DNA from: Anaerolineae bacterium
Lineage (GTDB): Bacteria > Chloroflexota > Anaerolineae > Aggregatilineales > Phototrophicaceae
Assembly (NCBI GenBank): GCA_022841825.1
Contig: JALHQT010000004.1
Coordinates: 248,001-312,000 of the forward strand
Length of the DNA stretch: 64,000 nucleotides
Direction: 5' to 3'
The notes beneath the pieces were generated by a model, which did not search any database, was not told where the DNA came from, and saw nothing but the letters and a program-made list of their open reading frames with translations. Position 1 is the stretch's first letter. Each line of letters opens with the position of its first letter. A program made the translations under genes and the position numbers. Below are positions 1 to 64,000 of this stretch, piece by piece.

Positions 1-647
1 ATTTCGATCTCAACCCATGCCACGCCTTCCAGAATGAGTTGCGCTAAATCATCCCACATTCGTCGCTTGCGCTCATCTACCTCGAGCCTGATCGCTTTTC
101 CGCTCTTTTCGTCTCGAAGGATTCGATGGGATAGAGCGATACGGCTGCTGATAGGCTTTCCGATTTTGGCGTAGTTGGTCATCGCATCATCGCGTGCCTT
201 GACGAGGCGATCAATTTCTCCTGCTGCCTTGTACCCAGACATCGCAATCCAAAGGCGATGGTTCGTAGAATCAACTCTTCCGTCTTGAAGCGAGTAAATC
301 ACGGCACCGCTATCAATGATGTTCTCTGTGACATAGGCATGGAGCGCCTGCGTCCTCGCAAAGCGATCGCCGTCCCGCACAATCAACACATCAAAGTCTT
401 TCGACTCCCAATGGGTCTTGAGCCGATTGAAGGCGTCTATCCCTTCTTTGGCAGCGTGCGATGCAACCTCATGGAAATCGAGGTAACGACGACTGTGTCC
501 TGGAACACGCAGAATATCGACAATCTGCCATCCGGATTGTTGCGCCAGTAGTCTCGCCTCTTCTTCCTGCTGAGGTAGGCTGATCTTTTCTGGCGAGTTC
601 TGCGCACGGGTAGATACCGCGCACCAGATCACCGCACGGGTAGTCAT
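1..647 (-). CDS. Serine recombinase (resolvase/invertase type), 3' end outside window
   Basis: Site-specific recombinase of the serine family, which would cut and rejoin DNA through a Ser-DNA intermediate. About 215 codons are visible and the frame is still open at base 1, so the C-terminal part is missing. The N-terminus reads AVSTRAQ, with Ser where the catalytic nucleophile sits. Further on come VRDGDRFART, matching the conserved Asp-Arg/Arg pair, and GEIDRLVKARDDA, like the conserved Glu-Arg helix after the active site. The ATG at 647 overlaps the TGA of the upstream gene (ATGA), so translation is probably coupled. The long spacing after the catalytic domain suggests a large serine integrase rather than a short resolvase, but the deciding domain is not in view. 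Its target site is unknown. Confidence 0.8.
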   Translation of the reverse strand, partial: MTTRAVIWCAVSTRAQNSPEKISLPQQEEEARLLAQQSGWQIVDILRVPGHSRRYLDFHEVASHAAKEGIDAFNRLKTHWESKDFDVLIVRDGDRFARTQALHAYVTENIIDSGAVIYSLQDGRVDSTNHRLWIAMSGYKAAGEIDRLVKARDDAMTNYAKIGKPISSRIALSHRILRDEKSGKAIRLEVDERKRRMWDDLAQLILEGVAWVEIE

Positions 648-904
648 GATGACTTCTCCGAGCGTGCGGTTACGGCGCGATACTTCCACTCATAGCCGAT
701 TGGCCCGTGTCGCGGAACCTGATCAGTTTCTATCAATCCAGCCTCAACTAGTTTGGCGAGCAAGACGATATCCCACTTGTTGAGTGCGGATTTGCCGACT
801 CGCTTTGCCAGCTCCGTCCGATTCAGCCAATCTTCCGCCTTGCGCAGCTCGTCGAGAATTTTTTTTGCCTGGGGAGTCAAATGGCTTGGAGACGGAGGCG
901 ACAT
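644..904 (-). CDS. Small winged-helix-like protein upstream of the recombinase
   Basis: An 86-residue protein. Residues about 9-75 (LTPQAKKILDELRKAEDWLN, then TELAKRV and LAKLVEAGLIE) have the helix-turn-helix then 'LVEAGLIE' pattern of winged-helix DNA-binding domains of the MarR/ArsR fold. It sits between another small gene, which it overlaps by 28 bases, and the recombinase, which it overlaps by 4. This suggests an accessory or regulatory factor for the recombinase (inference). The Shine-Dalgarno signal is weak, and coupling from the upstream gene is likely. I do not recognise a named family. Confidence 0.6.
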   Translation of the reverse strand: MSPPSPSHLTPQAKKILDELRKAEDWLNRTELAKRVGKSALNKWDIVLLAKLVEAGLIETDQVPRHGPIGYEWKYRAVTARSEKSS

Positions 905-1119
905 AGGAATTCCAAGAGCGCACGTAAATCGCCGCCGAATACCGCTGCAAGCTGTTCATTTGTGAGCGGAGTCCCGACCGGAGGCAATTGGACAAAGCTT
1001 TCACGCAGGCTAGGATGGATATGATCTTCGATCTCGCGCTTCGCCACGACATCGTGTCCATTTGCTGCATCGGGGTGGTCAATTGCGTTTGGCGCGATAG
1101 GGTGGGGTATGATCGCCAT
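877..1119 (-). CDS. Hypothetical protein, first gene of the recombinase operon
   Basis: An 80-residue protein of unknown function. It is acidic and Pro/His-rich at the start (MAIIPHPIAPNAIDHPDA) and ends in a helical segment, LRALLEFLCRLRLQAI. The frame opens further upstream to an ATG at 1227. I prefer the ATG at 1119 because AGGAG lies 8 bases before it, while the longer start has no ribosome site and would add an odd hydrophobic stretch. It overlaps the next gene by 28 bases, as in a compact mobile-element operon. Confidence 0.5.
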   Translation of the reverse strand: MAIIPHPIAPNAIDHPDAANGHDVVAKREIEDHIHPSLRESFVQLPPVGTPLTNEQLAAVFGGDLRALLEFLCRLRLQAI

Positions 1120-1419
1120 GTCGCTGCTCCTGAGTACACGTACATATGAACAGCGTAGCAAAGCGACGAAGGCGACTCGCTGTAGGATCAACAGAATTGC
1201 CGATGTAATTCTTACAGGATTTTGCATCGATATTTCAAGCCGTCTCTGCGTTTGAATCCTCCGTGCGATTACACGCTAGCACACTTGCGAGAAGAAACTG
1301 CTGAAATACTGCGGTGGTGGGTTAGCAGAATTACATAGCAATATGGCAAATTTCTATCATTTGTAGATGTGAACGGAGTGTATCCGAGCTTTACATAACA
1401 ACGGTTGAAAAACTTGTCT
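1120..1419. other. Non-coding stretch with a weak minus-strand promoter candidate
   Basis: About 300 bases between the recombinase operon and the end of the regulator gene. On the minus strand TTGAAA (1238-1233) lies 17-18 bases before TAAGAA-like bases near 1214-1209, which could be the operon promoter. The match is poor at -10. The part from about 1300 to 1400 is AT-richer than the surroundings. I see no clear terminator, repeat or gene in it. Confidence 0.3.
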
Positions 1420-4400
1420 TCACTGAGTGGTAGATTCGTCTTGCGACTGCAGCATCTCGGCTATGGTCGCTGCTAGTTTGGCGAATGCGGGATGTTGTGT
1501 TTCATCCGCACGAAACGAAACGCCGTTGGATGCCATCCAGCGTTCGACCCACTTGTGCTGAAGTTGGGGTGTATTGTCATGCGCAATTGCTCTAATGGAG
1601 TATCCCTCGGCTTTTGGCAGGAACAAGCCCAGTGGCATCAGCCACCCGCGGTACGCCATATTTTGCATATATCCGTCATCGATGGTCAATTGGAGGCTCT
1701 GGCTGGCAGCCTGCCAGTGCTTTAGGGTCACAAGCCCATAGACGCGTGCGAGATTAATCATGAAGCGCAGGTCTCGATTGATGGTGCTGGGCCAGATGAG
1801 GCTATCCACGGAAAGCACCCCCAGATGATCGAGATTGCGCTCCAACGCCTCACGTTCACCACGCAGCAGGTTGGCGAATGCGCTCATGGCAATTCCACAC
1901 GCGCGCACGATTGCAAAATCTGCATCGTCGCTTAGGCTCAGCAAGCTCCGAGCATGTTGAGCAGCAGGTTCCCATTCGCCAAGCAGAACATAGACCCATC
2001 CCAAAGCGACAACTCTCAGAAGCGCACTTCCATGACTAAAAGTGTCGCTGAAAAATGTGAATGCCGAAGACAGGTCTTGTTTGGCGGTATCGAGCGCGCC
2101 GTCCAGAAGATGCATTTCCCCACGCAACACAATCATTTCGTATTCGCCGACGAGATCACCCACTCCACGACGAAGGCTGAGGCTGATCTGCATATGATGG
2201 CGCGCCGTTTCACGCTCGAATCGACCGATTGCGGCGTATGCAAGCCCCTTATGAAGCAGCCCCATGGCAAATGCATTTGGGTGGTGTTCGTAGTAACGGC
2301 TCGCTTTCTCAAACCACGAAACAGCACTCGTATGTTGTGTATCCATCAATGCGCGCCAGCCGAGTTCCATCTGGACATGCGCGACTTCGGCAGCTTCGTT
2401 GGCGGCTTCCGCCGCAGACAGGGCAGCCACGAGGCGCTCTGTGACATGACCATCATCAGCGTATAGACGAGAAACTAGCTTCGTGCGCAGCCATTGGCTT
2501 TCAGCGTATGGTACATTCCAAGCAAACTGGCGCGCTTCGTTGAACAGCGTCAAACCTTGTTCCCAAAGTCCACTGAATTGAAAGAACAAGCGAAGAGGTT
2601 CGATCATGCGCAGCAGGGCATTCGTATTGCGCAATGCCAATGCATATCGCCACGCAGCTCTGAGATTCGGCAGCTCCAGGTCAAGTTCGTGCCAGATCAC
2701 ACTTTGCTTATGCCCGGTAATCCCGTGTTCACGAGCAGCAGCGTAGCCGGCAAAGTAGACGCAGTGCGCTGCTTGCGCAGCTCGCAGCACCTGTTCGTCA
2801 CAATGATCGTACAGGTACTGGCGCAACAGATCATGAAGTAGATAGCGCTGATTGCTGCCGGAATAACTGATCAAGGATTTTGCGACGATCTGTTTGAGCA
2901 GAGCCACCGAGACCTGAGATACATGCTGAGCAGCATGACGACTAAAACTCCCACGAAACACCGACAATCGAAGCAACCCCTGCTGCTCTTCTGCGCTCAA
3001 CCTCGCCCAAACCGCATCCAGCACGGCACGCATCGAACGGTGACGTTCCGGCACATCCAGATAATCGGTGCGCAAAAAGTCGTAGCTTGCTGCGATTTCA
3101 TCTGCGATCTCACTCGCTTGCAGCACATCGCACCATGCTGCCGCCAGAATAATCGCCAAGGGCATCCCATTCGTTAGACTGCATATTCGGCGGATGCCAT
3201 TCAGTGAGGTGTTGTCAACGGAAAATGCTGGATTTACATGCTGGGCAGTGTGTATGAAGAGTTGTACAGCACCCACAAACTCATCAGTAGGCTGCTGCGA
3301 GGCATCAATGGGAAGTCCCTGGAGCGGAAAACAGAACTCCTGCTTCAACGAAAGGCTGCCTTGTGAAGTGACGATGAAACTGACGTGAGGCGCGGTTTCG
3401 AGGAGTGCCTGAATAACGTCTGAGGCTCCTTCGAGAGGATCGAAGTTATCCAGAATGACGAGGGAGCGCCGCGATTGAACACTCATGATCAGAGACCCTA
3501 ACATGTCTCCAACGGGCAGGGGCGGTGCCTGAAAAACCCTTGAAAGCATTTCCAGTAAACCTGCTGCCGTGATGGGAGATGGAAAACTGATGAACAGAGA
3601 CCCATCCTGGAACTCCTCAGCTATCCGATGTCCCAGCATGATTGCCAGATGTGTCTTGCCTATCCCAGACGGACCGGAAATCGTGATCAGGCGCTCATGA
3701 TTGGCAAAAACGCCAACAAGTGTCTCCAGTTCCTTTTCACGCCCGATCAAGGGTTCCCGGATGGGCAGGATTGCGTGCGAAGAAAGTTTTAAGTGAGGTT
3801 CGTTACGGGTAGGAGACGTGGTATTTTGCTGAATTCGTTCATAAAGGGCTTGGGTGGCGGGATCTGGCTCAAGTCCGAGACCATTCATCAGCGCCGCTTG
3901 TGTGCTTTGATATTCGAGTAACGCATTGTGTCGTTGATTGGTGTCGATATAGAGCTGAATCAGCAGTCTGCGGAAGTCCTCATTGAGCGGGTCGATTTCC
4001 ACAAGGCGTTTCGCATAGGGAATCGCTTGCGCAGACTCTCCATGGGCGATCTGTGTCTGGACATGACGCCTCAGAAGCTGCTCAAACGCCGACCTCAGCT
4101 TCTCTTCTTCTGCCCAATGCCATGCATCGTAGCTCGGCGCATCGGGCAGAGAAAAGCCCGCCAACAGGTCGAACTGGTAGAGCCTGACGACTTCATCGAC
4201 CTCGACTGCGGACAGGCGTTTCGTAGTCTGCCGGGCGACGGTGGTCTTGATTTGCCCGACATCAGTCCATATGTCATCACCGCGCAAGCCGACTTCACCG
4301 CGTGAGCTGTCAAACCAGTCATCGCCCAAACGGTGGCGCAGCACCGAGAGGGCGATCCGAAGCTGCGTCCGGCTTGTTTCGACATCGGGCCACAGCAGGG

Positions 4401-4545
4401 CTGCCAGCCAATCCCTCGAATGCCCTCGCTCGGTGATTGCAAGGTACGCCAGCAGCGCGACTGCTTTCTGACGCTCAATTGAAATCGGCTGCCCCGCGAG
4501 TTCAATACGAGGGGTTCCCATCAAATAAAGATTGAGTCTTTTCAT
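1420..4545 (-). CDS. SARP/BTAD-type transcriptional activator with NTPase and helical-repeat domains
   Basis: A large one-component regulator of the AfsR/SARP type, about 1041 residues. Residues about 1-95 form an OmpR-like winged helix. A bacterial transcriptional activation domain follows (about 100-245, with PYAKRLVEIDPLNEDFRRLL). Then comes an NB-ARC/STAND-like ATPase with Walker A (GPSGIGKTH, about residue 295) and a Walker B-like LVILDNFD. The C-terminal half is helical and TPR-like. Family knowledge: the DNA-binding plus BTAD part activates promoters with 11-bp direct repeats, and the ATPase gates activity. It is divergent from the sugar-uptake operon and is its likely regulator. The frame also allows a TTG start at 4554; I prefer the ATG at 4545. 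There is no C-terminal LuxR helix-turn-helix, so it is not MalT. Confidence 0.85.
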   Translation of the reverse strand: MKRLNLYLMGTPRIELAGQPISIERQKAVALLAYLAITERGHSRDWLAALLWPDVETSRTQLRIALSVLRHRLGDDWFDSSRGEVGLRGDDIWTDVGQIKTTVARQTTKRLSAVEVDEVVRLYQFDLLAGFSLPDAPSYDAWHWAEEEKLRSAFEQLLRRHVQTQIAHGESAQAIPYAKRLVEIDPLNEDFRRLLIQLYIDTNQRHNALLEYQSTQAALMNGLGLEPDPATQALYERIQQNTTSPTRNEPHLKLSSHAILPIREPLIGREKELETLVGVFANHERLITISGPSGIGKTHLAIMLGHRIAEEFQDGSLFISFPSPITAAGLLEMLSRVFQAPPLPVGDMLGSLIMSVQSRRSLVILDNFDPLEGASDVIQALLETAPHVSFIVTSQGSLSLKQEFCFPLQGLPIDASQQPTDEFVGAVQLFIHTAQHVNPAFSVDNTSLNGIRRICSLTNGMPLAIILAAAWCDVLQASEIADEIAASYDFLRTDYLDVPERHRSMRAVLDAVWARLSAEEQQGLLRLSVFRGSFSRHAAQHVSQVSVALLKQIVAKSLISYSGSNQRYLLHDLLRQYLYDHCDEQVLRAAQAAHCVYFAGYAAAREHGITGHKQSVIWHELDLELPNLRAAWRYALALRNTNALLRMIEPLRLFFQFSGLWEQGLTLFNEARQFAWNVPYAESQWLRTKLVSRLYADDGHVTERLVAALSAAEAANEAAEVAHVQMELGWRALMDTQHTSAVSWFEKASRYYEHHPNAFAMGLLHKGLAYAAIGRFERETARHHMQISLSLRRGVGDLVGEYEMIVLRGEMHLLDGALDTAKQDLSSAFTFFSDTFSHGSALLRVVALGWVYVLLGEWEPAAQHARSLLSLSDDADFAIVRACGIAMSAFANLLRGEREALERNLDHLGVLSVDSLIWPSTINRDLRFMINLARVYGLVTLKHWQAASQSLQLTIDDGYMQNMAYRGWLMPLGLFLPKAEGYSIRAIAHDNTPQLQHKWVERWMASNGVSFRADETQHPAFAKLAATIAEMLQSQDESTTQ

Positions 4546-4606
4546 AAGCTGCAAACTCTATGCCACACATTCGCCTGATTCTAGCAGTTGTGCGGGTCGT
4601 AGGGTA

Positions 4607-4640
4607 CAGATACGTTTCTGATACGCTCTGCATCTACACT
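4607..4640 (+). promoter_or_regulatory. SARP-like direct repeat and -10 of the glycan operon
   Basis: Heptamers GATACGT (4609-4615) and GATACGC (4620-4626) are separated by 4 bases, giving an 11-bp period. Eight bases after the second comes TACACT (4635-4640), a plausible -10. This is the geometry known for SARP activators, which replace a -35 element. The site lies about 60 bases upstream of the start of the binding-protein gene and next to a SARP-type regulator gene. Confidence 0.55.
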
Positions 4641-4647
4641 CAGCAGT

Positions 4648-4661
4648 AACGGAAAACCGTT
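4648..4661. promoter_or_regulatory. Inverted repeat AACGG-AAAA-CCGTT at the expected transcription start
   Basis: Perfect 5-bp arms around AAAA, immediately downstream of the predicted -10. In position it resembles a repressor operator; LacI-family operators often have CG-containing arms, but no such regulator is in the window. It could also be an early hairpin in the transcript. Confidence 0.35.
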
Positions 4662-4686
4662 TTGTATGAATGATTGGAGTTTTGAG

Positions 4687-6495
4687 ATGAAAAGGCTGCT
4701 TGTTCTCGTCCTAACGCTGTGTATTCTGTCGTTGACAGTCTTCCCGGCTGTCGCGCAGGATCGCCCCGATCTGCTCATCTGGGCAGATTCCACCCGTGCG
4801 CCAGCACTCCAAGGGTTGGTGGAACAGTTCTCCGAAGAATACGGTGTCACCGCAGAAGTCCAGGAAATCGCGATGGGTGACATCCGCTCTAACCTGCCCG
4901 TCGCAGGACCCGCCGGCGAAGGTCCCGACATTGTCGTGGGCGCACATGACTGGCTTGGCGAATACATTCAGAACGCGGCAATCGTCCCGGTCGAACTGGG
5001 TGATGTCGCTGAACAGTTCTCGCCCAGCTCACTCGGACTCTTCACCATAGACGGTGTCCTCTATGGCGTGCCGTATGCAGTGGAAAACCTCGCTTTCTTC
5101 CGCAACACCGATCTTGTGCCTGAAGCACCCGCGACATGGGATGAAGTGTTCGAGATCACAGCAGAGCTGGTCGATTCGGGCACGTCGCAGTTCGGCTTCG
5201 TCATCGCCAACAACGCCAGCTACGACTTCTTCCCGATTATGACTGCTTTTGGGGGTTATGTCTTCGGGCGTGATGATGCCGGTAACTTCCTCCCAGGCGA
5301 CATCGGCATTGGCAGTGCCGGGACGATTGCCGCTGCCGACTACATCAAGCAGTTTGTCGATGCTGGGTATTTGAACGCCGATATCAATGGGGATGCGCAA
5401 ATCGCGCTCTTCAGCACGGGCGACGCAGCCATGACCCTAACCGGTCCCTGGTGGCTGAACCGCCTGCGCGAGGCAGGCGTGCCATTCGCCATCAGCGATA
5501 TTCCGGCAGGTCCCGAAGGTCCCGGTGTTCCGTTCATCGGTGGTCAGGGCTTCATGGTCAGCGCTTTCAGCGAAAACCAACTGCTGGCGCAGGTTTTCCT
5601 CGGCGAGTTTATGGCGACGACCGACGCGATGCTTGCACTGTACAATGTCGATCCGCGTCCGCCGGCGTTCCTGCCTGCGTTGGAAGCGATTGAAGAAACG
5701 GCGATGGCAGAATTCCAGCAAGCGGGCGCAGCAGGTGTCCCGCTCCCGGCAATTCCCGAGATGGCATCCGTCTGGGGCTCGTGGGGCAACGCATTGCAGT
5801 TTGTCGTCAGCGGCGAGCTGACGCCCGAAGAATCCTACACCCAGGCGCAAACGCAGATCGTCGAACTAATCGGCGCGATGGATGCTGCGCCCACCAGCGT
5901 TGGCTTGGTCGGCAACTTCCAGGCGCTGCTCGGCTGTGCGAGCGACTGGGCACCAGATTGCGAAAACACCTTCATGACCTCCAACGGCGATGATGGTTCA
6001 TACTCGATTACCACGGCGGCGCTGCCTGCTGGCGACTACGAAGCAAAGGTCGCCTTTGACGGAGCCTGGGATCGCAACTTCGGCGCGGGCGGTACTGCTG
6101 GCGGCGATAACATCCTCTTCTCGGTTCCTGCCGATAACACGCTGATGGTCTTCAATTTCGACGCCGACAATGCCCTGTCGATCAGCGAAGGCTCGGTTGC
6201 GCTCGTCGGCAGCGTCCAGTCAGCGCTCGGTTGCCCGGGTGACTGGCAGCCGGAATGCGCTGAAACCGAAATGACACCGAATGGCGATGGCGCCTTCACG
6301 CTGACGACGGCTGCACTCGCCGCAGGCGACTATGAAGTCAAGGTCGCGCTGAACGACGGTTGGGCGATCAACTACGGTGCAGATGGCGCGCGCAACGGCG
6401 ACAATATCGCCTTCAGCGTGCCAGCCGACGGCACCGAAGTGGTCTTCACATTCGACGCCACCAGCAATGTGCTGACAGTGGCGGCAGGCAGCTAG
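4687..6495 (+). CDS. Sugar ABC transporter binding protein with two C-terminal X25-like starch-binding modules
   Basis: Extracellular solute-binding protein of the maltose/maltodextrin type, 602 residues. The signal peptide is MKRLLVLVLTLCILSLTVFP with cleavage after AVA. I chose ATG 4687 because GGAG lies 7-8 bases before it; the frame opens at 4666. Residues about 25-400 are the binding-protein fold (GDIRSNLPVAGPAGEGPDIV is typical of MalE). Two tandem modules follow, about 403-500 and 500-602. Each starts with a Cys pair around a Trp (LGCASDWAPDC, LGCPGDWQPEC) and ends in ADN/ADG plus a beta strand, as in the X25 domains of pullulanases. Normal MalE proteins are about 390 residues, so the tail is extra. 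It is first in the operon, ahead of the permeases. Confidence 0.88.
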   Translation: MKRLLVLVLTLCILSLTVFPAVAQDRPDLLIWADSTRAPALQGLVEQFSEEYGVTAEVQEIAMGDIRSNLPVAGPAGEGPDIVVGAHDWLGEYIQNAAIVPVELGDVAEQFSPSSLGLFTIDGVLYGVPYAVENLAFFRNTDLVPEAPATWDEVFEITAELVDSGTSQFGFVIANNASYDFFPIMTAFGGYVFGRDDAGNFLPGDIGIGSAGTIAAADYIKQFVDAGYLNADINGDAQIALFSTGDAAMTLTGPWWLNRLREAGVPFAISDIPAGPEGPGVPFIGGQGFMVSAFSENQLLAQVFLGEFMATTDAMLALYNVDPRPPAFLPALEAIEETAMAEFQQAGAAGVPLPAIPEMASVWGSWGNALQFVVSGELTPEESYTQAQTQIVELIGAMDAAPTSVGLVGNFQALLGCASDWAPDCENTFMTSNGDDGSYSITTAALPAGDYEAKVAFDGAWDRNFGAGGTAGGDNILFSVPADNTLMVFNFDADNALSISEGSVALVGSVQSALGCPGDWQPECAETEMTPNGDGAFTLTTAALAAGDYEVKVALNDGWAINYGADGARNGDNIAFSVPADGTEVVFTFDATSNVLTVAAGS

Positions 6496-6496
6496 G

Positions 6497-8101
6497 GTGG
6501 CAGCGATCGTGGGGCAGGCTGAGAACTTTGGCGGGTTCTCAGCCCCCGCCCCCAAATGGTCCATCGCCTTACAATGGCTGTTGCTGCTGGTAGTAGACGC
6601 CTTCGGTATCTTTCTTGCGGTCTCGATTGGGCAGGATGGCAACTGGTTCTTCGCTATTGCCATCATTTTAACCTTACTGCTCATCAACGTCGTCACACTC
6701 GTTCCCAGGCTATGGCCCCTCAAGTGGGTCTCCCCAGCTCTGGCGCTGATGATCATTCTGTCTGTATATCCATTGTTGTATACGCTTTACATTGCCTTTA
6801 CCAATTACAGTGATGGTCATCGTTTCACCAAAGTCGAAGCGGTGGAACTGCTCGGAGAACGTCGCTACCTGCCCGAAGGTGGAACGGCATACCGTTGGCT
6901 CGTCTTTCAGAATGAGGCGGGTGACTATGCGCTTTGGCTGACGGATGATGCAGGAGAAAGCTTCTTCGCACGACCGAACACTGCGCTCGAAGCAGTCACG
7001 CCGAATGACAGCGGCAGCGCTCCCTACAATGAAGACGGCGTCCCTGCCAGCATTAACGGCTACACGCTCCTGGAAGGCGGCGCGCGCTTCCGCGCCATTA
7101 ACGACATTCAAGATCTTACCTTTGGCGATGCCGGGAATGCCGTTGGCATTCAATCTCCGCAGGCAGCCGGGGTCTTTGAGCAGCAGTGGGTGTACGACTC
7201 CGCGACGGATACCCTGACCGACCGCGCGACCAATACTGTCTACTCCGCCAATAATGTGACCGGTGAATTCGTCGCTCCCGATGGCAATACAGCACCAATC
7301 GGTTTCTGGGTGACCGTAGGATTCGACAACTTCGCACGCATCGTCAGCACGACACTGTCGCAGGGACCGCTGCTGCGTGTCGTCCTATGGACAATCGCGT
7401 TCGCCCTCATCGGGACGCTTTCGAGCTTTGGGCTGGGGCTGGTCAGCGCGCTGGTCTTGAACGGTAGCAGCTTCGGCATGCGCCTGCTGCGCACGCTGAT
7501 GATCATTCCGTATGCGGTGCCGGGCTTGGTCAGTGTGCTCGTCTGGCGCGGGATGCTAAATGCGAATATCGGCGTCATTCCGACGACGATGGAGTCACTC
7601 TTTGGTTGGGCACCACCCTTTTCCACAGATCCCGGCTGGGCGAAGTTTGCCATTTTGCTCGTCAATCTGTGGTTCGCCGCGCCGTACTTCATGCTGATCG
7701 CCAGTGGCGCTCTTCAATCGATCTCGTCGGATGTGTACGAAGCCGCTGATGTGGATGGTGCGTCGCGCTGGACGCAGTTCTGGCGCATCACGCTGCCGCT
7801 GGTGCTGGTCTCGCTGGGTCCGCTGCTGATCGCGTCAATCATCTTCAACTTCAACAACTTTTTCCTAATGGAAGCGTTGTTTGGTGGGGGTCCGCCCATG
7901 GCGGGGACATCTGCGCCGCCTGTGGGGCACACCGATAACCTCATCTCGTACACCTATCGCTTGGCGTTCGCAGCAGGCGGTACCAAAGACTACGGTCTGG
8001 CATCGGCGCTTGGCGTCATCATCTTCGTGATCGTCGGTGCGCTGACGCTGTTGCAATTCCGCCTCACTCGCACATGGGAACAGGTAAGCGAAAATGTCTA
8101 G
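6497..8101 (+). CDS. Maltose-type ABC transporter permease, MalF-like
   Basis: Inner-membrane permease for sugar import, 534 residues, starting at a GTG one base after the stop of the binding protein. There are two or three membrane segments in the first 100 residues, a large extracytoplasmic loop (about 105-275) like the MalF P2 loop, and then six further hydrophobic segments. The coupling-helix EAA motif is seen as EAADVDGASRWTQFWRITLP, which docks on the ATPase. The last 8 bases overlap the next gene. No ATP-binding subunit is encoded nearby, so a shared MsmX/MalK-type ATPase elsewhere is expected (inference). Confidence 0.9.
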   Translation: MAAIVGQAENFGGFSAPAPKWSIALQWLLLLVVDAFGIFLAVSIGQDGNWFFAIAIILTLLLINVVTLVPRLWPLKWVSPALALMIILSVYPLLYTLYIAFTNYSDGHRFTKVEAVELLGERRYLPEGGTAYRWLVFQNEAGDYALWLTDDAGESFFARPNTALEAVTPNDSGSAPYNEDGVPASINGYTLLEGGARFRAINDIQDLTFGDAGNAVGIQSPQAAGVFEQQWVYDSATDTLTDRATNTVYSANNVTGEFVAPDGNTAPIGFWVTVGFDNFARIVSTTLSQGPLLRVVLWTIAFALIGTLSSFGLGLVSALVLNGSSFGMRLLRTLMIIPYAVPGLVSVLVWRGMLNANIGVIPTTMESLFGWAPPFSTDPGWAKFAILLVNLWFAAPYFMLIASGALQSISSDVYEAADVDGASRWTQFWRITLPLVLVSLGPLLIASIIFNFNNFFLMEALFGGGPPMAGTSAPPVGHTDNLISYTYRLAFAAGGTKDYGLASALGVIIFVIVGALTLLQFRLTRTWEQVSENV

Positions 8102-9026
8102 CTCAGCCGTTCAATCCCGAACGATCGCCGCACAGATTGGGCAAAGCGAGAAGCGCCCGTCTTCGAACGACTGGTTGTTGAAGGCAATCCGCGTCGTCTT
8201 CATCGTCGCGCTGCTGCTGTTTGCCCTCTTTCCCATCATCTGGGTCATCTCGGCATCGTTTAACCCATCGGGGTCGATGTCGTCGCAAACACTGATCCCT
8301 CAAAACGTTGAGAGCATTGGCGATCTTTTCACCAATTACAACCGTCTCTTCAACGACCCACAGGTACCGTTCTGGCGCTGGGTGGGCAACTCGTTGTTCA
8401 TATCCGGGCTAACGTCGATCATCATCGTCCTGGTCGCCGCGCTGAGTGCTTACGCCTTTTCGCGCTTCCGCTTCCGCTTCCGCCGAAATCTCTTGTTGGG
8501 CATATTTCTCGTCCAGGTCTTCCCGAACATCCTGGCAATGGTCGCCATCTATCTGATGGTCTTGCAGCTTGGCAAGTATGTTCCCGCGCTCGGTCTGAAT
8601 ACCTATGGCGGGCTGATCATGATCTATATCGGCGGCGGGATGGCGCTCAACATCTGGCTGATGAAGGGCTTTTTCGATACCGTGCCGCGAGAGATCGATG
8701 AGTCGGCAATGGTCGATGGCGCAAGCACCTCGCAGATCTACTGGCAGCTCATCTTCCCCCTCGTGCGCCCTGTCCTGGCAGTGGTGGGGCTGCTCTCCTT
8801 CAGCGGCACGCTGGGCGACTTCCTGCTGGCGCGCGTGCTCATCACCGACCGCGAGAACTGGACGCTGATGGTCGGCTTGTACAGCTTTGTCGAGGGGCGT
8901 TTCTCGGATGACTGGGGCGTCTTCGCGGCGGGAGCACTGCTGGCAGCGATCCCGATTGTTGCGCTCTATCTCTTCCTTCAGCGCTACATCGTGAGCGGCT
9001 TGACAGCGGGCGCGGTGAAGGGCTGA
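8094..9026 (+). CDS. Maltose-type ABC transporter permease, MalG-like
   Basis: Second permease of the importer, 310 residues, six predicted membrane helices. The EAA loop reads ESAMVDGASTSQIYWQLIFP, as in MalG-type subunits. It overlaps the MalF-like gene by 8 bases and is followed 2 bases later by the GH13 gene, so the three transporter genes and the hydrolases are one transcript. Length and topology are normal for the family. Confidence 0.9.
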   Translation: MSSSAVQSRTIAAQIGQSEKRPSSNDWLLKAIRVVFIVALLLFALFPIIWVISASFNPSGSMSSQTLIPQNVESIGDLFTNYNRLFNDPQVPFWRWVGNSLFISGLTSIIIVLVAALSAYAFSRFRFRFRRNLLLGIFLVQVFPNILAMVAIYLMVLQLGKYVPALGLNTYGGLIMIYIGGGMALNIWLMKGFFDTVPREIDESAMVDGASTSQIYWQLIFPLVRPVLAVVGLLSFSGTLGDFLLARVLITDRENWTLMVGLYSFVEGRFSDDWGVFAAGALLAAIPIVALYLFLQRYIVSGLTAGAVKG

Positions 9027-9028
9027 TC

Positions 9029-10660
9029 ATGGATTTCATCTTCGGGACCTACGCGACGGATCAGCTCAAGCTGGTTCATCACCGAGCAAACCATCTTGGC
9101 ATCCAGCATCGCTATGGGCTGCATCCTCGCGATCCGCGCCCTGGGGATGCGGTCACCTTGTCCGTCTGGGCAGGAGGAGATTTTTCAGCCGATGCCATCG
9201 CCTGCTACTACACGACGGATGGTTCCGAACCGCGCGGCAGCCGTGGGATCGTAAGCCAGGGAAAAGTCGAACACTTCACACCGGTCGAAACGGTGTGGGA
9301 CAGTCTGAGCTGGGGATATGTCGTGCGCTGGGAAGCCACCCTGCCTGCCCAAGGCAGCGGTGTATTCGTGCGTTACCGTATCGGTGCCTGGTCATCGGGT
9401 GAGGATGAAGTCTTCGCAGACTATCCTGATGTTATGCGTGTCAGCGAAAACGCGTCCCACGCCTTCTTTCAGAATGCCGCGGTTGAGCCAAACTTCAGCA
9501 TTGGGCAGAAGCAGCCCGGCACGGTCTTCGCGTATCATGTTGATGAGCTGCTCACGCCGGAATGGGCGCGAAATGCCATCATCTATCATCTGCTGGTAGA
9601 TCGCTTCTATCCCGGCGATGGCAAGGACTGGTTGCAAACCCACGATCTGGGCGGCTTTTGCGGCGGTACGCTCGGTGGCGTGCAGGACAAACTGAGCTAC
9701 CTTGAGGACTTAGGGATTACCTGCATCTGGTTAAGCCCGACGTTTTCATCGCCAACCTATCACGGCTATGACACAACCGACTTCCGCAAAACGGATGCGC
9801 GATATGGCGGTGATGCAGCACTGCGGTCGCTGATCGATGCAGCGCATCGTAGAGGGATGCGTGTTCTGCTCGATATGGCGTGCAATCACCTCTCCAATCA
9901 GCACCCGTTGTTTCAGCAGGCATTGCATGATGCCGCAAGCCGGGAACGTAACTACTTCACTTTCGACGACTCCGAACTCGGTTACCGAGCATTCTTCGGC
10001 GTCGCTTCTATGCCACAGGTCAATCTGACGGACACCGCCGCGCGTGACTGGATGGTTGAGAACGGACGCTACTGGCTGCGCGAATTCGACATTGACGGCT
10101 TCCGGTTGGATTACGCCAGTGGACCCAGTCCAGACTTCTGGTCATACTTCAATGCGGGTTGCAAAGACCAGAAGCCTGACTGCTTCTGCTTCGGCGAGAT
10201 CGTAGAGGCACCGGAAGTTCAGCAGCGGTACATCGGACGCCTTGATGGCTGTCTCGATTTCTTCGCCAACGAAAGCCTGCGCAAAGCATTCTCCTGGCGC
10301 ACACAGTCTGTAAACGATCTGATGCGCGCAATTGAACGCCACCGCCAGTTCTTTCCCCAAACCTTCGTGATGCCAACTTTTCTCGACAACCACGATATGG
10401 ATCGCTTTCTGCATATCGCACAGGGGGATACAGCCGCACTGCGCGAGGCGTTTGCCTTTCAGCTCACATTGCCAAATCCACCTGTCATCTACTATGGCAC
10501 CGAGATCGGCTTGACGCATGAGAAAGGCACTCGTGAAGAAGGACTCGAAGTCGGGCGGGTGCCTATGCCCTGGGATGATAGGCAGGATAGCGCGCTGTTG
10601 AGCTTTTTCGCCGAACGCATCCATGCCAGATCAGTGCAGAAAGAAGTGGCAGAGGTATGA
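9029..10660 (+). CDS. GH13 alpha-amylase family enzyme, cyclomaltodextrinase/neopullulanase-like
   Basis: Hydrolase of alpha-glucans, 543 residues. GAAGGG before the ATG supports the start. Residues about 1-140 look like a beta-sandwich N-domain (CBM34-type). The TIM barrel follows, with IIYHLLVDRFYPGDG, then VLLDMACNHLS (region I), DGFRLDYASG (nucleophile Asp), FGEIVEAP (acid Glu) and FLDNHDMDRF (third Asp). All three catalytic acids are present. The normal C-terminal beta domain seems very short or absent, since the protein ends soon after the last barrel motif. There is no signal peptide, so it should act on imported maltodextrins. It overlaps the esterase gene by 4 bases. Confidence 0.88.
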   Translation: MDFIFGTYATDQLKLVHHRANHLGIQHRYGLHPRDPRPGDAVTLSVWAGGDFSADAIACYYTTDGSEPRGSRGIVSQGKVEHFTPVETVWDSLSWGYVVRWEATLPAQGSGVFVRYRIGAWSSGEDEVFADYPDVMRVSENASHAFFQNAAVEPNFSIGQKQPGTVFAYHVDELLTPEWARNAIIYHLLVDRFYPGDGKDWLQTHDLGGFCGGTLGGVQDKLSYLEDLGITCIWLSPTFSSPTYHGYDTTDFRKTDARYGGDAALRSLIDAAHRRGMRVLLDMACNHLSNQHPLFQQALHDAASRERNYFTFDDSELGYRAFFGVASMPQVNLTDTAARDWMVENGRYWLREFDIDGFRLDYASGPSPDFWSYFNAGCKDQKPDCFCFGEIVEAPEVQQRYIGRLDGCLDFFANESLRKAFSWRTQSVNDLMRAIERHRQFFPQTFVMPTFLDNHDMDRFLHIAQGDTAALREAFAFQLTLPNPPVIYYGTEIGLTHEKGTREEGLEVGRVPMPWDDRQDSALLSFFAERIHARSVQKEVAEV

Positions 10661-11505
10661 CCAAATGGGAGCCTTACCGGAGGCAGTCGAATAGCAGCGT
10701 TGTAGGCGATCTGCGCGTGTGGCAGGGGCTGTACAGCCCGCAATTGAACAATGCGCGCGAGGTCTACGTGTGGCTGCCTACGGACTATGAGGCGTCGGCG
10801 CGGCGCTATCCTGTCGTCTACATGCACGATGCTCAGAACTTGTTTGATAAGGCGACCAGCTACTCCGGCGACTCGGAATGGGAAGTCGATGAAACGATGA
10901 CTGCCCTTTCCGAAGACGGTTTCGCCGCGATCATCGTCGGGCTGCCCAATATGCGGGAAATGCGTGGCAGCGAGTACAGTCCCTATGACTGGGCGCTCAA
11001 CGACAAGGCGTTTCGAGGTGCGGGTGATGCATACATTGACTTCATTGTTGAAACGGTGAAGCCGCTCATTGATCGCCACTTCCGAACTCAGGTGGCAGTG
11101 CGGGCAACAGGAATAGCCGGCTCCTCGATGGGCGGTCTTATCAGCCTTTACGGGTTTCTCAAGCATCCCGATGTGTTTGACTTTTGCGGTGTGTTCAGTC
11201 CGGCATACTGGTTCGGAAACGACGGATTACTGACAACGACGCAACGCTGTGCCGATGGACACGGGCGCATCTACCTGGATGTCGGTACTCATGAAGGGGA
11301 GACACTGGCAGCCTTCAACCTTCATCAAGACGATCTGGATGCGGCTTATGTTGCAGGCGTTCGTGCATTGCGTGATGCGCTAGTTCCACGAGGGTACGTT
11401 CTGGGCGACAACCTGATGTACATTGAAGAAGAGGGGGCACTGCATCGGGAAGCAGCGTGGGCGCGCCGCCTCCCCAATGCGCTGCGCTTTATGCTAAAGC
11501 TGTAA
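10657..11505 (+). CDS. Putative esterase of the esterase D/Fes type
   Basis: Alpha/beta hydrolase of 282 residues, PF00756-like. It has YPVVYMHDAQNLFD near residue 60 and the nucleophile elbow GSSMGG (about residue 153), in the context IAGSSMGGLISLYGFLKHP. No signal peptide is visible. The operon position between two glycosidases suggests deacetylation or another de-esterification of sugar substrates (inference). Alternative substrates such as thioesters or siderophores cannot be excluded. The start overlaps the preceding stop (ATGA). Confidence 0.75.
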   Translation: MTKWEPYRRQSNSSVVGDLRVWQGLYSPQLNNAREVYVWLPTDYEASARRYPVVYMHDAQNLFDKATSYSGDSEWEVDETMTALSEDGFAAIIVGLPNMREMRGSEYSPYDWALNDKAFRGAGDAYIDFIVETVKPLIDRHFRTQVAVRATGIAGSSMGGLISLYGFLKHPDVFDFCGVFSPAYWFGNDGLLTTTQRCADGHGRIYLDVGTHEGETLAAFNLHQDDLDAAYVAGVRALRDALVPRGYVLGDNLMYIEEEGALHREAAWARRLPNALRFMLKL

Positions 11506-11557
11506 ACTCCAAAACTGAGTGACAGACCTATTGACCCCAAAACCGGAAGTTTACGAG

Positions 11558-13435
11558 ATGACGCCGTCTATGCCGAAATTTCAACGCCTTCCTCTTGGAA
11601 GCATTCGACCAAATGGTTGGTCGCATGAACAGCTCCTTCATGATCTTGAGTTTGGATTTGCGGGCTGCCTCGACACGCTGACTGATCATGCGTCACGCGA
11701 CTTGTTCAGCCAGCGAATAGAGTCGTCGTCTGAACAATATGCCTGGTGGGACGCCGAAACGCGGGGTAACTGGCTTTGGGGTTACACTATGATGTCGTTC
11801 CTGAGTGGACATCGTGACCATCAGACACGCGCGCTTGACCTACTACAGCAGTTGCGAGCAACACAGGATCCAGATGGCTACCTGGGCATTTACTCGCCTG
11901 TCTCACGTTACCGACATGGAAACGGGGAAAATGGCGAACTTTGGGCACAAAGCCGCGCGCTGCTGGCACTGTTGACGGCTTATGAATTCACTGGCGATGG
12001 CTCATTTCTGAGCAGCGTCGAGGCAGCAGTACAATTGACCATGCAGCATTATGGTGCGGGCCGCTCATATTTCCACGCCCCAGCGAGTTCACTCTCAATG
12101 TTGGTCGGCGTCACGCATGGCTTGTGCTATGTCGATGTGATGGACTGGTTGTATGCCCTAACCGGAAATACAGCATACCGGGACTTTGGAGTCTTGCTCT
12201 ATGATGACTTTTCGAACCTCCCCATCCCTTTCGCGAATGACGATCTTTCCGTTCGCAGCCTGAATGATGCGCATCGTCCGTTGAGTGGTCATGCCGTGCA
12301 CACTGCCGAGCATCTGCGCGTACTAGCCTGGGCATTTCATGTTACAGGGCGCGAAGGTCTCGGCGTCGCATTGGATACTGCGCAGCGAAAACTCTCGCGC
12401 TACACGCTGCCGAATGGCGTGTTGATCGGTGACGAGAGTATTCACGGGTTGCCGTCACCAGACATAGGCTATGAATACTGCACAATCACCGAGCAACTAT
12501 TCAGCCTGACAAGCATTCTCCAAAAGTCTGGCAGCCACGCGGACCAGATCGAGTCGCTGCTCTTCAACGCGGGGCAAGGAGCGCGTTTGCCCGATGGCAC
12601 GGGGGTCTCCTATCTGACGACCGATACACGGTTGGATGCACACGCAGCGCGTCCGGACAGCTATTCGCATTTTCATGGTAGTCACGGGCGCTTCAAGTTT
12701 TCGCCCACGCATGAGGACGTTGCCTGCTGCTGCAATCCCAATGCAACACGCATACTGTCGCATTATGTGAGTCATCAGTGGCTGCAAACGACCGATGGGA
12801 CAGGGCTGGCGGCGGTTCTTTACGGGGCTTGCACTCTGCAAACCACACTCATGGGTGTCGAAATAGAGATAGAAGCAGTGACGGAGTACCCATTCGACGA
12901 AAAGATCACATTTATAGTTCGTCCGCAGAGGGATCATCAGTTTCAGTTGTATCTGCGGGTTCCGGAATGGGCGCAGACTCACTATCTGACACTAAACGGT
13001 GCACAGGTATCGGTAGACGTGGGTGCATCTGGATTTGTGATGATTGATCGCGAGTGGCACACAAATGATCAGGTGGAAATCGTGTTTGATGCGGGCATAG
13101 TGCTTCGACCCTACCCAAGTGGAGAATACGCCATCACGCGTGGGGCATTGCAGTATGTGATTCCGATTGAAAGTGAGACGCGCTTGCTTAAGCATTACAC
13201 CAAGACCCGCCTGCACGACGTCGAGGTGCTGCCGAAACGTCTCAAAGATGCATACCAGATGCTCGTATTGGATGGCAGCCGTCCTGACTATGATCTTTCG
13301 TATAGGCGTACAGGGGTGACAAGCAGATGGGATAAGCCATCTGTGCATCTCACGATAGGTGGACTCAAGCTTGTGCCGATGGGCAGTTCACTTCTGCGCC
13401 GTGCATCGTTCCCGCTCGAAAGACAAGACCCATGA
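11558..13435 (+). CDS. GH127-like (DUF1680) beta-L-arabinofuranosidase-family protein
   Basis: About 625 residues. The N-terminus has RLPLGSIRPNGWSHEQL, the hallmark opening of this family, followed by an alpha/alpha barrel. The active-site motif ACCCNPNATR carries the Cys residues that in characterised GH127 enzymes include the nucleophile and zinc ligands. The C-terminal part is beta-rich. The frame opens with a GTG at 11519; I prefer the ATG at 11558, which has GGAAG 8 bases before it. No signal peptide. Activity on arabinofuranosides is known for some members, but many are untested, so specificity is open. It overlaps the next gene by 4 bases. Confidence 0.78.
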   Translation: MTPSMPKFQRLPLGSIRPNGWSHEQLLHDLEFGFAGCLDTLTDHASRDLFSQRIESSSEQYAWWDAETRGNWLWGYTMMSFLSGHRDHQTRALDLLQQLRATQDPDGYLGIYSPVSRYRHGNGENGELWAQSRALLALLTAYEFTGDGSFLSSVEAAVQLTMQHYGAGRSYFHAPASSLSMLVGVTHGLCYVDVMDWLYALTGNTAYRDFGVLLYDDFSNLPIPFANDDLSVRSLNDAHRPLSGHAVHTAEHLRVLAWAFHVTGREGLGVALDTAQRKLSRYTLPNGVLIGDESIHGLPSPDIGYEYCTITEQLFSLTSILQKSGSHADQIESLLFNAGQGARLPDGTGVSYLTTDTRLDAHAARPDSYSHFHGSHGRFKFSPTHEDVACCCNPNATRILSHYVSHQWLQTTDGTGLAAVLYGACTLQTTLMGVEIEIEAVTEYPFDEKITFIVRPQRDHQFQLYLRVPEWAQTHYLTLNGAQVSVDVGASGFVMIDREWHTNDQVEIVFDAGIVLRPYPSGEYAITRGALQYVIPIESETRLLKHYTKTRLHDVEVLPKRLKDAYQMLVLDGSRPDYDLSYRRTGVTSRWDKPSVHLTIGGLKLVPMGSSLLRRASFPLERQDP

Positions 13436-15111
13436 CCACACCGCAATGGTGGCGCGAAGCGGTTTGTTATCAGATTTATCCTCGTTCCTTTGCAGATAGT
13501 AACGGGGATGGTATCGGCGATATTCTCGGTATCATCAACAAGCTCGATTACCTGAACGAGCTTGGCATTACCGCGTTGTGGATTTCGCCCTTCTACCCCT
13601 CTGCACAACTGGACTGGGGGTACGACATTTCCGACTACAAGGCGGTGCACCCTGATTACGGCACTCTGGATGACGTGGATCGTCTAATCGAAGCAGCGCA
13701 TCAACGAGGTATCCACATTCTGCTCGATTTGGTGCTGAACCACACGTCCGACCAGCACCATTGGTTTCTGGAGGCACGCAACAGTCGAGATAACCCCTAT
13801 CGTGACTGGTACATTTGGCATGATGGATCACCTGGGGTTCCACCAAACGACTGGGAGTCGATTTTTGGGGGTTCAGCATGGGAGTGGGACCCGGTTACAG
13901 AGCAATATTACTATCACTTCTTCTTTAAGGAGCAGCCAGATCTCAATTGGCGTAATCCGAAGGTGCGACAAGCGATTTATGATGTTATGCGCTTCTGGTT
14001 AAACCGTGGAGTGGACGGGTTTCGTCTTGATGCCATCGGGTCGTTGTTTGAGGATGAACACCTAACCAACAGCAGCACCGAAGGAACACTCGAATCCATG
14101 TTCATTCGTGCTCGTTCAGGCGTTTTCGCGGACTGGGAGTTAATGGCTCGCAAAATGCGCTACCAAATGAACCTTCCCGAAATTCACGAAGTGCTGGCTG
14201 AAATGCGTTCCCTGGTCAATGAATACGGCAATCGTGTCCTGCTTGGTGAGAGCGCCGATGAAAGTCTATGCGGCAGCGGAAACGATCAACTGCACAGTGT
14301 ATTCAATTTTGGGCTTACTGATCTGCCGTTGAATGCTGCGCAATTACATGGGAACCTTTCGACGCGCTTAAGTCGTTTCCCAGTCGGTGCGCAGGATTGC
14401 AATACACTGAGTAATCATGATCGACGCCGATCTTATTCAGTCTATGCCGACGGCAAGCACGACCTACAGCGGGCACGCGCAGCCCTTGCGCTGATCACAT
14501 TTCTGCCTGGAACGCCTGTCTTTTACTATGGTGAAGAGATAGGCATGACAAATCTGGCGCTGACCGAGCTTGAGCAGCTTCGGGATGAGTTTGGCATTAG
14601 ATTCTATCACATCCTGCGTGAACGTTATGGGATAGCTCATGCCGAAGCATTCCAAACCGCTTCTGAATTCATGGGGCGAGACGGCGCACGAACTCCTATG
14701 CAGTGGTCAGGTCAGCCAGGTGCTGGTTTTACTTCAGATTATGTCGATATCTGGTTGCCAGTGAATCCGAATCATCTGTTGGGGGTGAGCGTGGCAGCGC
14801 AGTATAGCGACAAAAACTCGATGCTGACGTTTTTCAAAGAAATTGTGCGACTCCGCCTGGAAAATCCTGCGTTGAAGAAGGGTGACATCACTTTGCTGCC
14901 CGCGCACGATGATGTGCTGGCATTCTGGCGAGAGTCAAGTGAACAACGCTGTCTGGTGGGGCTCAACCTCTCAGAAGATCCCAAGATATTGCCGATTGGC
15001 AGAGCATCGCTTGGTACTGTTTACTCCACAGGCATAGAGCCGTTCTTTGCAACGAATGGCGCGTTGCATCTGGGACCATATCAGATATACGTTGGTGAGT
15101 ACAAAGGATAA
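13432..15111 (+). CDS. GH13 alpha-glucosidase (oligo-1,6-glucosidase-like)
   Basis: 559-residue intracellular alpha-glucosidase. It starts WWREAVCYQIYPRSF and has the Ca-binding loop DSNGDGIGD. Conserved regions are LLDLVLNHTS, DGFRLDAIG (nucleophile Asp), LLGESADES (acid Glu) and LSNHDRRR (third Asp). It would release glucose from maltodextrin or isomaltodextrin ends delivered by the importer and the cyclomaltodextrinase-like enzyme. The start overlaps the previous stop (ATGA). Length is normal for the oligo-1,6-glucosidase/alpha-glucosidase group; trehalose- or sucrose-active relatives are an alternative. Confidence 0.88.
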   Translation: MTTPQWWREAVCYQIYPRSFADSNGDGIGDILGIINKLDYLNELGITALWISPFYPSAQLDWGYDISDYKAVHPDYGTLDDVDRLIEAAHQRGIHILLDLVLNHTSDQHHWFLEARNSRDNPYRDWYIWHDGSPGVPPNDWESIFGGSAWEWDPVTEQYYYHFFFKEQPDLNWRNPKVRQAIYDVMRFWLNRGVDGFRLDAIGSLFEDEHLTNSSTEGTLESMFIRARSGVFADWELMARKMRYQMNLPEIHEVLAEMRSLVNEYGNRVLLGESADESLCGSGNDQLHSVFNFGLTDLPLNAAQLHGNLSTRLSRFPVGAQDCNTLSNHDRRRSYSVYADGKHDLQRARAALALITFLPGTPVFYYGEEIGMTNLALTELEQLRDEFGIRFYHILRERYGIAHAEAFQTASEFMGRDGARTPMQWSGQPGAGFTSDYVDIWLPVNPNHLLGVSVAAQYSDKNSMLTFFKEIVRLRLENPALKKGDITLLPAHDDVLAFWRESSEQRCLVGLNLSEDPKILPIGRASLGTVYSTGIEPFFATNGALHLGPYQIYVGEYKG

Positions 15112-15116
15112 GTCGG

Positions 15117-16481
15117 ATGAATATTCCATCGCTCGCCGGGGTCTGTTCCTATGACCAGGCTGCTCAGATAGGCATTGATGTTGACGAGACAGTACAGCGC
15201 CTTGTGCGCTATGCCTGGATCAACAAGCGGCTGATGGATTACGGTCTCTATTGGATCAATCCTACGCCGGAATGGGAGGTCAAGGAAGCACTGAGCTTAC
15301 ACACCTACTTGGCAACTGAACATGCTGCTCCGATGCGCAAGCGCGTCTCCGAAATGCGAAATCCTCCGCCACGTATGGATGTGCCCCCCGATGATCGGCT
15401 CGAACGCTTTCTCAACGAGATTCTTGCAGCGGAGACCACGCTTGAGAAACTGGTAGCTGTTTACGGAGTTCTGCGTCCCGCGCTGTTAGCGGAGTATCAA
15501 AAGCATTACGACGCGGCAAATCCGCTCGTTGACTACCCAACACGCCGCTTGCTGCGCAGCATGATTGTCGAAGAGGACGAGACGGTCGCCTGGGGCGCAG
15601 CCGCCATCGACGCGCTGGGTGGCATGTCGCAGGTGGAAGCATGGCGCAGCCATCTCCAGGCATATCTGGATGCGGCGGGTGGCATCAGCGGGCTTGTCGC
15701 TGTCTCGGACGATGTCCCGCCTTCTCGTCATGTGCAGCCGTTCACGCCCGACTTTTATCCTCGCCGTGACGCGCGCTTTGTTCAGCAGGGCAACTTCGTC
15801 TTTCCACCCCACGCTGTCGCACGCATGGAAGGCGTTTCCGACGAAGAAAAAACGCTGGCTTTGATGTGTAAGCGCACCCTCGAAATGGATGTGCCAGAGG
15901 TGATGGCACGTATGATCGCGGAAAGCGAAAAGCAGCCGTGGGAATACTATGTCGATATGACACGCCAGCTTTGGGATGAGGCGCGCCACGCGATGATGGG
16001 GTCAGTCTATCTCCAGCATCGCGGTATCGATTGGAAGCGCGAGATCCCCCTTCATCCTGGATTTTCGCTTCGTCTCAACCAGCACATGAGCGCACTCGAA
16101 GCGCACGCTGTGCTTTATACCATCGAGCAGAGCCTCATGCCTGCCGACACTGGCAAGAAGTATGAGTGGGTCACCGCCGGTGCCGCTGGTGACCCTTTGG
16201 CAAAACTCTTTCAGGATTATGACTGGGCAGACGAAGTGCTTCACGTCCACATCGGTCGCGAATGGGGCTTGGCGTTATCGGGGATGTCGCGGGCAGAGTT
16301 TGTGGACATGGGGCAGCGCAAGGCAAGCGAATCCGAGGGTGTTCTCGAAGCCTATGCCGACCCTGCCAAACAGTTCAATTGGTGGCCCGGATTTGTCCAG
16401 CATGTTCTTGGCAAAGCAACGACCGCGCAGGATCGCGAATTTGATACCAGCGATCCTGTCTATCGCAAAGCCGGATCATAA
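15117..16481 (+). CDS. Ferritin-like helical protein of unknown function in the glycan operon
   Basis: 454 residues, almost entirely helical, no signal peptide. Several Glu/His pairs have the spacing of carboxylate-bridged metal sites: ATEHAAP, EDETVAW, DEARHAMMG, LEAHAVLY and DEVLHVHIG. The DEARH and DEVLH pairs look like the two halves of a diiron four-helix bundle. The resemblance is to DUF455/ferritin-like proteins, not to any glycosidase. It lies 5 bases after the alpha-glucosidase and 15 before the alpha-mannosidase. A role in an oxygenase or metal-dependent sugar step is only a guess. Confidence 0.6.
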   Translation: MNIPSLAGVCSYDQAAQIGIDVDETVQRLVRYAWINKRLMDYGLYWINPTPEWEVKEALSLHTYLATEHAAPMRKRVSEMRNPPPRMDVPPDDRLERFLNEILAAETTLEKLVAVYGVLRPALLAEYQKHYDAANPLVDYPTRRLLRSMIVEEDETVAWGAAAIDALGGMSQVEAWRSHLQAYLDAAGGISGLVAVSDDVPPSRHVQPFTPDFYPRRDARFVQQGNFVFPPHAVARMEGVSDEEKTLALMCKRTLEMDVPEVMARMIAESEKQPWEYYVDMTRQLWDEARHAMMGSVYLQHRGIDWKREIPLHPGFSLRLNQHMSALEAHAVLYTIEQSLMPADTGKKYEWVTAGAAGDPLAKLFQDYDWADEVLHVHIGREWGLALSGMSRAEFVDMGQRKASESEGVLEAYADPAKQFNWWPGFVQHVLGKATTAQDREFDTSDPVYRKAGS

Positions 16482-16496
16482 GTGGGGCGGAGCAGT

Positions 16497-19400
16497 ATGG
16501 GCTATCACGAACGACGTTTCACGCTCCAGAAAATCGCTCGGCGGCTTGCTCTGGTGCAGGGGCTGGTCTATAGAAGACGCCAGCCCCTGCTGCCATTTTT
16601 GCTGGATGGTCAGCCCGTTCAACCCAACACCTACTGGGGCGAGCAGTACGCGCACTTCAGCTTACGTACAACGATTCAGGTGCCTGTCGGCTTTGAAGCT
16701 CCGCTCGCACTGCACCTGCCGATTGGCAGCGCCGGAGCGTTCAGCCATCCCGAAGCGCTCGTCATTATCGATGATAGCCCGCTAGCGGCAGTAGATCGGC
16801 ATCACCAGGAAATCGCTCTGCCTATTGCGTATGCGGATGGTGAATTGCATCAGCTCGAACTGCGAGGATGGGTCGGTGCGATTGATGGTGAACCCGGCGA
16901 ACCTGGCAAACGGCTGTTCATGCGTGAGTGTGCGGTCGTTCAGATCGACCCTGCGACGCGCGAGCTGGTCGCCTGGTCACGAATCGCACTGCAAGCGGTT
17001 GAGCATCTGGACGAGAATTCCCTCGATCGTGCCCATCTCACGCAGGCATTGGACGATGCCTACCAACTGCTCGATCTGCATGAACCATTCGGCGATGCAT
17101 TCTACAACAGCGTACAGCCAGCACTTGTTTTGCTTCAATTGCGCTGCGCAATCGGGCATCCGTTGGATGCGGACATCATCGCCGCCGGGCACGCTCACAT
17201 CGATGTCGCGTGGTTGTGGACACTGGCGGAAACGCGGCAAAAAGCGGTGCGAACCTTCTACAATGTGCTCCATCTGATGGAACAGTTCCCGGATTTTCAC
17301 TTCTCGCAGAGCCAACCGCAGTTATACGAATACGTGCGCGAAGAAGACCCGCAGTTGTTCGCCCGTATTCAGCAGCGCATCCGCGAAGGGCGTTGGGAAC
17401 CGCTCGGCGGCACATGGATCGAGCCGGATTGCAACATCACGGGTGCCGAGTCGCTGGCACGGCAGTTTCTATACGGTCGCAAATTCTTTGCGGAACACTT
17501 CGGAGCAGGCGCAGAGTCGCCTGTGTGCTGGCTGCCGGACGCGTTTGGCTATACCGCAAGTCTGCCGCAGTTGATCAAACTGGCGGGCTTGGACTACTTC
17601 TTCTCGATCAAGCTGGAGCAGAGTCAGTACAACAAGCTGCCGCATGATAGTTTCTGGTGGCAAGGCATCGACGGTTCGCGCGTGTTGGCGCACTTCAGTA
17701 CATCGCCCGACCGCCCCTGGGAAGGCAACAAACCCGATCTGCGCAACACTGCCACCTATAACGCCGATCTGAATGCTTTTAGTGCGTTGGGCTCCTGGAT
17801 AAAGCTGCACGAGAAAGCACGCCAACATGTCATGCTGATGAGCTACGGCTATGGCGATGGCGGCGGCGGACCCACGCGCGAAATGAACGAAAACACCCTG
17901 GTGCTGCGTTCATTTCCTGGGCTGCCGCGTGTGACTCAGGGCAAGGTCATCGATTTCTTTCGGCGGTTGGAAGATGAAAGCGGCAATAAACTACCGACCT
18001 GGAATGGCGAACTCTACTTTGAGCTGCATCGCGGCACGTATACCACGCAAAGCCGCAACAAACGTGCCAATCGCAAAGCTGAATTCTTGCAACATGACGC
18101 CGAGTTTCTGGCGGTCGCAGCAGCGCAGCTCGATCCGAGCTTTGAGTATCCGCATCAGACACTAAAACGTGCCTGGGAGCTGGTTTGCCTCAATCAGTTT
18201 CACGACATCCTGCCCGGCAGCAGTATCCAACCTGTCTATGAGGACTCATTGGCGCAGTATGTGGAAGCCACACAATTCGCTGAGGACGTGCGTGCAGCGG
18301 CGCTGGATGTGCTGCGTAAGCACTTTGGCGGCGATGTCCTGCTGGTCAACCCAACAGGTTTTGCGCAGTGCACGCTGGCTTTTTGGGCGGGCAGGCTGCC
18401 GGAAGGGATGCAGTTTGAAGGCGATGTCTATACGCAGGAGACGGGCGACGGCACCCTCCTCATGGCGGATGCAGCGCCCTATTCCTTCCAGCCGCTTCAT
18501 ATGATCGCTGGAACCGGAAACGAAGTCCCCTTTGCGGCTCATGCTGAGGCGCTCGCGCTCGAAAATCGGCTTCTTCGTGTCGAGCTGAACGTCGCGGGTG
18601 ACATCACACGTATTTACGACAAAGAGGCGAAGCGCGAGCTTTTGCCGGAAGGCGCGCTGGCAAATCACTGGCAGGCATTTGAAGACCGCCCGCTGGAATG
18701 GGATGCCTGGGACATCGACATCTTCTATGAGGATAAGCGCTACTTTGCCGATCCTGCCGCCAGTATCCGCATTGTCGAGCAAGGACCCCTTCGCGCGACG
18801 ATAGAGATCGAGCGACGTATCCTCAACAGCCAGTACATCCAGCGGATATCACTCTCGTGCGATAGCCATCAGATTGATTTCGCGACTGAGATCGACTGGC
18901 GAGAAAAGCACATTTTGCTCAAAGCCGCTTTCCCTGTCAATCTGCTGGCACCTGTCGCGACCTACGAAATTCAGTGGGGACAGGTTGACCGCCCGACGCA
19001 TCGCAATACATCCTGGGATTGGGCGCGCTTTGAGGTCGCTGCGCAGAAATGGGCGGCGCTGCGCGAAGATGACTACACGGTCGCGCTCCTCAACGATTGC
19101 AAGTATGGCTACGACATCCACGACAATGTACTGCGCCTGAGTCTTCTACGCGCGCCGACGTTTCCCGACCCAGATGCCGATCAAGGCGTTCATCAGTTTG
19201 CCTACAGCCTCCGTGCAGAGTCTGTCACCGACCTGCAGAATGTCATTCGCGCCGGGTATGCGCTCAATGACCCGGTATTCGCCGTTGATGGCGAGAGACA
19301 AGCGGTGCTGCACGATGCGGTAACGCTCTTCAGTGTCGAGGGCGGAGCAGTCATCGAGACGGTGAAGGCTGCTGAAGACCGACGCGGCGTGATAATGCGC

Positions 19401-19577
19401 TTGTACCAGAGCCAGAGGCGGCGGGGCGCTGTAAGCCTCCATAGTTCGTTTGCAATAAAGCAAGCGTGGATCACGAACCTTCTTGAAGAAGACGAGACTG
19501 CGCTGGAGGTAAGCAATGGTATCCAAGTCGATCTGAAGCCTTTTCAGATTGTGACGCTGAGGCTTGTTTTGAATTGA
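16497..19577 (+). CDS. GH38 alpha-mannosidase
   Basis: About 1026 residues, last gene of the operon. Catalytic features: AGHAHIDVAWLW (zinc-binding His-x-Asp), LPDAFGYTASLPQ (Asp nucleophile) and NQFHDILPGSS (zinc-binding His). The C-terminal half has the beta-sandwich domains typical of GH38. The frame opens at a GTG at 16482; ATG 16497 has a GGAG 4 bases upstream and is preferred. No signal peptide, so it acts on imported mannosides or on internal glycan. Bacterial members cleave alpha-1,2/1,3/1,6 mannose bonds; exact linkage cannot be told from sequence. Confidence 0.88.
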   Translation: MGYHERRFTLQKIARRLALVQGLVYRRRQPLLPFLLDGQPVQPNTYWGEQYAHFSLRTTIQVPVGFEAPLALHLPIGSAGAFSHPEALVIIDDSPLAAVDRHHQEIALPIAYADGELHQLELRGWVGAIDGEPGEPGKRLFMRECAVVQIDPATRELVAWSRIALQAVEHLDENSLDRAHLTQALDDAYQLLDLHEPFGDAFYNSVQPALVLLQLRCAIGHPLDADIIAAGHAHIDVAWLWTLAETRQKAVRTFYNVLHLMEQFPDFHFSQSQPQLYEYVREEDPQLFARIQQRIREGRWEPLGGTWIEPDCNITGAESLARQFLYGRKFFAEHFGAGAESPVCWLPDAFGYTASLPQLIKLAGLDYFFSIKLEQSQYNKLPHDSFWWQGIDGSRVLAHFSTSPDRPWEGNKPDLRNTATYNADLNAFSALGSWIKLHEKARQHVMLMSYGYGDGGGGPTREMNENTLVLRSFPGLPRVTQGKVIDFFRRLEDESGNKLPTWNGELYFELHRGTYTTQSRNKRANRKAEFLQHDAEFLAVAAAQLDPSFEYPHQTLKRAWELVCLNQFHDILPGSSIQPVYEDSLAQYVEATQFAEDVRAAALDVLRKHFGGDVLLVNPTGFAQCTLAFWAGRLPEGMQFEGDVYTQETGDGTLLMADAAPYSFQPLHMIAGTGNEVPFAAHAEALALENRLLRVELNVAGDITRIYDKEAKRELLPEGALANHWQAFEDRPLEWDAWDIDIFYEDKRYFADPAASIRIVEQGPLRATIEIERRILNSQYIQRISLSCDSHQIDFATEIDWREKHILLKAAFPVNLLAPVATYEIQWGQVDRPTHRNTSWDWARFEVAAQKWAALREDDYTVALLNDCKYGYDIHDNVLRLSLLRAPTFPDPDADQGVHQFAYSLRAESVTDLQNVIRAGYALNDPVFAVDGERQAVLHDAVTLFSVEGGAVIETVKAAEDRRGVIMRLYQSQRRRGAVSLHSSFAIKQAWITNLLEEDETALEVSNGIQVDLKPFQIVTLRLVLN

Positions 19578-19845
19578 GTTGCACCTACTTGATCAACATG
19601 AATTTTCGTTATTGCAACGATGAGTAGCAACTGTTGATGCAAAAGCGTGGAACCGGCCAGCTCGGTCGAGCGCAGCCGCTCAACGGAGCCGGGGACGATG
19701 CCGAAGGGGGAGCCAGTCCAGCATCCCGCAGGGAAAGCAGTAGTTCGGTCGTCCCGCCCGCAGGGTGGGATGACCGTACTGCTGCTGGTGCTGGATAGGG
19801 GGTGACCTCGCATCGTAAGATCGCCGAGTCGGCGGCTGCACGCAG
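19578..19845. other. Non-coding junction between the glycan operon and the replicon module
   Basis: 268 bases with no convincing gene. It holds a long imperfect hairpin (listed separately) and the 15-mer CGGTCGAGCGCAGCC (19663-19677), whose last 14 bases recur near 33340. No T-run typical of an intrinsic terminator follows the mannosidase stop. I looked for a direct repeat shared with the other end of the module (about 25.1-25.25 kb) and did not find one. Confidence 0.5.
19736..19783. repeat. Long imperfect hairpin at the edge of the replicon module
   Basis: AGCAGTA..CGGTCGTCCCGCCC pairs with GGGTGGGATGACCGTACTGCT across a 3-base loop, with a 2-base bulge and two mismatches. It could terminate transcription from both sides (the mannosidase and the HU-like gene converge here), or it could mark the boundary of the inserted module. 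Confidence 0.5.
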
Positions 19846-20139
19846 CTAAACTTCCTTGCACCGCCGCCTGAACCGCGCGTACAGTCGCATCTTCGTCCGC
19901 AAACGTGACTTCACCTGCCTTCTCTCGCGCCTGCCATCGGGCATGATGGCACTCACATAACCCTTCCCCTCCTCTCGCATCACTTGTATCTTGCCAATGT
20001 AGGGAATATCGACCCATTCACCCTTAGCGATCTCCTCCGCGAGCGCCTCCAGATAGCGTTCAACTGCCTCGCGCACCAGCGCTTTGGTCAGACTCCGACG
20101 CTGCCGAGCGACATGGGCGACTCGTTGGGTGTGGTTCAC
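19846..20139 (-). CDS. Small basic HU/IHF-like DNA-binding protein
   Basis: 97 residues, strongly basic at both ends. The centre (TKALVREAVERYLEALAEEI, then GEWVDIPYIGKIQV) has the two-helix plus beta-arm layout of HU/IHF-type proteins, where G-x-V-x-I/L-x-x-x-G-x-I leads into the DNA-binding arm. Start: GTG at 20139 with AGGAG 7 bases upstream; the open frame is longer but its N-terminal part covers the hexamer repeats and looks non-coding. Located beside the repeats and downstream of the replication gene, it may bend the origin DNA (inference). Confidence 0.6.
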   Translation of the reverse strand: MNHTQRVAHVARQRRSLTKALVREAVERYLEALAEEIAKGEWVDIPYIGKIQVMREEGKGYVSAIMPDGRRERRQVKSRLRTKMRLYARFRRRCKEV

Positions 20140-20155
20140 AGTTGTTCTCCTGATT

Positions 20156-20235
20156 TGTCGGTAGTCAACTGACACTGCCGACAACCGACAATACCGACAG
20201 TCTGTCGTCGGTTGTCGGTGTGTCGGTTTTGTCGG
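20156..20235. repeat. Cluster of TGTCGG/CCGACA hexamers: putative replication origin or operator
   Basis: Seven perfect copies in 80 bases: TGTCGG at 20156, 20213, 20221 and 20230; CCGACA at 20178, 20185 and 20194. One further near-copy (TGTCGT) starts at 20203. The CCGACA block and the TGTCGG block face each other, giving overall dyad symmetry around 20200. Spacing between neighbours is 7-9 bases. It lies directly upstream of the HU-like gene and downstream of the primase-like gene, as iterons do near plasmid replication genes. Confidence 0.6.
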
Positions 20236-20239
20236 TGCA

Positions 20240-20541
20240 TTACGCCTGATCGCCGATATGCTCGACGGCGATGAACCATTCGGCACGCTCCATCCGCCGT
20301 TCTTCAATCAAGCCCGCGCGCACCAGGTCGCTCGCCAACCCACGCGCTTGCTTCGCCGAAAAGTTCAGATTGCGGTACAGGTCGCGCAAGCCAACGCCCG
20401 CCGCCCTGTCTGGCGGATGGCATTTAGCAGTCGATCCTGCTGACGCTTCTCCTGCACCGCCTCGCCGCTGCGGTCGAGCTGCTCCAGCAGACGATGCGCC
20501 GATTGTCGCCAGCCTTCGGCGATGGCTTGTCCCGCACTTCA
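20240..20541 (-). pseudogene. Detached C-terminal end of the replication protein
   Basis: After the TGA at 20541-20539 the same frame continues with coding-like sequence (SAGQAIAEGWRQSAHRLLEQ and so on, to about 20410). A shift of one base in a G/C-rich run near 20395-20410 then leads to VGLRDLYRNLNFSAKQARGL, then a winged-helix-like ending in a stop at 20242-20240. So one nonsense codon and one frameshift separate the last ~100 residues from the main protein. Sequencing error, decay or recoding could each explain it. Confidence 0.6.
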
Positions 20542-22503
20542 GTGTTGAGTGTTCACGGTCGGTGTATCAGCGTTGGTGTCCAGCCAGTCCAACGCGGCGA
20601 ACAGCGACGCCAGCTTGAACGCCTGGACGTGCATCCGCCCATAGACGCCCTTCAGCCGCTCGTCCAGTTCGGTGTCGCCACTCGGCGCGCAGCGCTTACG
20701 CAGCCAGTCGCCATAAGCTTGACACTCCGCCCAGCACTGCACCTCCAGCCGGAGTGCGCCCGGCGCTGCCAGCCCGAAATCGGTCGGCTCTGGCTGCGGC
20801 AGCCGGTCGTGCAAACGGCGCAGATCGTCAATAAGCGGTTGTGGCACAGCGCGATAGCTGGTGGATGCCGGACGTTCAACGTAGTCCGGTTCAGGCGTGA
20901 GCAGCGCGAAGCGGATGAGCAGCCCGTTGTCCCAATCGCCCCCGCTGACTGCACACGATAGGCTGGCGGGCGTGGTCACACCGAGGATCGAGAGCGCCGC
21001 ATTCTGGACGATGTTCAGCCCGGTCTGGGTATCTTTGTCCACATAATCGGGACAGTCGTAGAGTTCCATCAACAGGTCTTTCATGCCGACCATGTAGTCC
21101 TTGCGGTTGATGGCTCCGAACAGTCCGGCGACCTCGTCCTTGAGGAGTCCGCGTTGGGCGGCGAACGGCTGCGCTTTCGTCAGCCGTTCCTGCTGCTCGC
21201 GGGCGAGCTTGTCGTAGTTGCCCGGCATCCGCCCCGCCAGCGCCTCCTGGAAGCGCTCCGGCGATCCAGGCGTCGGCATGAGCATGTGCGGGATCGCCGC
21301 CCGCGCCACGCCTTCTGCCAGCTTGTAGGCGGTCGATTTGCGGTAGAAGGTCGTCCCGGCGATCAGCATCAGGTACAGGTTCGGATAGAGCTTCACGCCC
21401 CAGGGCGCTTCGCCATACAGCCTGCGCCCGACGGCGGTTGCCAGCAGCCACAGCCCCGCCGCCTGATGAAAGACCATCGGCGTCTGGTTGCCCGTCGCGC
21501 CCGCCCATTCCAGATATTGCGCCAGCCAGTTGGGCAGCTTGTAGTCCCCTGCGACTGTGGGCGGCTCGTCGCTTGGAGGCGCTGGCTGACGAATTGCAGT
21601 GCGTGTTGCGACGACAAGCGGCTGCACAGGCTTCTCGAACAGACCACCAATGCTCGCCACATCGATACTCGAGGTCGCGGCGATGTCCTTCGCCAGCAGC
21701 GTGCCGCAGACGTAGCAATGCCCGTAACCACTGATCGCGTTGAACCCGAATGACGGATTGCGGTCGCTATTGCGATGGCGTTCCGGGTGCAGGCAGCGCC
21801 CGTGCAGCCACTCGCCATGCGGCTTGAAACCCTGACTGAGCAGGTTATCCCGGATGGCATCGAGCAAACGCGGATTGAGGTTGCCTTGCCCTGCCGGTGC
21901 TGAAACTCGCGGCGGATTCCACTCTGGCACAGCCTCACGAGGTTTGAACGACTCGATCCATGCCGCCAGTTCATCCAGATGCGCAACTCGCAGGATGTCG
22001 AGCGGCTGCTCGACCCGGTAAGTGTTGTTCGTGATGGGATGCACGCTCGGCGGCGCGACCACCTGCCGCCCTTCCGCGCACAGTTCGAGGTTGCCAATCG
22101 GCGTCCCCATCGCCTTGAGACTGGATGGCAGGCGGTTTGTGTAAAAGTAGACATGCTGTCCGACCCCTCCGCCCGTCGCGACGGTGAAGGTTTCGGTCAG
22201 GTGCGGGAATGTCGCGGCGAAGGCGGGATACCCGGCTGCCCCATCCAGATCGAGGACGACGAGATTGCCGGAGACCGCGCCGCAGATCAGCCCGACGTTC
22301 TGGAGCAGCCCGGCGCTGCTCCAACCGCGGATGACCTCAGCGGTGGCGGCGGTCTTCTGCAACGCTGCCCAACTCGTCAGCGCCGGACGCTTTCCGTTGA
22401 GCGGCAGGATGCTCAAGCCGAGCGCGGCATAGGTGAGCGCCGCTTCGATGGTGGTGGCGGATTGTGCCGCCCGGACAATGGGCGGTTGGTGTTCGGTATT
22501 CAT
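20539..22503 (-). CDS. PrimPol-type primase with DUF3987 helicase-like domain
   Basis: 654-residue replication protein. Residues about 20-170 are a bifunctional primase/polymerase domain (AALTYAALGLSILPLNGKRP, VVLDLDG, then HVYFY). About 230-285 carry a zinc-binding cluster, C-x4-H in GRCLHPERHR followed by C-x2-C (HCYVCGT). About 340 onward is a DUF3987 P-loop region whose Walker A is degenerate (IAGTTFYRKSTAYK), followed by helical sequence. The start is at ATG 22503; the frame opens upstream to 22575 without support. The protein ends early compared with its own downstream coding remnant. Such proteins start replication of plasmids, phages and integrated elements. Confidence 0.75.
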   Translation of the reverse strand: MNTEHQPPIVRAAQSATTIEAALTYAALGLSILPLNGKRPALTSWAALQKTAATAEVIRGWSSAGLLQNVGLICGAVSGNLVVLDLDGAAGYPAFAATFPHLTETFTVATGGGVGQHVYFYTNRLPSSLKAMGTPIGNLELCAEGRQVVAPPSVHPITNNTYRVEQPLDILRVAHLDELAAWIESFKPREAVPEWNPPRVSAPAGQGNLNPRLLDAIRDNLLSQGFKPHGEWLHGRCLHPERHRNSDRNPSFGFNAISGYGHCYVCGTLLAKDIAATSSIDVASIGGLFEKPVQPLVVATRTAIRQPAPPSDEPPTVAGDYKLPNWLAQYLEWAGATGNQTPMVFHQAAGLWLLATAVGRRLYGEAPWGVKLYPNLYLMLIAGTTFYRKSTAYKLAEGVARAAIPHMLMPTPGSPERFQEALAGRMPGNYDKLAREQQERLTKAQPFAAQRGLLKDEVAGLFGAINRKDYMVGMKDLLMELYDCPDYVDKDTQTGLNIVQNAALSILGVTTPASLSCAVSGGDWDNGLLIRFALLTPEPDYVERPASTSYRAVPQPLIDDLRRLHDRLPQPEPTDFGLAAPGALRLEVQCWAECQAYGDWLRKRCAPSGDTELDERLKGVYGRMHVQAFKLASLFAALDWLDTNADTPTVNTQH

Positions 22504-22612
22504 GGTTGTGCTTTCTTTTGTGTCGTACAAAGTGATGGACAGCACAGCCGGACTGATGTATCCTCGATTTACCACAATCTCTGGACACTTCGTCCGACCG
22601 TGCCGCCAGCCC

Positions 22613-23017
22613 TTAAGCTGGCGGTTTCGTTTTGGACTGAGCAGCGTGTTCGATCAACGTCTGGATGCCGTCCTCAGCGGCGATGCCAGAGCGGATCATG
22701 TCTTCGAGCAGGTCACCCAGCTCATACGGCTTCTTGTTCACGCGCTCGTAGAACAAGTGCAGCGTTTGCAGGCTGATCCCCAGCGTGATGACCAGCAGGC
22801 GTTCAAGAGCATCGACGCGCCGCCCGAACATCTTGGTGAAATGCTTGCGGCTGCCGATCAGGTCTTCCTGTTCGTCGAGCCAGGCGCGCAGCGCGGCGCG
22901 CACGACCTCGGCTTTCGGCTCGTCACGCTGCCTGGCGACTTGCTCCAGACAGTCGTCCATCGGTTCGGTAATGTGGACGGTCAGGCGTCGGGTATAGTTG
23001 GAACGGTTGTCAGACAT
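22613..23017 (-). CDS. Ribbon-helix-helix DNA-binding protein
   Basis: 134 residues. RRLTVHITEPMDDCLEQVAR followed by AEVVRAALRAWLDEQEDL is a classic ribbon-helix-helix domain (beta strand, helix, turn, helix). The rest is helical and could be a partner-binding region. The start at 23017 follows GAGGAAGT closely; an in-frame ATG at 23041 is the alternative. It lies between the relaxase-like gene and the replication gene, with a hairpin-rich gap upstream. RHH proteins in this position often nick-site-bind as MobC/TraY-like accessory factors or repress the replication operon (inference). Confidence 0.7.
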   Translation of the reverse strand: MSDNRSNYTRRLTVHITEPMDDCLEQVARQRDEPKAEVVRAALRAWLDEQEDLIGSRKHFTKMFGRRVDALERLLVITLGISLQTLHLFYERVNKKPYELGDLLEDMIRSGIAAEDGIQTLIEHAAQSKTKPPA

Positions 23018-23342
23018 ACTTCCTCGGGTATTTGGTTTCATCGGACGAAATCGGGACGATGGCGGATGAGAGGGGCGCGTTCAGGCATGACGCGCCATGC
23101 TTCTCAGCGACGGCGGACCCCTGGGACGACGGCGCTGGCGGCATCCCGTGAGGGATGGCGCATCAAGCCCCTCCGGCGCATGAGGAGCGAGTTTATTAAA
23201 CTCGCCACCCCAACTGCGTAGTGGGTGGGGTGTCCCGGCGTCTACAACGCCTGCCGGACGACGACTTCGTCGCGCCGGGACACCCGCGAGCGGCTTCGCG
23301 CCGCTCGCATCTGCGACGCGCAGCGCTCGTTCGGTCACGGGG
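23018..23342. other. Hairpin-rich non-coding gap, candidate transfer origin
   Basis: 325 bases holding several strong inverted repeats. There is a perfect 19-mer GCGAGTTTA-T-TAAACTCGC (23187-23205). There is a perfect 13-bp repeat GGGTGTCCCGGCG (23228-23240) with its complement at 23273-23285. GCGAGCGGC-TTCGC-GCCGCTCGC lies near 23286-23308, and CATCCC-GTGA-GGGATG lies near 23140-23155. An open frame crosses it on the minus strand but is composed of these repeats. Flanked by relaxase-like and RHH genes, it fits an oriT or similar protein-binding site. Confidence 0.5.
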
Positions 23343-24011
23343 CTAAATGTCGAGATCAACATGATGCCCTCCAGCAATGCTTGGCTCCGCTTCCGGCTGC
23401 TCTACTTCGCGTGCCAGACGCCACTCGTTGCCGATGGTGCGGTCCAGGATCAGCTCAAACTCCTGTCGGGCGATGCGATGCAGGTTGTCCTCGCGGTTCA
23501 ATCCACCGCGATCCGTGCAGACCTGCCCGCGATGCGTCATGTGTGACTCGCGCTCGCCCAGGCCGTTCTCAATCGTCCCAGCGACGAAGACATGCGTGTG
23601 CAGGTTCTGCAAGCCATAGTCGTCATCGGTATCCCGGTCGTGCAGGACATAGCTGTAATCCGGGATGTTCAGTCCGCGCGCGGCGTGCCAGCCCTCAATC
23701 GTCCGCTCGGTGACTTCGCGCACAACTTCAGCGCGCAGCGTTTCAGGGATCAGCGCCATCAGGTCGGGTGCCGGGGCGATGACCAGGTGATGCGCCAGCA
23801 CATACGGTCCCGCCTGTTCGCCTGCCGCCGCGTACACCGCTTTCCAGCCTGCACCCAAGCCGCAGTCCGTCCAGCGGTCGGACAAATCGACCGGGCGGTG
23901 ATCGGGACTCTCGCGGTACGAAACGTACTGGAGCAGCTTGCGCAGCGAGCGGTAGACGCCTTTGGTTGGCTTCTGGTAGTGCCAGTTGGGGATGATGGTC
24001 GGCTTGCTCAT
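23343..24011 (-). CDS. Relaxase-like (HUH) mobilisation protein
   Basis: 222 residues. Near the N-terminus LLQYVSYRE has Tyr29 and Tyr32, possible DNA-linking tyrosines. HHLVIAP (about 74-80) resembles relaxase motif II. HDRD (124-127) followed by NLHTHVFVAGT (His138, His140) resembles the three-His metal motif III, H-x-D...H-x-H. The protein is shorter than typical relaxases and has no helicase or primase tail. It overlaps the zinc-ribbon gene by 4 bases. If it is a relaxase it would nick one strand at the transfer origin. A rolling-circle replication protein is the main alternative. Confidence 0.55.
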   Translation of the reverse strand: MSKPTIIPNWHYQKPTKGVYRSLRKLLQYVSYRESPDHRPVDLSDRWTDCGLGAGWKAVYAAAGEQAGPYVLAHHLVIAPAPDLMALIPETLRAEVVREVTERTIEGWHAARGLNIPDYSYVLHDRDTDDDYGLQNLHTHVFVAGTIENGLGERESHMTHRGQVCTDRGGLNREDNLHRIARQEFELILDRTIGNEWRLAREVEQPEAEPSIAGGHHVDLDI

Positions 24012-24214
24012 GCTTCAGTTCCGTCTTGATGTAACAGAGTGTTTGACACGAAATGCGTATGCAGCGATTTCCAGCGTGTCCACTTTGCCCGCTGCTTACA
24101 GCGGTTGCTGCAATACAATCGCTTGCGCCCAGCGTAGTAGCCCGATACCGGCAGCGGTTCGCCACACACCAGACACCGACCTACTGCCTGTCTGACACGG
24201 CTGTGTGATGACAA
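24008..24214 (-). CDS. Small zinc-ribbon protein
   Basis: 68 residues with four cysteines, Cys14-x2-Cys17 and Cys35-x3-Cys39, in GRCLVCGEPLP and RLYCSNRCKQRAKW. The second half of the motif resembles zinc fingers of small DNA-binding accessory proteins in mobile elements. It is basic. The start lies inside the end of the membrane-protein gene (34-base overlap) and the end overlaps the relaxase-like gene by ATGA. Function unknown; DNA or relaxase binding is a guess. Confidence 0.55.
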   Translation of the reverse strand: MSSHSRVRQAVGRCLVCGEPLPVSGYYAGRKRLYCSNRCKQRAKWTRWKSLHTHFVSNTLLHQDGTEA

Positions 24215-25086
24215 TTGCCGTTGGGCGACAGCGCTAAAGGGCGCGGTTCGCTGCTGACCTCCGACGCAACCTCACTCATTTCGCCGGACAATGCAGGCTG
24301 CTCGTACCACTGGTCAGCTTGCAGCTCGCGGTAGACTAGCGCCCGCCAGTCGGCGGTTGTCAGGATTTCCAGCGCCTCGCGCTTGCGGCTGTTGGACTTG
24401 CGCAGGGCATCGCGCAGGGCGTTGGCGTAGAACTGCATCCAGCGCGGATGGTTCTCCGGGTTGAGTGCCGCGCGCTGCCAGCTATTGATCGCATCCTGAT
24501 AAGCGCGCTCGTTGGCATGACGCTGCTCAATGGCGACCAGCATCTGTTCCTTGAGGACGTAAGCAGTGCTGAGAACCATCAGGGGTGGGGCGATGGCTTC
24601 CAGCCAGGCAAACGGGCTGTGCATATGACCGGGCAGGGCGACCTGCACATTGCCGACAAGCGCGATAGCAGTAGCGATCCCCATGCTGATGTAGAGCAGA
24701 CGGCGCGCGCTCCGTGTTGTCCCGAGCGTCGCCAGCGCCAGCGAGAACACCACCTGTCCGATCTCGGCGGTCAGCACGGTAGCGATTCCAACTGCGACCG
24801 CTGCCCGCGCGTCCGGCACGGCTGCGCCGAAGGTCTCCGAGCCGATGACGTAGAGCCGGATCGCGGATGGCGTAAACGCTGCTAACAGCAGCAAAATGCA
24901 CAGCGCGGTGATGAGCTTGGTCACACGGGGTGGGAAGCGCAGCGCAGCATACTGGTTGAACAGTTCCCGCTGCGGGCGCTCGCCGACGGCGCGATTGACC
25001 GCCTCCTGTGCGGCGGCGTAGGCGAGCTGGCGTTCTTCCTGGGTGAGCGGTCTAATTTGCGAAAGTGGATTGGTTTGGTCGTTCAA
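24181..25086 (-). CDS. Membrane protein, first gene of the replicon module
   Basis: 301 residues. Four hydrophobic segments lie between about residues 56 and 190 (TKLITALCILLLLAAF, AVGIATVLTAEIGQVVFSLA, LLYISMGIATAIALVG, PPLMVLSTAYVLKEQ). A charged helical tail of about 100 residues follows, probably cytoplasmic. The layout resembles DUF2637/SpdB-like membrane proteins on actinobacterial plasmids, which help spread plasmids between cells. I see no motif that proves this. It overlaps the zinc-ribbon gene, so all six genes of the module may be one operon. Confidence 0.5.
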   Translation of the reverse strand: MNDQTNPLSQIRPLTQEERQLAYAAAQEAVNRAVGERPQRELFNQYAALRFPPRVTKLITALCILLLLAAFTPSAIRLYVIGSETFGAAVPDARAAVAVGIATVLTAEIGQVVFSLALATLGTTRSARRLLYISMGIATAIALVGNVQVALPGHMHSPFAWLEAIAPPLMVLSTAYVLKEQMLVAIEQRHANERAYQDAINSWQRAALNPENHPRWMQFYANALRDALRKSNSRKREALEILTTADWRALVYRELQADQWYEQPALSGEMSEVASEVSSEPRPLALSPNGNCHHTAVSDRQ

Positions 25087-25096
25087 TGCCTCGTCT

Positions 25097-25130
25097 CCAG
25101 GTTCTTGAGGGGCTTCGCCCTTGAACCTGG
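25097..25130. repeat. Hairpin upstream of the replicon module operon
   Basis: CCAGGTTC pairs perfectly with GAACCTGG, with an inner AGGG/CCCT stem. It lies 11 bases upstream of the first gene of the module, so it could be a 5'-UTR structure or an operator. Confidence 0.4.
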
Positions 25131-25212
25131 TCAGGCACTACAATGGTCGGCATCAGCGTCAGCCATATGCCTGAGGGCGAGAAGATCGCCGTGCGCGGCT
25201 GGTAAGGTAGAG

Positions 25213-25243
25213 AATCTGGGAAAGAGCCTTTCTTTCCCAGATT
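25213..25243. terminator. Perfect 13-bp hairpin after kdpE
   Basis: AATCTGGGAAAGA pairs with TCTTTCCCAGATT across a 5-base loop, 24 bases beyond the kdpE stop. The CGTTTTG tract follows only on the plus strand, so on the kdp side it is a stem without a clear U-run. It still separates the kdp operon from the replicon module. Confidence 0.6.
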
Positions 25244-25266
25244 CGTTTTGACTTGCAATGGGTCAT

Positions 25267-25959
25267 CTAGGTGATTTCCACCCTCAATCGATACCCAACC
25301 CCTGGTTCCGTAATCAACCGCTTTGGCAGCGCGGGGTTGTCCTCCAGCTTTTGACGAAGCTGCGCAAAGTAGACGCGCAGGTAATGGGTCTCGTTCACGT
25401 ATTCCGGACCCCACACGGCACGCAAAATCTGCTGATGCGTGAGCACCTTGCCCGCGTGCTGGATCATCAGTCGCAGCAGCGCATACTCCGTCGGGGTCAG
25501 CTTAACCCCCTCGCCGCGTAGTGTCACCGTGCGCCGTGAGAAATCAACCTCCAGCTCATCCACGCGAAACGTCGAGTCCTGCGCCTCCGGGCGTGCATGG
25601 CGCAGCGCCACCCGGATACGCGCCAGCAGCTCATCGGTGCTGAAGGGCTTGGTCAGATAATCGTCCGCCCCGGCATCGAGTGCCGCAACCTTGCCCTGGT
25701 CGTCATCGCGCACCGACAGGATGATGACGGGTGTCGCCGTCCATTCGCGCAGGCGGCGCAGCACCTCCAGCCCGTCCAGATCCGGCAGCCCCAGATCAAG
25801 AATAATGATATCTGGGCGATGTTGGGCAGCGCGTGTGATGCCTTCGCCGCCCGTCAGCGCCTCCAGGACGTGATAGCCGCTCGCTTCCAGGCTGATGCGC
25901 AGGAAGCGGCGAATCTGCGCTTCGTCGTCGATGACCAGGACATGAACGCCTTCGCTCAC
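25267..25959 (-). CDS. kdpE: KdpE, response regulator of potassium transport
   Basis: 230-residue OmpR/PhoB-type response regulator. The receiver has HVLVIDDEAQIRR, a phospho-acceptor Asp in IIILDLGLPD (about residue 55) and the Lys of LTKPF. The winged helix (about 130-228) contains LTPTEYALLRLM and ends in GVGYRLR. It would be phosphorylated by KdpD when potassium is limiting and then activate the kdpFABC promoter. It overlaps kdpD by 4 bases and is the last gene of the operon. Confidence 0.93.
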   Translation of the reverse strand: MSEGVHVLVIDDEAQIRRFLRISLEASGYHVLEALTGGEGITRAAQHRPDIIILDLGLPDLDGLEVLRRLREWTATPVIILSVRDDDQGKVAALDAGADDYLTKPFSTDELLARIRVALRHARPEAQDSTFRVDELEVDFSRRTVTLRGEGVKLTPTEYALLRLMIQHAGKVLTHQQILRAVWGPEYVNETHYLRVYFAQLRQKLEDNPALPKRLITEPGVGYRLRVEIT

Positions 25960-28637
25960 AAGGCAGCCTCCTTGACAGGGGGCGGTGCCGCGCCCATCGG
26001 CAGCCGGATGACGAAGCTGGCTCCGTTCGGAACGCGGTTTTCGGCGGTCAGCTTGCCGCCGTGCGCTTCGACCAAGCCACGACTGATCGACAAGCCCAAC
26101 CCGGTGCCACCGGTGGGGGTGCCGGGAATCCGATGAAACTTCTCAAAGATGCGCTCAAGTTCGGCGTTGGGAATTCCTGGTCCATCATCCATAACACGGA
26201 TCAACAGATCGCCATCGGCGACTTCTGCCCTCAAATCAACCCGTGTTGTTGGCGGGGTATAGTTCCGAATGTTATCAAGCAGGTTGACGATCACCTGCTC
26301 GACGAGGACAAAATCCATCTGCACCAGCGGCAGGTCGGGCGGGCAGTCGATCTGAAGGGGGCGCTCGCCCAGTGCGCCAACCATGCGCTGCACGGCTGCG
26401 CCGAACAGATCGCAGACATCGCACCACTCACGCTTGAGCGTCAGACGCCCACTTTCCAGCCGCGACATATCGAGCAGGTTTTCGACCAGGCGATTCAAGC
26501 GTTCGGCGGCAATTTGGATGTCCTGCACCAGTGCCGTTCGGTTGGTGCTGTCGCTCGCGGTCGCCGGGTTGAGCAAGCCGCTCGCCGCACCCCCAATCGT
26601 GGCGATGGGGGTGCGCAGCTCATGCGAGATCGAATTGAGCAGCGCAGTGTACAGCCGCTCGCTCTCGCGCAGCATCGCCGCCTGCTCCGCCGCCTGATCG
26701 AGCAGCTCGCGCTCGATCACGAGCGCAACCTGATTGGTGAAGGTCTCCAGCAGCGCTTCCTGGTCAAAGGTCAGTCGCTCGTCCTCGCGCAGGCGCAGCC
26801 CCAGAACCCCGACGCTGCCCGCCGACGTGCGCAGCGGAATGTAGCGCCCGGCGGCGGACGGCAGCGTATCGGTGTGCCGCCCGGCGGAACGCTCGTTCTC
26901 GAATGCCCACTGCGCTGCGCCCAGTTCGCGCTCATCCATCGCCAGGCTGCTGCACGGGTGGGGCGTCTGGTTCAGCGCCCCATCCTGTGCCAACAGGATC
27001 GCGACATCGCCATTGAAGATGCGCCCAATCTGGGCGACAGCACTGCGCAGCACATCGTCCATGTCAACTGCTGATGCAATTTCATGCGCCAGTGTGTACA
27101 ACGCCATCGTACGTTCAGCGTTTGCACGCGCCTGCCGTTCCTGGGTGCGAATGCGCGCGGTCAGGTTGCCCGCGAACAGCGCAATCGCAAAGTACAGCAC
27201 CAGCAGCAGCACATCCTGCGCCTGCGATATCTGAAAGGTGAAACGCGGCTCAATAAACAGGAAATTCCAGGCGAGCGCGCTCACACCCGCCGCGAGGATG
27301 GCTGGACCACGCCCCAGATAAACCGCTACGATGAGCACGACCAGCAAGTCCAGTAGCCCAAACAATTGGTAACTTGCCAGATCGACCAGAAACAGTTCGA
27401 ATACGGTTAACGCAATCATCGCGAGCAGCGCAATGCCGTACTGACTCAGGTTGGAGGTTTGGCGCGTATCCAGTTTGAACAGCGGTGTACTGGTGGGTGC
27501 AGGATTGCCCGTCACCACGAAGACATCAATATTGCCGCTGGCACGCACGACCTTGTCGACCGGCGACCCGCCACGTAGGGCGTCGCGCAGGGGCGAATGG
27601 ACGGGCTTGCCCATCACAACCTGCGCAACGTTACGCTGGCGGGCAATATTCAGAAGCGTTCCGGGGATGTCATCGCCCGCTGTCGTGACCACTTCCGCAC
27701 CCAGGTCGCGCGCCAGCTCGAGATTGCGGGTCAGGGTGGCGCGCTGGTCTGCGGTCAGCGCGCGTGAGGTTTCGACGTAAACCGCCAGCCAGTCCGCCTC
27801 CAGGTTATACGCCATGCGCCGCGTCCAGCGGATGAGCTGCTCAGAGAATGGGCTGGGACCGACGGCGACCAAAAGCCGCTCGCCGGACTTCCAGGGACCA
27901 GCGATGCGCTTGATCTGCATGTAATTCTGAAGCTGGTGATCGACCCGCTCGGCAGTCAGGCGCAGCGCCATCTCGCGCAGCGCCGTCAGGTTGCCCACGC
28001 GAAAGAAGTTGTTCGCCGCCGTCTCGACCTTGTCGGGCACGTAGACCTTGCCCTCTGCCAAGCGCCTGCGCAGGTCTTCTGGAGAGAGGTCGATCAGCTC
28101 GATCTCGTCTGCCAGGTCGATGATCGAGTCCGGCACGGTCTCATGGACGGTGATGCCTGTGATCTGCTTCACCGTGTCGGCGCGGCTTTCGAAATGCTGC
28201 ACGTTGATGGTCGTGTAGACGTTGATTCCGGCGTCGAGCAGTTCTATGACATCCTGATAGCGTTTGGGGTGGCGAGTACCAGGGACATTGGTGTGCGCCA
28301 GCTCATCCACCAGCACGAGCAGCGGGCGACGCGCCAGGATCGCGTCGAGATCCATCTCCTCCATGGTCGTGCCGCGATACTCGACCTTCTGCCGCGGGAT
28401 GATCTCCAGCCCTTCCAGCAGCGCATCGGTCTCCGCGCGCTTGTGCGTTTCGACATAACCCACGACGACATCGACGCCTTCGGATTTGCGAGCATGTGCC
28501 GCGTCGAGCATGGCGTAGGTCTTGCCAACACCTGCCGCCATGCCGAAGAAGACCTTGAGTTTTCCGCGCCCCTGCCGCTGTTCCTGATCCTGAATCGCGG
28601 CGAGCAACGCATCGGGATCAGGGCGATTTTCACTCAT
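25956..28637 (-). CDS. kdpD: KdpD, potassium/turgor sensor histidine kinase
   Basis: 893-residue sensor kinase. The N-terminal KdpD domain has the P-loop GMAAGVGKTYAMLDA (about residue 35). A UspA-like domain lies about 250-370, followed by four membrane helices near 395-495 and a GAF domain about 520-650. The kinase core has the phospho-His in ISHELRTPIATIGGA and an ATP-binding part with DDGPGIP and GTGLGLSI. GAGG 8 bases before the ATG supports the start. It follows kdpC after a 66-base gap that contains a palindromic repeat. Confidence 0.93.
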   Translation of the reverse strand: MSENRPDPDALLAAIQDQEQRQGRGKLKVFFGMAAGVGKTYAMLDAAHARKSEGVDVVVGYVETHKRAETDALLEGLEIIPRQKVEYRGTTMEEMDLDAILARRPLLVLVDELAHTNVPGTRHPKRYQDVIELLDAGINVYTTINVQHFESRADTVKQITGITVHETVPDSIIDLADEIELIDLSPEDLRRRLAEGKVYVPDKVETAANNFFRVGNLTALREMALRLTAERVDHQLQNYMQIKRIAGPWKSGERLLVAVGPSPFSEQLIRWTRRMAYNLEADWLAVYVETSRALTADQRATLTRNLELARDLGAEVVTTAGDDIPGTLLNIARQRNVAQVVMGKPVHSPLRDALRGGSPVDKVVRASGNIDVFVVTGNPAPTSTPLFKLDTRQTSNLSQYGIALLAMIALTVFELFLVDLASYQLFGLLDLLVVLIVAVYLGRGPAILAAGVSALAWNFLFIEPRFTFQISQAQDVLLLVLYFAIALFAGNLTARIRTQERQARANAERTMALYTLAHEIASAVDMDDVLRSAVAQIGRIFNGDVAILLAQDGALNQTPHPCSSLAMDERELGAAQWAFENERSAGRHTDTLPSAAGRYIPLRTSAGSVGVLGLRLREDERLTFDQEALLETFTNQVALVIERELLDQAAEQAAMLRESERLYTALLNSISHELRTPIATIGGAASGLLNPATASDSTNRTALVQDIQIAAERLNRLVENLLDMSRLESGRLTLKREWCDVCDLFGAAVQRMVGALGERPLQIDCPPDLPLVQMDFVLVEQVIVNLLDNIRNYTPPTTRVDLRAEVADGDLLIRVMDDGPGIPNAELERIFEKFHRIPGTPTGGTGLGLSISRGLVEAHGGKLTAENRVPNGASFVIRLPMGAAPPPVKEAAL

Positions 28638-28662
28638 GGCATTACCTCATTCTCAGCGTTCC

Positions 28663-28691
28663 GTTGGGGCGACCCATGGAGTCGCCCCAAC
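28663..28691. repeat. GTTGGGGC-type palindromic repeat, copy 1
   Basis: Arms GTTGGGGCGAC and GTCGCCCCAAC pair perfectly across 7 bases (CCATGGA). It sits between kdpC and kdpD. It is related to the repeats at 40098-40125 and 58317-58346. Confidence 0.6.
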
Positions 28692-28703
28692 ATCCATATC
28701 ATT

Positions 28704-29285
28704 TTACCCGTTCGCCGCCTCGTCCAACGCCAGGTTGAGCAGGAGGACATTGACGCGCGGCTGACCGAGGAAAACAAACTGTGGCGCTTCGATGGCAGCA
28801 TCGACCAGTGCATTAACCTGTTCGACCGCCAGCCCGCGCGCCGCCGCGACGCGCTCCACCTGCAAGCGCGCTGCTTCCGGCGAGATGTGAGGATCTAGCC
28901 CGCTGCCGGATGCGAAGAGCATCTCGGTGGGCACAACAGCATCTTCCGGCAGCGCGTTCGCCTCGCGGAAGGCGGCGGCACGCTCTGCGACCGTTTGTGC
29001 CAGCGTCGCACTGGTCGGTCCCAGGTTGCTGCCGCTGGAGGGCAGCGGGCTGTAGCCTATAGCAGACGGGCGCGACCAGAAGTAGCTTGGGTCGCCATTC
29101 ATATTCTGCCCGATGAGCGAGGAGCCGACGACTACGCCGTCGCGCGTCTCCAGGCTGCCGTTTGCCTGTGCCGGAAAGACCGCCTGCGCCGCTAATGTGA
29201 CGACCAGTGGATAGATTACGCCCGTGAGGATCGTCAGGACGACGAGCATTCGCAGAGCGATGAAGATCGATTTCATGAGGTTCAA
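28704..29285 (-). CDS. kdpC: KdpC, potassium-transporting ATPase chaperone-like subunit
   Basis: 193 residues. One N-terminal membrane helix (FIALRMLVVLTILTGVIYPL) is followed by the typical motifs FPAQANGSL, GSSLIGQ and SYFWSRPSA. The C-terminus includes SGLDPHISPEAA, the family signature. It stabilises KdpB in the KdpFABC complex and may aid ATP binding. Length is normal. It follows kdpB after 23 bases. Confidence 0.93.
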   Translation of the reverse strand: MNLMKSIFIALRMLVVLTILTGVIYPLVVTLAAQAVFPAQANGSLETRDGVVVGSSLIGQNMNGDPSYFWSRPSAIGYSPLPSSGSNLGPTSATLAQTVAERAAAFREANALPEDAVVPTEMLFASGSGLDPHISPEAARLQVERVAAARGLAVEQVNALVDAAIEAPQFVFLGQPRVNVLLLNLALDEAANG

Positions 29286-29308
29286 CCTTTACAGGACTGC
29301 GCACACTG

Positions 29309-31411
<2,103 letters not shown>

Positions 31412-31420
31412 GATTCACCT

Positions 31421-33112
31421 CTAGAAGCTACGCCCGGCAGCCATGAGCAGATGTTCGACAATGGGACCCAGCGTAAGCGCCGGGAAAAACGTCAGTGCGC
31501 CGACGATCAGGATGACGGCAATCAGCAGACCAGCGAAGACGGCACCATCGGTCGGGAAGGTGCCGGGGGAAGGCGGCGCGGTCTTCTTGCCAACCATGCT
31601 GCCCGCAATCGCCAGCACCGGCACGATGACGCCGAAGCGCCCGATCCACATGGCGATGCCGAGTAACACGTTGTAGAACGGTGTATTGGCGTTCAGCCCG
31701 GCAAACGCGCTTCCGTTGTTATTCGATGCGGACGCGAAGGCGTAGAGAATTTCGCTGAAGCCGTGCGGTCCCGCGTTGGCGCGGTTGCTCAGACCCGCCT
31801 CTGTGACGGAGGCGAACGCGGTCATCAGCAGAACAGCGGCGCTCGGCAGCAGAATAGCGACGATTGCCATCTGGATTTCGCGCGCTTCGATCTTTTTGCC
31901 CAGGTATTCCGGCGTGCGCCCGACCATCAGACCGGCGATGAAGACCGTCAGGATGACGAAGATCAGCATGCCGTACAAGCCCGCGCCCACGCCGCCGAAG
32001 ATGATCTCTCCCAGCAGCATGTTGAGCATGGCGATGCCGCCCGCCAGCGGCGTGAAGCTGCTGTGCATGGCGTTGACCGAACCGTTCGAGGCGGCAGTGG
32101 TCGCCGCGCCCCACAGGATGCTGTTGGTGATGCCAAAGCGAACTTCCTTGCCTTCCATCACGCCTGCAATACCGAACATGGGATTGGCGCTGTATTCAGA
32201 GACCAGCATGAGCGACAGCCCGGCAGCAAGCAGGGTGAGCATCGCACCAAAGATCACCCACCCCTGACGCTGCGAGCCGATCATGCGCCCATAGGTGTTG
32301 GTGAGCGCGGCGGCGATCAGCAGCAGTGAGAGCATTTGCAGGAAGTTGCTCAGGGGTGTCGGATTCTCGAAGGGGTGTGCGCTGTTGACGTTGAAGAAGC
32401 CGCCGCCGTTGGAACCCAACTGCTTAATGGCGATCTGCGAGGCGGCGGGTCCCTGCGGCAAGACCTGGGTCTCGCCCATGAGCGTCGTCGCCTCGGTATA
32501 AGCGTTGAAGTTCTGGACGACACCCTGCGACACGAGCAATAGCGCCAGGATCAGCGACACCGGCAGCAGCACATACAACGTCGCTCGCACCAGATCGACC
32601 CAGAAATTGCCGAGGGTATGCGCGGTTCGGCGCGCCAGCCCGCGCGTGAGTGCGATGACGACGGCGATGCCCGTCGCTGCGCTGACGAAGTTCTGCACCG
32701 CCAGCCCCAGCATCTGCGTCGCGTAGCTCATGGTCGTTTCGCCCGCGTAGGACTGCCAGTTGGTGTTGGTCATGAAGCTGGTCGCGGTATTGAATGCCAG
32801 CGCTGGTTCGACGCTCGCCAAGCCCGCCGGGTTCAGCGGCAGCGCCCCCTGCGCCAACTGGAGCAGAAAGACGACCAGGAAGCCGAGGACATTGAAGGCG
32901 ATCAGCGCGATGGCATATCCGTGCCAATCCTGCTCCTCCGTTGCATTTACACCAGACAGGCGGTAGATGATGCCTTCTACAGGGCGCAGGACGGGCGTGA
33001 GCAGCGTTCGTTCGCCCGCAAAGACATGCGCCATGAAACCGCCGAGCAGCGGCGTGAGGACGATGAGCACGCCGAAGAAGATGACGATTTGCAGCAGTTC
33101 CAACGGAGTCAT
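31421..33112 (-). CDS. kdpA: KdpA, potassium-translocating subunit
   Basis: 563 residues, about ten membrane helices. Selectivity-filter regions are recognisable: [35 protein letters not shown] and [14 protein letters not shown]. These are the family's conserved pore loops, which form a single potassium-specific channel. It begins 3 bases after the stop of kdpF and overlaps nothing. Length normal. Confidence 0.95.
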
Positions 33113-33115
33113 CGG

Positions 33116-33205
33116 TTAGAACCTTTCGGGATAGAGCATCGAGTAGATGAGATAGACAAGGAGCAGCAGGGCGATCAACCCGGCGATGACAAGTTCGAGA
33201 CTCAT
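33116..33205 (-). CDS. kdpF: KdpF, 29-residue membrane peptide of the Kdp complex
   Basis: Tiny gene, easily missed. The minus strand from ATG 33205 encodes 29 residues, starting MSLELVIAGLIALLLLVYLI and ending LYPERF before TAA. This matches the KdpF pattern of one membrane helix ending in a P-E-R/K-F motif. It lies directly upstream of kdpA (3-base gap), the usual place. KdpF stabilises the KdpABC complex. Shine-Dalgarno is weak. Confidence 0.88.
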   Translation of the reverse strand: MSLELVIAGLIALLLLVYLIYSMLYPERF

Positions 33206-33245
33206 GATGCGGCACAGCCTCAAATGCAGGTTTTCAGATGCAGTG

Positions 33246-33278
33246 ATTATCGCAGGAGCGAGGTCAGGAAGGCGTCAG
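33246..33278 (-). promoter_or_regulatory. Candidate kdp promoter with KdpE-like direct repeat
   Basis: On the minus strand CTGACGC (33278-33272) and CTGACCT (33267-33261) are direct repeats with an 11-bp period, the spacing used by OmpR-family regulators. GATAAT (33251-33246) follows 9 bases later as a good -10, with no good -35, as expected for an activated promoter. It lies about 40 bases upstream of kdpF. Confidence 0.45.
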
Positions 33279-33358
33279 AATGTGGCGTTGGGGTATCAAG
33301 AAATGATCAAGATGGAAAGCGCTCTCGCCAATAGCGCGGTCGAGCGCAGCCTCCGCGA

Positions 33359-33389
33359 CGACCGGGACGCACACCGTCATCCGCGATGC
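33359..33389 (+). repeat. 31-bp direct repeat, copy A
   Basis: This segment (starting CGACCGGGACGCACACCG) recurs at 40271-40301 with 29 of 31 bases identical. The two copies flank the giant surface-protein gene. A shared GGTCGAGCGCAGCC just upstream (about 33339) also occurs near 19664. Confidence 0.6.
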
Positions 33390-33426
33390 TGGGATCGTCA
33401 TCTAAAGTCCAAGCGCGCATTCCGTG

Positions 33427-33469
33427 AGAGGCTGAGGGCGTTCGTGTTCTGCGAATGCCCTCAACCTCT
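33427..33469. terminator. Stem-loop after the surface-protein gene
   Basis: AGAGG and GAGGGCGTTCG pair with CGAATGCCCTC and CCTCT (one G-T pair, short bulge), 22 bases beyond the stop of the minus-strand surface-protein gene. No U-run follows, so termination is only likely. Confidence 0.45.
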
Positions 33470-33490
33470 AGAGATGAAGAGGAGAATAAA

Positions 33491-36400
33491 TCACTTCAAT
33501 GAGATGCTGACTGATCGACCGCGACGAAGCGCGAGCCGTCGCAGGGCGATTAGCCCTATCACGACCAAGGCGAAGACGGCGAACCGCAAGCCCCAGATGA
33601 CGAAGCTCTGCCACCAGGGGCTTTCCCCAGTTTGCGGCAGTCCATCCACCGCCTGCAGCGAGTCGAGCGGGGTGAGCGTGGCATCTCTGTCCACAGGGGT
33701 CGCAGGGTCGTCTGAAAGGACGCTGGCAAAGTTTGAGCCAGAAATGGTCGCTTGCAGCGAAACTTGGTTGGTCCCACTGGGGATCACCGCGTTCACCACC
33801 ACATCGAACGTGACGGTGACTCTGCTCCCTGCCGGGATAGTTCCGACGTTGACGGGACCCAGCGGAATGTTGAAGCTGCCGCCCTGTGCATAGGCTGGTT
33901 GCGCGCCAAAGCCCAGAGCGTCTCCCAGCAAGCCAAGCACAAGAGCGCCATCATCCTGTGGCAGGGGCACGCTGGCGATGCTTTCGCCCGCGCCGGGTTC
34001 ATAGACAAGACCTGATGATATGGGCAATATGCAGGAGGTTCCCACTGCCGTAATGGTTCCCGCCTGGGTGATCGCCGCACCCGCGTTCCCGCCATTGAAG
34101 AAACTGAAGAGTCCCGCGACCCGGGACAAGTTGAATTCCCCTGCAGTGTGCCCGCTTAATGTAAGGCAGAAATTGTTCGCTGCATCGGTCACGTCCGCCA
34201 CAAATTCGGGGTTTGCGCCACTGTTGAGCGTGTTATTGACGACCGTTGTATGGGTATTGATCGCGTTCGACTGCATTCGGATACGAATAGCAGTTGCGGC
34301 ACTCCCGCCAGTCGTATTGATATTGTTGTTGCGAATGTCAAATCGGATATTGTTGCTACCCGCCTGGTCGCGGATTTGAATTTCAATACCGCGTGCATTG
34401 AAATCGGTTCCCTGACTGGTGATGCTATTGCCTTGCATGAAGATATGTGCATTGCTCAAGGCAGGGGCGTTCAGTGCCGTACCGTCTGTGCGGAAGAGGA
34501 TAGCGGGCTGCGTGCCGCTTGCCTCCAGGGTGTTGTTGTTGATATACAGCTCTAAAACGTTCAACGTATTGAGCGGAATAACCCGCACACTACTGCGCGA
34601 GACCCCTGCCGCAATATCAACACTATTACCCTCAAAACGCCCGCGCAGAGTCGAACCCGCATCCTGGGGAATGATGCGGATTATTCCGTCATTGGTCGCC
34701 GGTAAGCCGCTCGCCACATTGGTAAAGAAGTTGTTCTGAACACGGAAGATGAGCGTCGCGTTGCTTGCGGAAGCCAGTGTCATGCCGCCTAAGCCTACCC
34801 CAACAGGTGAGGCTTGCACGTCGTTCATGTTCAGCGTGAGGTTGGAGCTTCCAAGCGCAATGGCTTCGACCACGTTCTGATTGGCTCGGAAGTTGCCTAA
34901 AGCCCCTAAGCCATCTCCATCAATGTCTAAGGTGCCCGTGTGGGTTCCTTCGGTGGTGTACTCCACGCAGTCTTCCGCATTGATCGCTGCCGACATCGTG
35001 CAGGTGATGTTATCCATATCGAACAGGGTCAGCGTGCCCGTATTGGCGCGGAAGTAGAAGGCATCAGCCGTGTTGGCGACCCCTGCGCCCGTCACCGTGC
35101 CATTGTTGAACGACCCTGTGCCTGTCATATTGATGGCTTGAACGTTGCTCTTGCCCGCGTTCGAAAGCGTGGTGTTGTTGATGACGACATTGCTGCTGGC
35201 GCGAATATCGACATTATCCGCGCCCGAGCTGGTCGTGTTCTGGATGGTGCCGCCGTTGATGGTGAAGCTGCCGGTATTGCTGCTCAGGAAAACGCCATCG
35301 CCATCGCTCGTCGTGGTATCAGGATAGCCATCGACGTTGGTGTCGGTTTCGGCGCTCGTGCCCGCCATACCGGAGATAGAAACGGTGGCGAAGGTAAACG
35401 CAGCGCTCGAATTGTTGATGCGAACGCCATAACGATTGGTGCCTGTCGTGACGGTCATGCTTGAGGCAGTCATCGTGCCTGTGCCGCCGGTAACACAAAG
35501 CCCCGCAGGACTCGTCCCTGCCAGACACGACGTTGCCAGAGAACTATTGTTCGCCGTGAGCGCGCCAAGGTTGAGCGCCAGCGGCGTCGTGTTCCCGACT
35601 GCGTTGATCACGTTGATGGCAGCGCCACCAACGGCGCTTACGCTGCCGGTATTCGTGCTGACGGTCACCGTTCCCGTTTGGCGATTGGTCTCCAGTGCGG
35701 TGCCAGCACTCGTAGAGACTGCCAGTGAAGCGAAGGTGACAGGCGCAGATTGAATGGCACCATTTCCCAAGACCACACCGCGCCCCGCCGTCGATTTGGT
35801 CACGCTCGTTGCGCCCAGGTTGAAGCCTGCGCCTGAATTCGAAATGAGCAGGATAGCCTCAACGCCTGTTGCGGGATTGCTAATTGTCGTGCCGCCCGTC
35901 GAAGTCAGATTGACCACGGAATTGGCAACTCGCAAAGCGGCAAAACTGTTATCGGAGGAACTCGAACTTAGACTATCAAAGCTCGCGTTCACCGTTCCCG
36001 TATCCAGGTTCAGGATTTGCCCGTTGCCGTTGATGGTGCTTTCGCCAATCGTTGCGGTTCCGTAGCTTGTCCCGATAATGCCTGCAAACAGACCGGTATT
36101 CCCGATGGTGACGCCATTAATCGTATTGCCTGTGGCGAGCGTGATGCAGTCCGCAGCAGCGCTGGTCAATACGGGGTCTGTGCCGCTAAATGTCGGGTAG
36201 GGATCAAAATTACTGCCCGCAACCGGCGTCACGCCGCTGCGAGTCTGAAGAGAGCCGCTCGAACCATCGCCGATCAGCCGTTCGTTCACCGCCAACGTGA
36301 TACCGCAGGTATAGCTGCCGCTGGCGACAAAGATCGTATCATTAGCGGTATCGAGCGCTGCAACTGTCGCGAGGTCGGCGGTGGGGCAAGCCTGTGTGCC

Positions 36401-39400
36401 CTCGTTCGTGCCCGTGCAGACAGCCGTTCCTGCGGGCGTGTTATCGACGAACCAGACGGATTCCTGCGCGTCAAACGTCAGGGTGACCTCCGCGGTATCC
36501 CCGCCTGTCACGGTATAGAAGAATGTCGCCGTCCCTGCTGCCGTCGTGTCGCCAGCATCGGGATAGAAGACAAAAGTCCCGTCGGCGTTCATCACCACGC
36601 GCCCGCCCGCGCCGCTCGCGGTAACAGCGTTCGTCCCGTTCGGAACTGTCCCGTTCGCAGCGCCGAGTGTTGCCCCAAAACCTGTGATGCTCACCGCTGC
36701 TGGCACATCATTATTGCGCACGCTCAAGGCTGCTGCGCCGCTGGCATACGTAAATTGAGGGGTGATGGTATATGCATCATTGTTCGCCGCTGGCGGTTGC
36801 ACGGTGAACGCGAGGACGAAGTTATCAGCATCTCCATCCACAATATCGTTACTGCCATTGCCATCCAATTCATGGGGTGGATCAACAGTATCATCATCGG
36901 TGATCAGGCTTGAGGTCAGTGTAAGGGTACAGCTCGCCCCAAGCGGTAGCGCCGCGGCTGGTGTGAGCGCAATTGTGGTGACGTTACTTTGTGGCAAGGC
37001 AGGCGTAAACGCCACAGGGCTTGCATCGCAGATAAAGCTGATCGCTCCCGCAGCAATATCCACCATTTCGGTGAAATTGAGCGTCACAACCTGGTTGCTG
37101 GGAACGACAGCGCCATTCGCGGGCGTGCTGGTTGCCGTATCGACCCGCGGCGGCGTATCGGCGGTGCTGAAGGTCGCCACATAATCGTCCGCATCGCCAT
37201 CTGTCACATCCACGCTGAAATCGCCATCAAGCTCGTTGGGCGGGTCAATGGGGTCGTTATCGACTACGTTGGCAGAGTCTATCGTGAGGGTACAAATGTC
37301 GCCCGCCGCCAAATCCACCGTAGGGTCAATCGTATAAACCAAATCGGGGGTGTTTTCGATGATGGTGATGCCTGTGCCAGTAAGTTCGCCTGTGCTTACA
37401 CGATTACCACTCACGCTGCATGTCAGGTCAAACCACGCTCCTGTCAGAGTGGCTGGCTCGTTGAAAGTGACGGTGATGTTGCTGTTCACCGCCACATTAC
37501 CCCCTCCGGCAGCCGGATTCGTCGTGACGGTCGGCGCATCATCATCGACAGTTGTGAAGCTGTGCGCAACGGCGGCAAGCGGTGTATCGGGCACGTCTGA
37601 GGTATCAACATCGCTGATGTTGGCAGCCGGGATGTTCAGGGCGCAGCTCGTGTTGAGCGGCAGCGTGACATCAGGATTGAGGACAATCGTCGCCGCGTTA
37701 TTGGTGGTCACCGTCACGGGAATGTTGTTTCCGGCAGGGCATTGCAGCCCATTGGCGGGGAACGTGATGGAGACCGCTTCATTGAACACGAGCTGAATAT
37801 TGCTATCCAGATCGACATTTGACGCGCCCGCGCCCGTCACATTCTGGAAAACGCCGCCCACTTCCGTTTCGGTCAGGATTTCGGCAGGCGCAGTATCGAC
37901 CGAGAAGCTGAGGGTAAAATTCGCCACCATCTCATTGGGCGGGTCATCGCCATCGCCGTCACTGATATTGGTAGCGACGACGGTCAATACACAGTTCGCG
38001 CCTTCGGCAAGGACGCTCGTCGGCGAGACGGCAATGCTCGTCTGCCCCAGCGCAGGCAGCGCGGGTGACGTGCCGATCGTCACGGGTGCGGCGTTGCAGA
38101 CCAGAGTGAACGCGCCCGCTGCCGCGTCTACCGCTTCGCTGAAGGGAATTGTCAGTGTCGGCGCGGTAGAAACCGGGTTATCCAGGCTGGCGGAGTTTGC
38201 TCCGGTGCTGGTTGAGGCAGGTACGATACTCGGCTGGTCAACCAGGGGTGCCAGATCCACGACTGTACCGAAGCTAAAGACAATGTTCGCTGCCATGTTT
38301 TGTGGTGGGTCAATCAGATCAGTATCGCTCACCTGCGCTGCGATCACCGTCACGGTACATGTTTGATTCGCTAAAAGATTGGTGTCGGGATCAAGTGTGA
38401 TACTGCTCGTGCCGGAGCCTGAAATGGCATAGGTGTAGCTGGTTCCCCCTACCGGACATTCAATCGTAAATGAACTGGTAGTGACATCCACCGGCTCGTT
38501 AAAGTCGATCACGATGTTGCTGCCGGTGGCAATGCCTGATGCTCCATTCGCAGGGTTCGTCGTCGTCACGTTCGGCGGCGCTTCGGTCGTGAAAGTCGAA
38601 ATAAAGTCCGCCGCCATCGTGTCCGGCGGATCGTCGGTATCTGTATCGACCGCCTGAGCAGCGAATACGGTCACTGTACAGGTTGTGGCATCCGGTAATG
38701 CTCCGGCGGGAGTGATGACGTAATTCGCTGCCGAGGCAGGCAGGACCGCGGGCGTGGTGACGGTAAAACCGATAGGCGTGCTTGACGGGCATTCCAGAGA
38801 AAATGCCGCCGCACTTGCAATGTTCACCGATTCGCTGAAGGTCATCTCAAGCGTTGTATTGGTCGGAACCGCTAAAGCCCCATTGGCGGGCGTAATGTTT
38901 TGGACAGTCGGGGCAGCATCCGCATCCGTCGTGAAGCTGAAGACGTAGTCATCCCCCTCGACATTGTCGCCATTGCCATCCAGCAGGTCGGGCGGGTCAT
39001 TGGCATCCACATCGCTGACATTTGCGGCGATCACGGCGACCTGACAGTTTGCCCCTGATGGCAGACTTCCGGTGGGGTTGATAGTCGCGGTTGCCGTACC
39101 ACTGCCACTGACGGCAAAGCCACCGGCAAAGGGCGTCCCGGCAGGGCATTCCAGCGTGAATGACGCCGCGCTGAGCGTCACAGGCTCGTCAAAAGTGATG
39201 ACAATATCCGCTGCGTTGGGAACGGCAGTCGCCCCATTGGTTGGATTGGTCGTCGCAACGGTTGGGGGCGTTTCCGTCGAAAAGCTAAAGACATGATCTG
39301 CTGCCATATTGTCGGGAGGATCATCGCTGTCTGTATCCGTCACGTTCGCCGCGACGACCGTTACAGTACAGTTTTCGCCAACCTGTAGATCAACATTCGG

Positions 39401-39955
39401 ATCGAGCGTGAAATTAATGCCGTCGCCCGTGACCGTCACATTGCCGGAGCTGATGTTGAAAATCCCGCTCACACTACAGACGATTTGAAACCAGTCCCCG
39501 GTGACATTCACGGTTCTGCTGAATTGCAGCGTGATACTGGCATTCGGGGCGACTTCTGCTTCGCCATTGGCAGGCGTGGAGCTTTGAACCGCAGGTGCAA
39601 TCCCAACAGGCGTCGTGACGGGTGTACTGCTGGTGGGGCTGGCTTGCGGGGGGCAGGTGGTCGCAGGTTGGGGCACAGCCACCTGGACAGAGTTGGGGAC
39701 AGCCTGCGTGTTAGGGTCCAATTGCCCTGTGACCTGCACGTTTTCGGCGGGCACGATTCCACAGTTGGTGATTTCGAGCGTGTAGCGCAGGGTATCCCCG
39801 GCATCTGCACGTCCATCCCCATCTCTATCTACAAGAAGCTGATCTTGTAATGTCGCATCGATTTGCGGTGAATTTTCCTGACCGCGCACGGAAAAAACTG
39901 TTAGGAGCATAAGAAAAAGCACGAAAACACTACGCGACAACTTTGAAGGGCGCAT
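33491..39955 (-). CDS. Giant repeat surface protein with beta-helix and LPXTG-type tail
   Basis: 2154 residues. The start is ATG 39955 with GAGGA just upstream (the frame opens at 40018). A signal peptide (LSRSVFVLFLMLLTVFSVRG) is followed by a DUF11-like domain and a Pro/Thr linker. Eight Big_5/SbsA-like repeats of about 105 residues follow. They start NPANGA-like and have a conserved acidic D-x-D-x-x-DPPD turn (for example DTDSDDPPDNM), perhaps calcium-binding. A cadherin-like domain (NNDAYTITPQ..) and a long right-handed beta-helix rich in Asn/Thr come next, then another DUF11-like stretch. The tail is LPQTGESPWWQ at 2106, one membrane helix and an Arg-rich end, the layout of sortase anchoring. 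No sortase gene is in the window. Likely adhesin or cell-surface binding protein. Confidence 0.85.
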   Translation of the reverse strand: MRPSKLSRSVFVLFLMLLTVFSVRGQENSPQIDATLQDQLLVDRDGDGRADAGDTLRYTLEITNCGIVPAENVQVTGQLDPNTQAVPNSVQVAVPQPATTCPPQASPTSSTPVTTPVGIAPAVQSSTPANGEAEVAPNASITLQFSRTVNVTGDWFQIVCSVSGIFNISSGNVTVTGDGINFTLDPNVDLQVGENCTVTVVAANVTDTDSDDPPDNMAADHVFSFSTETPPTVATTNPTNGATAVPNAADIVITFDEPVTLSAASFTLECPAGTPFAGGFAVSGSGTATATINPTGSLPSGANCQVAVIAANVSDVDANDPPDLLDGNGDNVEGDDYVFSFTTDADAAPTVQNITPANGALAVPTNTTLEMTFSESVNIASAAAFSLECPSSTPIGFTVTTPAVLPASAANYVITPAGALPDATTCTVTVFAAQAVDTDTDDPPDTMAADFISTFTTEAPPNVTTTNPANGASGIATGSNIVIDFNEPVDVTTSSFTIECPVGGTSYTYAISGSGTSSITLDPDTNLLANQTCTVTVIAAQVSDTDLIDPPQNMAANIVFSFGTVVDLAPLVDQPSIVPASTSTGANSASLDNPVSTAPTLTIPFSEAVDAAAGAFTLVCNAAPVTIGTSPALPALGQTSIAVSPTSVLAEGANCVLTVVATNISDGDGDDPPNEMVANFTLSFSVDTAPAEILTETEVGGVFQNVTGAGASNVDLDSNIQLVFNEAVSITFPANGLQCPAGNNIPVTVTTNNAATIVLNPDVTLPLNTSCALNIPAANISDVDTSDVPDTPLAAVAHSFTTVDDDAPTVTTNPAAGGGNVAVNSNITVTFNEPATLTGAWFDLTCSVSGNRVSTGELTGTGITIIENTPDLVYTIDPTVDLAAGDICTLTIDSANVVDNDPIDPPNELDGDFSVDVTDGDADDYVATFSTADTPPRVDTATSTPANGAVVPSNQVVTLNFTEMVDIAAGAISFICDASPVAFTPALPQSNVTTIALTPAAALPLGASCTLTLTSSLITDDDTVDPPHELDGNGSNDIVDGDADNFVLAFTVQPPAANNDAYTITPQFTYASGAAALSVRNNDVPAAVSITGFGATLGAANGTVPNGTNAVTASGAGGRVVMNADGTFVFYPDAGDTTAAGTATFFYTVTGGDTAEVTLTFDAQESVWFVDNTPAGTAVCTGTNEGTQACPTADLATVAALDTANDTIFVASGSYTCGITLAVNERLIGDGSSGSLQTRSGVTPVAGSNFDPYPTFSGTDPVLTSAAADCITLATGNTINGVTIGNTGLFAGIIGTSYGTATIGESTINGNGQILNLDTGTVNASFDSLSSSSSDNSFAALRVANSVVNLTSTGGTTISNPATGVEAILLISNSGAGFNLGATSVTKSTAGRGVVLGNGAIQSAPVTFASLAVSTSAGTALETNRQTGTVTVSTNTGSVSAVGGAAINVINAVGNTTPLALNLGALTANNSSLATSCLAGTSPAGLCVTGGTGTMTASSMTVTTGTNRYGVRINNSSAAFTFATVSISGMAGTSAETDTNVDGYPDTTTSDGDGVFLSSNTGSFTINGGTIQNTTSSGADNVDIRASSNVVINNTTLSNAGKSNVQAINMTGTGSFNNGTVTGAGVANTADAFYFRANTGTLTLFDMDNITCTMSAAINAEDCVEYTTEGTHTGTLDIDGDGLGALGNFRANQNVVEAIALGSSNLTLNMNDVQASPVGVGLGGMTLASASNATLIFRVQNNFFTNVASGLPATNDGIIRIIPQDAGSTLRGRFEGNSVDIAAGVSRSSVRVIPLNTLNVLELYINNNTLEASGTQPAILFRTDGTALNAPALSNAHIFMQGNSITSQGTDFNARGIEIQIRDQAGSNNIRFDIRNNNINTTGGSAATAIRIRMQSNAINTHTTVVNNTLNSGANPEFVADVTDAANNFCLTLSGHTAGEFNLSRVAGLFSFFNGGNAGAAITQAGTITAVGTSCILPISSGLVYEPGAGESIASVPLPQDDGALVLGLLGDALGFGAQPAYAQGGSFNIPLGPVNVGTIPAGSRVTVTFDVVVNAVIPSGTNQVSLQATISGSNFASVLSDDPATPVDRDATLTPLDSLQAVDGLPQTGESPWWQSFVIWGLRFAVFALVVIGLIALRRLALRRGRSVSISLK

Positions 39956-40097
39956 TTTATCCTCAAAAAGAACAAAGAACGGGCATGTTAATGGCACTGA
40001 GCCATAAACTGAACGCAAAGAACGCTGAAGCAGGTCGCGGAAACCAGGATTGCGCGGACAGGATGTGCCCTGCCCCTAGGAAGTCGCGTGATTTGCT

Positions 40098-40125
40098 GTA
40101 GGGGCAGGATGCATCATGCCCTTAC
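40098..40125. repeat. GTAGGGGC-type palindromic repeat, copy 2
   Basis: A 28-base near-perfect palindrome (GTAGGGGCA..centre GATGCATC..TGCCCTTAC) with two mismatched pairs. Same outline as the copies at 28663 and 58317: GTAGGGGC arms around a central CATG or GCATC core. Confidence 0.5.
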
Positions 40126-40270
40126 AAACACATAGGAAAACCCACTTTAGGTCGATGGTAACACAAGTTCTGGATGTTGAGGCAGCGAATTTCTCTTAAC
40201 GTTGCTGCCTCATCCACATGTAGATCGTCCGTCCGCACGACACCGTACCGCTCGCTTGCGCGCAGCGTTC

Positions 40271-40301
40271 CGACCGGCACGCACACCGTCCTCCGCGATG
40301 C
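40271..40301 (+). repeat. 31-bp direct repeat, copy B
   Basis: Partner of the segment at 33359-33389; it starts CGACCGGCACGCACACCG. The two mismatches are at positions 8 and 21. It is upstream of the surface-protein gene, while copy A is downstream. Confidence 0.6.
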
Positions 40302-40458
40302 GTAGCTTGTCGTGGAGGGGTGGAGCTAGGCTATCATGCAGTAGAGACGCAAGATGGCACAATTCGTATGGCTTGTGGTGGAGCTGAAGCGCTTGGAAAC
40401 TTCCGAAGGAACGGTGGGTAAAGGATACAAAGAGAGTTCTACAGCACGTCCTCCCTCG

Positions 40459-41277
40459 CTACAGCCTGAACCCAACCCCCGCCAGCACAGCCACTGCAAT
40501 CCCATACGCAATTTCGCGGAAGCCGAGGATGCGCGCGGGCGCTGCCTTTCTGAGCGAGGTAAGACCGCCGAGCGCGCGTGCCAGCAGGACGAATCCGCCG
40601 ATGACCGCCATCCAGGGGAGATGTCCCCACGCAGCGAGCAGCGCCAGCGCCAGCACGCCAATCACATGCAGCGCCAGCGCTGGTGTCGTCCGGGTCGGTT
40701 TGCCTTTTTCGAGCAGCAGCCGGGTTCGGATGTACGGAATTGAGACGAGCATACGCACGAGGATGACCGTCCAGATGCCCAGCGCGGTCGCTAAGGTGCC
40801 CCCGCCCACGTTGACGATGGCGGGTGCCAGCGCGGCAAGCGCCGCTGCACCGCTCACCTCGGCGACGAGACTGCGCCCCTGATTGCGCAATTCGTGCAAG
40901 ACCTGGATCAGTGCAAAGGGCAGCGCCAGACCCAGCGCGGCGACAAACGACGTGTTTCCGAGGAGAAGGGCTGTAACAAGAAAGATAGCAGCCGCCCCGC
41001 CAAACAACGCGGTGAAGCGTCCCGCCCATACCGTCCGCGCATAGGTCTTGCCACGCCGCCGGTCTTTCAGCCACATCGTCAGCGGGTGATGAAGCAGCAG
41101 AAGCGCCAGTCCCGCCTGCGCCAGACACAAGCCCGCCCAGGATGGAGTGGCGATGAGCGCTGCCAGCGATGGCTCCAGCCAGAAACCCCAGATGCCATGC
41201 TGCGCAGGCAGCGCAATCGACCGAAGATGGATGGCTTTTTCCGCGCTCTGCGTGACGTTCACTGGGATCGTGCTCAT
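40459..41277 (-). CDS. YwiC-like integral membrane protein
   Basis: About 272 residues with roughly eight hydrophobic segments. The N-terminus has SIALPAQHGIWGFWLEP, the family signature (P-x-x-H-G-x-W near the first helix). The later RMLVSIPYIRTRLLLEKGKP is also typical. The function of the family is not known; in Bacillus ywiC lies next to fnr and narGHJI. Here it lies 90 bases downstream of nrfA and near a Crp/Fnr gene, which repeats that link to nitrate/nitrite metabolism. The start at ATG 41277 has a very close GGGAAG; a GTG at 41301 is the alternative. Confidence 0.75.
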   Translation of the reverse strand: MSTIPVNVTQSAEKAIHLRSIALPAQHGIWGFWLEPSLAALIATPSWAGLCLAQAGLALLLLHHPLTMWLKDRRRGKTYARTVWAGRFTALFGGAAAIFLVTALLLGNTSFVAALGLALPFALIQVLHELRNQGRSLVAEVSGAAALAALAPAIVNVGGGTLATALGIWTVILVRMLVSIPYIRTRLLLEKGKPTRTTPALALHVIGVLALALLAAWGHLPWMAVIGGFVLLARALGGLTSLRKAAPARILGFREIAYGIAVAVLAGVGFRL

Positions 41278-41367
41278 CTTCCCTACACAATAAGGATACA
41301 CCGGGAACAGCGGATCAGGGCTGGGTTCGGCGGTCAGCCCGCACGAGACCCAGCCTCGATGGCTCGC

Positions 41368-42693
41368 CTAGGAGTCTGCGGCGGGCGCGCCTTGCAGCCG
41401 GTAGACCACTTCAAGTGCTGCGATCTGTGACTGCCGCGCCATGTCGAGCGCGTTGGCGAGCACGCGCGCGGATTCCTGTGGACTGTGGAACCCGGTACTG
41501 TTTTCCGAGGATACGAAATCCCAGCGCAGTTGCGCCGCTCGATGGAGCTGGAGTGCTTCTCCCAGGTCTTCGTCGGTCGCGCCCGCCTCTCGCGCCGAGA
41601 CGATGGTCTCGATGGTCTCCAGCAGCGCTTCTTCTGTACTCCGCAGTAAGCCTGCGGTCGTCCCCTGGATGGTCAGGATACGCGCCTCTAAATCTTCTTC
41701 TGGAATGTTGTGGCAGGTCTGGCAGGCGTTGGTCAGGTTGGTCAGCGGGCTGCGTATCCAGTGGTCAGAAATCTTGATGCCGCCCTCGCGCATGTAGGGC
41801 ATGTGGCAGTCCGCGCATGAAACGCCAGAACGCGCATGCAGGCTCGTCGTCCACATCTCGAACTCCGGATGCTGAATCTTGATCATCTGCGCGCCCGTCT
41901 CGGCATGGACGAAGTCGCGGAAGCCATAGGTGTCATAGTGATCCTCGATATTGTCGATCGTATACCCCTGGCTCCACGGGAAGGTCAATGTGCGGTCTTC
42001 ACCCAGAAAGTAATACTCGACATGACACTGGGCACAGACATACGTGCGCATTTCCTGGCGTGTGGCTTGTGTGACGTCGATTCCACGCTGTTCGAGTGCG
42101 TTAACCAGCGCTGGGCGCGTGATTCGTAGCTGCATCGTGTTGGGTTCATGGCAGTCTGAGCAGGACGAACCGAAATGCAGTTGATCACTCAGGTCGTTGA
42201 AGGGCGTGCGGTTGAAGGTCTCCCAGCCCATGTCGGCAATCATCTGCGGTGCCTCGGCAGCGTGGCAGTTGATGCAGGCACCTGGTTGATTGGCGACCAC
42301 TACGCGCTCGGTTTCTATCTGGTCAATGGCGGCATAGAAGTGACCACGTTCTTCGTTGTGGTCAACACTGAACGGCATATTTGCCCACAGCGTGACCATC
42401 GCCGGGTAGCGTTCCAGCTTGCTGTAGGCGGTCGAGCCCCCGTAAGGCGTCTCGCCATAGTCTGTTTGCGTCATCATGAAGCGGTCATAGTGAAGCGGGA
42501 AGTTCAGCCCCCAGACTGCCGGGTCTATCTCGTCTTCAGCAATCTCGACGATCTGTAAAGGATATTGACGCGCTTCCTGCTGCCGCTCGTTGATATTGAG
42601 CAGCAGCAAAGCGACCCCGATCGTCAGCAGAACAGCGCCGCCAAAGACCAGAGCGTAGAGTATGGCACGTTTCGGAAATCCGTTTTGCTTCAT
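41368..42693 (-). CDS. nrfA: NrfA, ammonia-forming cytochrome c nitrite reductase
   Basis: 441 residues with an N-terminal membrane anchor or signal (ILYALVFGGAVLLTIGVALL). Five haem-binding sites: CINCH (140), CSDCH (178), CAQCH (220), CADCH (293) and CQTCH (324). The order and spacing match NrfA. The first is the catalytic haem; it has His in place of the Lys of the usual CXXCK. Conserved active-site or calcium-site sequence is seen in CHVEYYF and KIQHPEFEMW, and the catalytic His in LHARSG. It reduces nitrite to ammonium with six electrons from NrfH, on the outer face of the membrane. It lies 26 bases after nrfH. Confidence 0.92.
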   Translation of the reverse strand: MKQNGFPKRAILYALVFGGAVLLTIGVALLLLNINERQQEARQYPLQIVEIAEDEIDPAVWGLNFPLHYDRFMMTQTDYGETPYGGSTAYSKLERYPAMVTLWANMPFSVDHNEERGHFYAAIDQIETERVVVANQPGACINCHAAEAPQMIADMGWETFNRTPFNDLSDQLHFGSSCSDCHEPNTMQLRITRPALVNALEQRGIDVTQATRQEMRTYVCAQCHVEYYFLGEDRTLTFPWSQGYTIDNIEDHYDTYGFRDFVHAETGAQMIKIQHPEFEMWTTSLHARSGVSCADCHMPYMREGGIKISDHWIRSPLTNLTNACQTCHNIPEEDLEARILTIQGTTAGLLRSTEEALLETIETIVSAREAGATDEDLGEALQLHRAAQLRWDFVSSENSTGFHSPQESARVLANALDMARQSQIAALEVVYRLQGAPAADS

Positions 42694-42719
42694 GGTTCTC
42701 CTCTTCTAGGGTTGCTATG

Positions 42720-43199
42720 TTAATCGCGTGTTCGGTGCCCGACACTGCCATGACAGGATACACACTGCGTCGTCGGATCGCCGTGTGGGTCATAGATCTG
42801 GTCTACCAACGCTTGGTGGCAGTACAGGCAGTTCTCCTGGGCGACTTCGGCGTTCAACTGATGGATTCGGATCGGCTCCTGGAAGTTGTCGAGCGTGAAT
42901 GCAACGCTGTGGTTAAAGCCGTTCAGCGCCTTGATGATCCACTTTTCCAGAAAGGTGTGCGGGGTGTGGCAGTCATTGCAGGTGGCGACGTTCGCGTGGC
43001 TGGAGCGTTCCCAGGCGCTAAACTGGTCGCGCATGACATGACAGTTCATGCACGCTTGTGGGTCATCCGAGAAGTATGAGGTCCCTCTGGCATAGCTGAA
43101 CGTGAAGAGGCTCAACCCGCTGAGGATGCCAATCATCCCCGCCAGGCTTAAGCCCCAGATCGCAGGGTGAGATCTGATGAAAAGTAGCAGCTTGTTCAT
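42720..43199 (-). CDS. nrfH: NrfH, tetrahaem quinol dehydrogenase subunit
   Basis: 159 residues from ATG 43199, which has AAGGTG nearby; the frame opens at 43223. One N-terminal membrane helix (AIWGLSLAGMIGILSGLSLF) is followed by four haem sites: CMNCH, CNDCH, CLYCH and CVSCH. This is the NapC/NirT/NrfH family, which passes electrons from menaquinol to NrfA. The first motif includes the Met (CMNCHVM) typical of the NrfH quinol-site haem. It leads the minus-strand operon nrfH-nrfA-(ywiC). Confidence 0.92.
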   Translation of the reverse strand: MNKLLLFIRSHPAIWGLSLAGMIGILSGLSLFTFSYARGTSYFSDDPQACMNCHVMRDQFSAWERSSHANVATCNDCHTPHTFLEKWIIKALNGFNHSVAFTLDNFQEPIRIHQLNAEVAQENCLYCHQALVDQIYDPHGDPTTQCVSCHGSVGHRTRD

Positions 43200-43293
43200 A
43201 ACACCTTCGATGCTCCTATCCAAGAGCGCGCCCCTTGTTCAGCCAGAAGTGAAGCGATGGCAGTAAGCGTAGTCGTTCCTGATAGTGCCGACA

Positions 43294-43307
43294 TTGATCT
43301 AGATCAA
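43294..43307. promoter_or_regulatory. Perfect FNR-type operator between nrfH and the Crp/Fnr gene
   Basis: TTGATCTAGATCAA equals the FNR consensus TTGAT-N4-ATCAA with full symmetry. For the plus-strand regulator gene a good -10 (TACAAT, 43359-43364) puts the box centre near -70. For nrfH a start near 43259 would put it near -41. One box could thus serve both divergent promoters, one as class I and one as class II. Confidence 0.8.
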
Positions 43308-43392
43308 GTGCCTTGGGTGACGAATGTCATGTGCGATGGCGTCGTTTGTCATGGATGTTACAATCTCGCGCATTGCTGGGAGATAGGGAACC

Positions 43393-44115
43393 ATGACATT
43401 GACGAATCTTCGCCCGAAAGTCGATCTCAGTGATATTCCGGCGCTGTCGAGTCTCGATGACTCTATCCTGCGCGATCTGGAACGGATCGCTACTCCCTAT
43501 GCGCTTGATAGCGGACAATTTCTCTATCGCCAGGGAGATCCTGCGCGCGCGTTCTACGTCGTCGCCCTAGGCGGCGTGCGGCTTGTCGAGCACACCAGCG
43601 ACGGGCAGGATGTTCAGCTCAAGGTGTTTGCGCGCGGCGAAATCTTTGGCTTGCTCGCGGTGTCCGGGGAATACCTGCACCCGTCGAGCATTCAGGCGCT
43701 CGACAAGAGCCTGATCATCGCCATCCCTGGTTTGGCGGCACGCGACCTGATGGTGAAGCGGCCGACTCTGGCACTGCTGCTGATCGACTTGCTGGTCGAG
43801 CATGTCCATCATTCGCACAGCCGAATTCGCCAGTTCTCGGCGGAACGGGTTGAGCGTCGCCTGGCGCGCGCGCTGCTGCACTATGGCGAGAAGTTCGGTA
43901 CGATCCAGCATGGGGTGGTCGCTATCGACATTGCACTCTCGCAGAAAGACCTGGCAGAGTTTGCGGGCACGACGGTCGAGACCGTCAACCGCACGCTCAG
44001 GGTGTGGGAGCAGCGGGAGTACATTCGGTGCTCGCGGCAGCATATCGACCTGCTCGACCGCCTGGCGCTGCAAGCGGTTGCGGAGGAAGCGCTTTACATG
44101 GGGCAGCGGTTCTAA
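43393..44115 (+). CDS. Crp/Fnr family transcriptional regulator
   Basis: 240 residues. The cyclic-nucleotide-binding fold (about 20-135) includes GQFLYRQGDPARAFYVV. The C-terminal winged helix has the recognition helix GTTVETVNRTLRVWE, whose Glu-x-x-x-Arg is the FNR-type pair expected to read TTGAT. It has almost no Cys and lacks the N-terminal Cys cluster, so it is not an oxygen-sensing iron-sulfur FNR. It resembles NO-responsive DNR/NNR types. It is divergent from nrfHA and shares the box at 43294, so autoregulation and nrf control are likely. Confidence 0.87.
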   Translation: MTLTNLRPKVDLSDIPALSSLDDSILRDLERIATPYALDSGQFLYRQGDPARAFYVVALGGVRLVEHTSDGQDVQLKVFARGEIFGLLAVSGEYLHPSSIQALDKSLIIAIPGLAARDLMVKRPTLALLLIDLLVEHVHHSHSRIRQFSAERVERRLARALLHYGEKFGTIQHGVVAIDIALSQKDLAEFAGTTVETVNRTLRVWEQREYIRCSRQHIDLLDRLALQAVAEEALYMGQRF

Positions 44116-44152
44116 AGCCTCGCAGGCATATCTGGGATAAGAAGGGATTGTG

Positions 44153-44935
44153 ATGCGCAACAGCAGAGTTCTCGCCAAGCTGCGCCAGGGTCAGCCCGTG
44201 CTGCTGGCACAGATGGGGTACTTCATCCCGCCATTCATTGCCTATGCTGCCTCAGCAGGCTATGACGGAATCTGGCTGGATTTGGAGCATCGCGCCATGG
44301 ACCCGCGCGAAATTCAGGCGTTGATGCCTTATTTTCGCCTCTATGACATTGACTGCCTGTTACGCGCGGCTACTCGTGAAAAGGCACCTCTCTATCGCTA
44401 CCTGGAGGATGGGGCGACCGGTCTGATCATCCCGCACGTTTCAGATGCCGAGACTGCGCGTGACCTTGTCAGCAAAGTGCGCTTTCCGCCTGTTGGCGAC
44501 CGAGGTATAGAAGGGTCGAGCTTTGAGACGAATTTCGGTCTGGAAACCGGCATCGCTGAACATGCCAATCGGGAGACGATCCTGATCGTCCAGATCGAGA
44601 CCCCGCAAGCGGTGCAGAATGTCGAGGAGATTGCCGCCGTTCCGGGACTGGATGGCTTGTATATTGGACCCGCCGACCTGGGGCTGCGCCTGAAGCACCA
44701 GCCTGAAGGCGAGCGAGCAGACATTCCACAGGTGATGCAGCGGGTCGCTGCGGCGTGCGCGGCGCAGGGGAAGGTGTGGGGCAGCATGCCGCACAGCGAA
44801 GCGCAGATCGAAGCTCAGGTGGCGCTGGGCGCACGACTGCTGGTGTGGGGATCTGATGTGTCGCACCTGAAGCGCGGGGTTATGAGCAGCGGCGAAACCG
44901 TCACGCGCATTGCGGGTCTTGCCGGTTCGCCATGA
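44153..44935 (+). CDS. HpcH/HpaI aldolase family protein
   Basis: 260 residues, single-domain class II aldolase of the 2-keto-3-deoxy-sugar acid type. The metal-binding Glu and Asp are in VQIETPQAV and LYIGPADLG. The N-terminus has DGIWLDLEHRAM, with the conserved acidic/His pair. The ATG at 44153 has AAGAAGGG before it; a GTG lies one codon earlier. It cleaves 2-keto-3-deoxy acids to pyruvate plus an aldehyde. The exact substrate is unknown. Neighbours give no clue. Confidence 0.85.
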   Translation: MRNSRVLAKLRQGQPVLLAQMGYFIPPFIAYAASAGYDGIWLDLEHRAMDPREIQALMPYFRLYDIDCLLRAATREKAPLYRYLEDGATGLIIPHVSDAETARDLVSKVRFPPVGDRGIEGSSFETNFGLETGIAEHANRETILIVQIETPQAVQNVEEIAAVPGLDGLYIGPADLGLRLKHQPEGERADIPQVMQRVAAACAAQGKVWGSMPHSEAQIEAQVALGARLLVWGSDVSHLKRGVMSSGETVTRIAGLAGSP

Positions 44936-45012
44936 AGCCTCGGCGAATCTTTTTGCGTCTGTTGGGCTTTGCGCCAAAATGGTGATGATGACAACACAAG
45001 AGGACTTCAACG

Positions 45013-45759
45013 ATGTATAAGCTCGTATTGCTGCGTCATGGCGAGAGTACGTGGAACAAGGAGAACCGTTTTACGGGCTGGACAGATGTAGACCTGACCG
45101 AAAAGGGCGAGCTGGAAGCGCAAAACGCGGGTAAGCTGCTCAAGCAGGAAGGTTTTGTATTCGACCTGGCTTATGTGTCGGTGCTGAAGCGAGCGATTCG
45201 TACCTTGCATTATGCGTTAAACGAGATGGACTTGCTCTGGATTCCGGTTTACAAGTCCTGGCGGCTGAATGAGCGTCATTACGGCGCGCTCCAGGGGCTG
45301 AACAAGGCGGAGACCGCCGCCAAGTACGGCGACGAGCAGGTGCTGATCTGGCGGCGCAGCTATGCCACCCCGCCGCCACCGCTCTCGACCGATGACCCGC
45401 GTTATCCCGGTAGCGACCCGCGCTACGCCGATCTGGCGCAGGATGATCTGCCGCTGACGGAATGCCTCAAGGATACGGTCGCGCGTTTTCTGCCGTTCTG
45501 GCATGAGACCATTGCTCCGACCGTGCGGAGCGGAAAGCGTGTCATCGTCGCAGCACACGGCAACAGCATCCGGGCACTCGTCAAATACCTTGACAACGTT
45601 AGTGATGATGAGATCGTCGAACTGAATATCCCGACCGGGATACCGCTGGTTTATGAACTGGATGCCGACCTCAAGCCGATCAAGAGCTACTACCTCGGCG
45701 ACCCCGAAGTCGCAAAAGCGGCAGCGGCGGCGGTGGCAAATCAGGCGAAGTCGAAATAG
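45013..45759 (+). CDS. gpmA: GpmA, 2,3-bisphosphoglycerate-dependent phosphoglycerate mutase
   Basis: 248 residues. [20 protein letters not shown] has the phospho-acceptor His. [16 protein letters not shown] and [11 protein letters not shown] are hallmark segments. [15 protein letters not shown] carries the second catalytic His. It interconverts 3- and 2-phosphoglycerate in glycolysis. AGAGGA upstream supports the ATG. Length is normal. Confidence 0.95.
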
Positions 45760-45793
45760 GGCGAAATCGTCGTCGGCGGGAGTGGTCAGACGT

Positions 45794-46729
45794 ATGTCGG
45801 TGCTGATTGTCGGGGGGGGCTTAAGCGGTTTATCCGCTGCCTGGGAACTCGAACGGCTTGGCGTTGATTACCGCCTGATCGAAGTGAAGCCGCGCCTCGG
45901 CGGGAATATTCACACCCATCGTGAGCGCGGCTTTGTCATGGATGGCGGCGCGTTTCTGCTGGAAAAGTACAGCGATTGGCAGTTCCTCGCTGCACTGGGA
46001 ATTCCCGATGCGCTCGAAAAAGCCGGGCGCTACCGCGATGGCGAACTCGTCTACTTCCGCGAGGGGACACAAACCCTGGTCGATGCCCTGACGGCGAAAC
46101 TGCATGGCACGGTCATGCTGCGTATGGCAGTCAGCAGCATCGGCGCGATCCAGGGCGGCTACGGCGTTTGCCTGGAAAATGGCGTTCTCCTGGAAGCAGC
46201 GGGCGTGATCATCGCCGCGCCCGCGCGTTATGCCGAACGAATGCTGCGCACGCTGCTGCCAGATGCCGCCCAGTACTTTGCCGATTACCAGTATGACCCG
46301 GTCGTGCGCGTCTCGCTGGGCTATCGTCGTGAGGATGTGCCCGTGCCGCCGGAGCGGCCGGATGGTGGGCTGTTTCGCTTTGTCGAAGGGTACACCTTCC
46401 CATCGCGCGTGCCGGACGGGTATGTCCTCGTGCGCGCCGGGGTGCGCCTCGACCGCGATGCGCAAGTCAACACATCGGAGGCGGCGCTTGCGCGTGTTCG
46501 TGCGCTGCTGCCCGATGCAATACCTGTCGTCGAATGGGCGGCGTACTGGGCGGAAGATCACCCGCTGACGCGCGGGCTGCCCGAACATCAGGCGATGATG
46601 GCGGAGATTGAAGGGGCATTGCCATCAGGATTAGTACTGGTCGGCAGCGATTATCGCGCGAAGCGTCTGAACGATCAGATTGAGCAGGGGCAGGCTGCCG
46701 CGCGTGCTGTACAGGAGGCGACTTCATGA
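45794..46729 (+). CDS. Short FAD-dependent amine-oxidase/protoporphyrinogen-oxidase-like protein
   Basis: 311 residues. The N-terminal Rossmann motif is MSVLIVGGGLSGLSAAWELE, followed by RLGGNIHTH and DGGAFLL, as in HemY/coproporphyrinogen oxidases. The C-terminal motif region (LVLVGSDYRAKRLNDQIEQG) is the FAD-closing end. HemY-type enzymes are usually about 450-480 residues, so this is a shortened relative missing part of the substrate domain. I chose the ATG at 45794; the frame runs upstream into gpmA without support. It overlaps the Nudix gene by 4 bases. It could act on porphyrins or another substrate. Confidence 0.75.
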   Translation: MSVLIVGGGLSGLSAAWELERLGVDYRLIEVKPRLGGNIHTHRERGFVMDGGAFLLEKYSDWQFLAALGIPDALEKAGRYRDGELVYFREGTQTLVDALTAKLHGTVMLRMAVSSIGAIQGGYGVCLENGVLLEAAGVIIAAPARYAERMLRTLLPDAAQYFADYQYDPVVRVSLGYRREDVPVPPERPDGGLFRFVEGYTFPSRVPDGYVLVRAGVRLDRDAQVNTSEAALARVRALLPDAIPVVEWAAYWAEDHPLTRGLPEHQAMMAEIEGALPSGLVLVGSDYRAKRLNDQIEQGQAAARAVQEATS

Positions 46730-47355
46730 CGATTCCGCAGTGGCTGGATTGGGCGCAGCGCTTGCAGGCGCTGGCGCAGGCGGGCTTGAATTACGATCCT
46801 CGCCCATTTGACAAGCTGCGCTATGAACAGCTTCGAGACATCGCGGCGGAGATGATCGCCGCGAACTCAATCGCGGATGCTGCTGACGTTGCGGCATCGC
46901 TGGCAGCCGAGCGCGGACACCCGACGCCGAAGGTGGACTGCCGGGCGGTCATCATCCGCGACGACAAAATACTGCTTGTCCAGGAGAAGATGGATAACGA
47001 CCGCTGGACGCTGCCGGGCGGTTGGGTCGACGTCGGCGAGCCGCCCAGTCAGGCTGTCGAACGCGAAGCCTGGGAAGAATCCGGCTATCGTGTTCGCGCG
47101 ACCAAGCTGCTGGCGCTCTACGACCGTAACCTGCACAGTCATCCGCCTCACATCTACCACATCTATAAGCTGTTCTTCCGCTGTGAGCTGCTGGATGAAA
47201 CACGCGACGAGACCCCGAATGACGAGACCGGCGCTGTGGCATTCTGGGGATTGGACGAGCTGCCAGAGCTGTCGGTATCGCGCGTCACGGCGACCCAGCT
47301 CGCGCGCTTTCTTGAGCATGACCGCCAGACGGACCTGCCGACGGATTTCGACTGA
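46726..47355 (+). CDS. Nudix hydrolase with N-terminal helical domain
   Basis: 209 residues. The Nudix box reads GGWVDVGEPPSQAVEREAWE followed by ESG, fitting GX5EX7REUXEEXGU. Residues 1-65 (WLDWAQRLQALAQAGLNYD) are the extra N-terminal domain found in one subgroup that acts on nucleoside diphosphate derivatives. The start overlaps the previous stop by ATGA. Specificity (ADP-ribose, NADH or a nucleotide sugar) cannot be told. Confidence 0.88.
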   Translation: MTIPQWLDWAQRLQALAQAGLNYDPRPFDKLRYEQLRDIAAEMIAANSIADAADVAASLAAERGHPTPKVDCRAVIIRDDKILLVQEKMDNDRWTLPGGWVDVGEPPSQAVEREAWEESGYRVRATKLLALYDRNLHSHPPHIYHIYKLFFRCELLDETRDETPNDETGAVAFWGLDELPELSVSRVTATQLARFLEHDRQTDLPTDFD

Positions 47356-47395
47356 ATTTACGCAAATTCACTCTAAATATTTCCGCGATTGGGTG

Positions 47396-47401
47396 TATGA
47401 T
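47396..47401 (+). promoter_or_regulatory. -10 element of the leader transcript
   Basis: TATGAT matches TATAAT in 5 of 6 positions. No clear -35 is seen. It is about 50 bases before the leader-peptide ATG. Confidence 0.4.
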
Positions 47402-47449
47402 TTATGTAGTGCATTCGCAGTTTGTATGAGACTTAGTGCAGGGAGAGAA

Positions 47450-47482
47450 ATGAACGCTACCGCTCATCGTCGTCCAATTTGA
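47450..47482 (+). CDS. Possible 10-residue leader peptide
   Basis: ATG with a strong ribosome site (GGGAGAGAA) encodes MNATAHRRPI then TGA. Eighteen bases later a hairpin with a T-rich tail follows, and then the acetyltransferase gene. The layout is that of an attenuator or a translation-sensing leader. The peptide has no run of one amino acid, only His-Arg-Arg. Confidence 0.4.
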   Translation: MNATAHRRPI

Positions 47483-47499
47483 TACCGCCCCGGTGTCCT

Positions 47500-47535
47500 G
47501 GCATTGACCTCCAATGCCCTGGTTTTGTTTTCCCA
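47500..47535 (+). terminator. Intrinsic terminator or attenuator ahead of the acetyltransferase
   Basis: GGCATTG pairs with CAATGCC across ACCTC, followed by CTGGTTTTGTTTT. It is placed between the leader peptide and the GNAT gene. It may instead end the gpmA-Nudix transcript. Confidence 0.65.
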
Positions 47536-47573
47536 GTTTTGTTCTAGCCAGCAGACGACAGTGAGAACCCACA

Positions 47574-48050
47574 ATGACCATCGATGTATTTCCGGCTGCC
47601 GCGCGCCACGCGGAGCTTGTGTACAAAATCATGCAAGCCGCCTATGCGGAATATGCAGAAAATGACGCGATGCCCTTCGCCGCGCACCAGGAAACCCTGG
47701 ACGATGTGCGCGCTGCCATTGAACATGGCGGTGCGGTGCTTGCCTGGTATGAGGGTGCGGTCATCGGTACCGCCCGTTACCGCCTGGATGGCGCGCATTT
47801 CGTCATCGAGCGTGTGTCTGTGCTGCCCGGCTTTCGCGGTTGCGGCGTCGCCAGCGCGATGCTGCGAACGCTCGAAGCGACCGCCAGCAGTTTTGGTTGC
47901 GCGACAACGGAACTCTGTTCACGGCTTGCGCTGCCGCGCAACATCGCGATTTACCAGCGGCGCGGCTATGAGATCGACGAGGTCGATCCGAATGGTCGTG
48001 TCACCATGGTCAAGCACCTCAGGCACGCGGAAGAAGCGGTTCCTGGCTGA
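47574..48050 (+). CDS. GNAT family N-acetyltransferase
   Basis: 158 residues. The acetyl-CoA loop is VLPGFRGCGVASAMLRTLE (R-x-x-G-x-G-x-A pattern), preceded by IERVSV and followed by IYQRRGYEI, the C-terminal motif of the fold. Substrate unknown. A leader-type terminator lies upstream and a strong bidirectional terminator immediately follows. The stop codon is part of that terminator's stem. Confidence 0.88.
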   Translation: MTIDVFPAAARHAELVYKIMQAAYAEYAENDAMPFAAHQETLDDVRAAIEHGGAVLAWYEGAVIGTARYRLDGAHFVIERVSVLPGFRGCGVASAMLRTLEATASSFGCATTELCSRLALPRNIAIYQRRGYEIDEVDPNGRVTMVKHLRHAEEAVPG

Positions 48051-48084
48051 TCGAAAACGCTCCTGTATAGGAGCGTTTTCGATC
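48049..48084. terminator. Strong bidirectional terminator between convergent genes
   Basis: A perfect 15-bp stem (GATCGAAAACGCTCC with its complement) around TGTATA. The stem has AAAA on one side and TTTT on the other. It lies between the convergent GNAT and SH3-protein genes. Confidence 0.85.
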
Positions 48085-48113
48085 TTGGTCTCTGCACCGA
48101 TCATGCTTTATGT

Positions 48114-49502
48114 TCAGCCGCCGTGCCCTGGGGGCGTCGGTGTCGCCCTCGGTGGCGTCGGTCGCGGACGCTGTGTTGCGGTGTCAGTGGGTATGGGTGC
48201 CGATGTGTTTGTCGCGCTGGGCGGCACAGGTGTAGGTGGTACAGGCGTATTTGTACTGGTGGCTGGCACAGGCGTAGGCGGCACAGGGGTATTTGTACTG
48301 CCCATCATCGGTGTTGGCGTCGTGTTCCCCTGCACGGTGGTCGGGGCTTGTGTGGATTCTGGAGCGTTCTGGACGGGGGTGGTTGTCGGGTTCGCTGGCG
48401 GCGATGATACGTCCGTTGGTGGCTCCGAGGATTCGTCCAGTCCCAGGTTGCTCATGTCAAATGAGTAGTGAAGCAGGTTGCCTGGCAGCCCCTCCAACCC
48501 CTGGAAACTGCGCAGTTCTTCCTGGGTGAACCGCCGCAGGTTTTCCGGTCCACTCTGCGCAATCCCGCTTTCGTCGAGTGCGAATTCTACGGTGTAACCT
48601 GCTTCGACACGGGTGCTATCTTCAAACTGCGCATGTCCGTCGAAGACGCCAATATACATCGTATCGGTCTCTTCAGCCGCCTGGATGCCAATGGTCGAGC
48701 CAATCGAGAATGCGACACCGTTAATGTTCAACGACACTGTCATGTTATTCGGACTTTGGATGAGCAGCATGGAGGGTGGCGCTTCTTCGCAGCTCACCCC
48801 GGTAATGCCTGTCCGCAGGAAGAATGCCTGCATCGAGCCAGTTGGCTGCGTCGGCACCTGGAGTAAGGTTTCCAAATGGGTGTCGCTGCTGATGAACTGG
48901 CGGTTCACCCAGCCAAGGCGATTTTCGTAGACCACCCGCAGCCAATCTCCCGTCTCGTCCGTGCCGTCGGTCAGAAGCGTTGTGCGTGGTGGGATGCTGA
49001 TGAGGACGTTCGCGCGTTGTGACGGGCGGGTGCGAAGATTGAGCCAATCGACATTGGTAATCGTGAGCGGTTCTACGGTCTCGGCGGGTGTGCTTGGGGC
49101 GGCGTTTTCCAGTTCGACATCACCCATCAGAAGCATGGTGATGCCCTGACCCGGCAGGATGTCCGGCAGATTTGCCTGGACGTTCATGACTGCGATGCCC
49201 CACTCTTCCTCCGCCATGTCCAAAGGCGCGGTCGCAAGCGTTTCCAGCACGTCGATTCCAACCTGGTCGGCAGGTGACGAGAAGACGGTTGCGTCCTGGA
49301 TATCCGTGAAGGTTGCATCGACGCGGTTGAAACCGTAACAGACACTGTTGCGCCCCAACCCCGCGCAGTTCTGTCCGACCTCTTCCAGAGCCTGGGCGAC
49401 CAGGGTCGGGCAGAAATCGACCTGTCTAAATGTTGCTTGTGCGACAGAAACACCCAGGATAAGTAATGAAGAAAGGACGATTAGCCAGAGTTTTTGGTTC
49501 AC
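48114..49502 (-). CDS. Secreted SH3-domain protein with Pro/Thr-rich tail
   Basis: About 462 residues from a GTG at 49502, which gives a clean signal peptide (KLWLIVLSSLLILGVSVAQA). The frame opens further up to a GTG at 49574. An SH3b domain (about 155-220) contains NLRTRPSQRANVLISIP and ENRLGWVNRQFI. A FecR-like stretch (QAAEETDTMYIGVFDGHAQF) follows. The last 100 residues are a Pro/Thr/Ala linker with TNTPVPPTPVP repeats. Such proteins are common and uncharacterised in Chloroflexota; binding of cell wall or surface ligands is likely. It is cell-envelope located. Confidence 0.75.
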   Translation of the reverse strand: MNQKLWLIVLSSLLILGVSVAQATFRQVDFCPTLVAQALEEVGQNCAGLGRNSVCYGFNRVDATFTDIQDATVFSSPADQVGIDVLETLATAPLDMAEEEWGIAVMNVQANLPDILPGQGITMLLMGDVELENAAPSTPAETVEPLTITNVDWLNLRTRPSQRANVLISIPPRTTLLTDGTDETGDWLRVVYENRLGWVNRQFISSDTHLETLLQVPTQPTGSMQAFFLRTGITGVSCEEAPPSMLLIQSPNNMTVSLNINGVAFSIGSTIGIQAAEETDTMYIGVFDGHAQFEDSTRVEAGYTVEFALDESGIAQSGPENLRRFTQEELRSFQGLEGLPGNLLHYSFDMSNLGLDESSEPPTDVSSPPANPTTTPVQNAPESTQAPTTVQGNTTPTPMMGSTNTPVPPTPVPATSTNTPVPPTPVPPSATNTSAPIPTDTATQRPRPTPPRATPTPPGHGG

Positions 49503-49708
49503 GGGTGCCTGCAACCTCTTTGAAGATCTCGTCTCAGCCGAGTGTCGAGATGCGGAATACTCCCTATTCAACACGCATTGCCAGCGGATTGATGCCGTTG
49601 GAAAGAGTGCTTACCCCGACTATACGCCGAATCGGTTGCTCGGAGATGGTAGAATTTGTGAATAATTCGCATATTTCGTAATTATGCAGGCGAGGATCTT
49701 CTGCCGGT

Positions 49709-50212
49709 TCATGTCCTCCTGAAGGCGAAGTTCACGAAGGGGTCATTGGTTTCGTTCGTTCGACCGTGCGCGAGGAGCACCAGTCTTCCGTCCATCGCTC
49801 TGATCTTTTCCACACGCTCGGTGTCGGTCATGTTTTGCCACTTTGAGAAGACGGCATGAAATGTCCCATCTTTGTACGGGGTGAGATCGCGTGGGTTGAT
49901 CCCAATGTATTCCAACATACGCATTACTTCACTGAGATGCATGGTGAGATCGTAGTCGGGTTCATTCTCGGCAGCCGGGCTGTCTGCCAAAGATTGTGCC
50001 AGGGGTGATTTTCCCTGCTCCTTGATCACTGCTGCCAGGTCTAGCGCAGCTTTGTAATAGCCTTCGGCAAGCCCACGCAGATATTCCGCCTGAGGATCGC
50101 CCTCTGCTTTGCGCTTGCCTTCCGCCGCCGCATCGCGCGCTTTCAGCGTCAAACGATTGGCGAGCGCGCGAAGCGCGGACGATAGGTCTTGCCCGGTCGT
50201 TCGGTTCTGCAT
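49709..50212 (-). CDS. Hypothetical helical protein
   Basis: 167 residues, no signal peptide or membrane segment. The first half is helical and charged (LRALANRLTLKARDAAAEGK). The second half has GINPRDLTPYKDGTFHAVFS and ends DPFVNFAFRRT. I do not recognise a family. It is divergent from the pyridine nucleotide-disulfide oxidoreductase gene. Confidence 0.55.
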   Translation of the reverse strand: MQNRTTGQDLSSALRALANRLTLKARDAAAEGKRKAEGDPQAEYLRGLAEGYYKAALDLAAVIKEQGKSPLAQSLADSPAAENEPDYDLTMHLSEVMRMLEYIGINPRDLTPYKDGTFHAVFSKWQNMTDTERVEKIRAMDGRLVLLAHGRTNETNDPFVNFAFRRT

Positions 50213-50312
50213 GGTGGATTTACCTCTGGCTCAACACTGCTACAATCTCTTCTAAGATAGGGGCTGATACGCCTGAAGTCAAATCGTCGCTGATACTGGG
50301 GAGGCTGTCTGC

Positions 50313-51785
50313 ATGGAACACTTCGATCTTGCCGTCATTGGCGGGGGACCGGCGGGCGTGACGGCTGCGCTGCGCGCACGCGAGCTGGGTGCGGCGCGGG
50401 TCGCACTGGTCGAGCGGGGGATCATGGGGGGAACCTGCACGAATGATGGCTGCGCTCCTACGCGCGTGCTGGCGAAGGCTGCCCGGCTCCTGCGTGACTC
50501 CGAGCAGTTTGCTTTGTATGGGCTGTTCGCGGAGCGCCCCCAAGTCGATTTCGCCCAGGTCTTGAAGCGCACTCAGCAGGTCGTCTATGAACTGCAAGAG
50601 AAGAAGCAGCTTGTCTATCATCTGGAAGAAGCGCAGGTGACGCCTTTCGTTGGCGTCGGCGCTGCACGCTTCGTGAATTCGCACGAAGTTCAGTTTGCGC
50701 ACGGGGGTGGCTTACGCGCGGATCGCTTCATCCTCGCGGCGGGGGGGCGCCCACGACGACTTGACTTTCCGGGTGCCGAACTTGCGCTGACGCACAGTGA
50801 TGTGTGGAGTCTGACGCATCTGCCAAAATCGCTCATCATCGTCGGTACGGGCGCGACGGGCTGCCAACTGGCATCCATATTCGAGGCGTTCGGCGTCCAG
50901 GTCACGTTGATGGAGGTGCTGCCGCATATTCTGCCTGCCGAAGACAGCGACGTAAGCCGGATCATGACTGAGGCATTTCGACTGCGCGGGGTGAAAATCA
51001 TCACCGGGATGAAGGGAATCGCCCGAATCGAGCGGGATGGTCAGGATAAGCGCCTGGTCGCCAATATGGGCGACGGCGAGCTGACGCAGACGGCGGAGAT
51101 GGTGCTGCTCTCGGTCGGCTGGCCCAGCAATGCCGATCATCTCAATCTGGCAGCGGCGGGTGTGGAGCTGAGAGGTAGTTTTGTCCAGGTGGATGATGGT
51201 TTGCAGACCACTGCGTCTCATATCTACGCGGCGGGTGACATCACCGGAAGGATGATGCTGGTACAAAGTGCGGCACAGCAGGCGCGGGTGGCGGTTGAAA
51301 ACGCGCTGTTGGGCGCGGGACGCAGTGCCGAACACAAGCTCGTGCCACACGGTGGTTTCACCGACCCGGAGTATGCCAGCGTCGGCTTGACGGAGGCGGA
51401 AGCGCGTGCAAAAGCGGGCGTTGTCGTCGCTAATGTTCCTTACGCCGATATGGATCGCGCTGTCATCGACGACCGGACGATTGGCTTTTGTAAGCTGATC
51501 GTAGACAAGGAGACACACAAGATCATCGGCGCACACGTCGTCGGCGAACAGGCGGTCGAGGTTGTGCAGGTGATTGCGGCAGGCATGGCGGGCGATCTCC
51601 GTGTCGAACATCTGGCGGAACTGGAATTCTCGTATCCGACGTTTGCCGCGATTGTGGGCGTGGCGGCGCGCCAGATCGCCCGTGATCTGAATGCGGTACC
51701 CATCGCGCGCGAGTGGCGGCTGCTGACGCGGCTGCGCCCTGCGGAGTGGGAACGTGCCGATGGTGAGTCAAAGGGTGTGGAGTGA
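50313..51785 (+). CDS. FAD-dependent pyridine nucleotide-disulfide oxidoreductase
   Basis: 490 residues, class I. FAD motif AVIGGGPAGVTAA, redox pair Cys-x4-Cys in GGTCTNDGCAPTRVL, NAD(P) motif IIVGTGATGCQLAS, and a second FAD motif in IYAAGDITGR. The C-terminal dimerisation domain has FSYPTFAAIV where lipoamide dehydrogenase has HPTLSE. So the catalytic His-Glu pair is absent, as in soluble transhydrogenases (SthA has YPTMAE). GGGGAGG 8 bases before the ATG is a strong ribosome site. Both Cys residues are kept, so a thiol substrate is possible. Function stays open. Confidence 0.85.
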   Translation: MEHFDLAVIGGGPAGVTAALRARELGAARVALVERGIMGGTCTNDGCAPTRVLAKAARLLRDSEQFALYGLFAERPQVDFAQVLKRTQQVVYELQEKKQLVYHLEEAQVTPFVGVGAARFVNSHEVQFAHGGGLRADRFILAAGGRPRRLDFPGAELALTHSDVWSLTHLPKSLIIVGTGATGCQLASIFEAFGVQVTLMEVLPHILPAEDSDVSRIMTEAFRLRGVKIITGMKGIARIERDGQDKRLVANMGDGELTQTAEMVLLSVGWPSNADHLNLAAAGVELRGSFVQVDDGLQTTASHIYAAGDITGRMMLVQSAAQQARVAVENALLGAGRSAEHKLVPHGGFTDPEYASVGLTEAEARAKAGVVVANVPYADMDRAVIDDRTIGFCKLIVDKETHKIIGAHVVGEQAVEVVQVIAAGMAGDLRVEHLAELEFSYPTFAAIVGVAARQIARDLNAVPIAREWRLLTRLRPAEWERADGESKGVE

Positions 51786-51789
51786 GAGC

Positions 51790-53034
51790 ATGAGCGAGAC
51801 GATTCCAGCTTTTGAAGGCAAACGTATCATTCTGGGCGTGACGGGCAGCATCGCCTGCTATAAAGCGGTCGATCTTGCCAGCAAGCTGACGCAGGCGGGC
51901 GCTCACGTCGATGTCATCATGACCGACGCCGCACAGCGCTTTGTCACACCGCTGACATTCCAGGCAGTGACTGGACGTGCGGTCTACACGGACTTATGGC
52001 AGACGGAGAGCGGCGGCGCGCTGCCGACGCACATTGCGCATGTTGGGCTAGCAGAAGGTGCCAGCCTGTTCGCCATTATCCCGGCGACCGCCGACACCAT
52101 CGCACGATTGGCGAGCGGGCGGGCGGACGACCTGCTCGCCGTGACAGCGTTGGCAGCGCGCTGCCCACTGGTGATCGCTCCGGCGATGGATGGTGCCATG
52201 TATGCCCATCCGGCAGTCCAGGCAAATGTGGCGTCGCTCGTGGCGCGGGGAGCGGTGCTCGTCGAGCCGGGCTTTGGTCGCTTTGCATCCGGTTTGGAGG
52301 GGCATGGTCGGCTGCCGGAAGTTCCTGCGCTGATCGGCGCACTGCGCGCTGCGTTGGGGCGGTCGGGGGCATTGGCGGGCAGGGTTGTGATTGTGACGGC
52401 GGGCGGCACACGGGAGCCGATAGACCCTGTGCGCTATCTGACGAACCGCTCCAGCGGGAAACAGGGCTTCGCGCTGGCACAGGCGGCGATTGACGCGGGC
52501 GCGCGTGTCATGCTGGTCAGCAGCGCGAGGGGACTGCCGGTGCCCTATGGCGCGACTCTGATGGCGGTCGAGACCGCGCAGGAGATGCAGGATGCCGTGC
52601 TTGCAGGTGTTCACGACGTGGATGTTTTGATCATGGCGGCTGCGGTGGCGGACTTTCGTCCGCGCACGGTTGCGGAAAACAAGATCAAGAAGTCGGAACT
52701 CGCGACGGATGCCCCAGTGCTGGAGTTGGAGCGCACCGAGGACATCCTGGCAAGTGTCAAGGCAAAGCGGATTGCAGGGCACAGCCCGCGAGTCGTCGTC
52801 GGTTTCGCCGCCGAATCACAGGATCTGCTTCACTATGCTCAGGACAAGATGGCGCGTAAAGGGGTCGATCTGCTGGTCGCCAACGACATCAGTGCGGTCG
52901 ATGCGGGGTTCGATGTCGAGACAAATCGCGTGATCCTGCTGCGACCGGATGGAACACAGGTGGCGCTGCCACTGATGAGCAAAGCGCGTGTCGCAGACGA
53001 AATCATCCGACGTGTCGCGGCTTTGCTCGGTTAG
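51790..53034 (+). CDS. coaBC: CoaBC, phosphopantothenoylcysteine synthetase/decarboxylase
   Basis: 414 residues. The N-terminal CoaC flavoprotein domain has GVTGSIACYKAVDLA and the active-site His in THIAHVGLAE. The usual PXMNXXMW reads PAMDGAMY, and the ACG flap reads FASGLEGHGR with Ser for Cys. The C-terminal CoaB domain has TAGGTREPIDPVRYLTNRSS, AAVADFRP and ENKIKK, the conserved CTP- and phosphopantothenate-binding parts. It makes 4'-phosphopantetheine for coenzyme A. GGAG 8 bases before the ATG 51790 supports this start over 51754. Confidence 0.9.
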   Translation: MSETIPAFEGKRIILGVTGSIACYKAVDLASKLTQAGAHVDVIMTDAAQRFVTPLTFQAVTGRAVYTDLWQTESGGALPTHIAHVGLAEGASLFAIIPATADTIARLASGRADDLLAVTALAARCPLVIAPAMDGAMYAHPAVQANVASLVARGAVLVEPGFGRFASGLEGHGRLPEVPALIGALRAALGRSGALAGRVVIVTAGGTREPIDPVRYLTNRSSGKQGFALAQAAIDAGARVMLVSSARGLPVPYGATLMAVETAQEMQDAVLAGVHDVDVLIMAAAVADFRPRTVAENKIKKSELATDAPVLELERTEDILASVKAKRIAGHSPRVVVGFAAESQDLLHYAQDKMARKGVDLLVANDISAVDAGFDVETNRVILLRPDGTQVALPLMSKARVADEIIRRVAALLG

Positions 53035-53039
53035 CTGTC

Positions 53040-53609
53040 ATGCTGCTGATGTTCTTGGTTCCTCAGCGTCATGAGCAGAAGACTGACAGCGCAGGCGCGG
53101 CGAGCTGGAACAGCGATGACCATCCAGCATGGCATCCTACGCCGTTGTGGGATTTGTTCACGGGACTGGTCATATTCCCGCAGTGGCTTGATGAACTCAT
53201 GCAAGATGAGTATACCTGCCATCAAATCAGCCGCACCGGGCAGTGGCTTTGCCTGACCCTGCTGGTGTTCCCTGTCCTGCTGCTGCTGATCGCTTTGGAC
53301 TTCAACCCTGCTCACTGGCTGCTATTGACAGAAATGTTCGACTTGATCGCGCTATTCTTATGGGCGTTCTGGTTTGGTGCCGCCGCTGCGGTGGCTGTGG
53401 TTACGGATCATCCACTGCTGTTCTTTCTGGCAGCGATGATGGCGTTTTTCCTTGGCATGGTGGTTGGACTTGCGGCATTTCTCATCGTCGAGATCTGGCT
53501 GCGGCAGTGTTATCACTGGAGACACCCCTGGTTGGGGCGTCTCAACCTTATCCTGCTGTTGGTCTTGCCCGGCATAGGCGTTCTGCTGCTTTCGCGCTAC
53601 GCCCTTTAA
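53040..53609 (+). CDS. Small integral membrane protein of unknown function
   Basis: 189 residues with about four membrane helices (LCLTLLVFPVLLLLIAL, LIALFLWAFWFGAAAAVAV, FFLAAMMAFFLGMVVGLAA, LNLILLLVLPGIGVLLL). The first 65 residues are soluble and end in a Cys/Trp-containing segment. It starts 5 bases after the coaBC stop, so it is probably co-transcribed. It converges with the SPFH gene, overlapping by 4 bases. I recognise no family. Confidence 0.6.
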   Translation: MLLMFLVPQRHEQKTDSAGAASWNSDDHPAWHPTPLWDLFTGLVIFPQWLDELMQDEYTCHQISRTGQWLCLTLLVFPVLLLLIALDFNPAHWLLLTEMFDLIALFLWAFWFGAAAAVAVVTDHPLLFFLAAMMAFFLGMVVGLAAFLIVEIWLRQCYHWRHPWLGRLNLILLLVLPGIGVLLLSRYAL

Positions 53610-54466
53610 TCCGCTTCCTTCACGTCTTCACCTGAGTTGGCGCGCCCGAAATTGACATAAATGCGCGCGTTGGATGCGCTGGACAGCGCTTGCAGCGTTT
53701 CCAGTTCGAGCAGGCGCAGCATGGCAGGGTGCTGCTCATACGCCTCTGCATGTTGGGCGCGTTCCAGCAGCGCGCGAATATCCGCCTCGGTCTTGATGCG
53801 CTGAATATCCGCCTCTAACTGCGCATTCTCACGATCTGCCAGCGCCTGTGCTTCCTGCTCGACACGGCGGATCGCCGCCTTCGACTCGGCATCGATGCGC
53901 TGGACTTCGGCTTTGGTGCGCGCTTCCACCAACTGCGCCTCGCTCATTCGCTCCGCTGCCAGCACGCGATTCATGATCTCCTGCAAGTTGCCGGGGAAGA
54001 CCAGGTCTTTGACATCGGCGCGCAGGATTTCGACACCATAACCCGCCGCGATCTCTTTAACATCGCGCAGGATGTCTTCGCTCAGGCGTGTGCGGTTGGT
54101 CAGGATGTCTTCCAGCGTCATCGACGCCAGCGAGCGTCGCGCGGCAAGCTGGGCATCGCCGTAGATGCGGTCGGAGTAATTTTCGACCCTTTCGAGCGCC
54201 GCGCGCGGATCGAAGACACGAAACTGGACGACGATGCTCACTCGGATCGCTACCTTATCCGAGGTCAGGATTTCCTGCCCCTTGATTGTGAGGTCGCGTT
54301 CACGCATATCCACCAGGGCGATTTCGACTTCGGGCAGGCGGACGAATGGCAGCCGCCGCAGCCAGCGCCTGGGGAGTTTGTAACGCCCGCCTTCCAGCAC
54401 TCGCAGCAGCTTCCCATCCTCGTACCATAATCCGCGGTGGGTGTCTTTGACGATGATGTAGTTCAT
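53606..54466 (-). CDS. SPFH/Band 7 (slipin-like) protein without a membrane anchor
   Basis: 286 residues. SPFH features: DKVAIRVSIVVQFRVFDPRA, YGVEILRADVKDLVFP, then a long coiled coil (about 165-240, ERMSEAQLVEARTKAEVQR) and a C-terminal helical part. Unlike typical slipins there is no N-terminal membrane helix; it begins MNYIIVKDTHRGLWY. Such proteins form oligomeric scaffolds. Neighbours are proteases and AAA+ proteins further downstream on the same strand, so a role in membrane protein quality control is conceivable. Confidence 0.8.
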   Translation of the reverse strand: MNYIIVKDTHRGLWYEDGKLLRVLEGGRYKLPRRWLRRLPFVRLPEVEIALVDMRERDLTIKGQEILTSDKVAIRVSIVVQFRVFDPRAALERVENYSDRIYGDAQLAARRSLASMTLEDILTNRTRLSEDILRDVKEIAAGYGVEILRADVKDLVFPGNLQEIMNRVLAAERMSEAQLVEARTKAEVQRIDAESKAAIRRVEQEAQALADRENAQLEADIQRIKTEADIRALLERAQHAEAYEQHPAMLRLLELETLQALSSASNARIYVNFGRANSGEDVKEAD

Positions 54467-54539
54467 GGCGAATTTCGCACCTTCCCCATGGGAGTATTCA
54501 GAAATGGCTCCGAAGCGCTACTGATGGTGAGGACGTGCT

Positions 54540-54559
54540 ATCAGATTTAGCGATCTGAT
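54540..54559. promoter_or_regulatory. Inverted repeat upstream of the SPFH gene
   Basis: ATCAGAT-TTAGCG-ATCTGAT has perfect 7-bp arms, about 75 bases upstream of the SPFH start. It could be an operator or a leader hairpin. A minigene with an excellent ribosome site (AGGGAGGT, ATG at 54584) follows on the other strand. Confidence 0.35.
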
Positions 54560-54691
54560 GAACCTCTTGAAAAGGGAGGTACCATGCCTATGAATGCACG
54601 CTCGTAATATCGCCGGAGCCAGGTAAATCGTATCATAATGGGTCATAAAAGTCCAGATTTGTCTTTGTATCTATACAGACGACATGAAAAT

Positions 54692-54712
54692 GGGGCACTC
54701 GAAGAGTGCCCC
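54692..54712 (-). terminator. Terminator after the calpain-like gene
   Basis: GGGGCACTC and GAGTGCCCC pair perfectly across 3 bases. On the minus strand ATTTTCATG follows. It lies 28 bases beyond the stop of the calpain-like gene. Confidence 0.75.
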
Positions 54713-54739
54713 TGAAAAAGCGATGTGATGGAGCCGAAG

Positions 54740-56116
54740 CTAGACGACGACGCCTATACCAGCGAAGTACTTCTTGAAGGCGCTCGCTTCGATGCCGAAG
54801 ACGCCGTCGATTGCCGTCAGGTTGATGGGGCGCCACCAGCTTACGTCATACGAAATCCACGTCGTGTGGAGCGCGCCGACGGTGCCCTCGACGCTGCCCC
54901 ATGGGTTGCGCAGGATGATGTACTTGCGCCCATTGTGATATTCCCACCCGAGGACGGTGTAGGCATGGTTGGCGACGAGGTTGGCGTCACTGTAGATGAC
55001 CTTGTCTGGCGACGCTGCGCCAGAGGAATACGTCCAAGCTGTCATTGGGTCGAAGGTGCGGTAGCTCATAGAGTGGCTGCGCACCGCGTTCCACAGGTCG
55101 TCGGCGCTCGTGCTGGCAGTTGCAATGTACTGCCGCTGCCCACCCGTGAGCTGCGCGGTTGCCCAAACCATATCGCCGAAAGCGGTGGCAGGGATGTTCG
55201 GGTAATCGCCGGTAGTGTTGGTGATGTGCTTGGCGTATGCCTTTTCGTAGACGGCGGGCCAGATTTCGCCAGCTTCGCTCGACCGGGCATAGAGGAAACC
55301 ACCAAAACTTGTGTTGATCGGGACGATGTCCGTTACTTCGACTTCGCGTTCGATCTGACCGCCGCTGTCCGGCTTGTAGAAGCGGATCATGTTGCGGAAC
55401 TGCTGCTGACCTGTGCCCGTCGCACGGGTCATGTTGGCGATCTGGTAGGGACGCGACCACGCCACTGCTGAAAGCGCCGCGATGTAGTAGCAGTTGGCGA
55501 CCGCGCCCTGGATGGGGTCGAAGAACTCGGTGGCTTCGTTGAAGAAGCGCCCCAGGTCTTGCCAGCCCAACAGCAGCGCAATGAAGGCATCGGAGAGCGG
55601 CTTTTCGTAATTCGGTATGAACGCCTCTGCGATTTCCGGCGTGAAGACGCGCGACAACATCTGGACGCGGCTGCGCTCTGGCAGGCGCACCGTCAGGTTG
55701 ACATAGCCCTGGCGGGCGAAGTCGGCGTTGGTGACGACGAAAGCGCTGGTGTCGTCTTCGTTGAACTGCCGCTTCAGATCGGCAAGTTGGTGAATGTCGA
55801 GCTGGTTGAACGGGGTATCGAGGTCGTTGCCGCCGCGCCTCTGCGAGTCAATCGCCTTGAGCAGTGGAGACTGCACGCGCTCGATCTGCATGTCCGCCGT
55901 GAGTTTTGTGCCGAAGTAAAGTGGACCTTCGAATTGGGGGTCAAAGAGTTCTTCATACGGCGTTTCCAGGAGTTCTTCCAGCACGCGCGGCTTGTCCTGG
56001 ATGCTGTTCCAGTCGAGCTTGCGCCCGGCGATCAGTTCCGCCAGCGCGTAAGGATTGCTGACGCCGACATTGGAAACGAGCTGGTCGGCTTTGTTGAGTT
56101 TTGCTTGATTAAACAT
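54740..56116 (-). CDS. Calpain-like (peptidase C2) cysteine protease
   Basis: 458 residues. The catalytic triad is visible: Cys209 in DPIQGAVANCYYIAALS, His384 in LVANHAYTVLGW and Asn404 in ILRNPWGS, in the calpain order. The N-terminal 195 residues are a separate helical/beta region with no signal peptide. There are no EF-hands. Bacterial calpain homologues are uncommon and their roles unknown. GGGGAG before the ATG supports the start. Confidence 0.85.
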   Translation of the reverse strand: MFNQAKLNKADQLVSNVGVSNPYALAELIAGRKLDWNSIQDKPRVLEELLETPYEELFDPQFEGPLYFGTKLTADMQIERVQSPLLKAIDSQRRGGNDLDTPFNQLDIHQLADLKRQFNEDDTSAFVVTNADFARQGYVNLTVRLPERSRVQMLSRVFTPEIAEAFIPNYEKPLSDAFIALLLGWQDLGRFFNEATEFFDPIQGAVANCYYIAALSAVAWSRPYQIANMTRATGTGQQQFRNMIRFYKPDSGGQIEREVEVTDIVPINTSFGGFLYARSSEAGEIWPAVYEKAYAKHITNTTGDYPNIPATAFGDMVWATAQLTGGQRQYIATASTSADDLWNAVRSHSMSYRTFDPMTAWTYSSGAASPDKVIYSDANLVANHAYTVLGWEYHNGRKYIILRNPWGSVEGTVGALHTTWISYDVSWWRPINLTAIDGVFGIEASAFKKYFAGIGVVV

Positions 56117-56281
56117 GAGATTCTCCCCGTGAGTTTATACACTTTGTTTTGTACGTACACAGGAGTTATGGGGAGACATTGCTGGATTTCGACAGGATCG
56201 AAATGCGGATAGTAATTTTGTCCTGCTCGTGTAGATGAGCGGGCTGCGGGTGTCATTGGGGCAGCGCAGAGATTGAGTTCT

Positions 56282-56324
56282 GGCGTCCTGGCGGTTACAT
56301 CCTGATTAGAACCGCCAAGACGCC
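56282..56324. terminator. Stem-loop after the VWA gene
   Basis: GGCGTC-CT-GGCGGTT pairs with AACCGCC-AA-GACGCC across a 13-base loop. It lies between the calpain-like start and the VWA stop. No U-run follows. Confidence 0.5.
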
Positions 56325-56378
56325 ACGATCCCGGCGAGTGCGCACGGGCATGGCGCGACACAATGCTACGGTTGCGGG

Positions 56379-57761
56379 TTACCCATCGGTCAATATTTTG
56401 TCCACCGCTGCTGCCAGTTCACGCAGGTTGCTGACGCGGTAGACGCCGTTGGAGAGCGGCGCATATTGCAGCATGTCGCTGTCGCCTGTGCCCCACTGCG
56501 CAGGATGTTCGGGATTGAACCAGATCAAGCGCCGGCTCTTACGCATGAGCTCCTGCGCGATGTCCGTGCGAGGATCGTTGTGGTTGTTGCGCCCATCGCC
56601 GAGGATGATCACGGTGGTCTTGCCAGTGATCAAGCCCATATGCTCTTTTCTGAACGTTGCCAGGCTGCTGCCCAGATCGGTGTTGTAGTAGCCCGGACGG
56701 TTTTCGCTCAGGACACGCTCGACCGCGCGTGCGGGTTCACATTCGTTGAAGACCATGCTGATGTCCACAATGTCGCTGATGAAGACGAAGCTGTTCGTCT
56801 TGGCGACCTGGTCTTGCAGCTCATAGATCAGCGTGAGGAGGAATTCGGCGCAGTAGCGCATCGATGTGCTGATGTCGCAGATCAGCACCAGGCAGGGTTT
56901 GACGTGGCGAGTGCGAAAGCGCAGTTCCAAGGGCACGCTGTCGTAGCGCAGGTTGGCGCGCATCATCTTGCGTGGGTCGAGCGTACCGGAGTGCGAACGT
57001 CGCTGGCGCAGCGAGGCGCGGCTGCGCAGTCGTGCCGCCAGGCGGCGAATTTCATCGCGGATGTGCTCTACATCTTCGTCGCTCAACTGGGTGAAGGGAA
57101 CGTCGAGCAGGTCGGGTTTTGGGTCGGGTTCGCGGTCTGCCATCTGTTCGGCAAGGCTCGCGCCCGTGTACTGCGAGACCTGATCCGACAAACCCTGCGC
57201 ATTCTCCTGAAGCATCTGGCGAATTTGTTCGCGCGCTTCGCCTTCCATACCCATCTCTTCCAGCGCCTTCATGAGCTGGTCGATCAGTTCCTGGATTTGC
57301 TGCATGTTGAGCTGGCGCTGCATCCGCCGCTCCATCCACTGGCGCATCTTCATGTCGTCTGCGTTGTTCAGACCCGATTGCTGCGCCGCGTTCTGAAGCT
57401 GGTCATCGTTGAACGGTTTGCCCTGCAAAAGCTGGCGCAGCAGGTCTTTGAGCGCGCCGAGATCGCCCATCAGCGATTGGAGCGCCTGCTTGAGAGTCTG
57501 CTGCTGCTCTGGCGTCAGGTTATCCGGGATGTTCTGCATCGGCGGCTGACCGCTGCCAAAGAAGAGCGGGAAGTAATGCTCGTAGGTGTTCTGGTCTTTC
57601 GATTCCTTGACGAGCGTGGTTTTCATCGCCGCGCGGAAAAGGTCGCGGTTGTTTGCGCCGAGGAGTTCGACGCCGCGCATCGCGTCAATGCTCTCTGCCA
57701 GAGAAATCCGTACTCCGGCGGCACGCAGCGCGCGGATGAACTGTACCATACGTTTATCCAT
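56379..57761 (-). CDS. VWA domain protein, CoxE-like
   Basis: 460 residues. The first 250 are helical and Gln-rich (QQTLKQALQSLMGDLGALKD). The C-terminal VWA domain has the MIDAS motif in LICDISTSMRY (Asp-x-Ser-x-Ser) and FVFISDIVDISMVF. This matches CoxE/YehP-like VWA proteins, which work with MoxR AAA+ ATPases in metal-centre or complex assembly. No MoxR gene is adjacent here; the AAA+ proteins downstream are of FtsH type. Start at ATG 57761. Confidence 0.82.
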   Translation of the reverse strand: MDKRMVQFIRALRAAGVRISLAESIDAMRGVELLGANNRDLFRAAMKTTLVKESKDQNTYEHYFPLFFGSGQPPMQNIPDNLTPEQQQTLKQALQSLMGDLGALKDLLRQLLQGKPFNDDQLQNAAQQSGLNNADDMKMRQWMERRMQRQLNMQQIQELIDQLMKALEEMGMEGEAREQIRQMLQENAQGLSDQVSQYTGASLAEQMADREPDPKPDLLDVPFTQLSDEDVEHIRDEIRRLAARLRSRASLRQRRSHSGTLDPRKMMRANLRYDSVPLELRFRTRHVKPCLVLICDISTSMRYCAEFLLTLIYELQDQVAKTNSFVFISDIVDISMVFNECEPARAVERVLSENRPGYYNTDLGSSLATFRKEHMGLITGKTTVIILGDGRNNHNDPRTDIAQELMRKSRRLIWFNPEHPAQWGTGDSDMLQYAPLSNGVYRVSNLRELAAAVDKILTDG

Positions 57762-57822
57762 CGGGTCCTCTCCTCCGTCTGCTGCGGTTTCACGAATTAT
57801 ACGCCCGCAATCAGGGAATGCC

Positions 57823-58299
57823 TCAGGTTTGCTGGCTATTCTTTTGGGCAGGGTGGGTATGCTGTTCGGCTTCCGCCTTCAGGTGATGCAGCATGGTGCT
57901 GATGTCCTGCTCTAGCTGTGCTTCCAGCGCTGGGGCATGCGTGCTGCTGCCGAGCAGCGCACCTGGCAGCGCGTAATTGAGCGCGAAATCGAGGGTAGTC
58001 GCTGCGCCGTCGTCGTCGATCACAACCTCGACGACGGCACTGATGCCGCTTAAGGTGCGGGCAAAGAGATAGCGGGAGGGGACAAAGTCAACGATCTCAT
58101 ACTCGCCTTTGAGCCGCAAGCCATGAAGGAGATAGGCGTAGCGCAGCAGCGTGCCGATAAAGCGCGGTGCAGCATGAGTTAACTCGTGCTGCGTGAGCGC
58201 ATCCCACCAGCTCATCAGGCGCGGCGGATCGCTCACAAGACAGCGAAAGATACGCCTGGGAGTGGCATCGATGCGGAGGGTTTGCGAGATGATTGGCAT
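57823..58299 (-). CDS. SRPBCC-family (START-like) small protein
   Basis: About 158 residues. The first part reads MPIISQTLRIDATPRRIFRC, the usual SRPBCC opening (I-x-A-x-x-x-x-x-F). The rest is beta-rich with a C-terminal helix, LEAQLEQDISTMLHHL. I chose ATG 58299; 58311 and 58332 are in frame, and the last of these lies inside a perfect palindrome. Ligand unknown. Confidence 0.65.
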   Translation of the reverse strand: MPIISQTLRIDATPRRIFRCLVSDPPRLMSWWDALTQHELTHAAPRFIGTLLRYAYLLHGLRLKGEYEIVDFVPSRYLFARTLSGISAVVEVVIDDDGAATTLDFALNYALPGALLGSSTHAPALEAQLEQDISTMLHHLKAEAEQHTHPAQKNSQQT

Positions 58300-58316
58300 A
58301 AGAAATGGCATGGTCA

Positions 58317-58346
58317 CGTAGGGGCGACCCATGGGTCGCCCCTACG
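58317..58346. repeat. GTAGGGGC-type palindromic repeat, copy 3 (perfect 30-mer)
   Basis: A perfect 30-base palindrome: arm CGTAGGGGCGACCCA and its complement. It lies between the SRPBCC and AAA+ genes. The centre CCATGG and outer GGGGCGACCC match copy 1. Confidence 0.8.
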
Positions 58347-58397
58347 GTCTCAATGGTGCAGGGGAAGGGGTGCCTTGCCCGCTTGCATCGCCTTACG

Positions 58398-60290
58398 TCA
58401 CGATTTCGCGCTCGCCTGTCCCATGCGTGTCACAGGCGGCTCGAAGATTTCATCCGGCAGAAGCCTGACCTCTTCGCCATCTTTGACAATGGTTGGTTCC
58501 GGCGTGAACAGCCCGAATTGATCGAAGAACGCCTTGACATCGTCGGCGAGCAGCTCTTCCTGCTCCATCAGGCGGGCAACCAGCGCGCGCACGACATCAC
58601 CCCGTTCGCGCAGGGCGACGCGCGTCTCCTGCAAGATTTGCTGGAAGGTCTCTTCCATCGCCTGCGCCATTTCCGGCGGGATGTCCTGGCTGATGCCGAA
58701 CATGCTAAAGCGGAACGACGCCGCACCACCCAACGGACCCAACATGCCCGCCAGCCCCATCTGGCGCAGGATCATGCGGATGTTGAAGAAGTCCCCGCCG
58801 ACGCCGAGTGTCTGATTCTGCAAGCCGCAGAATTCGATTTCGGCGGCTTTGCCCGCGACCGCGACGCGAAGACGATCCATGTACTGCTCGTTGGTGCGCA
58901 GACCCTGGTACGCCTCACGCGCCGGGAAGTGCGAGACATGCCCAAATGCCATGCCCTGACGGATGATGGTGATGCGCGAGATGCGGTTGTAGGGCATGAA
59001 CAGGCGGACGGCGACCGCGTGACCCGCTTCATGATAGGCAAGCCGTTCTTTTGCTTCGCGCGCGAGGTTCTTGATGGGCGAGCGAATGCCCATCTCATGT
59101 TCGGGCTTGGCGATCTGAAAGTCGTGATAGGTGACATAACGCCGCCCGTCGAAGAGCGCGTAGCGCAGCGCTTCGTTGAGCAGGTACTTGATGTCGGCAG
59201 GGGTGTAGCCGGGCGTTTCGCTGGCGAGCACCGCTGGAACCATCGACTCGTCATGTGACATTTTCGACAGGTAGTACTCGAAGATATCGCGGCGACCTTC
59301 CATATCCGGTGCGTCGATGCGCAGCTTCTTGTCGAAGCGCCCCGGACGTAGCAGCGCGGGATCGAGCGCGCTGACGCGGTTGGTCGCGCCAATCGTCAGA
59401 ACGCGCTTGGGGATCGGTGGAGGATTGCGGCGCATGATGGTCTTGTAGAACCAGGTGCGCAGCTTTGCCCGCCAACCGTGTTCCAGGCTGAAGCCGCTCA
59501 TCTCGATCAGCATGGTCGAGAGCAAGCCCATATCGCCGCCGCCGAACATGCCGCCCAGCGGATTGTTGTTGCGCCCGCCGGTCTGCGCGACGCCGCCGCG
59601 CGCGCCGAGCGCGTCGATTTCATCGAGGAAGATAACCGCCGCGCCGTATTCTTTCGCGGCTTTGCGCGCCTGGGCATACAGCCGCATGACCTTCATCGGA
59701 CCGACGCCCATGAACATCGCCTGGAGCGATGAGGTGTCCATATAGAAGAAGGGCACGCCCGCCTCGGTGCTGATCGCCTGCGCCAGCCAGGTCTTGCCCG
59801 TGCCTGGAGGACCCTCAAGCAGCAAACCGTTGAGGGGTTCGCCGCCTGCGCCCTCGAATGCCTTGACACCGCGCACGAGTGTCACGATCTGCTGCGCCTG
59901 TTCGAGGATTTCCGGCTGACCGCGATAGTCCTTGAAGCTGACGCCTTCCGAGCCATCGCCGGGCATGATCTTGTACATGCGTGTTCGGGCGAGGAACCAG
60001 AACATGATGATGAACTGGAAGATGATGTAGGCGATGGCGAACATCAACTGGAAGACGAAGCCCATGATGCTGACGACGGACTGCATGACGACTGGGTCGA
60101 GCAGCGCGGCGAGAGCGATGCCCAGCAGCACGACGGGCAGGAACAGCCGCCGCACCATGCGCCAGATGCGGTAGGGCAGCTTCTTGCGGCGGTCTACCAG
60201 CGTTTCTTCGCCTTCCCAATCAAAGCGCTGATTGGGCTGCAAATAGGGCTGCGTCGGTGCCTGCTTGATCTGAATATCGGTCTTCTGCAT
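58398..60290 (-). CDS. FtsH-like AAA+ membrane protease, copy 1
   Basis: 630 residues. Two membrane helices (about 50-65 and 75-100) are followed by an AAA+ module: Walker A GPPGTGKT (160-167), Walker B FLDEID (221-226), and ALLRPGRFDKK as the arginine-finger region. The zinc protease motif is HEAGH (420-424), with the third ligand likely in GVGGDF. It lacks most of FtsH's N-terminal external domain, so it is a divergent FtsH. It starts 3 bases after the stop of copy 2 (both minus strand). It degrades membrane or regulatory proteins in an ATP-dependent way (family knowledge). Confidence 0.85.
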   Translation of the reverse strand: MQKTDIQIKQAPTQPYLQPNQRFDWEGEETLVDRRKKLPYRIWRMVRRLFLPVVLLGIALAALLDPVVMQSVVSIMGFVFQLMFAIAYIIFQFIIMFWFLARTRMYKIMPGDGSEGVSFKDYRGQPEILEQAQQIVTLVRGVKAFEGAGGEPLNGLLLEGPPGTGKTWLAQAISTEAGVPFFYMDTSSLQAMFMGVGPMKVMRLYAQARKAAKEYGAAVIFLDEIDALGARGGVAQTGGRNNNPLGGMFGGGDMGLLSTMLIEMSGFSLEHGWRAKLRTWFYKTIMRRNPPPIPKRVLTIGATNRVSALDPALLRPGRFDKKLRIDAPDMEGRRDIFEYYLSKMSHDESMVPAVLASETPGYTPADIKYLLNEALRYALFDGRRYVTYHDFQIAKPEHEMGIRSPIKNLAREAKERLAYHEAGHAVAVRLFMPYNRISRITIIRQGMAFGHVSHFPAREAYQGLRTNEQYMDRLRVAVAGKAAEIEFCGLQNQTLGVGGDFFNIRMILRQMGLAGMLGPLGGAASFRFSMFGISQDIPPEMAQAMEETFQQILQETRVALRERGDVVRALVARLMEQEELLADDVKAFFDQFGLFTPEPTIVKDGEEVRLLPDEIFEPPVTRMGQASAKS

Positions 60291-60292
60291 GG

Positions 60293-62131
60293 TTACACCG
60301 CGCTTTCGGGCGTCACTTGTTCGGGCAGTTCCGGCGGTGCGACCTGCACCTTAGGCGTATACAAGCCATACTTGTCGAAGAATGCTTCGACTTCATCGGC
60401 GAGCAATTCGTTCTTGACCATCAGGATGGTGATGAGCGCCTCGCCCATTTCACGGTTGGCGCGCAGCATCATGCGGGCATCTTCGAGCGCCACACGAAAC
60501 TCTTCTTCCATCGCATCCCGCATTTCCTTGGTCGGCGTCAGATTGCTGATGTCTGTGCCCATGTTCGCGCCCAGGGGACCAAACATGCCTGCGTTCGCCA
60601 TCTGCCAGAGATGACCGCGAATGAAAGCGAAATCGCCGCCGACGCCCAGCGTCTGCTCGTTAACGCCGCAGAACTCCATTTCGCCAGCTTTGCCCGCCAC
60701 AGCGACACGCAGATTGTTCTGCATGTTTTCGTACGTGTTCATGTAGTCGTATTCTTCGACGGCGGGGTAGCTCATGACGTGACCGAGCGCGCCACCCTGA
60801 CGGATGACCGTGATGCGCGAGATGCGGTAGTGCGGTCGGTACATGCGGATGGCGATGGCATGCCCCGCTTCATGAGCGCACAGGCGGTACTTGTCCTCTT
60901 TCGCCATATTCTTGATCGGCGAGCGCAAGCCCATCTCATGCTCCGGCTGTGCCAGGCGAATATCCCGGATCGTCATGTAGGTGCGGTCGTCGAAGAGGGC
61001 ATAACGCAGCGCTTCGTTGAGCAGATACTTGAGGTCGGCGGGCGTATAGAATGGCGTTTCGCTCGCCAGGATCAACGGGTCGATGCTGTCGTCGTGCGAC
61101 ATCTTGGTCAGGTAGTATTCGATGATGTCGCGGCGACCTTCGAGGTCGGGCGCATCGACGCGGATCTTCTTGTCGAAGCGACCGGGGCGCAGCAGCGCTG
61201 GGTCGAGCGCGCCGATGCGGTTGGTCGCGCCGATGGTCAGCACGCGCTTGTTTGGCTTTGGCACCGGTCTGCGCAGCACATACTTATACCACCAGCGCTT
61301 GCGGCGTGCGGCTGCGCCATGCTCCTGGCTGAAGCCGCTCATCTCTGTCAGCAGGGTACTCAACAAGCCCATGTTTCCGCCGCCCATACCCCCCATCATC
61401 ATGCCTTCAATGTGGCGCTGCGGCGCGTCATGGTTGTTCTGACCCTGTGCTACGCCGGGGCGCGCACCAACCGCGTCGATCTCGTCGATGAAGATGATGG
61501 CTGCGCCGTACTCTTTGGCGGCGCGTCGCGCCTTGCGATAGAGGTTCATCACCTTGAGCGGGGCGATGCCAAAGAACATCGAAGTCATACCGCTGGCATC
61601 GACGTAGAAGAATGGCACGCCTGCCTCGGTGCTGATCGCCTGCGCCAGCCAGGTCTTGCCGGTTCCAGGAGGTCCTTCCAGCAGTAAGCCGTTGAGCGGT
61701 TCGCCGCCCGCCTCTTCAAATGCCTTCACACCGCGCAGCAGCTTGACGATCTGGCGCGCTTGTTCCAACAGTTCGGGCTGTCCGCGATAGTCGTCAAAGT
61801 TCAAGCCTTCCGCGCCGGGCCAGATGGTGTACATGCGCGCGCGTCCCAGGAAGTAGAAGAGCGCGATGAACTGGATCATGATGAAGGCGGCGGCAAACAT
61901 GAAGCGGAAAATGACGGCAAGCGTCCCCAGGAGCGCGCTCATGACCGCCGCGTCGAGCAGCGCCCACAGCAGAATTCCGACGATCAGTGCGCGCCACCAG
62001 AACCCGCGCAGGAAGCGGGAAAGCCGCCGCAGCGGTTTGTTGCGCTGCTGAACGAGCGTCTCTTCGCCCTCCCACGAGTACTTACGACGGGGTTGATCAG
62101 GGAGGACTGTCCCCGATTTGACGATACTCAT
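60293..62131 (-). CDS. FtsH-like AAA+ membrane protease, copy 2
   Basis: 612 residues, a paralogue of the next gene along most of its length. Two N-terminal membrane helices, Walker A GPPGTGKT (153-160), Walker B FIDEIDA, LLRPGRFDKK, and a zinc motif in CAHEAGHAIAIR (about 413-417). The shared N-terminal YSWEGEETLV/FDWEGEETLV shows recent common descent. The tandem pair may form hetero-hexamers. The stop is only 2 bases from the next ATG. Confidence 0.85.
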   Translation of the reverse strand: MSIVKSGTVLPDQPRRKYSWEGEETLVQQRNKPLRRLSRFLRGFWWRALIVGILLWALLDAAVMSALLGTLAVIFRFMFAAAFIMIQFIALFYFLGRARMYTIWPGAEGLNFDDYRGQPELLEQARQIVKLLRGVKAFEEAGGEPLNGLLLEGPPGTGKTWLAQAISTEAGVPFFYVDASGMTSMFFGIAPLKVMNLYRKARRAAKEYGAAIIFIDEIDAVGARPGVAQGQNNHDAPQRHIEGMMMGGMGGGNMGLLSTLLTEMSGFSQEHGAAARRKRWWYKYVLRRPVPKPNKRVLTIGATNRIGALDPALLRPGRFDKKIRVDAPDLEGRRDIIEYYLTKMSHDDSIDPLILASETPFYTPADLKYLLNEALRYALFDDRTYMTIRDIRLAQPEHEMGLRSPIKNMAKEDKYRLCAHEAGHAIAIRMYRPHYRISRITVIRQGGALGHVMSYPAVEEYDYMNTYENMQNNLRVAVAGKAGEMEFCGVNEQTLGVGGDFAFIRGHLWQMANAGMFGPLGANMGTDISNLTPTKEMRDAMEEEFRVALEDARMMLRANREMGEALITILMVKNELLADEVEAFFDKYGLYTPKVQVAPPELPEQVTPESAV

Positions 62132-62188
62132 CGTGATTACCTCATCCCATAACTCTGACGACAGGTGCTCCCTGGCATGGAAGCAGGA

Positions 62189-62845
62189 CTAGCCCAGCAC
62201 GTCTGGGGCATTGGCAGGTGTCATGAACATCGGGTGGTTCGGGCTGCCCTGGTAGAACTCGGCGGACGTTGGCTCGTCCACGCGCAGCTTGCCGTCCACG
62301 ATGAGGTCCTGGAAGGTTTGCAGCGAAGTCTGCGAAATCGACAGATAAGCAGCGGCATCGGCGCGGTCAATGTCGAAGGAGAGCAGACGCTGACCCAGGA
62401 AGCTGGGACCATTGTCGAGCGTCTCAATCGCCAGCGGTGCCAGGAACGTGACCTGGATCGTCTCGAGGTCGTTGATGTTCTGGGCGAGGACAGCGCGCCA
62501 GGTCACTTCCGACGCGCGGCGAAGCTGATCGATCAGATCGCGCTGTGATTGGACGCCGGAGACATCAAAGATCATTTCGATGTCGAATGCGCCGTCGCCA
62601 ATATCGCGGACTTCGATGACATCGACAGTGCGAAGTGCCGACTCGATCCGGTCGCCGAGGAGTAGAATGCTGGGATCGGTGCCGCCCGTCTTGTCCGCCA
62701 TGACGAGGTCGATCGATTCTACTGTACGTTGGGGTTCAAGAGCATCCTGCTCGCCGGTGAGGACGCGCAAGCCGGGGAAGACGCTGCATCCGCTGATGGC
62801 GAGCGCCGCGGAGAGGAACACTACCAATAAACGACGTGGAACCAT
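62189..62845 (-). CDS. Putative lipoprotein
   Basis: 218 residues. The signal sequence ends in a lipobox (LAISGC, Cys20), so the mature protein should be lipid-anchored. The rest has VESIDLVMADKTGG and repeated beta/alpha patterns that resemble the SecDF periplasmic type. I do not recognise a family. It lies 57 bases upstream of the FtsH-like pair, same strand, and may be part of that operon. Confidence 0.6.
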   Translation of the reverse strand: MVPRRLLVVFLSAALAISGCSVFPGLRVLTGEQDALEPQRTVESIDLVMADKTGGTDPSILLLGDRIESALRTVDVIEVRDIGDGAFDIEMIFDVSGVQSQRDLIDQLRRASEVTWRAVLAQNINDLETIQVTFLAPLAIETLDNGPSFLGQRLLSFDIDRADAAAYLSISQTSLQTFQDLIVDGKLRVDEPTSAEFYQGSPNHPMFMTPANAPDVLG

Positions 62846-62979
62846 AGAAAACCGTTCCTTAACCCTGAGAATGCTGAAGACGATACATCTCCAACCTATC
62901 TACTACATTAACACAGGCTCAAAATTCCGTCACAAAATTCACGGCATTTCTGAACATTTCCTTAAATTGCGGCAGGCGA

Positions 62980-64000
62980 TCAGATGCTGCTGAGGAGATC
63001 GAGCACCGTTCGCGCGAAAGCAATCAGGGTGGTGTCGCCATCACTTTCGTTCGTGAGCAGCGTGACGCGCGCCAGGATCGTGCCCTGTGCCCAGATCGCT
63101 TCATATGCCTGTGGGTTCCGCCCGAAGATGCCTGGCGAAGGAAATCCAGTCGGTTGGGTCTCAAAGGGCGTAAGGTTGAGTGCCGGGATTGCCTGTTCCA
63201 CGAGCGCGGCATAACGCGCCGCATCGCTGCCAAAGTAGACATTCAGGATCACTCGCTCGCCCGTATCGTTGGTCAGCAGCAGGGCGAGCGAGGCTTCCTC
63301 AGCCTGGTCGAATTGAAACTCCGGATCATCGGCAATCGTCCAGGCGATTTCGCCAACGAGGAATGGCTGCGGAAATGCCGCCAGGATGTCATCACGCCTT
63401 ACGCGCGCGTCACTGAGTGTTTGGGCGCTGGCAGACGGCGTCGCAGTTGGGGCAATGCGAGGGGTGGGTGGGATGCTTGTCACGTTCTGCGCGCTTGCCT
63501 CCGCCTCCGCAATCTGAGTCGCCATCGCCTGTATCTCTGCCTCCAGGGTGGCGATTGCGGCGGCATCTGCGGTGGCGGTGCGCTGAACGCTGGCGCTGGT
63601 CGCCTGTGCCTGCTGCAAGTCGGACTCTGCGCTGGCGATTTGAGTTGCCTGCCCCGCCTGGGTCGCCGCCGCTTGTGTGGCGAAGTCTACCTGGGCAGCA
63701 GCCGCGCTTTCGGCATCGGCAGCCTGGGCGCTGACGATCAGTGCCACGCCTTCCGCAGTCGTTTGCAGACCCTGGATTTCTGCCTCCAGCGCGATCCGCG
63801 TCCCAAGAGAGCCTGCCTGGAGGGTAGACGCAGCGCCCCGTACGTCGTCGATTTGCGCCTGTGCGCTCTCCCCGATGGCGGTCAGTGTTGCTTCCCCGCT
63901 GAGGGCGACCTCCAGCGACTGAGTGCCGAGCGCGGCTGCGGTGGCGTTGGCAGCGGCGGCGGCGTCCTGCGCGAGGTTGAAGCGTTCTGTTTGCTGGAAT
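62980..64000 (-). CDS. Ala-rich coiled-coil protein, 5' end outside window
   Basis: The frame is open to the right edge, so at least 340 residues are seen without a start. The first 170 visible residues are Ala/Gln/Thr-rich heptad sequence (for example QQAQATSASVQRTATADAAA), a likely coiled coil or stalk. After a Pro/Thr hinge (PPTPRIAPTATPS) comes a globular C-terminal domain of about 150 residues (EFQFDQAEEASLALLLTNDT). Function unknown. It precedes the lipoprotein gene by 134 bases. Confidence 0.65.
   Translation of the reverse strand, partial: FQQTERFNLAQDAAAAANATAAALGTQSLEVALSGEATLTAIGESAQAQIDDVRGAASTLQAGSLGTRIALEAEIQGLQTTAEGVALIVSAQAADAESAAAAQVDFATQAAATQAGQATQIASAESDLQQAQATSASVQRTATADAAAIATLEAEIQAMATQIAEAEASAQNVTSIPPTPRIAPTATPSASAQTLSDARVRRDDILAAFPQPFLVGEIAWTIADDPEFQFDQAEEASLALLLTNDTGERVILNVYFGSDAARYAALVEQAIPALNLTPFETQPTGFPSPGIFGRNPQAYEAIWAQGTILARVTLLTNESDGDTTLIAFARTVLDLLSSI

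Follow-up and report, generated by a model that had tools for sequence, protein, structure and literature searches.

The six minus-strand genes lying between kdpE and a GH38 gene in our window (the whole 64-kb stretch of DNA analysed) probably constitute a decayed copy of an integrative mobilisable element (IME) from a family known so far almost exclusively from Chloroflexota, in which a conserved double hairpin would act as the origin of transfer (oriT) and the element would be moved by the machinery of another element. The corresponding open reading frames (ORFs) encode, in order, a membrane protein (MEM), a zinc-ribbon protein (ZN), a relaxase (REL), an RHH protein, a PrimPol-DUF3987 protein and an HU-like protein. 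The first-pass annotation had described this locus as a compact mobilisable replicon of six one-strand genes with overlapping ends. All six ORFs were present where it had placed them, on the minus strand. The only overlaps are between MEM and ZN, of 34 bp, and between ZN and REL, of 4 bp; RHH, PrimPol and HU are separate genes. The gene set is that of a mobilisable element, but the copy is not intact, as its PrimPol gene is damaged and no recombinase relative was found in the window.

The proposed extent of 19846–25086 had to be widened. Homology places the whole element at 19647–25205 (minus strand), with outer limits at 19578 and 25266, adjoining the flanking stop codons; the left bound is where DNA similarity to loci L181 and L175 ends, and the right bound (approximately 25205) is where similarity to L174, L172 and L166 ends. 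A left-end sequence with inverted repeats (19707–19800, no strand assigned) showed 75% identity over 94–95 bp to a sequence on contig C5 of the same genome (G000:C5:445485-445578); a copy of the hairpin site, at C5:445772, lies roughly 200 bp from that sequence. At the right end, a conserved micro-ORF (25134–25205, plus strand) ending in MPEGEKIAVRGW is divergent from MEM, and a similar peptide was found in L174, L172 and L166 and, less clearly, in L130. The micro-ORF was considered as a truncated host gene beside kdpE, but this idea was dropped because relatives with other neighbours also carry it. No exact direct repeats of at least 12 bp flanked the element ends in the stretches compared, and the 64-kb window contains no tRNA that could have been the target of this copy. 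The junctions were to be compared with an empty site; a search of 15 congeneric genomes by way of their GH38 homologues revealed none, and kdpE was absent from the approximately 1.5-kb flanks of the 11 GH38 loci compared (the window's own excluded).

REL (23343–24011, minus strand) is a minimal relaxase of 222 aa with an invariant Tyr29 and invariant His124, His138 and His140 (alignment A3), and its structure model has a pLDDT of 86.5. In a structure search with this model, relaxase entries occupied ranks 1 to 29 (Z 9.9–12.6). An N-terminal Tyr and a three-His motif on a relaxase fold are the features expected of HUH relaxases, the 3H motif being described in the part of PMC5313138 used here. 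The model and alignment thus indicate that REL, as the first-pass annotation had suspected, is an HUH-relaxase-fold protein with conserved catalytic-type residues, and nicking of single-stranded DNA is predicted. REL is too divergent for standard databases to name. The window protein had no Pfam or NCBIfam match above curated cut-offs; the best relaxase-type E-values of 22 members against Pfam were 0.001 (TrwC), 0.033 (Relaxase) and 0.084 (MobA_MobL); the best match in PHROGs, which has no cut-offs, was 0.035; and a profile search of PDB sequences gave TrwC as the best match, at E 0.2. No match to REL turned up among the plasmid, phage and IMG/VR records searched.

Between REL and RHH, the gap at 23041–23343 (minus strand) folded as single-stranded DNA better than 100 of 100 shuffled sequences (z −4.56) and shares 80–81% DNA identity with L166 and L167. 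The claim of a hairpin-rich gap therefore held, and the gap also encloses a site conserved across loci, consisting of two hairpins, H1 and H2 (23162–23208, minus strand), which we regard as the candidate oriT. The site scores 60.1 bits with model R1 (46 positions), which was built from 14 sequences that include this copy and match by construction. In these 14 sequences, with fixed columns, 112 of 112 cells were paired and five of the eight pairs had changed on both sides; four of five covariation measures were reached by none of 500 shuffles, and 61 of the 500 reached the remaining measure (further pair types). Strong copies were detected at 40 places in 18 of 61 genomes of the host's order, although contig-end pairs in G083 (C3/C212) and G344 (C123/C250) may each be one copy counted twice. 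REL lies within 1.4 kb of 23 of the 40, on the same strand in all 23. Among the 19 genomes covered by both the relaxase search and the site search, a strong site occurred in 9 of 11 relaxase-positive versus 0 of 8 relaxase-negative ones (p = 0.0007). No strong site was nearby in 8 of the 22 relaxase loci first examined, among which the sequence of L052 breaks off immediately upstream and that of L051 carries a strong site at a distance of about 10.6 kb. The distance between the site and RHH is 2.4–7.4 kb in 7 of 43 loci. The site search of the loci from the relaxase scan covered 76 of 78 (L176 and L177 were left out). Some loci are the same records as G-labelled genomes (for example, L177 = L047, L178 = L130 and L179 = L134), and the scorings of the first 22 loci, the 61 genomes and the 76 loci are therefore not independent.

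Genes for coupling proteins (T4CPs) are linked to REL in sister loci. Among 54 loci that lack a downstream PrimPol, 38 have a T4CP gene within 4 kb of the end of REL, versus 0 of the 11 with PrimPol there (p = 1.5e-5). A locus was scored as having PrimPol if a DUF3987 relative lay downstream, at up to 6 kb and on the same strand, and 13 of the 78 loci, with less than 3 kb downstream, were dropped. Four loci with a DUF3987 relative elsewhere (L182, L185, L210 and L243) were counted as lacking PrimPol; L182 has both a T4CP and an upstream DUF3987 relative, so the split is not absolute. The REL copy on contig C1 of the source genome is likewise linked to a T4CP; the window contains no T4CP relative.

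Comparison of the window with five serine recombinases and one tyrosine recombinase revealed no relative, in agreement with the earlier statement that no integrase lies inside. By contrast, a serine recombinase gene lies upstream in both L167 and L171. Serine recombinases were detected by Pfam in these two loci and in L180, L131, L133 and L121, and by tblastn in L140, L053 and L057; in L131, L133, L140, L180, L053 and L057 the 3′ end of the recombinase gene lies within approximately 120 bp of the 3′ end of a tRNA. One short ORF, in L047, looked by eye like the N-terminus of a recombinase but had no Pfam match and was discarded. An IME has its own recombinase and its own relaxase. The relaxase is present here and an oriT is predicted, with T4CP relatives absent from the window and from all 11 same-order loci, but because the window holds no recombinase relative we filed this copy as a derivative rather than an intact IME.

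The replication-type module lies downstream. The PrimPol-DUF3987 primase/helicase gene (20539–22503, minus strand; start inferred from homology; PF09250, 2.5e-22; PF13148, 9.8e-13) is broken. A tblastn search with a 768-aa homologue revealed a TGA at 20539 followed by a frameshift, the C-terminal remnant continuing, partly in another frame, at 20258–20538 (minus strand). In nine homologues that show no break the ORF is 745–768 aa long; the gene is interrupted in L174 and L178 as well. Four plasmids matched PrimPol, over its N-terminal part only. The HU/IHF-like DNA-binding protein (19846–20139, minus strand; start inferred from homologues; PF00216, Bac_DNA_binding, 4.8e-5) has homologues downstream of PrimPol in L166, L167, L168, L171, L174, L175, L179 and L181. 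Between these two genes, the previously noted hexamer cluster was confirmed as an inverted array of seven TGTCGG copies (20156–20235, no strand assigned), a candidate replication origin; over the whole window the hexamer occurs 41 times, versus 40.7 expected. Similar arrays follow PrimPol on its 3′ side in 12 of 12 regions compared, with a repeat unit that differs between elements.

MEM (24181–25086, minus strand) is a multi-helix membrane protein with homologues in the relatives, on contig C14 of its own genome and on contig L063. It reached no curated cut-off in Pfam, where nothing matched, or NCBIfam, its best PHROGs match was 0.14 (no cut-offs there), and it had no match among viral contigs; its structure model (pTM 0.45) was of low confidence and therefore too poor for a structure search. 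ZN (24008–24214, minus strand) carries a CxxC...CxxxC motif and has homologues that sit between MEM and REL; it also reached no Pfam or NCBIfam cut-off, and its best PHROGs match, again without cut-offs, was an HNH endonuclease family (8.3e-5). The RHH protein (22613–23017, minus strand; start inferred; PF01402, RHH_1, 2.7e-6) is a candidate relaxosome accessory factor, and a relative of it is present beside all 22 RELs examined.

Our relaxase scan covered 84,980 genomes and kept 80 of 132 relatives, at 78 loci. The complete six-gene order was found in seven of these loci, with three more cut by contig ends, and it recurred in other genomes beside different neighbours, which is the outcome that the first-pass annotation had proposed to look for. 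Its genes do not belong to ordinary chromosomal families. The search for the same order in plasmids failed, since plasmid, phage and viral-contig searches returned no free plasmid or free circular form with the six-gene set; all of the genomes compared are MAGs or drafts. A related contig, G252:C8, repeats itself every 14,135 bp and encodes MEM together with a zinc-ribbon-like protein. Record titles name Chloroflexota for 77 of the 78 loci; together with the relaxase fold, the RHH protein, the iteron-like array and the oriT-like site, this supports the earlier suggestion of a new element family in that phylum.

The adjacency of kdpE, here and in L130, could suggest vertically inherited genes linked to kdp, or a chance cluster of ordinary chromosomal genes. 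This is very improbable, because this gene set lies among other neighbours in L166, L167, L171, L174, L175 and L181, MEM is patchy (5 of 298 genomes of the class), and the window and L130 have the kdpE side in common but not the first genes. A more serious possibility, albeit an unlikely one, is that REL initiates rolling-circle replication from the hairpin, which would be its origin, with PrimPol as an accessory. The candidate nick, being in the H2 loop, would fall within a stem-loop, the arrangement known from Rep proteins; the available part of PMC4814116 locates relaxase nic sites 3′ of a hairpin and Rep origins in the loop, and the sole Pfam match of the window REL, below cut-off, was Rep_OBD (E 0.21). 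However, the invariant Tyr is N-terminal, as in relaxases, which according to the same source are circularly permuted relative to Rep proteins, and the best Rep domain in the structure search, itself a circularly permuted construct, ranked only 30th (Z 6.7), behind the 29 relaxases. The T4CP linkage in sister loci and the separate origin-like array after PrimPol in every region compared also argue for a relaxase.

It is similarly unlikely that the double hairpin works not as a DNA site but as RNA, in a cis-acting leader through which the RHH-REL operon would regulate itself. In most loci that have it, the site lies upstream of RHH on the same strand, and covariation cannot separate RNA from single-stranded DNA. 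Functional RNA stems are expected to hold more G-T (G-U) pairs, however, than the 4 of 310 stem pairs counted in a larger site comparison, in which 11 of 62 rows were dropped because the loop did not fit the pattern and the best-pairing position was taken for H1, which biases the result towards pairing. Rfam had no match at gathering in the window and two in the gap, far below gathering. In addition, REL is absent from the 2.5 kb around 17 of the 40 strong sites, and 14 of these 17 are near defence, UvrD-type or serine-recombinase genes (a serine recombinase in four). PADLOC matched 19 of 20 putative defence proteins scanned (the miss being L157), although these were picked by eye, so that this is not a blind enrichment test, six came from loci also having REL, and the L126 matches were to broad helicase models; of 10 author-chosen control proteins from kdpE neighbourhoods, three matched, to kinase and Lon-like models. 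In one genome, three different restriction or helicase genes are each followed by a site-bearing sequence whose copies match exactly over at least 302 bp, and in L187, L205 and L200 restriction-modification (RM) or Argonaute blocks lie between the site and RHH-REL. Because of these two arrangements, we considered a doubtful extension, less probable than either an RNA or a rolling-circle origin, in which the double hairpin would be both an oriT and a single-stranded acceptor site and the relaxase family would move defence genes as cassettes between hairpins, in an integron-like but HUH-run manner.

For the mobilisable element that we favour, an intact member would be integrated by a serine recombinase and replicated from the hexamer array by PrimPol-DUF3987, and HU would assist in shaping the DNA. 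With help from the RHH protein, the minimal relaxase would cut one strand at the double-hairpin oriT and pilot it through a channel and coupling protein that a different element provides, and elements with the site but without a relaxase may be carried in trans. Nicking, the nick position, transfer, excision and the helper used are inferred.

Judged by the parts of the IME review (PMC5704250) used here, the family resembles canonical IMEs in its relaxase, candidate accessory protein, candidate oriT, replication-type module, recombinase in relatives and lack of a detected T4CP, and differs in a REL below Pfam and NCBIfam cut-offs and in a PrimPol-DUF3987 with an iteron-like array; no word starting with Chloroflex occurs in the text of the review. 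The sites without REL, some near a serine recombinase, recall the relaxase-less mobile genomic islands with a borrowed oriT in the same source, but what is shared here is a double hairpin, short and covarying, that frequently lies near defence genes, and trans-mobilisation is putative. REL matched the fold of MOBQ MobA of RSF1010/R1162 with Z 10.6 (2ns6) at 12% sequence identity over the aligned part. As in the MOBQ oriT outlined in PMC4814116, an inverted repeat precedes a TGCG/CC core (TAAGTGCG/CCCT in RSF1010, TCATGCGCC in the window), a short resemblance; unlike it, the core varies within this family and a second stem encloses the candidate nick. The MOBL relaxases of Firmicutes, compared by description only (PMC5313138, in part), are also a one-phylum family missed by standard searches, but in another phylum, and transfer of the present family is predicted. 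PrimPol fused to DUF3987 on an integrated element also fits the mobile-element primases covered in the portion of PMC5862659 used. By title or start of abstract, none of the open-access matches listed concerned relaxases or IMEs of Chloroflexota, which is weak evidence of absence.

If this interpretation is correct, it would provide a relaxase family, a transfer site and a searchable 46-position model for a phylum with little described conjugation biology, and the model would detect mobile DNA, in many cases bearing defence genes, also in places without a neighbouring relaxase. The site would join an upstream inverted repeat (relaxase-like) to a stem enclosing the candidate nick (Rep-like), arrangements kept separate in the part of PMC4814116 considered, and the trans-mobilisation of defence genes would become directly testable.

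All six minus-strand ORFs reported by the first-pass annotation were present, in an element whose borders, as set by homology, are at approximately 19647–25205, between a GH38 mannosidase gene, whose end is at 19577, and kdpE (25267–25959). Of the domains proposed for them, PrimPol plus DUF3987, RHH and HU were recovered by Pfam, whereas the relaxase-like (REL), zinc-ribbon (ZN) and membrane (MEM) proteins remained below every curated cut-off in Pfam and NCBIfam and had only weak matches, in PHROGs. The predicted structure of the relaxase (pLDDT 86.5) matched 29 relaxase entries (TraI, TrwC, MobM, MobA and NES) with Z 9.9–12.6, the next row being a circularly permuted viral Rep domain at Z 6.7. 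Residues invariant in 22 aligned members included Tyr29, Arg33, Arg46, Trp47, His124, His138 and His140, and this order of a Tyr followed by His…HxH fits the relaxase 3H motif as PMC5313138 describes it. Sequence profiles barely detect the family: no relaxase-type Pfam match among the 22 members was better than E 0.001, and the best PDB sequence match to the profile was TrwC (E 0.2).

Scanning the relaxase alignment against 84,980 bacterial and archaeal genomes yielded 132 relatives, 80 of which were kept, corresponding to 78 loci; by record title, 77 of these were Chloroflexi, Anaerolineae or groups within, and one was Bacteroidetes. The distribution is patchy, because in a class-wide sample of 298 genomes MEM occurred in 5 and the relaxase in 13. 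The six-gene order, which the annotation had suggested looking for elsewhere, was found complete (MEM–ZN–REL–RHH–PrimPol–HU) in loci L166, L167, L168, L171, L174, L175 and L181, with PrimPol interrupted by inserted genes in L174; L170, L172 and L176 end before HU, and L177, L178 and L179 are variants. Neighbor genes varied between the loci with flanks listed. An actin-like (ParM-type) gene lies near RHH–REL in eight loci (L006, L050, L064, L130, L135, L136, L139 and L164), which suggests plasmid-like partition. Contig G252:C8 (L063), given its repeat period of 14,135 bp, is probably circular; its genes include a relative of MEM and those for a tyrosine recombinase and a zinc-ribbon-like protein. 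The 25-kb contig C14 of the window's own genome (L014, L015) seems to be a further mobile element: relatives of MEM and DUF3987 occur there together with an FtsK-type ATPase and two DNA methylases, and a serine recombinase lies at the contig end.

The gap at 23041–23343, described earlier as hairpin-rich, was indeed unusually structured (z −4.56). A second relaxase locus lies approximately 143 kb from this gap on the same contig, and a 32-bp similarity between the two pointed to a conserved element made up of a pair of neighboring hairpins (23162–23208, minus strand), a candidate oriT. H1 has a 6-bp stem and an A-rich loop; H2 has a 2–4-bp stem and a loop that starts with TCA and mostly ends with CGCC. 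In 14 sequences, 112 of 112 cells were paired and both sides had changed in five of the eight pairs; four of five covariation measures were reached by 0 of 500 shuffles and the fifth by 61 of 500, and sliding the partner lowered pairing to 25–47%. A wider set of 31 distinct sites has 310 pairs, of which 303 are Watson–Crick, four G–T and three mismatched; this set leaves out 11 of 62 rows with a non-fitting loop and takes H1 by best pairing, which favors pairing. Varying stems with near-constant loops are as expected for a protein that recognizes a hairpin in single-stranded form. There is a resemblance between the core, TGCG/CC, and the nic site of RSF1010, TAAGTGCG/CCCT, which comes after an inverted repeat (PMC4814116); the core varies within the family, however, and the nick position is therefore a guess.

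Strong sites (E ≤ 1.4e-9; next match 2.2e-6) were detected at 40 places in 18 of the 61 genomes of the order searched, with stricter filters that may miss weak copies. At 23 of the 40, a relaxase gene lay within 1.4 kb, always on the same strand, and of the 19 genomes covered by both the relaxase search and the site search, 11 had the relaxase, 9 of them with a strong site, whereas none of the 8 without the relaxase had one (p 0.0007). Counting against the oriT reading, no strong site was near 8 of the 22 relaxase loci examined first, and 43 of 76 further loci, some of them short contigs, had one (44 matches, all on the relaxase strand). Nine of the 17 sites without a nearby relaxase had a specific defense-model match within approximately 6 kb: type I restriction genes (G201 C38 and C55), HKD+Snf2 (G201 C48), HmaA (G201 C26), HmaB (G252:C1), a type III restriction gene (G344:C250), Cas3e (G146:C117), Cas10/Cmr (G361:C434) and Cas10d/Csm3 (G363:C108). 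Another (G083:C3) adjoins a UvrD-type helicase, a broad match only; at four, a serine recombinase lies no more than 3 kb away (G000:C5, G055:C15, G363:C46 and G252:C4), and three (G337:C536, G337:C585 and G344:C123) have neither a defense or UvrD-type gene nor a serine recombinase near. In G201, the hairpin-bearing sequence of C38, C48 and C55 (L122, L123, L124) is identical over at least 302 bp and follows three different defense gene sets. A long Argonaute and a Cas4-like nuclease lie in the same order in two genomes, between the hairpin site and RHH–REL (L205, 3649–6957; L200, 3779–7105). At G000:C5:445485–445817 (L121), sequence of the window element's left end lies approximately 200 bp from a hairpin site; next to them are ParA/ParB-type genes and a serine recombinase whose coding sequence is divided between two frames.

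The hexamer cluster also stood, as seven TGTCGG within 80 bp, the whole window containing 41 against 40.7 expected. Arrays in both orientations followed PrimPol in all 12 regions compared, their commonest hexamer reaching 4–9 copies versus a mean maximum of 2.2–2.9 in resampled sequence (copy number reached by 0–18 of 500 resamplings). The unit is CCGACA in some regions and GTGACA or CTGACA in others, and units within one array, as read by eye, change together, as would be expected if each origin were recognized by a replication protein of its own.

Serine recombinases lie upstream of MEM in L167 and L171. In six loci of the wider family (L131, L133, L140, L180, L053 and L057), the 3′ end of the recombinase is within approximately 120 bp of a tRNA 3′ end or overlaps it, and the L047 element lies near a tRNA-Asp gene. 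Family elements stop no more than approximately 65 bp from the kdpE stop in the window (25205–25267) and in L130 (6861–6927); in L163 (3000–4902) it is the array end that faces kdpE, and a transposase-like gene splits it. This adjacency may reflect a site preference, common ancestry or coincidence. A micro-ORF of approximately 20–35 aa ending in RGW (25134–25205), divergent from MEM, is conserved in several elements. GC content is 61–64% over the window element and the kdp operon and 51–59% to the left (window 20000–33000), and the change falls at the left end of the element.

Genes for a coupling protein (T4CP; VirD4/TraG-type, by Pfam) directly follow RHH–REL in L205 and on contig C1 of the window's genome, where a candidate mating-pore ATPase fell below the cut-off; T4CP genes were found in 7 of 13 genomes searched, including the window's own. 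Among 65 scanned loci with at least 3 kb downstream, a T4CP lay within 4 kb in 38 of 54 without a downstream PrimPol versus 0 of 11 with one (p 1.5e-5; 26 on the same strand, 12 on the opposite), so that window-type elements look mobilizable and their sister loci closer to conjugative.

The window copy itself is damaged: against a 768-aa homolog, its PrimPol gene is interrupted by a TGA at 20539 and changes frame after it, whereas in nine homologs with no visible break the ORF spans 745–768 aa; the two lesions may be an assembly error. The annotation saw no integrase inside the element, and a search of the whole window found no relative of five serine and one tyrosine recombinase, and none of one T4CP. 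The relaxase, RHH and hairpin site look intact, and therefore the copy could still be mobilized in trans, provided that its DNA was excised or became joined to another element.

From the observed parts, their conservation and their linkage, we infer as most likely a mechanism whose chemical steps are each proposed. RHH and the relaxase would bind H1–H2; the relaxase would nick in or beside the H2 loop, attach to the strand and be taken to a coupling protein that another element supplies, for which the C1 copy of the same genome is an example. The recipient would then convert the strand to a duplex, which the serine recombinase would integrate in complete members, and PrimPol with the hexamer array would allow the excised form to go on replicating. 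By function, the window element is of a known kind, similar to an integrative mobilizable element. Three features look new, and among the matches listed in the open-access literature there was nothing on them in Chloroflexota: the relaxase family, the recurrence of the site near defense genes without a relaxase, and the covarying double-hairpin site itself, in which a repeat lies upstream and a stem encloses the candidate nick.
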